Shown here: one piece after another, positions 1 through 22,051 of the stretch
Layout: each line of letters begins with the position of its first letter
How positions within the stretch are numbered: the stretch's first letter is position 1
Virus record (IMG/VR): IMGVR_UViG_3300042465_002295
Coordinates: 1-22,051 of that record
Strand: one strand, 5' to 3'
Source: a virus
DNA: 22,051 nucleotides
Made by a program: the position numbers and the translations under genes
The notes under the pieces: generated by a model
Told to the model about the DNA's origin: nothing
The model's database searches: none
The model's input: only the letters and a program-made list of their open reading frames with translations

Positions 1-1
1 G

Positions 2-145
2 GCCTCGCTTGAGAAGAACGACATCGACCGGACGAAGCTGTTGCTCGAGGCCGAGACGCAGGAAGGCGACGGCCTCGACGACGCCCGCCGGCTGCGCGCC
101 GACCTCGACGAGATCGACCGCATGGAGGGCCGCCGTGCTGACTGA
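2..145 (+). CDS. 3' end of an unidentified phage gene (partial)
   Basis: An open frame enters from the left edge and stops at TGA 143-145, giving 47 C-terminal residues. They are very rich in charged residues (runs such as EKNDIDRTKLLLEAETQ and RRLRADLDEIDRMEGRR) and look strongly helical, possibly coiled coil. The gene overlaps the terminase start by 11 bases. A gene just upstream of a large terminase is often the small terminase subunit, but the fragment has no recognisable motif, so that is only a possibility. An ATG at 122 in this frame is probably just an internal methionine. Confidence 0.6.
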   Translation, partial: ASLEKNDIDRTKLLLEAETQEGDGLDDARRLRADLDEIDRMEGRRAD

Positions 146-1436
146 GCGTTGGGTGCAGCTTGACGAGCACGCCGAGCAGCTCGCGCTGATCAACAGCCGC
201 GCGCGGTTCCGCGTCGTCGCAGCCGGTCGCCGCAGTGGCAAAACGGAACGCCTCAAACGCCGCCTTGTGCGGTGTGGCCTCGCCGGCCTGACCGGCGTGC
301 CCAGCCCCACCTTCGTCGCGGCCGCGCCGACGCGCGACCAGGCCAAGCGCATCTTCTGGGCCGACCTCAAGGCGCTTTCGCCGCGGGAGTGGGTCGAGTC
401 GGTAAGCGAGTCCGAGCTGACCATCCGCTACCGCAGCCGCGCGCAGCTTATGGTGGTCGGCCTCGACCGCCCGCAGCGCATCGAAGGCGTGCCTCTCGAT
501 GGCATCGGAGTCGACGAGATCGCCGAGGTGAAGCGCGAGTCGTGGGAGCAGAGCATCCGCCCGGCGCTGTCGACGCGCGGGCGCCCGCCTGGCTGGGCAT
601 GGTTCACGGGCCGGCCAAAGGGGCGCGGCCTGTTCTACGAGCTCTACAGCAGAGCCGGCACCCGCGAGGGCTGGGAGTCGTTCACGTGGACCAGCGCCAC
701 GGTCGTAGACGCTGCCGAGATCGAGCAGGCGAAGGCCGACCTCGACCCGCTCACGTTCGCGCAGGAGTATGAGGCGCAGTGGGTGACGTTCGAAGGGCTG
801 GCCTACTACCCGTGGTCGGCGAAGGACCACCTGCGCACGCTGCAGGTCAACCCCGGAAAACCGCTGATCATCGCCCTCGACTTCAACGTCGACCCCGGAA
901 CCGCGGTCATCATGCAGGAGCAGTACCTCGACGGCGAGACGCGCACGTGCGTCGTCGGCGAGGTGCACATCCCGCGCAACAGCAACACGCCCGCCGTCTG
1001 CCGCAAGCTCGTCGCCGACTACGGCAAGCATCCAGCCGACGTGTACCTCTACGGCGACCCCGCCGGCGGCGCGCGGCACACGAGCCAGACCGAGGGCACC
1101 GACTGGGACCTGGCGCGGCAGGTGCTGCAGCCGGCGTTCGGCGACCGCCTCAAGTGGCGCGTTGCCAAGCGTCCGCCCTACGTGCGCGACCGCCTCAACG
1201 CCGTCAACTCCCGGCTGCGTTCCTCGAGCAACGTTGTGCGGCTGCTCGTGGACCCGGCGCGCGCGCCCAACGTGGTCAAGGACTTTGAGGGCGTGGTGCT
1301 GCTCAAGGGCGGGTCGGGCGAGATCGACAAGAAGGGCAGCGAGGCCAAGGGCCTCACGCACCTAACCGACGCGATCGGCTACTACATCTCCGAGGCGCAC
1401 GGCATCGCGGCCCGCGTCACCACGATCGAGGACTGA
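135..1436 (+). CDS. terL: Terminase large subunit (DNA-packaging ATPase/nuclease)
   Basis: This is the motor that cuts concatemeric phage DNA and pumps it through the portal into the prohead. The 433-residue product has a Walker A motif (AAGRRSGKTE, about residues 29-38), a Walker B motif (IGVDE, about 124-128) and a TGRPKGRG coupling-type motif (about 158-165). An RNase H-like nuclease domain follows, with acidic residues at D249 (ALDFNVDPG), D308 (YLYGDPAGG) and D412 (HLTDAIGYY). Length and motif order are normal for the family. The start is GTG 135. It lies behind a GGAGGG element at about 124-129, and the Walker A motif then falls about 30 residues in, as expected. Extending the frame upstream would only add a low-complexity R/T/S sequence that overlaps the preceding gene. 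The next gene starts two bases after the stop. Confidence 0.95.
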   Translation: MLTERWVQLDEHAEQLALINSRARFRVVAAGRRSGKTERLKRRLVRCGLAGLTGVPSPTFVAAAPTRDQAKRIFWADLKALSPREWVESVSESELTIRYRSRAQLMVVGLDRPQRIEGVPLDGIGVDEIAEVKRESWEQSIRPALSTRGRPPGWAWFTGRPKGRGLFYELYSRAGTREGWESFTWTSATVVDAAEIEQAKADLDPLTFAQEYEAQWVTFEGLAYYPWSAKDHLRTLQVNPGKPLIIALDFNVDPGTAVIMQEQYLDGETRTCVVGEVHIPRNSNTPAVCRKLVADYGKHPADVYLYGDPAGGARHTSQTEGTDWDLARQVLQPAFGDRLKWRVAKRPPYVRDRLNAVNSRLRSSSNVVRLLVDPARAPNVVKDFEGVVLLKGGSGEIDKKGSEAKGLTHLTDAIGYYISEAHGIAARVTTIED

Positions 1437-1438
1437 CC

Positions 1439-2977
1439 ATGGCAAACGACGTAGGCACCTGGAGCGGAACGCGGCGCGAGATGGAGGACGCCTGGGAGCT
1501 GCCGCGCGTGCTGCGCGCTGGCACCCGTGCGATGCGTGCGGCGGGCGCCCGCTTCACGCCGGCGACGAAGAAGGAGATGCGCACCCCGGGCCGGTACGCG
1601 CAGCGCCTGGCGCGCACGGTGCTGTTTCCCATCTACGACCGCACGGTTCGCAAGCTGGCGTCGCTGCCGTTCCAGAAGCCGCCCGTGACGACTGGCCAGC
1701 TTCCCGAGCCGCTCGACCGCCTGATCCAGAGTGCCGACCGTGGCGGCACCTCGCTGTCGGGCTTCGCCCAGTCGATCTACGAGGACGCCATCGACCGAGG
1801 CCTCGGCCTGTTCTTGGTCGACAACGTGCCGACGCAGGGCATGAGCCTCGTCGAGGCCGACGCCGTCGACGCCCGCCCGTACTTCCGCCGCATCGCGCCC
1901 GACAACTTCGTCGGCGCTCGAACGGAGATGCGCAACGGCGTCGAGGTCGTGACCGAGCTGCGTTTCCGGCACTGGTACTACACCTCGTCGCCCGTCGGCG
2001 GCACGGACGTGCTGTCGGACATGGTCGAGGTCTGGACGCCCGAGGTGGTCCAGAAGTGGTACCGCGCCGGCAGCGACCAGGACCCCGACCGCGAGCAGCT
2101 CGCCACCCGCGAGTTCCTGAGCGGCTACCGGCTCGGCGAGACGATCGCGCACGGATTCGGGCGCGTTCCGGTAGTGGCGATCTACACCAAGCGGATCGGC
2201 GCGCTGCATGGCGAGCCGCCGATGGAGGACCTCGCGTGGCAGAACGTCGCGCACTGGAACAGCCTGTCGATGCAGGGCGAGGCGCTGCACTACTGCCGCA
2301 GCCCCATCCTGAAGATCGCCGGCGTGTCGTCGCAGATGGCTGAGTCTAGGCCCGAGGCTGGCCCCGGCGCGACTATCACGGACACCAGCAACGAGGTCGA
2401 CATCAGCTTCGTCGAGATTGCTGGCACGTCGCTGTCGGCAGGCGAGGTCGAGATCAAGCGCATCGAGGAGCGGTGCATGGCCCTCGGTATGCAGCCCATC
2501 ATGGCCGTCGCCGGGCCTGCTACCGCGACGGGCGAGGTGCGCGCCGACAGCAACGAGAAGTCGGAGGCGCAACGCTGGATCGAGGGCCTGGAGTGGGCCG
2601 TTTACCAGGCCATCGAGTACGCCGCCGAGATGGTCGGCGTGGCGCTGCCCGAGGACTTTGACTGGACGCTCTACCGCGACTCCAGCCTCATCGCCGGCAA
2701 GGCGACCGACGTGCCCGTCATCCAGGCGTTGCTGAACGCTGGCCAGATCCCGCTCGCCGTCGGCCTGCGCGAGCTGGCTGCGCGCGGCGTGCTGTCGACG
2801 GTCGACGACCCGGACGCGCTGGCCGCCGAGATGGAGGCGCAGAAGGAGCGCGGGCGCGAGGCCCAGATGACGGCGATGCTGGCGAGCATCCAGCAGGACC
2901 GCCAGGCCGCCGCCGGCGACAACGAGGAGGAGGAGGAGGAGGAGAGCGCCGAGGACGAAGACGAGGCCGAGGCGTGA
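1439..2977 (+). CDS. Portal protein (DUF4055-like)
   Basis: The 512-residue product is probably the portal, the dodecameric ring at the capsid vertex through which DNA passes. The N-terminal half has the pattern of the DUF4055 phage family (RYAQRLARTVLFPIYDRTVRKLASLPFQKPP, seen across residues 58-86), followed by a mixed alpha/beta body. A proline/alanine-rich PIMAVAGPATATGEVR stretch leads into long helices. The position right after the large terminase supports the portal role. The last 25 or so residues are extremely acidic: seven consecutive glutamates encoded by a (GAG)7 run, then alternating E/D/A. The ATG at 1439 lies 6 bases after GAGGA (1428-1432). The family assignment comes from sequence pattern and gene order, not a database search. 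Confidence 0.85.
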   Translation: MANDVGTWSGTRREMEDAWELPRVLRAGTRAMRAAGARFTPATKKEMRTPGRYAQRLARTVLFPIYDRTVRKLASLPFQKPPVTTGQLPEPLDRLIQSADRGGTSLSGFAQSIYEDAIDRGLGLFLVDNVPTQGMSLVEADAVDARPYFRRIAPDNFVGARTEMRNGVEVVTELRFRHWYYTSSPVGGTDVLSDMVEVWTPEVVQKWYRAGSDQDPDREQLATREFLSGYRLGETIAHGFGRVPVVAIYTKRIGALHGEPPMEDLAWQNVAHWNSLSMQGEALHYCRSPILKIAGVSSQMAESRPEAGPGATITDTSNEVDISFVEIAGTSLSAGEVEIKRIEERCMALGMQPIMAVAGPATATGEVRADSNEKSEAQRWIEGLEWAVYQAIEYAAEMVGVALPEDFDWTLYRDSSLIAGKATDVPVIQALLNAGQIPLAVGLRELAARGVLSTVDDPDALAAEMEAQKERGREAQMTAMLASIQQDRQAAAGDNEEEEEEESAEDEDEAEA

Positions 2978-3198
2978 ACCTTGACGGCAGGCTGGCCCAG
3001 GCCTGCCGGTGCGGCGGGCGCGGGTACATGTACCGCTGCTACGACCGCGTCGCCGACGGCACCTACGTGCACATCGGCTATAGCGCCTCGTGCGAGGTCT
3101 GCGGGGCGACGACCGAACGCTTCCGGTCGTTCCGCGAGACGCGCAAGGCGTGGCTTGACCGTGAATGCCCGCACACCTACAGCCCGGTAGACCAATGA
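2974..3198 (+). CDS. Small cysteine-rich zinc-ribbon-like protein
   Basis: This 74-residue protein starts at GTG 2974, overlapping the portal stop by 4 bases (GTGA), with GAGG at 2963-2966 as a plausible ribosome binding site. It has a CRCGGRG knuckle near residue 11 and a CEVCGATT knuckle near residue 40. A KAWLDREC segment follows, which resembles the A-x-x-W-N-R-R end of small Lar-like restriction-alleviation zinc ribbons. A folded, metal-binding mini-protein is likely. The function is unknown, and a Lar-like role is only a resemblance. It sits oddly between portal and minor head genes, where structural proteins are usual. Confidence 0.7.
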   Translation: MNLDGRLAQACRCGGRGYMYRCYDRVADGTYVHIGYSASCEVCGATTERFRSFRETRKAWLDRECPHTYSPVDQ

Positions 3199-3238
3199 CC
3201 GGAACCAACAAACCCAACCCCTGACCGAGGACTGACAG

Positions 3239-3601
3239 ATGCCCCAAACCGTCCACATCTCGCTCGTCGAGATCGCCCCGCAGTTCGCCAACCCCGGCAG
3301 CATCGCCATGGCTCGCTCGCAGGCGCTGGCCTCGGAGAGCAACGCCTCAGTGACCACCTCCAGCATCACCGCGACGACGCAGCCCAACTCGGCGACGATC
3401 GGAGGACGTGACATCGAGCGCCTCGCGTGGCGCATCTCGGTGCCGCCGGCTGCGGCCGCCGCGGATCGCATCTACGCCCGCATCGCGCCAACGGCGACGG
3501 CGGCGACGACCAGCGACATGCACCTGGCCCACAACCAGGTCCACTTCCTGGCGTGCACGACCGTCGGCGAACGACTCACACTGATCGGCAACGTCACGTG
3601 A
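3239..3601 (+). CDS. Hypothetical protein between portal and minor head protein
   Basis: This is a 120-residue protein I do not recognise. ATG 3239 follows a 40-base gap that contains a CGAGGA element (about 3223-3228). The sequence is rich in A, S, T, V and I with few charged residues, and looks beta-rich. It has a TTSSITATTQPNSATIGG tract in the middle, a short alanine run (PPAAAAADRIYARIAP) and no membrane segment or cysteine cluster. Its stop overlaps the GTG of the minor head gene (GTGA, 3598-3601), so the two are probably translationally coupled. A virion component is plausible from position only. Confidence 0.65.
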   Translation: MPQTVHISLVEIAPQFANPGSIAMARSQALASESNASVTTSSITATTQPNSATIGGRDIERLAWRISVPPAAAAADRIYARIAPTATAATTSDMHLAHNQVHFLACTTVGERLTLIGNVT

Positions 3602-4701
3602 CCGGAACGCCGCCACTGACCGAGGCGCAGCGCCTGCGGGCTGCCCTGCGCGAGCACGCCGGCCAGTGGATCAGCCGCTTCTACCGGCATGAGCTGCTGG
3701 TGGCGCGGGCTGTGCGCGGCATCCAGAACGACGCCGCCGAGGAGTTCCGGCGGCTCGTCGTAGGGCCGTTGGTCAAGCGCATCGCCGCCGGCATGGCGAC
3801 GTTCGACCGGCGCGGCTCGGACGTGATCGTCGACCAGACGCCCGAGCTGCGCCGGCTGATCGCCGAGGCGTCCCAGCTCGTCAAGCAGGGCGTCGAGGAG
3901 CTGAAGCGCAGCACCAAGGCCAAGCTGGGCGAGCTGGTGAAGCAGGAGGCCGGCTGGGTGCAGGAGAGCGCCAAAAAGGTCCTGCGCCTGACCAGCGTGC
4001 GCCCGATCAGCCTGCAGCGCATCGAGGCCGCCGTCGAGCAGCGCCCGTACCTCGGCGCGACCACCGAGGAGTGGTTCGACAGCCTGGTCGGCGGCGACAA
4101 CGGCGTCATTGACAACGCCAAGTTCGCCATCCAGACCGGCGTGCAACGCGGGCTGTCGACCGACGAGATCGTGCGAACCGTCCGAGGCACCAAGGCGGGC
4201 GGATACGCCGACGGCCTCATCAGCGGGACCAACGTCGACCAGGTGCGCGCCCTAGTGCGTACGGCGGCGAGTCACGCCAGCGCGACGACCAGGCAGCAGA
4301 CGTTTGAGCAGCTCGGCGTCGAGGAGTGGCAGTTCATCGCCACCTTGGATAGCCGCACGTCGATCCAGTGCGCAGCGAACGACGGCAAGGTGTTCAAGAT
4401 GGGGACCGGCCCGGTGCCTCCCCTGCACCCGAACTGCAGGTCGACCATCGTGCCCTGGACCGGCAACGTCATAGGCAACCGCGCCAGCGTCAACGGACCG
4501 GTGCCGGCGGAAACGACGTTTCCCGACTGGCTGGAAGGCCAGCCGCGCAGCGTCCAGGACGAGATGCTCGGCCCGAGCCGAGCGGCGGCGTGGCGCGCCG
4601 GCGACCTGACCTTCGACCAGATGGTCGGGCGCGACCTGCTGCCGCTGTCCATCGACGAGCTGCGCAAGCGTGACCTGATCCCCGACCCCGAGGACGAGTG
4701 A
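3598..4701 (+). CDS. MuF-like minor head / head morphogenesis protein
   Basis: The 367-residue product matches the Mu gpF / SPP1 gp7 family of minor capsid proteins, which bind portal and capsid during prohead assembly. The signature is in the C-terminal half: an EEWQFIATLDSRTSIQC segment, then a D-G-K-V-F block, then PVPPLHPNCRSTIVPW. These contain the conserved cysteine and the HPNCR motif. The N-terminal half is helical with many charged residues. Start GTG 3598 overlaps the previous stop (GTGA). There is no strong Shine-Dalgarno sequence, so translational coupling is likely. The frame stays open upstream, but that part is an arginine-rich shadow of the preceding gene. Confidence 0.92.
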   Translation: MTGTPPLTEAQRLRAALREHAGQWISRFYRHELLVARAVRGIQNDAAEEFRRLVVGPLVKRIAAGMATFDRRGSDVIVDQTPELRRLIAEASQLVKQGVEELKRSTKAKLGELVKQEAGWVQESAKKVLRLTSVRPISLQRIEAAVEQRPYLGATTEEWFDSLVGGDNGVIDNAKFAIQTGVQRGLSTDEIVRTVRGTKAGGYADGLISGTNVDQVRALVRTAASHASATTRQQTFEQLGVEEWQFIATLDSRTSIQCAANDGKVFKMGTGPVPPLHPNCRSTIVPWTGNVIGNRASVNGPVPAETTFPDWLEGQPRSVQDEMLGPSRAAAWRAGDLTFDQMVGRDLLPLSIDELRKRDLIPDPEDE

Positions 4702-4940
4702 CCCGCGACCCCGACCTCACGCAGGCGATCCTGGCACGCGCCGGCGACCTCGTGCACCACATGACCCGCAAGGGATACCAGATCGCCGTCGCCAGCGGGC
4801 CGGCGCCCAACGGCGTCGAGTGCGCGGTGATCATCTGCACCGGCGACCGGGCCGAGATGCTGGCCGAGCTGGGGCGCAGGCTGGCGAAGATGATCGACGA
4901 CGAGCGCAAGCAGATGCGCGACGACGCGGCCAAGAACTGA
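4698..4940 (+). CDS. Small hypothetical protein after the minor head gene
   Basis: This is an 80-residue protein with a GTG start overlapping the preceding stop (GTGA, 4698-4701), preceded by GAGGA at 4690-4694. The middle (GYQIAVASGP, ECAVIICTG) looks like two beta strands. The C-terminus, from about DRAEMLAELGRRLAKMIDDE, is a strongly charged amphipathic helix. No family is recognised. Codon use matches the neighbours and the operon spacing is tight, so the gene is believable. It ends 43 bases before the chosen scaffold start. Confidence 0.65.
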   Translation: MTRDPDLTQAILARAGDLVHHMTRKGYQIAVASGPAPNGVECAVIICTGDRAEMLAELGRRLAKMIDDERKQMRDDAAKN

Positions 4941-4983
4941 CCCTAGGCGCGCTCCCTGGGTGGCGATATACCCCGAAGGCACT

Positions 4984-5736
4984 ATGCCCTTTCGCCTCGT
5001 AGCCGACAGCCTGAGCGACCTTCCCGAGGGTCTGCGCGACGTTGCCAAGCAAGAAGGCAGCGTCTTCGTCGTGGCCGGGCTGAAGGACGGGTGGGCGATC
5101 GAGGACGTGAAGGGCCTCAAGTCGGCTCTCGTCGAAGCGCGCAGCGAGCGCGACGCGGCCAAGGCCGCCGCCAAGGCGTTCGACGGATTGGACCCTGCCG
5201 CCGCAGCCGAGGCGCGTGAGGCGCTGGAGAAGCTGAAGGCCGGCCAACTGAAGGGCAGCAAGGAGATCGACGAGTGGAAGGCCGCCGTCGAGAAGAAGGT
5301 GGCAGACGAGCGCGCGAAGCTGGAAGGCAAGCTGACCGCGCGCACTGCTGCATTGCGTGAGCGCATGATCCAGGGCGAACTTGCTCCAGTCGTCGCCAAG
5401 CTCGGCGGCGCGGAGGCGATGGACGCGATCATGACGCTGGCCAAGCAGCACATCCGCATCGACGAAGACGATGCGGGAAACCTCAAGCATTCCATCGTCG
5501 ACGCGAGCGGGAAGCCGCGTCTGGCGAAGAAGTCGGGTTCCAGTGACCCGATGGGATTTGAAGAGCTGATTGCCGAGATGCGGGACGCATCCTCGACGCG
5601 CGGCCTCTTCAAAGCTCCAGCCGCCGGTGGATCCGGTGGCGGCTCGCAGACTGGCGGTGCCGGTCGCGCAGCAAACCCCGGGCAGCAACTACTGCCCACA
5701 AGGGAACTGCTGAACCGTGGAAACTCCACTGCGTAG
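4984..5736 (+). CDS. Putative capsid scaffolding protein
   Basis: The 250-residue product probably guides capsid assembly and leaves the mature head. It begins MPFRLVADSLSDLPEGLRDV and continues into a long charged helical region, about residues 40-130, dense in K, E, A, R and D with coiled-coil character. The C-terminus is glycine/serine-rich (GGSGGGSQTGG). This composition and the position directly before the major capsid gene are typical of scaffolds. I chose ATG 4984 because a GAAGG element (4975-4979) lies just upstream. A GTG at 4960 would add 8 residues without a clear ribosome binding site. The assignment rests on context and composition. Confidence 0.72.
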   Translation: MPFRLVADSLSDLPEGLRDVAKQEGSVFVVAGLKDGWAIEDVKGLKSALVEARSERDAAKAAAKAFDGLDPAAAAEAREALEKLKAGQLKGSKEIDEWKAAVEKKVADERAKLEGKLTARTAALRERMIQGELAPVVAKLGGAEAMDAIMTLAKQHIRIDEDDAGNLKHSIVDASGKPRLAKKSGSSDPMGFEELIAEMRDASSTRGLFKAPAAGGSGGGSQTGGAGRAANPGQQLLPTRELLNRGNSTA

Positions 5737-5761
5737 CGTCCGGGCTAGGCTGTCTGTCGGT

Positions 5762-5795
5762 GTTCTCGTGTGGGCCAACACACACACGAGAGAAC
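5762..5795 (+). promoter_or_regulatory. Hairpin covering the ribosome binding site of the major capsid gene
   Basis: CTCGTGTG (5765-5772) pairs perfectly with CACACGAG (5783-5790) across a 10-base loop. The stem can extend by GTT/AAC (5762-5764 with 5793-5795) past a two-base bulge. The GAGAG that best serves as Shine-Dalgarno sequence (5788-5792) lies in the 3' arm and bulge, 4 bases before the ATG at 5797. No T-run follows, so this is not an ordinary intrinsic terminator. A role in translation control or mRNA stability is inferred. Confidence 0.5.
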
Positions 5796-5796
5796 C

Positions 5797-6762
5797 ATGG
5801 CAGTCAGTCTGTATCAGTCTGCGCTGATCGCGCAGAACAACGGCGAGTTCAAGAAGGCGGGCATCCTGTCCACGTTTGCGGAGGCTTCGCCTCTGCTCGC
5901 GGCAATGCCGATGGTCACCATCCAGGGCAACAGCTTCGCGTGGACGCGCGAGGCCGGCCTTGGCTCGGTCCAGTTCCGCGCGGTGAACGGCTCCTACACC
6001 GAGAGCGCTGGCACCGTCGAGACGCGCAGCGTCCCGCTCAAGATCATCGGCGGCGACCTCGACGTGGACCGCTACCTCGTCCAGACGCACGGCCAGGAGA
6101 TCCGGTCGGCACATGAGACGATGAAGGCGAAGCTGCTCGCGCAGCGGATCGCCTACGAGATCGTCAAGGGCAGCGTCACCGCTGCGGGCGGCGCGACGGC
6201 GGACGTGAACGGCTTCGACGGCCTGCAGGTCCGCTACGGCGGCGGCTTCGGCACTGCGGTCGTGGACGGCGGCGAGAACGCCGACCAGATCATCCAGAAC
6301 AGCGGCGGCGCGGGCCTGTCGATCAAGTCGCTCGACGAAGCCATCCAGGCCGTCGACAACCCGACGCACCTGCTGATGGCGAAGAAGACGAAGGTCAACA
6401 TGACGGCCTTCATGCGCAGCTCTTCGTCGCTGGCGACCTCGCGCGACGAGTTCGGTCGCATCATCACGACCTACGCGGGTCTGCCGATCCTGGAAGCCGA
6501 CATCCTCGGCACCAGCACCGGCCTTCAGGGCCTCGGCTTCAACGAGAACGCCGACAGCTCGACCTCGATCTACGTCCTGTCCATGTCGGACATGGGCCTG
6601 CAGATGGTCCAGAACGGCGGCATCGAGGTCCGCGACCTGGGCGAGCAGGACAGCAAGCCCGTCTTCCGCACCCGCGTCGAGTGGTACTGCAACGTGGTGG
6701 ACATCCACCCGCGCTGCGTCGCTCGTCTGTACGACATCAGCGACGCCACGGCGATCGCCTGA
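5797..6762 (+). CDS. Major capsid protein
   Basis: The 321-residue product is the likely shell subunit, probably with an HK97-like fold. It has an N-terminal helix (MAVSLYQSALIAQNNGEFKK), then the pattern AEASPLLAAMPMVTIQGNSFAW and an acidic loop VNGSYTESAGTVETRSVPLKIIGGDLDVDR written across residues 67-96. These are features seen in the N-arm and P-domain of small HK97-type capsid proteins resembling the GP7-like group. The RVEWYCNVVDIHPRCVARLYDI end also fits. Position after the scaffold supports it. The start is ATG 5797. An upstream in-frame GTG at 5770 lies inside the hairpin loop region and has no ribosome binding site. Confidence 0.87.
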   Translation: MAVSLYQSALIAQNNGEFKKAGILSTFAEASPLLAAMPMVTIQGNSFAWTREAGLGSVQFRAVNGSYTESAGTVETRSVPLKIIGGDLDVDRYLVQTHGQEIRSAHETMKAKLLAQRIAYEIVKGSVTAAGGATADVNGFDGLQVRYGGGFGTAVVDGGENADQIIQNSGGAGLSIKSLDEAIQAVDNPTHLLMAKKTKVNMTAFMRSSSSLATSRDEFGRIITTYAGLPILEADILGTSTGLQGLGFNENADSSTSIYVLSMSDMGLQMVQNGGIEVRDLGEQDSKPVFRTRVEWYCNVVDIHPRCVARLYDISDATAIA

Positions 6763-6778
6763 ACCCAGGAGCACCAAC

Positions 6779-7228
6779 ATGGCACACCAGAACTTCAACC
6801 ATCTGCTGGACGACTCGCTCCAGCTCAAGGCGGCTGGCCTCGTCCAAAACACCGCCAACGGCTCGCTGGTCGTCGATCTCGGCCCCGGCTTCCACGCCTT
6901 CGACGTGGTCGTCGATTGGACGGCCTGCGAAGTCGCTACGGGCGACGAGGTCTACACCGTCGTCATCCAGGGCGCGACGGACTCGGCGATGACCACGCCC
7001 TACGAGCTGGTCAAGCAGAGCTTCGGTGACTCCAGCGCGAACGGCGACGGCGTCGACACGCCTCCGGCCGGTCGCCTGGTCATCACCGGCAGCAACGTCC
7101 AGATCACCAGCGCCAGCGACGGCAACACCGTTGTCCCGCTGCGGTACATCCGCATCCGCACGATCGTCGGTGGCACGGTCGCCACGGGCTTCAACTACAC
7201 GGCGTGGCTGACGCTGCGGCAGAAGTGA
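6779..7228 (+). CDS. Putative capsid cement/decoration protein, copy 1
   Basis: This 149-residue protein has a good ribosome binding site (AGGAG 6767-6771, 7-base spacing). It looks all-beta: a short helical N-terminus, then VVDLGPGFHAFDVVVDWTAC, GDEVYTVVIQG and a final RYIRIRTIVGG...AWLTLRQK. Its position right after the capsid gene and the IDLG/strand pattern resemble the Bbp16-type jelly-roll cement proteins that reinforce capsids. The next gene is a paralogue. A decoration role is inferred from position and pattern. Confidence 0.72.
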   Translation: MAHQNFNHLLDDSLQLKAAGLVQNTANGSLVVDLGPGFHAFDVVVDWTACEVATGDEVYTVVIQGATDSAMTTPYELVKQSFGDSSANGDGVDTPPAGRLVITGSNVQITSASDGNTVVPLRYIRIRTIVGGTVATGFNYTAWLTLRQK

Positions 7229-7232
7229 ACTC

Positions 7233-7763
7233 ATGGCTTTCCTGGCCTACAACTTCCCGCTGGACCAGGCCGACAAGCTGACCGACACGATCACGCGCAC
7301 CACCGCAGGCTCCACCGACGGAACCGTCGATGCCGCGGCGCGCGTGATCGACCTCGGTCTGCTGCCGCCGGCCTTCAACGTCAACACGACCAGCGTCTCG
7401 CCGTTCGCCAAGATGGCCGTCCTAGTCGATTGGACGACCTGCGATGTCGCCGACGGCGACGAGGTCTACACGTGTGAGCTGCAAGGCTCAAACTCGACGG
7501 CCTTCACCAACGCCTACCGCCTCGGCGTGATGCAGCTCGGCAACGGCAACCTGATCGGCTACCCGGGCGCGTCGTTCGACACGATGCCCAACGGCCGTAG
7601 GGTCTTCTACTGCGACAACTGGATCCAGGCGACCGAGGGCGGCGCGACGGCTGCGTCCAACGCCTTCCACTACTGCACGGCGCGTTACGTGCGGTTCCGC
7701 CTGACGGCGGCTGGCACAACGCCAAGCGTCACGATCCTGGGCGCGTGGCTGATCAAGCAGTGA
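7233..7763 (+). CDS. Putative capsid cement/decoration protein, copy 2 (paralogue)
   Basis: The 176-residue product is clearly related to the gene before it. Both share VDWT-x-C-x-V-A-x-GDEVYT-x-x-x-QG in the middle and a RY-V/I-R-F/I-R-x-T-x-x-G...A-W-L end. This copy is longer at the N-terminus (TRTTAGSTDGTVDAAARVID) and in the loop before the last strands, and it has more cysteines. ATG 7233 comes 4 bases after the previous stop with only a weak AGAAG upstream. Two related beta proteins after the capsid gene suggest cement proteins at two capsid sites, or a cement plus a surface decoration protein. Confidence 0.72.
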   Translation: MAFLAYNFPLDQADKLTDTITRTTAGSTDGTVDAAARVIDLGLLPPAFNVNTTSVSPFAKMAVLVDWTTCDVADGDEVYTCELQGSNSTAFTNAYRLGVMQLGNGNLIGYPGASFDTMPNGRRVFYCDNWIQATEGGATAASNAFHYCTARYVRFRLTAAGTTPSVTILGAWLIKQ

Positions 7764-7769
7764 CCAACC

Positions 7770-7816
7770 ACCGGCGCAAGCCGGTCTTGCCCTGCCTGCC
7801 GTGGTAGCCACGGCGG
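7770..7816 (+). terminator. Two tandem hairpins between capsid and connector genes
   Basis: In this 77-base gap, ACCGGC-GCAA-GCCGGT (7770-7785) forms a perfect 6-bp stem closed by a GNRA tetraloop. A second stem pairs 7796-7804 with 7808-7816 (9 bp including one G-T wobble) around a TAG loop. Neither is followed by a run of T. They may be a partial terminator, an RNA-processing site, or a 3'-end stabiliser keeping capsid mRNA abundant. The structure is directly visible; the role is inferred. Confidence 0.5.
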
Positions 7817-7840
7817 CGGGGCCAACTCTTTCAGCATCCT

Positions 7841-10129
7841 ATGGCAGTCACCGTCTACCCCCAGCCCGTTCCTGCTGCCGGCTTCGCGCCATCGTTCCTG
7901 TTGGCGAGCAGCAAGTACATCGTAACGGCTGGGGCCGTCGGCGGTGCGCAGAGCGCCGCATTCACAATGCAGTGGGATGCAGTAGCTGAGACGGAGTGCG
8001 AATACTGGGACAGCGCCGGAAACGTTGGCTGCCACTGGACTACGATCGGCGCTGACGAGCCGGTCGACGTGCGGGTGCGCCTCGTCGCTGGGCCGATCTT
8101 TGAGGCAAAGGTGTACCCGGGAGGCGTCGCTACGCAGTCGATCGTCGACGGCGAGCTTCGGCTCGTCGTGCCAGCGAATAACCGCCTGCGCGTCGAGGTC
8201 AACGGAGACCGCCGCACGCCCGTGCATCTGTTCGTCAGCCGGCCCGAGATCGAGGAACCCATCGGCGCGGCGCAGTTCAACCCGGCGGCACCTGTCACGT
8301 CGGTCGCCGCCAACCAGGCGCTGACCTTCCCGTCTGGGTTCATCTACCTCATTGAGCCAGGTTTCGCGCTGAACGACGGCTGCACGCTCACGATCGAGGG
8401 CGGCGCGGTCGTCGTGTTTGACACGCCAGACGTGACAGGCGTTGCCACGGCAGGCGCGGCCACGACCATCACGGACAGCACCAAGTCCTGGACCACCAAC
8501 CAGTTCAGCGTCGCCGGCGCATGGGTGCGCATCACGGCAGGCACTGGCGCCGGTCAGATCCGGGAGATCGTCAGCAACACCTCCACGCAGATCACGGTGA
8601 CGCCGGCCTGGACGACCAACCCCACTGCGGGTAGTGCGTTCTCGGTCATAGGCTACCGCCGCGCAGGCTTCGACATCACGAACCTGACGGCGGCCAACAC
8701 TGGCGTGCGCATCCAGGGCCACGGCGTGCTGACCAGCCTGGCAGACTCCTCGAACGCGCAGCAGGACATCGGGTTTGAGACGCAGGTCAAGTACTGCGCC
8801 ATCGCCACGGACTCGGCCCTGACGCCGCGCAACCTGCGTATCGAGGGGCCGACGTTTGTGCGCTGGCCCTTCTACTTGCAGCGCGCCGGTGCGCACTACC
8901 TGCGCAACGTCCAGTACCTGAACCCGTGGACGTTCAACAGCAACGCATTCAACCCTGGCAAGCAGTCGTTTGGAGATCCGCGTGGGACCGTAGTGGAGTG
9001 CTTCGGCTACACCGGCGACGACACATGCATTGTCGTCCAGAGCGGGCAGGTGAACGAGTACTACGGGACGTTCGCGGTAGCGGCGCGGGCCAACGCCTTC
9101 ATCATCGACTATTTCGGCTTTCCTGTGAACGACTCGACGCAGGGCCGCATCGTCGACTGCCATGCGATGCAGCTCGGCGACGCCGATAGCGGGCAAGAGG
9201 GTGTTTACCCTCTCATGGGTGCGCAGTGCATCCTTGCGTGCTGGGTGGACCAGACCAACGCCAACGCAGCCAACGGCGTCTTCAACGTGCAAGTCAGCAA
9301 CTTGAAGGTGTGGGGTCCGCTGTATTCCCGCCTGTGGTCTCTGGAGAATCGCACGTACCCGTTCGGTGGCGTGACGGCGAACAACGCTGCAGGCCAAATC
9401 TTCGACATGCAGTTCGACGGCATCACGTGCGAGTACGTGCCAGGGCAGGTGTCGCGCATCATCGGGCGCGACGCCGTCAGCACGCCGCACGACCTGACGT
9501 TCGCGAACATCACGCTCGGCGGAACGAAACTTGACGCCGGCAACTACCAGCAGTTCGTCGAGGTCAACGCCTTCCCGTATGACCTGACGTGGGACGCTCC
9601 TGGCCTGGTCGTCGAGACGGGCACCGCGAGCGCGACGGCGACGGCGTACTGCTCGCTGGCGTTCGCCAACGCCTACCACGCCAGCTACGGCAACCCGTCG
9701 GCCTGGTCGTCGGCGACGGTGGCGACGCGCGAGGCCGCGATCCGCGAGGCCACGATGGCGCTGGACGCTCGCTACGGCGGGCGCTGGTCGGGCTTCCGCT
9801 ACTCGACCGCGCAGGCGCTCGACTGGCCACGCACGTACGCCTACGACAGCGCCGGCAACGAGATTGCCAGCGACGTGATCCCGGTGCGGCTGCAGCAGGC
9901 GACGGCGGCGATGGCGCTGATGCACATCCAGGGCGTCAGCATCAGCCCGACCGTCCGCACCACTGGCGACATCCGCAGCGAGGCCCTTTCGGCGGCGTCT
10001 GGCGCGTCCAAGTCGGTCACGTACGCCGGAACGAAGCCGAGCGAGACGCAGCTCGTCCAGGTCGAGCGGATGCTGCAGACCGCCGGCCTGGTGTCCTCGG
10101 GCGGTAGCTGGGGGTGGCTGGACCTATGA
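7841..10129 (+). CDS. Fusion: GH49-like beta-helix protein + head-tail connector domain
   Basis: This 762-residue protein has two clear parts. Residues 1-585 resemble family GH49 dextranases/isopullulanases. There is a beta-sandwich N-domain (VEVNGDRRTPVHLFVSRPE, 118-136), then a right-handed beta-helix (ITNLTAANTGVRIQGHGVL, ECFGYTGDDTCIVVQ, repeated N-V-x-V-x-N-L-x-V rungs). G392-D393-D394 lie where GH49 enzymes keep their paired catalytic aspartates. Residues 200-271 are an inserted small beta module. From about residue 589 (LVVETGTASATATAYCSLAFAN...YHASYG...AWSS) to the end it is a DnaT-like/gp6-like head completion domain with the QALDWPR motif. The domain normally starts as a separate protein (M-x-LIVETG). 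No in-frame ATG, GTG or TTG occurs between about 9536 and 9718, so the parts appear truly fused. The ATG at 7841 has a weak ribosome binding site. A role as a glycan-active collar or neck appendage is inferred. Confidence 0.8.
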   Translation: MAVTVYPQPVPAAGFAPSFLLASSKYIVTAGAVGGAQSAAFTMQWDAVAETECEYWDSAGNVGCHWTTIGADEPVDVRVRLVAGPIFEAKVYPGGVATQSIVDGELRLVVPANNRLRVEVNGDRRTPVHLFVSRPEIEEPIGAAQFNPAAPVTSVAANQALTFPSGFIYLIEPGFALNDGCTLTIEGGAVVVFDTPDVTGVATAGAATTITDSTKSWTTNQFSVAGAWVRITAGTGAGQIREIVSNTSTQITVTPAWTTNPTAGSAFSVIGYRRAGFDITNLTAANTGVRIQGHGVLTSLADSSNAQQDIGFETQVKYCAIATDSALTPRNLRIEGPTFVRWPFYLQRAGAHYLRNVQYLNPWTFNSNAFNPGKQSFGDPRGTVVECFGYTGDDTCIVVQSGQVNEYYGTFAVAARANAFIIDYFGFPVNDSTQGRIVDCHAMQLGDADSGQEGVYPLMGAQCILACWVDQTNANAANGVFNVQVSNLKVWGPLYSRLWSLENRTYPFGGVTANNAAGQIFDMQFDGITCEYVPGQVSRIIGRDAVSTPHDLTFANITLGGTKLDAGNYQQFVEVNAFPYDLTWDAPGLVVETGTASATATAYCSLAFANAYHASYGNPSAWSSATVATREAAIREATMALDARYGGRWSGFRYSTAQALDWPRTYAYDSAGNEIASDVIPVRLQQATAAMALMHIQGVSISPTVRTTGDIRSEALSAASGASKSVTYAGTKPSETQLVQVERMLQTAGLVSSGGSWGWLDL

Positions 10130-10494
10130 CGCTCGCCGACGAGTTCCTCGCGCTGGAGACGGAGCTGGCGGCGACGTTCGGCCAGACCGCGACGCTCACC
10201 GTGCGCACGGCGACCGCCTACGCGGCGGCAGGGACTGTCACCGAGACCACGGCCACGGCGACCGTCACTGCCGACGGCCCGGTGAGCGACGTGAGCCGCT
10301 ACGCCGCCGCCGGCATCGACCAGAGCGTCACGGCCACGTGGTACATCCCTGCCAGCGGCCTCGCGCTGGTGCCGAAGAAGGGCGACCGCATCACCGTCGG
10401 CGCGAAGACGTGGCAGTTTGTCGCCGTCGAGAAGTACGCGGTGCAGGGCGTCGTCACCGGCTACCGCTGCGACGCCGGCGAGGTGACGCCGTGA
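10126..10494 (+). CDS. Putative head-closure / head-tail joining protein
   Basis: The 122-residue product has an N-terminal helix (TLADEFLALETELAATFG), an alternating T/A/V beta-rich middle and a closing strand segment (KKGDRITVGAKTWQFVAVE). A small beta barrel with an 'R-I-x-V-x-G' turn is typical of head-closure (Hc1) or head-tail adaptor proteins. Position between the connector domain and the neck protein fits. ATG 10126 overlaps the previous stop (ATGA); a GTG at 10114 would add 4 residues. The family is assigned from position and composition. Confidence 0.65.
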   Translation: MTLADEFLALETELAATFGQTATLTVRTATAYAAAGTVTETTATATVTADGPVSDVSRYAAAGIDQSVTATWYIPASGLALVPKKGDRITVGAKTWQFVAVEKYAVQGVVTGYRCDAGEVTP

Positions 10495-10982
10495 GCAACA
10501 CGCCGCAGTTCGTCGCCGAGCTGAACCGCTGGGTCGACGACAACGCCCGCAAGCAGCCCGTGCAGGTGCTCAAGAAGGTGTGCCAGGACGCCATCCGGGG
10601 CCTCGTCATCAACACGCCCGTGGGCAACCCTGAGGCGTGGGCCATCAACGAGGGCAGGCGCGCGCGTGGCTTGCCGATCATCCGGCGCGCGGGCTACGTC
10701 GGTGGCCACATGCGGCGCAACTTGCAGGCGAACATCAACACGCCGCTGCGCACCGAGCTGCCGGGCGTCGACCCGAGCGGTGCGCGCGTGACGCAGGAAA
10801 TGCGGGCCGTCGTGGCAACCATCACGCGCCCTGTCCGCGTGCACTTCACGTGCCCGGTGCCGTATGCCGAGGTGATCGAGTACGGCAGCGGCAGCAAGAA
10901 GCCCTGGTCAAAACAGGCTCCCAACGGCGTCTTCGGCCCCACCCTGGAAGGCCTGCGCCAACTCTACGCGGTGCGCCGATGA
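10491..10982 (+). CDS. Neck / HK97 gp10-like tail component
   Basis: The 163-residue product carries the PYAEVIEYGSGSKKPWSKQAP motif followed by GVFGPTLEGL, close to the 'P-Y-A-x-x-x-E-Y-G-x-S-x-Q-A-P-x-G' signature of Ne1/HK97 gp10-type proteins, which sit at the neck or tail completion ring. The start GTG 10491 overlaps the previous stop (GTGA) and has a GAGGTG ribosome binding site at 10480-10485. The N-terminal 50 residues are helical with K and Q. Assignment is good by motif and gene order. Confidence 0.8.
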   Translation: MSNTPQFVAELNRWVDDNARKQPVQVLKKVCQDAIRGLVINTPVGNPEAWAINEGRRARGLPIIRRAGYVGGHMRRNLQANINTPLRTELPGVDPSGARVTQEMRAVVATITRPVRVHFTCPVPYAEVIEYGSGSKKPWSKQAPNGVFGPTLEGLRQLYAVRR

Positions 10983-11392
10983 GCCAAGCTGCCGCCATCG
11001 CCGCCATCCGCAGCCGCTTCATCTCGCAGGTGGCGACGCCGCAAGGCCTCGTCGTCGTGTACGACAACGCGCCGGCGGTGGCCTCGACGGTCCCGACCGC
11101 GCGCGTGACCGTGCAGGTGCGCGAGGAGCGCCTCCTGACTCTCGGGCGCCCGCGCCGTTGGCGTGCCGTCGGCGAGGTCGAGGTCCGCCTGTCGCAGCCT
11201 CGCGAGCGCGGCGACGCTGACATACTGGGCAAGGCCGAGGCCGTGCTCGACGCTTTCCGTGGCGTGACGATCGCATCTCCTGTGGTGCGATTCACGCCGC
11301 CCCCGACCGTTGTCGGCGCGCTCGACGCCGAGGACGCCCTGGCGTCGCGCACGGTGCGCGTGCCGTTTGAAGCCGACTACTCCACTACCTGA
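10979..11392 (+). CDS. Tail terminator protein
   Basis: The 137-residue product starts at ATG 10979, overlapping the neck gene stop (ATGA). It shows the tail terminator layout: an N-terminal helix (AAAIAAIRSRFISQV), strands around VVVYDNAPAVASTVPTARVTVQ, then GEVEVRLSQP, a helix GKAEAVLDAFRG, and C-terminal strands ending RTVRVPFEADY. Such proteins cap the tail tube and join it to the neck. Position directly before the tail tube gene is the canonical one. No strong Shine-Dalgarno sequence is visible. Confidence 0.78.
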   Translation: MSQAAAIAAIRSRFISQVATPQGLVVVYDNAPAVASTVPTARVTVQVREERLLTLGRPRRWRAVGEVEVRLSQPRERGDADILGKAEAVLDAFRGVTIASPVVRFTPPPTVVGALDAEDALASRTVRVPFEADYSTT

Positions 11393-11394
11393 CC

Positions 11395-12573
11395 ATGGCC
11401 GAAGGTTTCCGTACCCGCATTTCCCTCGTAGCCGAGAGCACCTACGGCACGACTCCCGCGACCCCGACGATGCGCATCCTGCCCATCACCGGGCACGGCA
11501 TCACCGACCGGGTGACGCAGACGCCGAGCAACGTGATCAACACCACGCGCAACATCGACGACATGGTGCGCACTGGGCGAGGCGCGACGGGAACGATCCC
11601 GTGCGAGCTGCGGCACAGCCCGAGCGGCGAGGCGCTCGACCTGGCCATGCAGGCGATCATGTCGGCCACGGCGACGGCGGCTGCCTCGACGGGCACCTGC
11701 ACCATTCCAGGCGGCACCAAGACCATCACCAAGGCGGCGTTCGCCTTCGCCACTGACTTCGCCGTCGGTGACATCGTGCGCGTCACTGGCTCGTCGGTCG
11801 CTGCTGAGAACGGCCTCTACCGGGTGACGGCGAGCGTCACCGGCACGCTGACTGTCGACCGTGCGGCGAACTTCACCGCCGGCGGCTCGGCGGTCACGGT
11901 CAGCCGCGCCGCGCGCACGACCAACGCCCTGTTGTCCCCCAGCTTCACCGTCGAGGTGGCGCACCTGGACCTGCAGCGCGCCCACATCTTCCGGGGCGTC
12001 GTTTTCAACTCGGCGACGATCAACCTCGCCGTCAACCAGCTCGCCACGGTGACGTTCCAGATTGAGGCCAGGGACAGTATCGTCACTGGCAACACGGGCA
12101 CGACCGACGTGTTCATCGCCGGTGCGACGTACTCGGCCATGACGGCCCGCCCGACGCTCGACCCGATCGGCGTGCAGGAGATCATCCTCGGCAACGGCAC
12201 GACCGACACCGACGTGCCGGCGCAGTCGGTCACGCTGACGTTGTCGAACAACATCACCCCGCGCGAGCAGCTCGCGTCCCTCGGCCCGGTGAGCATGTCG
12301 CGCGGCCAGTACGGCGCGGCGGTGCAGGCCTCGGCGTACTTCGACAACCAGGAAGACCACACGACTTTCTTGGCGAACAACGCCACCAACTTCTGGGTGT
12401 TCGCCGCGGACGCGAGCAACCGCGGCTGGTCGTTCGCCATCCCGACGTGCAAGATCACCGACCACGGCATCCCGGTGACGGGGCCGGGCAGCGACATCTT
12501 CCGCGCTCTGTCGGTGGCGGGATACCTCGACGCGACGCAGAATATCACCTGCCGGATGCAGCGCTGGGACTGA
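11395..12573 (+). CDS. Major tail tube protein
   Basis: The 392-residue product is the likely tail tube subunit. It begins AEGFRTRISLVAESTYGTTP, the common start of siphovirus tube proteins (an 'E-x-x-x-G-x-x-P' N-terminus), and ends in long beta strands. Internally, about residues 108-165, there is an extra small beta domain (FAVGDIVRVTGS...NGLYRVTAS...TLTVDR), the kind of insert often displayed on tail tubes. Its place before the chaperone and tape measure genes is canonical. The ATG 11395 comes two bases after the previous stop with no clear ribosome binding site. Confidence 0.85.
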   Translation: MAEGFRTRISLVAESTYGTTPATPTMRILPITGHGITDRVTQTPSNVINTTRNIDDMVRTGRGATGTIPCELRHSPSGEALDLAMQAIMSATATAAASTGTCTIPGGTKTITKAAFAFATDFAVGDIVRVTGSSVAAENGLYRVTASVTGTLTVDRAANFTAGGSAVTVSRAARTTNALLSPSFTVEVAHLDLQRAHIFRGVVFNSATINLAVNQLATVTFQIEARDSIVTGNTGTTDVFIAGATYSAMTARPTLDPIGVQEIILGNGTTDTDVPAQSVTLTLSNNITPREQLASLGPVSMSRGQYGAAVQASAYFDNQEDHTTFLANNATNFWVFAADASNRGWSFAIPTCKITDHGIPVTGPGSDIFRALSVAGYLDATQNITCRMQRWD

Positions 12574-12585
12574 TAGGCTGCGCCG

Positions 12586-13032
12586 ATGGACCTGAACACC
12601 TGCAAGCTCGACGAGGCCAAGCTCGCCGGCGGCGTCTGGTGGGCGCTGTCGCGCAACCCTGACGGCACGCTGTCGGGCGTCCCTGTGCGCGGTCAGCCCG
12701 GCGACGTGCCGGCGGTGCTGATCCGGCCCGCCGGCGTCGAGTTTGAGCGCGCCCTGGAGGAGGCCCGCCGGCCCTTCCTGATCGACATCCGCGACAAGCG
12801 GCTGTCGGCAGCCGACGAGCGGCAGATCCTCGCCCAGGCGACCGCCAAGGCCCTGTGGGCGGGCTGCCACAACCTCACGGTGGGCGGGCAGCCGCTGGCG
12901 TACCGAGTGGCAGACGCGGCCCGGATGCTGGCCGATGCTGCCTGGACAAACCTCCTGGACTTCATCCTCGTGACGGCAAGGGACAAGGCGTCGCTGCTGG
13001 CCGACGAGGAAGCCCGAGCGTCGGGAAACTGA
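12586..13032 (+). CDS. Tail assembly chaperone, short form (G-like)
   Basis: The 148-residue product lies between the tail tube and tape measure genes, where siphoviruses encode the G-like chaperone that coats the tape measure and recruits tube subunits. It contains beta segments (VPAVLIRPAGVEFERALEEARR) and a C-terminal helix (ADAAWTNLLDFILVTARDK). A perfect -1 slippery heptamer abuts its stop codon, and the downstream frame encodes a T-like protein, which strongly supports the role. The ATG at 12586 has only weak ribosome-binding sequence upstream. Confidence 0.85.
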   Translation: MDLNTCKLDEAKLAGGVWWALSRNPDGTLSGVPVRGQPGDVPAVLIRPAGVEFERALEEARRPFLIDIRDKRLSAADERQILAQATAKALWAGCHNLTVGGQPLAYRVADAARMLADAAWTNLLDFILVTARDKASLLADEEARASGN

Positions 13033-13082
13033 TCGAGGCCCTGCGATGGCAGCTCACGCGCACCAGACCCCAGAAGCAGGCC
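13006..13082 (+). promoter_or_regulatory. Programmed -1 ribosomal frameshift site (GGGAAAC)
   Basis: The heptamer GGGAAAC (13023-13029) is phased as G GGA AAC in the G-like frame, directly before its TGA (13030-13032). After a -1 slip the tRNAs re-pair on GGG AAA and reading continues at CTG 13029. An SD-like GAGGAAG (13006-13012) sits 10 bases upstream, the spacing at which such elements stimulate -1 slipping in dnaX. A possible stem, 13037-13044 with 13076-13082 (7 bp, one bulge), starts 7 bases downstream. Lambda uses GGGAAAG at the same gene pair. Confidence 0.85.
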
Positions 13083-13499
13083 GCCGAGGCCGGGCTACGG
13101 GACTGGCTGCGCCGCAAGGGCCGGCGAGTACCCGACGAGCTGCGCGACGAGGCGACCGAGCCGCCCGAGCTGGCGCCGGATCTGATGCCGGTCTGGAACG
13201 CCTGGGCCATGCTGATGGACGGGCGCGACGTGTCGAGCGGCGAGGCGCTGTCCTGGCTGGAGGTGTCGAGGTACTGCGAGGACCACGACATCCGCGGCGA
13301 GGAGCGGCGGCGCTGGTGCCGGATGCTGAAGGCGATGGACCGGGTGTACGTCCAAGAGATCAACGCGAGGGCGACTGATGGCGAACGTGCTCGACCTGAC
13401 GATCGACGCGACGGGCATGGAGCGCGGCGCGCAGCAGGCGCAGCAGGCGCTCGGCAAGGTCACGCAGTCGGTGAAGCTGACCGACCAGGCGCTCAATAA
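13029..13499 (+). CDS. T-like part of tail assembly chaperone GT (made by -1 frameshift)
   Basis: This frame has no good start of its own. It is read when ribosomes slip at 13023-13029, giving a fusion of 148 + 156 = 304 residues that starts at 12586. The downstream part begins LIEALRWQLTRTRPQKQAAE and contains the W-rich segment PDLMPVWNAWAMLMDG and a helical end (EERRRWCRMLKAMDRVY). This matches the pattern of second-frame tail chaperone segments (E-A-L-x-W-x-L...PE-L-x-P...W). The T part would bridge the chaperone to tube subunits. The frame runs 122 bases into the tape measure gene, a long overlap whose last 40 or so residues are arginine/alanine-rich. Confidence 0.8.
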   Translation: MIEALRWQLTRTRPQKQAAEAGLRDWLRRKGRRVPDELRDEATEPPELAPDLMPVWNAWAMLMDGRDVSSGEALSWLEVSRYCEDHDIRGEERRRWCRMLKAMDRVYVQEINARATDGERARPDDRRDGHGARRAAGAAGARQGHAVGEADRPGAQ

Positions 13500-14625
13500 G
13501 GCCTTTCAGACCACCGGTGGAACCATCCAGGTCGCCGGCGGCATCTCGCAGACGGCCAAGGCCCTCGCCGACCTGAACGCGGCGGCGGCGGCGTCGAGCG
13601 CGGCGCGGACGCTGCTGGAGATCGGCAGGACGGCGCAGGACTTCCGCGAGTTGTCGCAGGGCATTCAGCAGACCACGGCCACCTACGACATCTACGGCAC
13701 CAAGATTACCACGGCGGCTGCGGCGACGGGTCGACTGCAGTCCGTGATGATGACCCTCAGCTCTGTCGTCCGGGCAAACCCACTGCTGTTGATTGCGACG
13801 GCGATCGGGGCAATCAGCACGGCGATGTCTGTCTTCGGCGACAACACCAAGAAGGCCGCCGACGCCTACGGCGAACTCGGCGCGGAGATTCGCAAGGTTC
13901 GGGCCACCGAGGCGGCTGCCGAGTACCTGGGCATCAACGCCGACACCGGCGCGCAGCGGCGGGCGCTCCTGATGCGCACCGCCGAGCAGGCCATGGGGCG
14001 CGGGATGTCGATGCAGGAGCTGCAGGCGTCGGGCATGGGCATGGACGCCATGCGGTTCCTTGCGTCGCGAGGCAACCAGCAGGCCCTCGACTACATGCGG
14101 CAGGGCGGCTCCTACACGAATCGCAGCTACGCCGCGGGCATGCAGGGCGTGACTGTGCGCCAGTTTGAACGCGGGCGTATGCCTGATGTCGGCCTGAACG
14201 CGGAGCAAACGCAGGACTTCCTCCGCGCGCGCGCCCGCGAGACGGGCATGGTTCCGACGCCGGCGCAGGCTGGCGGCACTGACTACTTCCGTGGCGGGAT
14301 GCAGGGCGCTGCCCAGACGGCCATGCTGATCGCCGAATACAAGCGCAAGGAGGCCGAGGACTCGCAGCGCGTCGCCGAAAACATGGCCCGCGCTGCTGAC
14401 TACGCCGGCAACATCGGCGCGACGGTCGGCAGCGCCTTCGCGGACGTGCTGATGAAGACCACGACGCTGCGCCAGGCATTCGCCTCCATCGTCGCCAGCA
14501 TCGCGCGCCAGGGCCTGTCGGATGTTGGCGCGGCGATCTTCCGGGGCGCTGTCTCGGGCCTCACGCAGACGCAGGCCGGCGGGAACGCAGGCTTGACCGC
14601 TCCAGGCGAGACCCCACGAAACTAG
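13378..14625 (+). CDS. Tail tape measure protein (short)
   Basis: The 415-residue product sets tail length and lies inside the tube. It begins NVLDLTIDATGMERGAQQAQ, a common tape measure start, and is mostly helical, rich in A, Q, T and M. It has a hydrophobic segment at about 134-153 (ANPLLLIATAIGAISTAM) and a second weakly hydrophobic region near 340-395. Position after the G/GT genes is canonical. It is much shorter than usual. At about 1.5 angstrom per residue the tail would be roughly 60 nm. The start ATG 13378 has a CGAGGG element about 8 bases upstream and lies inside the T-like frame. Confidence 0.85.
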   Translation: MANVLDLTIDATGMERGAQQAQQALGKVTQSVKLTDQALNKAFQTTGGTIQVAGGISQTAKALADLNAAAAASSAARTLLEIGRTAQDFRELSQGIQQTTATYDIYGTKITTAAAATGRLQSVMMTLSSVVRANPLLLIATAIGAISTAMSVFGDNTKKAADAYGELGAEIRKVRATEAAAEYLGINADTGAQRRALLMRTAEQAMGRGMSMQELQASGMGMDAMRFLASRGNQQALDYMRQGGSYTNRSYAAGMQGVTVRQFERGRMPDVGLNAEQTQDFLRARARETGMVPTPAQAGGTDYFRGGMQGAAQTAMLIAEYKRKEAEDSQRVAENMARAADYAGNIGATVGSAFADVLMKTTTLRQAFASIVASIARQGLSDVGAAIFRGAVSGLTQTQAGGNAGLTAPGETPRN

Positions 14626-14631
14626 CGCATC

Positions 14632-15582
14632 ATGGCCTTCCACGACGTTTCACTGCCTCCCGAGTTCCAGTACGGCAGCAGCATGGGCGCTGGCTTCTCG
14701 ACGATCGTCCAGCAGACGGCAAGCGGCCACGAGTACCGCGTCGCTCGCCAGTCGCAGAGCGTTCACCGCATGGGCCTTCGCTCCGAGCTGCGCACGTCGC
14801 AGGAGGCGCAGACGCTGAAGGCGTTCGCGCTCGCGCGTCGCGGCGCGCTGCACAGCTTCCGGTGCAAGGACTGGAGCGACTACAGCAGCGCCAGCAACGG
14901 GCAGGCGACGCCTACGACGCTCGACATGATCCTCGGCACCGGCAACGGCACCGTGACGACGTACCAGCTCGTGAAGCGGTACGAGGTGGGCGGGCCGAAC
15001 GAGTACACGCGGACGATCACGCTGCCGGTGAGCGGCACGGTGGTAGCGGCGCTGAACGGCGTGACGACTACGTCCTTCACGGTCAACAGCGCCGGCCAGA
15101 TCGAGTTCGGCACCGCGCCGGGCGTCGGCGTCGTCATCACTGCCGGCTTTCAGTTCGACGTGCCGGTGCGCTTCACCCTCGACGTGGACCGCTGGACGAG
15201 GCTGCAGGCTGATGCGTTCGGCGTCTGGTCGTTGCCGTCGCTCGACGTGCAGGAAGTGCTTGCGGAAGTCGAGTGGCCCGAGCGGTGGCAGAATGGTGGA
15301 AGCAAGGCGCTTGGCACCATCAGCAGCAGCTACCGGTTGGCGTTCAACGACGGCGCGCTGATCACGTACCAGCCGTCTGGCGCTGGCCTGTCGCTGTTCC
15401 TGCCGGTGCCGACCTACCAGGCGTCCGGCCCGCACGTGTTCACGCTGCTGCACACCGGCGGCGGCGCGTCGATCACGCTGCGCGACGATGCCGGCGCGAC
15501 TGTCACGACTATTACCAGCGGAACGACGGTTCGCGTGGGACTGGTGCGCACCTCGACGACGTACTCGTGGGTGACGTACTGA
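14632..15582 (+). CDS. Distal tail protein, DUF2460 (GTA gp12-like), with extra C-terminal domain
   Basis: The first 210 or so residues match the DUF2460 family of distal tail proteins (gene 12 of gene transfer agents): FHDVSLPPEFQYGSSMGAGF at the start, ARRGALHSFRCKDWSDY at about 68-84, FDVPVRFTLDVDRW at about 175-188, and a closing LPSLDVQEV. These form the ring joining tail tube to tip. The typical family length is about 200-215 residues. This protein has 316, the rest being an added beta domain (about 214-316) with the pattern LFLPVPTYQASGPHVFTLLH...W. ATG 14632 follows the previous stop by 6 bases without a good ribosome binding site. Confidence 0.88.
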   Translation: MAFHDVSLPPEFQYGSSMGAGFSTIVQQTASGHEYRVARQSQSVHRMGLRSELRTSQEAQTLKAFALARRGALHSFRCKDWSDYSSASNGQATPTTLDMILGTGNGTVTTYQLVKRYEVGGPNEYTRTITLPVSGTVVAALNGVTTTSFTVNSAGQIEFGTAPGVGVVITAGFQFDVPVRFTLDVDRWTRLQADAFGVWSLPSLDVQEVLAEVEWPERWQNGGSKALGTISSSYRLAFNDGALITYQPSGAGLSLFLPVPTYQASGPHVFTLLHTGGGASITLRDDAGATVTTITSGTTVRVGLVRTSTTYSWVTY

Positions 15583-16682
15583 TGACTGCCCTGGAGGAGC
15601 AACGCGGCGGCGCGCTCGACGTGACGCTCAACCTTGGCGACTCGCCGTACTACGCGCAGCTCGACAGCGGGCCGAACCGCGCGCGGCTGTACATTGTGCG
15701 ACCGAACGACATCGGCATCGAGTTTTGGCTTCCGTCTGCGACGGACTGCACGATCGGGTGCAAGCCATCCGTGACGGTGGTCAACCTTGGCAGCTTCGCC
15801 ATCGACGTGAATGAGCGCACCACGTATCTTTTCACTGTCGGCGTGAACCAAGCCTGCGAGTTTTACGCGATGCCCGACGGCACCTGGCTGCCATTGGTGT
15901 CAAGCATCACCTGCGCGGAGAGCGCGGCGTTGAACGCTGTGCGCATCCCCTACGTCGTGGCCTACACGGCCAGCAGCGCGACGGTGACCAACCTGCGGCG
16001 GGACATCTCGCGGCAGTACGGCTACACGTCGAGCATGGGGCCTGTGGCCATCGTCTGCCGCATCGGGGCCGGCGTCGTCCTCGGCGGAGGCAACACCGAG
16101 CAAGGCAGCTTTGACACCGGCGCATGGCCCACCGGCTCGACGCTGCTGCTGCAGATGGAGGCCGGGGCCATGATCGTCGGGCGCGGCGGCCTCGGCGGCA
16201 GCGGTATGCAGGTCAACGGCACCGGGCAGACCGCCGGCGGCGCGGGCGGGCCAGGCCTTGACGTGTACCTGCCGACGGTCATCGTGGCGGCTGGCGCGAC
16301 GATCGCCGGCGGCGGTGGCGGCGGTGGTGGCGGCGCGCGGCGGCGGGACAACGGCATCGACTACTTCGGCGGCTCGGGCGGTGGCGGCGCTGGCGCCCCC
16401 GTCGGCGCAGGAGGCCCGGTCATGCAGGGCGACCTGTCGAGCGCGGGCCAGCCGGGCGGCCTGATGGCCGGCGGCCTCGGTGGCCAGCCCAACGCCTTCG
16501 CGGCAGCAGGCGGCGCAGGCGGCGGCCTCGGCGTCGTCGGCAACGCCGGCCAGAACAGCAACCTCACCGGCATCTTCGGCGCGGCGGGCGGCGCGGCGGG
16601 CAACAGCACGCGACGGCTACCGGCTGCCACGCTCACTGTCATCGGCTCTCTGACCCTGCTGGGGTCGCAGGTGACCCTGTGA
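15582..16682 (+). CDS. Glycine-rich tail protein, possible receptor-binding adhesin
   Basis: This 366-residue protein has two parts. Residues 1-165 are beta-rich with an EFWLPSATDCTIGCKPSVTVVN segment like the domain ending the previous gene. Residues 166-345 are dominated by glycine runs (GRGGLGGSG, GGAGGPG, nine consecutive glycines at 243-251, GGSGGGGAGAP, AGGAGGGLG), separated by short variable loops such as ARRRDNGIDYF. This layout resembles T-even gp38 adhesins, where polyglycine-II helices present receptor-binding loops. It lies inside the conserved tail-tip cluster. ATG 15582 overlaps the previous stop by one base (TGATG). The receptor-binding role is inferred. Confidence 0.75.
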   Translation: MTALEEQRGGALDVTLNLGDSPYYAQLDSGPNRARLYIVRPNDIGIEFWLPSATDCTIGCKPSVTVVNLGSFAIDVNERTTYLFTVGVNQACEFYAMPDGTWLPLVSSITCAESAALNAVRIPYVVAYTASSATVTNLRRDISRQYGYTSSMGPVAIVCRIGAGVVLGGGNTEQGSFDTGAWPTGSTLLLQMEAGAMIVGRGGLGGSGMQVNGTGQTAGGAGGPGLDVYLPTVIVAAGATIAGGGGGGGGGARRRDNGIDYFGGSGGGGAGAPVGAGGPVMQGDLSSAGQPGGLMAGGLGGQPNAFAAAGGAGGGLGVVGNAGQNSNLTGIFGAAGGAAGNSTRRLPAATLTVIGSLTLLGSQVTL

Positions 16683-17818
16683 CCACCCGGCCCGGCAACG
16701 AGGCGCTGGAGAGCCTGCGGTTCCAGCACGCAAAGGCCATCTGCCATTTGCTGCTCATCGTGCGCAGCGACGGCGTCGAAGTGGCGTGCACTGACCACGA
16801 CCGCCAGCTCACGTTCGAGGGCCGGACGTACCGCCCCATCATCATGGGCGCGCTGTCTGCCGACCGCCGCGAGGGCGCGCTTCGCAGCGGCGACCAGGAC
16901 GCGCAGGGCATCGTCGACGAGATCCAGATCACCAGCACCGACCTCGACGCGCAGAACTTCCTCGGCGCGGAGGTGCGGCAGGTGCTCGTTGATTGGCGCA
17001 AGCCCGACGTGGTGTTTGCTCGGCATCGCCGCTGGATCCGCAAGATCACTCGCACCGGCGCGACGTTCACCGCGACGTTGGAGGGCCGCACGCAGCAGCT
17101 TCAGCGCCCGCAGGCGGGCCGCTTCGGCGGATTCTTCACCACCAAGTGCCAGTACCGACTGGGCGACCGCTTCTGCAAGAAGGACATCAGTCCCTGGACG
17201 CAGATCAACGCGGCGGCGACGAGCACGGCCTCGGCGGTCGCCACGTCGGTCGGTTACGACTCGGTGATCGACACGACAAAGGCCTGGACGCCCAACCAGT
17301 TCGCCAGCTCGACGACGCAGCAGTGGTGGCTCACGACGACCGCCAACGGCGCGGTCACGACCGGCGCGGGTCAGCTTCGCAAGATCATCAGCAACACGGC
17401 GACCCAGGCCTTCCTCGACTCGGCCTGGACGACGCAGCCGGCCAACACGATCGGGTACCGCATCGGGAGCGGCTTCATCGTGACCAGCGTGACGCGAGGG
17501 CGGTACGAGTTCCGCATCGCTGGCGTCGACGGCGCGCTGGCTGACCAGTGGTTCCGCGACGGCTCGGTGCTGTTCACCAACGGCCCCAACATCGGGCGCG
17601 TGTTCCCGATCGCCGACTACAAGGCGAACAACCGCGACATCACGCTGCTGCTGCCGACGCCGTTCGATGTGACGACGTCGCACTACGGCATCGTGCAGGT
17701 GGGCTGCGACGGCCTGATTGGCACCTGCCGCGACAAGTTCAACAACGTGCTCAACTTCGGCGGCGACCCCTACGCGCCGAGCGCGCAGCAGCTTATCGAA
17801 CCGCCAGAGGAGCAATGA
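16679..17818 (+). CDS. Tail hub protein, DUF2163/BR0599 (GTA gp13-like)
   Basis: The 379-residue product matches the DUF2163/phage BR0599 family. The N-terminus has CHLLLIVRSDGVEVACTDHD and LTFEGRTYRP. The middle has LEGRTQQLQRPQAGRFGGFF followed by KCQYRLGDRFCKKD. The C-terminus has VGCDGLIGTCRDKFNNVLNF, a very typical end for the family. It forms part of the tail hub. Inserted at about residues 188-262 is a small beta module also present in the connector fusion protein. GTG 16679 overlaps the glycine-rich gene stop (GTGA). Confidence 0.9.
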   Translation: MTTRPGNEALESLRFQHAKAICHLLLIVRSDGVEVACTDHDRQLTFEGRTYRPIIMGALSADRREGALRSGDQDAQGIVDEIQITSTDLDAQNFLGAEVRQVLVDWRKPDVVFARHRRWIRKITRTGATFTATLEGRTQQLQRPQAGRFGGFFTTKCQYRLGDRFCKKDISPWTQINAAATSTASAVATSVGYDSVIDTTKAWTPNQFASSTTQQWWLTTTANGAVTTGAGQLRKIISNTATQAFLDSAWTTQPANTIGYRIGSGFIVTSVTRGRYEFRIAGVDGALADQWFRDGSVLFTNGPNIGRVFPIADYKANNRDITLLLPTPFDVTTSHYGIVQVGCDGLIGTCRDKFNNVLNFGGDPYAPSAQQLIEPPEEQ

Positions 17819-18225
17819 TTGCGCGCGCCGACTTCCTGGCGGCGGTGCTGTCCTGCGTCGGTACGCCGGTTGGTCATCGCGGGCGCACGATCGGCGGCGC
17901 GCTCGACTGCGTCGGCGTGCCGTGGGCCGCTGCGGTGGTCTGCGGGCTGGAGCTGCCGGAGACGGCGGACTACGGCCTCGTCCCCGGCGGCGACCAGCTC
18001 GCCGGCGGGCTGATGTCCTACTGCGACCGCGTCTACGAGCCAGCGCGCGCGCATCTGTGGCAGGTGCGCGCCGGACGCCAGGCGCGGCACGTCGTAGTGC
18101 CTGTTGGCTACGACGAGGGCGGCACGCCTCGCGTCGTTCACGCCTGGGGCAAGGGTCAGCTCGTCAAGCTGGTTCCGTGGCCTGGCGAGGTAGACACCTA
18201 CTGGCGCATCCGAGGGATTGAGTAA
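17815..18225 (+). CDS. NlpC/P60-type tail peptidase (GTA gp14-like)
   Basis: The 136-residue product is a probable tail-tip cell-wall hydrolase that cuts peptidoglycan peptides during DNA entry. The nucleophile is likely C32 in GGALDCVGVPWAA, matching the 'D-C-x-G' motif of NlpC/P60 enzymes. The base is likely H109 in VVHAWGKGQ. The order gp12, gp13, gp14, hub matches gene transfer agents. ATG 17815 overlaps the previous stop (ATGA) and has an AGAGGAG ribosome binding site at about 17806-17812. The third catalytic residue is not evident by eye. Confidence 0.85.
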   Translation: MIARADFLAAVLSCVGTPVGHRGRTIGGALDCVGVPWAAAVVCGLELPETADYGLVPGGDQLAGGLMSYCDRVYEPARAHLWQVRAGRQARHVVVPVGYDEGGTPRVVHAWGKGQLVKLVPWPGEVDTYWRIRGIE

Positions 18226-21200
18226 TGGCAAGCGCAGGCGCAGGCGTTGCGATGTCGGCGGGCGTGTTCGCCGCTGTCCCCGTCGTCGGTTGGGCGGTCG
18301 GCATCGGTGCCGCCGTCATCGACTACTACTACATCATGCCCGCGCTTCAGGGGAAGAAGCGGCAAGATGCGGCATCGCCGCGCCTGCTCGACACGCCGAT
18401 CGGCAGCAACCAGCCGGGCGCGCCGCGCATGTACGCGCTTGGCGCTCGCGTGCGAGTTCCGACGCACATCCTTTGGCAGGCGTCGAAGGTGCGCGAGTCG
18501 ACGGCAGGCAGCAGCAAGGCCGGCACGCAGGTACAACAGCGCAAGGTCTACTTTGACGCCGTCGTTGCGCTCAACGACCGCCCGACGCTGGCCATGCGCT
18601 CGCTGTACGGCAACGGCAAGCAGCTCATCTACAGCACGCGGAATATCTACGGCATCACGTCGTCGCGCATGGTGCTGTCGATTGAGGTCGGCCCGCGCAT
18701 CCGGCTGACGGCGCTGACCACGCTCGACAACGACTTCGCCAACCTGTTCGCCGTCAACGACGCCGTCGAGCTGCGCGACTGGGTGCAGACGGCTGGGGTC
18801 GACATTAACACGGGCTACTTCAAGGTCACCTCCGTCGTGGGTCACAGCACCACGCCGAGCTACATCGAGCTGCGGGAATACAGCGGGCAGATCCTCGCAG
18901 GCATCGCGGCGACCGCTGGCAATGCCTTTGCGCCGGCGACCATTCGCCGCGTCGACAACGTTCTTTTTGCCGAGGCGGCAACGAATCGCGTAAGCCCTGG
19001 CCCGTTCGGTGTTGGCACCTGGATAGGTGTCAACGCGACCAGCAGCACCAACAACTTAGTCTCGCAGTTGTTCAACCGCTTCGACCAGCTGCAGATCCGC
19101 AACGCCGGTGTCTATAGCGGCGTCGGCGTCTATTTGGCGCTGAGTGCGGGCACGGCTGGGAGTTTTCAAGCCTGGGGGCCGTCTTCGACCACCGCACCGC
19201 CGACGGCCATACCGCCGCCCACGTTCCCACAGTCAATCACGAATCCGCCGCGCATCGAGTTCTTCGATGATCGCGGCTTCACGACTGGAATCTTCCCGCC
19301 TTCGTTCACGCCGTCCGCGTTCTTCCGCAGCGGCACCGAGACGCAGGGCGAGGACGCGCTCATCGTCGCCGACAAGGGCAGCGGCAACGTGCCAGGCTAT
19401 CGGGGCGTCGCGTACCAGGGCCTCGACCAGTTCTTCGCCACGCAGTTCGGCGACAGCCTGCCGTACAGCATGGAGGCCGTCATCGACCCGGATGCGTCGA
19501 TGGACTGGGGCCGCGCCATCCAGACCATCCTCGTCGAGCGGTGCAACTTCTCGCCGACGGCGGTCGACGTGTCGGCGATCACGCCGCGCCCGTTCCTCGG
19601 CGCGTACCTGCGTGGGCCGGTGCCGGCGATCACGGCGCTGCAGCCGATCTTGCTGGCCGGGCAACTGATGGCCCAGGACCGCGACGGCGTACTGACGTTC
19701 ACCGAGTTTGGCCAGGCCGACCGCGTCGCCATCGAGAACGGCGCGGCGCTCTCGCACTTCGGTACCCGGCTCGACGGCGACGAGGCGAAGGACGACAAGT
19801 GGGCCATCACCGACGAGGCCATCGAGGACCTGCCAACGAAGATCGGCGTTCGGCACCAGGACCCCGACAACCAGTACGCCGACGGGTACCAGTTATTCGG
19901 CCTGCGCAACCCCGAGGGCGTCGAGCACACCAACGAGCAGGAGATCGACCTGTCGCAGATGGTGTTGTCGCGGCAGGAGTCGGCCAACCTTGCCGCAACG
20001 CTGCTGCGCCGCGCCTGGGTCAACCGCCGGCGGTTCGTCTTCGTCTTGCCGGTCAACTACCTGCACCTGCTGGAGTCCGACCTCGTCGAGTGGACTGACG
20101 ACAGCGGGCGCACGCAGCTCGGGCGGATCATCCAGCGCGACGTGGGCAGCGACTTTCGCGTGTCGGTCACCTGCATTGCCGAGGACCTCGACCTCGCCAT
20201 GGGCGGCTCGCCGGTGCAGTCGGCGGCGGGTCAGCCTCCGCTTCAGGTCGGCGGCGCGTCGGGCATCGAGACGGTGCTGGTGGACTGCCCTGCGGTCCTG
20301 GAGGGGCGCAATCTGCGCCCAGGCCTGCAGATCGCCCTTAGCCACACCGGCGGACCGTGGGCCGGCGCGGCGATCTACGAGAGCCAGGACGGCACCACCT
20401 GGGACGTCGTCGACATCACGGCCAAGCGCGCCAAGGTGGGCGAGCTGGTGACGGCGTTGCCCCAGGGGAAAAGCGTCGAATGGGTCAACAACGGCAACCT
20501 GAACCCGTCGGCGGTGTCGGTCGACGTGACGTTCCCGACCTACGCCGGCCAGCAGCTCCAGTCACGCACGCTGGCCGAGCTGCTCGGCGGGGCCAACTGG
20601 TGCGCGCTGATCCGGCCCGACGGCACCGTCGAGCTTGCGGCTTTCCAGTCCGTGACGGCGGTGGGCAGCAACACCTACCGGCTGACGACCTGGGGCCGTG
20701 GCCTGCGCGGCACCTACACCAGCGCGCCCTACGACCTGAGCGGCTATCCGACCTGCGCCGAGGTGCCCGTCGGTAGCCGGTTGGTCATGCTCGACTCGGA
20801 CGTGATCTACCGCGAGTTCCCCGGCGAGGTGACGCCCAACGCGGTGGCCTACAAGATCGTGCCCGCCGGCCTGAGCCTCGACGACGTGGAGGCCATCCAG
20901 ATCGTGACCCCTCGGCGCAACGCGGTGCCGCTGCCGGTGCGGTGGGTGGCCAAGAGCATCGCGGCGGGCACCTTTGACGCGCGCTTCTCGGTCGTCGGCC
21001 AGTGGACCCGGACGATAGTCCCGCTAGGCACCGTGCTGCCGCATCCGATGGACGAGCCAGTCGAGAGCTACCGATTCACGATCTACGACGCCGGCGGCAA
21101 GCGGGTGGTGCGGCAGAAGACCATCACGGCCAGCCTGACCGGCACCAACACGATCCGCGACCGCTGGGTGGATTACCCAGCATCCGAGCAGTCTGCTGAC

Positions 21201-21293
21201 GGCTACACGCCGTCGGCTGGTACCACCTTCACCCTCGACGTGCAGCAGATCGGCGAGCACGGCGTCGGGCCGAGCATCAAGGGCACAATCTGA
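18225..21293 (+). CDS. Large tail hub/tip protein (gpJ / GTA gp15-like)
   Basis: At 1022 residues this is the largest product here, the probable central tail-tip protein. Residues 10-41 are hydrophobic (MSAGVFAAVPVVGWAVGIGA then IDYYYIMPAL), as is common in this family. A core region around 392-420 reads YRGVAYQGLDQFFATQFGDS, resembling the 'Y-R-G-x-A...F-G-x-x-I-P' signature of gpJ-like phage tail proteins. A proline-rich linker (323-338) precedes it. Residues 165-220 contain an inserted beta module (FAVNDAVELRDW...NTGYFKVTS). The C-terminal third is beta-rich, like tip domains contacting the host. TAATG overlap with the peptidase gene couples translation. Confidence 0.88.
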   Translation: MASAGAGVAMSAGVFAAVPVVGWAVGIGAAVIDYYYIMPALQGKKRQDAASPRLLDTPIGSNQPGAPRMYALGARVRVPTHILWQASKVRESTAGSSKAGTQVQQRKVYFDAVVALNDRPTLAMRSLYGNGKQLIYSTRNIYGITSSRMVLSIEVGPRIRLTALTTLDNDFANLFAVNDAVELRDWVQTAGVDINTGYFKVTSVVGHSTTPSYIELREYSGQILAGIAATAGNAFAPATIRRVDNVLFAEAATNRVSPGPFGVGTWIGVNATSSTNNLVSQLFNRFDQLQIRNAGVYSGVGVYLALSAGTAGSFQAWGPSSTTAPPTAIPPPTFPQSITNPPRIEFFDDRGFTTGIFPPSFTPSAFFRSGTETQGEDALIVADKGSGNVPGYRGVAYQGLDQFFATQFGDSLPYSMEAVIDPDASMDWGRAIQTILVERCNFSPTAVDVSAITPRPFLGAYLRGPVPAITALQPILLAGQLMAQDRDGVLTFTEFGQADRVAIENGAALSHFGTRLDGDEAKDDKWAITDEAIEDLPTKIGVRHQDPDNQYADGYQLFGLRNPEGVEHTNEQEIDLSQMVLSRQESANLAATLLRRAWVNRRRFVFVLPVNYLHLLESDLVEWTDDSGRTQLGRIIQRDVGSDFRVSVTCIAEDLDLAMGGSPVQSAAGQPPLQVGGASGIETVLVDCPAVLEGRNLRPGLQIALSHTGGPWAGAAIYESQDGTTWDVVDITAKRAKVGELVTALPQGKSVEWVNNGNLNPSAVSVDVTFPTYAGQQLQSRTLAELLGGANWCALIRPDGTVELAAFQSVTAVGSNTYRLTTWGRGLRGTYTSAPYDLSGYPTCAEVPVGSRLVMLDSDVIYREFPGEVTPNAVAYKIVPAGLSLDDVEAIQIVTPRRNAVPLPVRWVAKSIAAGTFDARFSVVGQWTRTIVPLGTVLPHPMDEPVESYRFTIYDAGGKRVVRQKTITASLTGTNTIRDRWVDYPASEQSADGYTPSAGTTFTLDVQQIGEHGVGPSIKGTI

Positions 21294-21295
21294 CC

Positions 21296-21805
21296 ATGGG
21301 CTACACCTACACCATCTCGACGGGGCCGCTGACGGTGAGCGCGGCGACGACGCTTGTCTGCATCCGACCCAACACCACGACGCCGCTGAAGATCGTGCGG
21401 TGCACTTTCAGCCAGCGCGGAACGGCAACTAGTGAGCAGGTGCGCGTGCAGCTCGGGCGCAAGTCGTCGGCGTTCAGCGCGACGCTGACCTCGGTGAACG
21501 TCGGCGGCGGCACCTTCCCGCTGTTGGCCAAGCACAGCGAGCGCGACCCGGCTGCGAGCATCACCGGCGGTACGGCGGGCGCGGCTGGCACCGCCGGAAC
21601 AAACGCCACCGCCGAGGGCGCGGGCACGTTCACCCCGGTTGTCGACGACGCCTTCAACAACCTCACGGGCTACATCTGGGTGCCGGCTCCCGGCGAGGAA
21701 CTGATGTTCGCTCCAGGCAGCGCCGAGGCGTTTGTGATGCGGTGCCCGGTCGCGCCGACCGGCACCACGCTGTGGCAGGCTTCCGTCACATTCGAGGAAG
21801 TGTGA
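21296..21805 (+). CDS. Small beta-rich phage structural protein, hypothetical
   Basis: The 169-residue product looks all-beta, with TISTGPLTVSAATTLVCI at the start, VRVQLGRKSSAFSATLTSV in the middle and WQASVTFEEV at the end. Between them is a G/A/T linker (ITGGTAGAAGTAGTNATAEG). Proteins with this layout occur near tail genes of many phages, but I know no established function. It begins two bases after the hub gene stop and shares operon spacing, so a virion or tail accessory role is plausible. Confidence 0.7.
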   Translation: MGYTYTISTGPLTVSAATTLVCIRPNTTTPLKIVRCTFSQRGTATSEQVRVQLGRKSSAFSATLTSVNVGGGTFPLLAKHSERDPAASITGGTAGAAGTAGTNATAEGAGTFTPVVDDAFNNLTGYIWVPAPGEELMFAPGSAEAFVMRCPVAPTGTTLWQASVTFEEV

Positions 21806-21806
21806 C

Positions 21807-22051
21807 GTGACCGGCTTCGGATTAGCCAACCCCGAGGGGTTCGAGGCCAACGCGGCCTCGATCGTCTCGCGGCGTCGACTGGTCCGACAGCGCGAGGTGT
21901 CGCAGTTCTACGTCCGGCGCCTGTTGCGCAACCAGCTCGTCCCGGTAGGCCAGCAAGGCACGGGCGCGCCGGCGACCGAGACTTTCGAGAAGGTCGTTCT
22001 GCAGAAGGACCATTTGAATGTCGTAGGAAATCACGGCACGCAGGCGCCGGG
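21807..22051 (+). CDS. Hypothetical gene running off the right edge (partial)
   Basis: A GTG at 21807 follows GAGGAAG (21794-21800) at 6 bases, the clearest ribosome binding site in this part of the window, and the frame stays open to the edge (81 codons). The product begins TGFGLANPEGFEANAASIVS, then an arginine-rich helix (RRRLVRQREVSQFYVRRLLR) and a segment ETFEKVVLQKDHLNVVGN. No family is recognised. A tail accessory or virion protein is plausible from position. Confidence 0.65.
   Translation, partial: MTGFGLANPEGFEANAASIVSRRRLVRQREVSQFYVRRLLRNQLVPVGQQGTGAPATETFEKVVLQKDHLNVVGNHGTQAP

Follow-up and report, generated by a model that had tools for sequence, protein, structure and literature searches.

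What would a head-tail adaptor do with an additional 588 amino acids at its N terminus? The question is raised by the window, the whole viral contig of 22,051 bases analyzed here, which encodes terminase, portal, head morphogenesis protein, scaffold, major capsid, neck, and tail genes in a normal siphovirus-like order. Usual members of the Ad1 adaptor family are ~165 to 200 amino acids long; the Ad1 of this virus is the C-terminal part of a 762-residue product. The answer that we favor, with fair confidence, is that this gene encodes an Ad1 adaptor preceded by a cassette that acts on glycans and has the GH49 architecture, about 12 copies of which would be displayed outward on the neck. The features of the locus are as follows.

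5770 to 6762, plus strand: major capsid protein (phrog_212, 8.5e-58)
7841 to 10129, plus strand: fused gene, 762 amino acids, GH49-like N-part and Ad1 head-tail adaptor in a single open frame; the fusion recurs in independent contigs
8018 to 8240, plus strand: N-terminal beta-sandwich, residues ~60 to 133, as in GH49 (AF2 pLDDT ~70 to 91 for residues 60 to 130)
8423 to 8656, plus strand: inserted module, residues ~195 to 272, GTGAGQIREIVSNTSTQITVTPAW (low pLDDT; 45% identical copy at 17219 to 17539)
8705 to 9592, plus strand: right-handed beta-helix, residues ~289 to 584 (pLDDT mostly 70 to 96 for residues 340 to 585; GH49 matches by Foldseek and VIA)
9593 to 10126, plus strand: Ad1 head-tail adaptor domain, residues 585 to 762 (DnaT_2, 7.2e-30; phrog_477, 2e-33)
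10114 to 10494, plus strand: head closure Hc1, the next gene in the neck operon (phrog_161, 1e-8)
10338 to 10982, plus strand: tail completion/Neck1, start uncertain, overlapping Hc1 as listed (phrog_169, 3.3e-21)
10637 to 11392, plus strand: tail terminator, start uncertain (phrog_179, 1.2e-12)

One open frame ending in an Ad1 adaptor

The fused gene begins with ATG, and its sole in-frame stop is the TGA at 10127. A sequence-only reading of this DNA had predicted a single polypeptide, on the grounds that positions 9536 to 9718 around the junction hold no start codon. A frame scan bore out both points, finding no in-frame ATG, GTG, or TTG between 9452 and 9718; a complete Ad1 with a start of its own is therefore not available, the nearest downstream candidates (GTG at 9719 and ATG at 9755) lying ~40 to 50 residues within the domain. 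Separate translation of the two parts was dropped for the same reason. The junction reads ...TWDAPGLVVETG, with LVVETG where the earlier reading had LIVETG; standalone Ad1 proteins begin with MAFVVETG or MALVVETG.

The same reading had recognized the C-terminal part as a complete DnaT/gp6-like connector domain, and profile searches agree. Residues 589 to 749 match Pfam DnaT_2 with 104.5 bits against a curated cut-off of 27, across the whole domain (profile positions 3 to 154 of 168), and residues 589 to 757 match PHROG_477, “head-tail adaptor Ad1” (positions 9 to 173 of 220). The gene lies between the capsid genes and head closure, an order common to its relatives, such that by both profile and position the C-part is a full member of the Ad1 family (PHROG_477; Pfam PF20557). 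The two small genes between capsid and adaptor (6779 to 7228 and 7233 to 7763) each match phrog_427 weakly and have in common with one relative a similar stretch of 47 bases, which suggests that a small head gene was duplicated in tandem.

The fusion proved to be present in related phages, in independent contigs at three distances from the window: L001 to L003, with 96% identity (~95% at the DNA level); L019, L021, L047, and L118, with ~57% protein identity; and L031, with 34%. It is uninterrupted in all of them, which rules out a sequencing error hiding a stop or start. Third-position GC is 0.842 in the N-part versus 0.938 in the Ad1 part and 0.924 in the capsid gene, as expected of an acquired segment. 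Between the window and L001, codon differences in residues 1 to 588 are 5 nonsynonymous and 20 synonymous, a hint of purifying selection on the N-part. In bins of 150 bases, the N-parts of this pair are ~95 to 100% identical (mostly 98 to 99%) and the last third of Ad1 only 62 to 85%, a drop suggesting that recombination took place within the adaptor and left the cassette in place.

The GH49-like N-terminal part

An AF2 model of the N-part built from 12 diverse sequences had a mean pLDDT of 62.7 and a pTM of 0.70, superseding one from an alignment of 6 close sequences (pLDDT 38.7). The model is uneven: beta-sandwich and helix are well modeled, and residues 137 to 287 have a pLDDT below 50. Searched against the PDB with Foldseek (E ≤ 1e-3), it returned seven matches, all of them GH49 isopullulanases or dextranases (E values of 7e-7 to 1.5e-5), and the beta-helix proposed from sequence thus has structural counterparts. 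VIA, applied to the same model as a second check, ranked four GH49 entries first (Z of 24.0 to 25.5 over ~400 residues, the highest being 1wmr, with an rmsd of 3.5 over 416 residues), followed by GH28 at 18.5. GH49 chains align from model residue 2 to 7 onward, and the model has the GH49 order of an N-terminal beta-sandwich followed by a right-handed beta-helix; the motif VEVNGDRRTPVHLF at residues 118 to 131 is conserved. No significant match was found among predicted viral structures.

At the sequence level, residues 1 to 580 matched nothing in Pfam at E ≤ 10, including the GH49 families PF03718 and PF17433, and no match spanning the whole domain was found in PHROGs, PDB sequences, or isolated phages. 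A profile of phage N-parts (A6) picks out three planctomycete ORFs, L150, L152, and L153 (profile-profile probability of 99.2%, E of 1.9e-19, 422 columns); L152 and L153 match Pfam GH28 (6e-13 and 9e-12), and L150 matches the PDB dextranase 6nzs at 8e-11, with isopullulanase second. The earlier assignment to GH49 thus holds for the fold, by Foldseek, VIA, and the chain of homology through L150, and fails for Pfam family membership and for the third catalytic Asp. As modeled, the N-part is GH49-like in architecture and not a GH49 member by Pfam.

GH49 catalysis relies on three Asp residues, one in a TDG motif and two in a DD pair. When catalytic positions were aligned to GH49 via L150, the window was found to keep D393 and D394, within the GDD at residues 392 to 394 to which the first reading had drawn attention, and to have N368 at the third expected Asp. 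The DD pair is invariant in 12 of 12 homologues aligned. Asn at the third position occurs in the window and L003, and Asp in L019, L031, L116, L118, and L158; the motifs are TDG...DD in GH49, SDG...DD in L019, L031, and L116, CDG...DD in L156 to L159, and SNA...DD in the window. Catalysis in the window phage may be abolished by N368. Because this residue replaces a catalytic Asp, the cassette is likely a binder or a weak enzyme with reduced catalysis, and binding is at least as likely a role as cutting. Relatives that keep the Asp, like the acetylesterase cassettes described below, are likely active enzymes.

The inserted module at residues ~195 to 272 is absent from L031 and the L155 to L159 group. 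Its ~75-residue pattern, GTGxGQxRxIxxNTxTxLTVxPAW, occurs twice in the contig, once within the adaptor fusion and once in a tail assembly gene (17219 to 17539), and also in many unrelated phage structural genes (L006 to L010, L054, L093, and L155), a distribution that marks it as a putative mobile insertion domain. A tail-region gene at 14632 to 15582 matches phrog_2913, “glycoside hydrolase,” at 1e-53, so that a second glycan enzyme may be present on the virion, at its tail.

Cassettes at the adaptor N terminus

A scan based on Ad1 yielded 80 viral loci, in 35 of which the adaptor is fused, in 42 standalone, and in 3 cut at contig ends. The N-terminal cassettes are 340 to 850 amino acids long and of three kinds without sequence relationship. 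Class A is GH49-like. Class B (~430 to 850 amino acids, the shortest cut by a contig end) has no Pfam match and carries GDS, ND, and H motifs that suggest SGNH hydrolases. Class C is a SASA carbohydrate acetylesterase, above the Pfam cut-off in L061, L069, L086, L092, and L096; nearly all its members have the GQSN and DxxH motifs, and most have GExD. In five class C members (L061, L071, L086, L092, and L096), a large beta-rich insertion separates the GQSN and GExD blocks; the insertions of L071 and L086 weakly match Phage_BR0599. Since classes A and B lack Pfam matches, short Ad1 profile matches in metagenomes would, if these cassettes act on sugars, hide enzymes that current annotation overlooks.

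The cassette classes do not follow the Ad1 tree. Eight label changes among four states were counted, far below shuffled labels and against a minimum of 3, and well-supported branches force at least 4 changes for class A, 3 for class B, and 4 for no cassette. Cassette-free relatives (L028, L053, L017, and L048 to L051) match the window in the order of capsid, two small genes, Ad1, Hc1, Neck1, and terminator, and no cassette was found elsewhere in their sequenced stretches. Major capsid proteins 77 to 81% identical occur both with and without a cassette. With the classes off the tree and the gene order kept in cassette-free relatives, cassettes are acquired, lost, and exchanged at the start of Ad1, and they are dispensable, since ~42 of 80 relatives have none. 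On these sequence comparisons, the adaptor N terminus is a swap site for exchangeable domains resembling sugar enzymes in this family of uncultivated phages, and the window fusion belongs to a wider pattern, in which three unrelated cassette types occur on Ad1 and the GH49-like one also on another connector.

That standalone Ad1 suffices in so many relatives would also suit proteolysis after synthesis, by which a soluble glycosidase is freed and the adaptor part assembles alone. We consider this improbable: no head-protease gene was recognized among the window genes scanned, no internal start lies near the window junction, and the linkers differ between classes, with no common cleavage motif seen. 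Least probable of the alternatives is that the gene yields two products, the full-length protein and a short Ad1 started internally, which would assemble into a mixed ring carrying fewer than 12 modules. Such a ring would ease crowding, and an in-frame GTG or ATG does lie at or near the Ad1 start in L058, L071, L096, and L031; however, such starts are absent from the window (9452 to 9718) and from several class B genes, and internal initiation is therefore not general.

The GH49-like domain also occurs on other carriers. In L159 it is joined to the front of a T7-gp11-like tail tubular protein (phrog_394, 2e-38) whose best PDB match is 8ck1_E, “Connector Protein” (3.5e-16); the genes after it encode a large tail protein (phrog_376) and an internal virion protein. 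This carrier is independent support for placing the domain at the head-tail connection. In L116 and L117, which have a Mu gpT-like capsid, the domain lies ahead of a C-part immediately upstream of a Neck1 gene, and in L155 to L158 it lies ahead of a 130-residue domain; no family assignment was found for either partner. L118 and L155, different phage contigs, both fall in one Phycisphaerales MAG (G001, contigs C33 and C50), a placement that hints at planctomycete hosts and might also be a binning artefact.

A proposed collar and its precedents

In the fused-adaptor reading, the adaptor part would bind the portal by its C-terminal part and form the usual 12-mer there, with the N-terminal cassettes facing outward in a collar of at most 12. 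By analogy with known adaptor structures, then, the neck of this virus probably carries some dozen modules by which host-surface sugars are gripped or trimmed. We infer both the location and the glycan activity of the cassette, the former because the module is fused to the adaptor. By binding or trimming host-surface or matrix polysaccharide, the modules could slow diffusion off the cell or clear a path, and exchange of cassettes would retune the virion to other glycans with the tail tip untouched. We think it somewhat probable, and hold this less firmly than the reading of the window itself, that the adaptor N terminus is a general docking site for exchangeable glycan-active cassettes (GH49-like, SGNH-like, and SASA esterase), shared by several unrelated adaptor families. 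These cassettes would then be an undescribed class of virion enzymes or adhesins, carried as a collar on the adaptor and retuned independently of the tail tip. Adaptors are regarded as small conserved plugs; if the proposal is true, the neck is a second site of host interaction on the virion, at which glycan specificity can be acquired or altered, and the adaptor offers a natural template for fixed-copy-number display.

Structures of other adaptors bear on this proposal. In JBD30 the adaptor is a dodecamer whose C terminus sits in the portal cleft (PMC11445458). The adaptor of roseophage R4C carries an N-terminal Ig-like domain in 12 copies outside the shell, where it contacts the capsid (PMC10276861). 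The likeness to the window lies in an extra N-terminal domain, of which copy number and location would be the same; unlike the window cassette, the R4C domain is a small (106 amino acids) capsid-binding Ig that is neither enzyme-like nor exchangeable. This precedent, together with the N368 substitution, lends some weight to an inert, structural N-part, either a collar or a clamp between capsid and neck, with a catalytically dead beta-helix serving to brace the portal vertex. Such a role seems unlikely, because a fixed capsid clamp would forbid the swapping of three unrelated enzyme-like folds at one junction; the capsids 77 to 81% identical with and without a cassette, and the catalytic motif retained in several relatives, also speak against it.

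Among known systems, GH49 enzymes (isopullulanase 1wmr/3wwg, Dex49A 1ogm, and dextranase 6nzs) have in common with the window N-part the beta-sandwich and beta-helix over most of the chain and the retained DD pair, and they differ from it in that the N-part has 10 to 14% identity to them, lacks a Pfam GH49 match, has Asn for one Asp, and is fused to a phage structural protein. Phage tailspike depolymerases (CBA120 TSP2, Sf6, and K2-2) are likewise virion-borne right-handed beta-helices acting on glycans, but they are trimeric spikes attached at another site, the tail tip, and match the model less well than GH49 does (VIA Z of 14 to 15). We found no description of adaptor-fused enzyme domains in the open-access literature. 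The proposed collar has an analogue in the neck passage structure (NPS) of lactococcal 936 and TP901-1 phages, a dispensable neck collar that binds cells and ends in swappable carbohydrate modules, among which are pectin/alginate beta-helix groups and others related to carbohydrate esterases (PMC6669499; PMC10684548). Modules are exchanged in both systems; in the window phage, the adaptor fusion suggests that they would sit at the neck. The NPS, however, is a separate protein with a BppU-like N-terminal anchor and its module at the C terminus, whereas the window module is built into the adaptor; a Pfam scan of the fusion detected no BppU domain, and its anchor is Ad1 itself.
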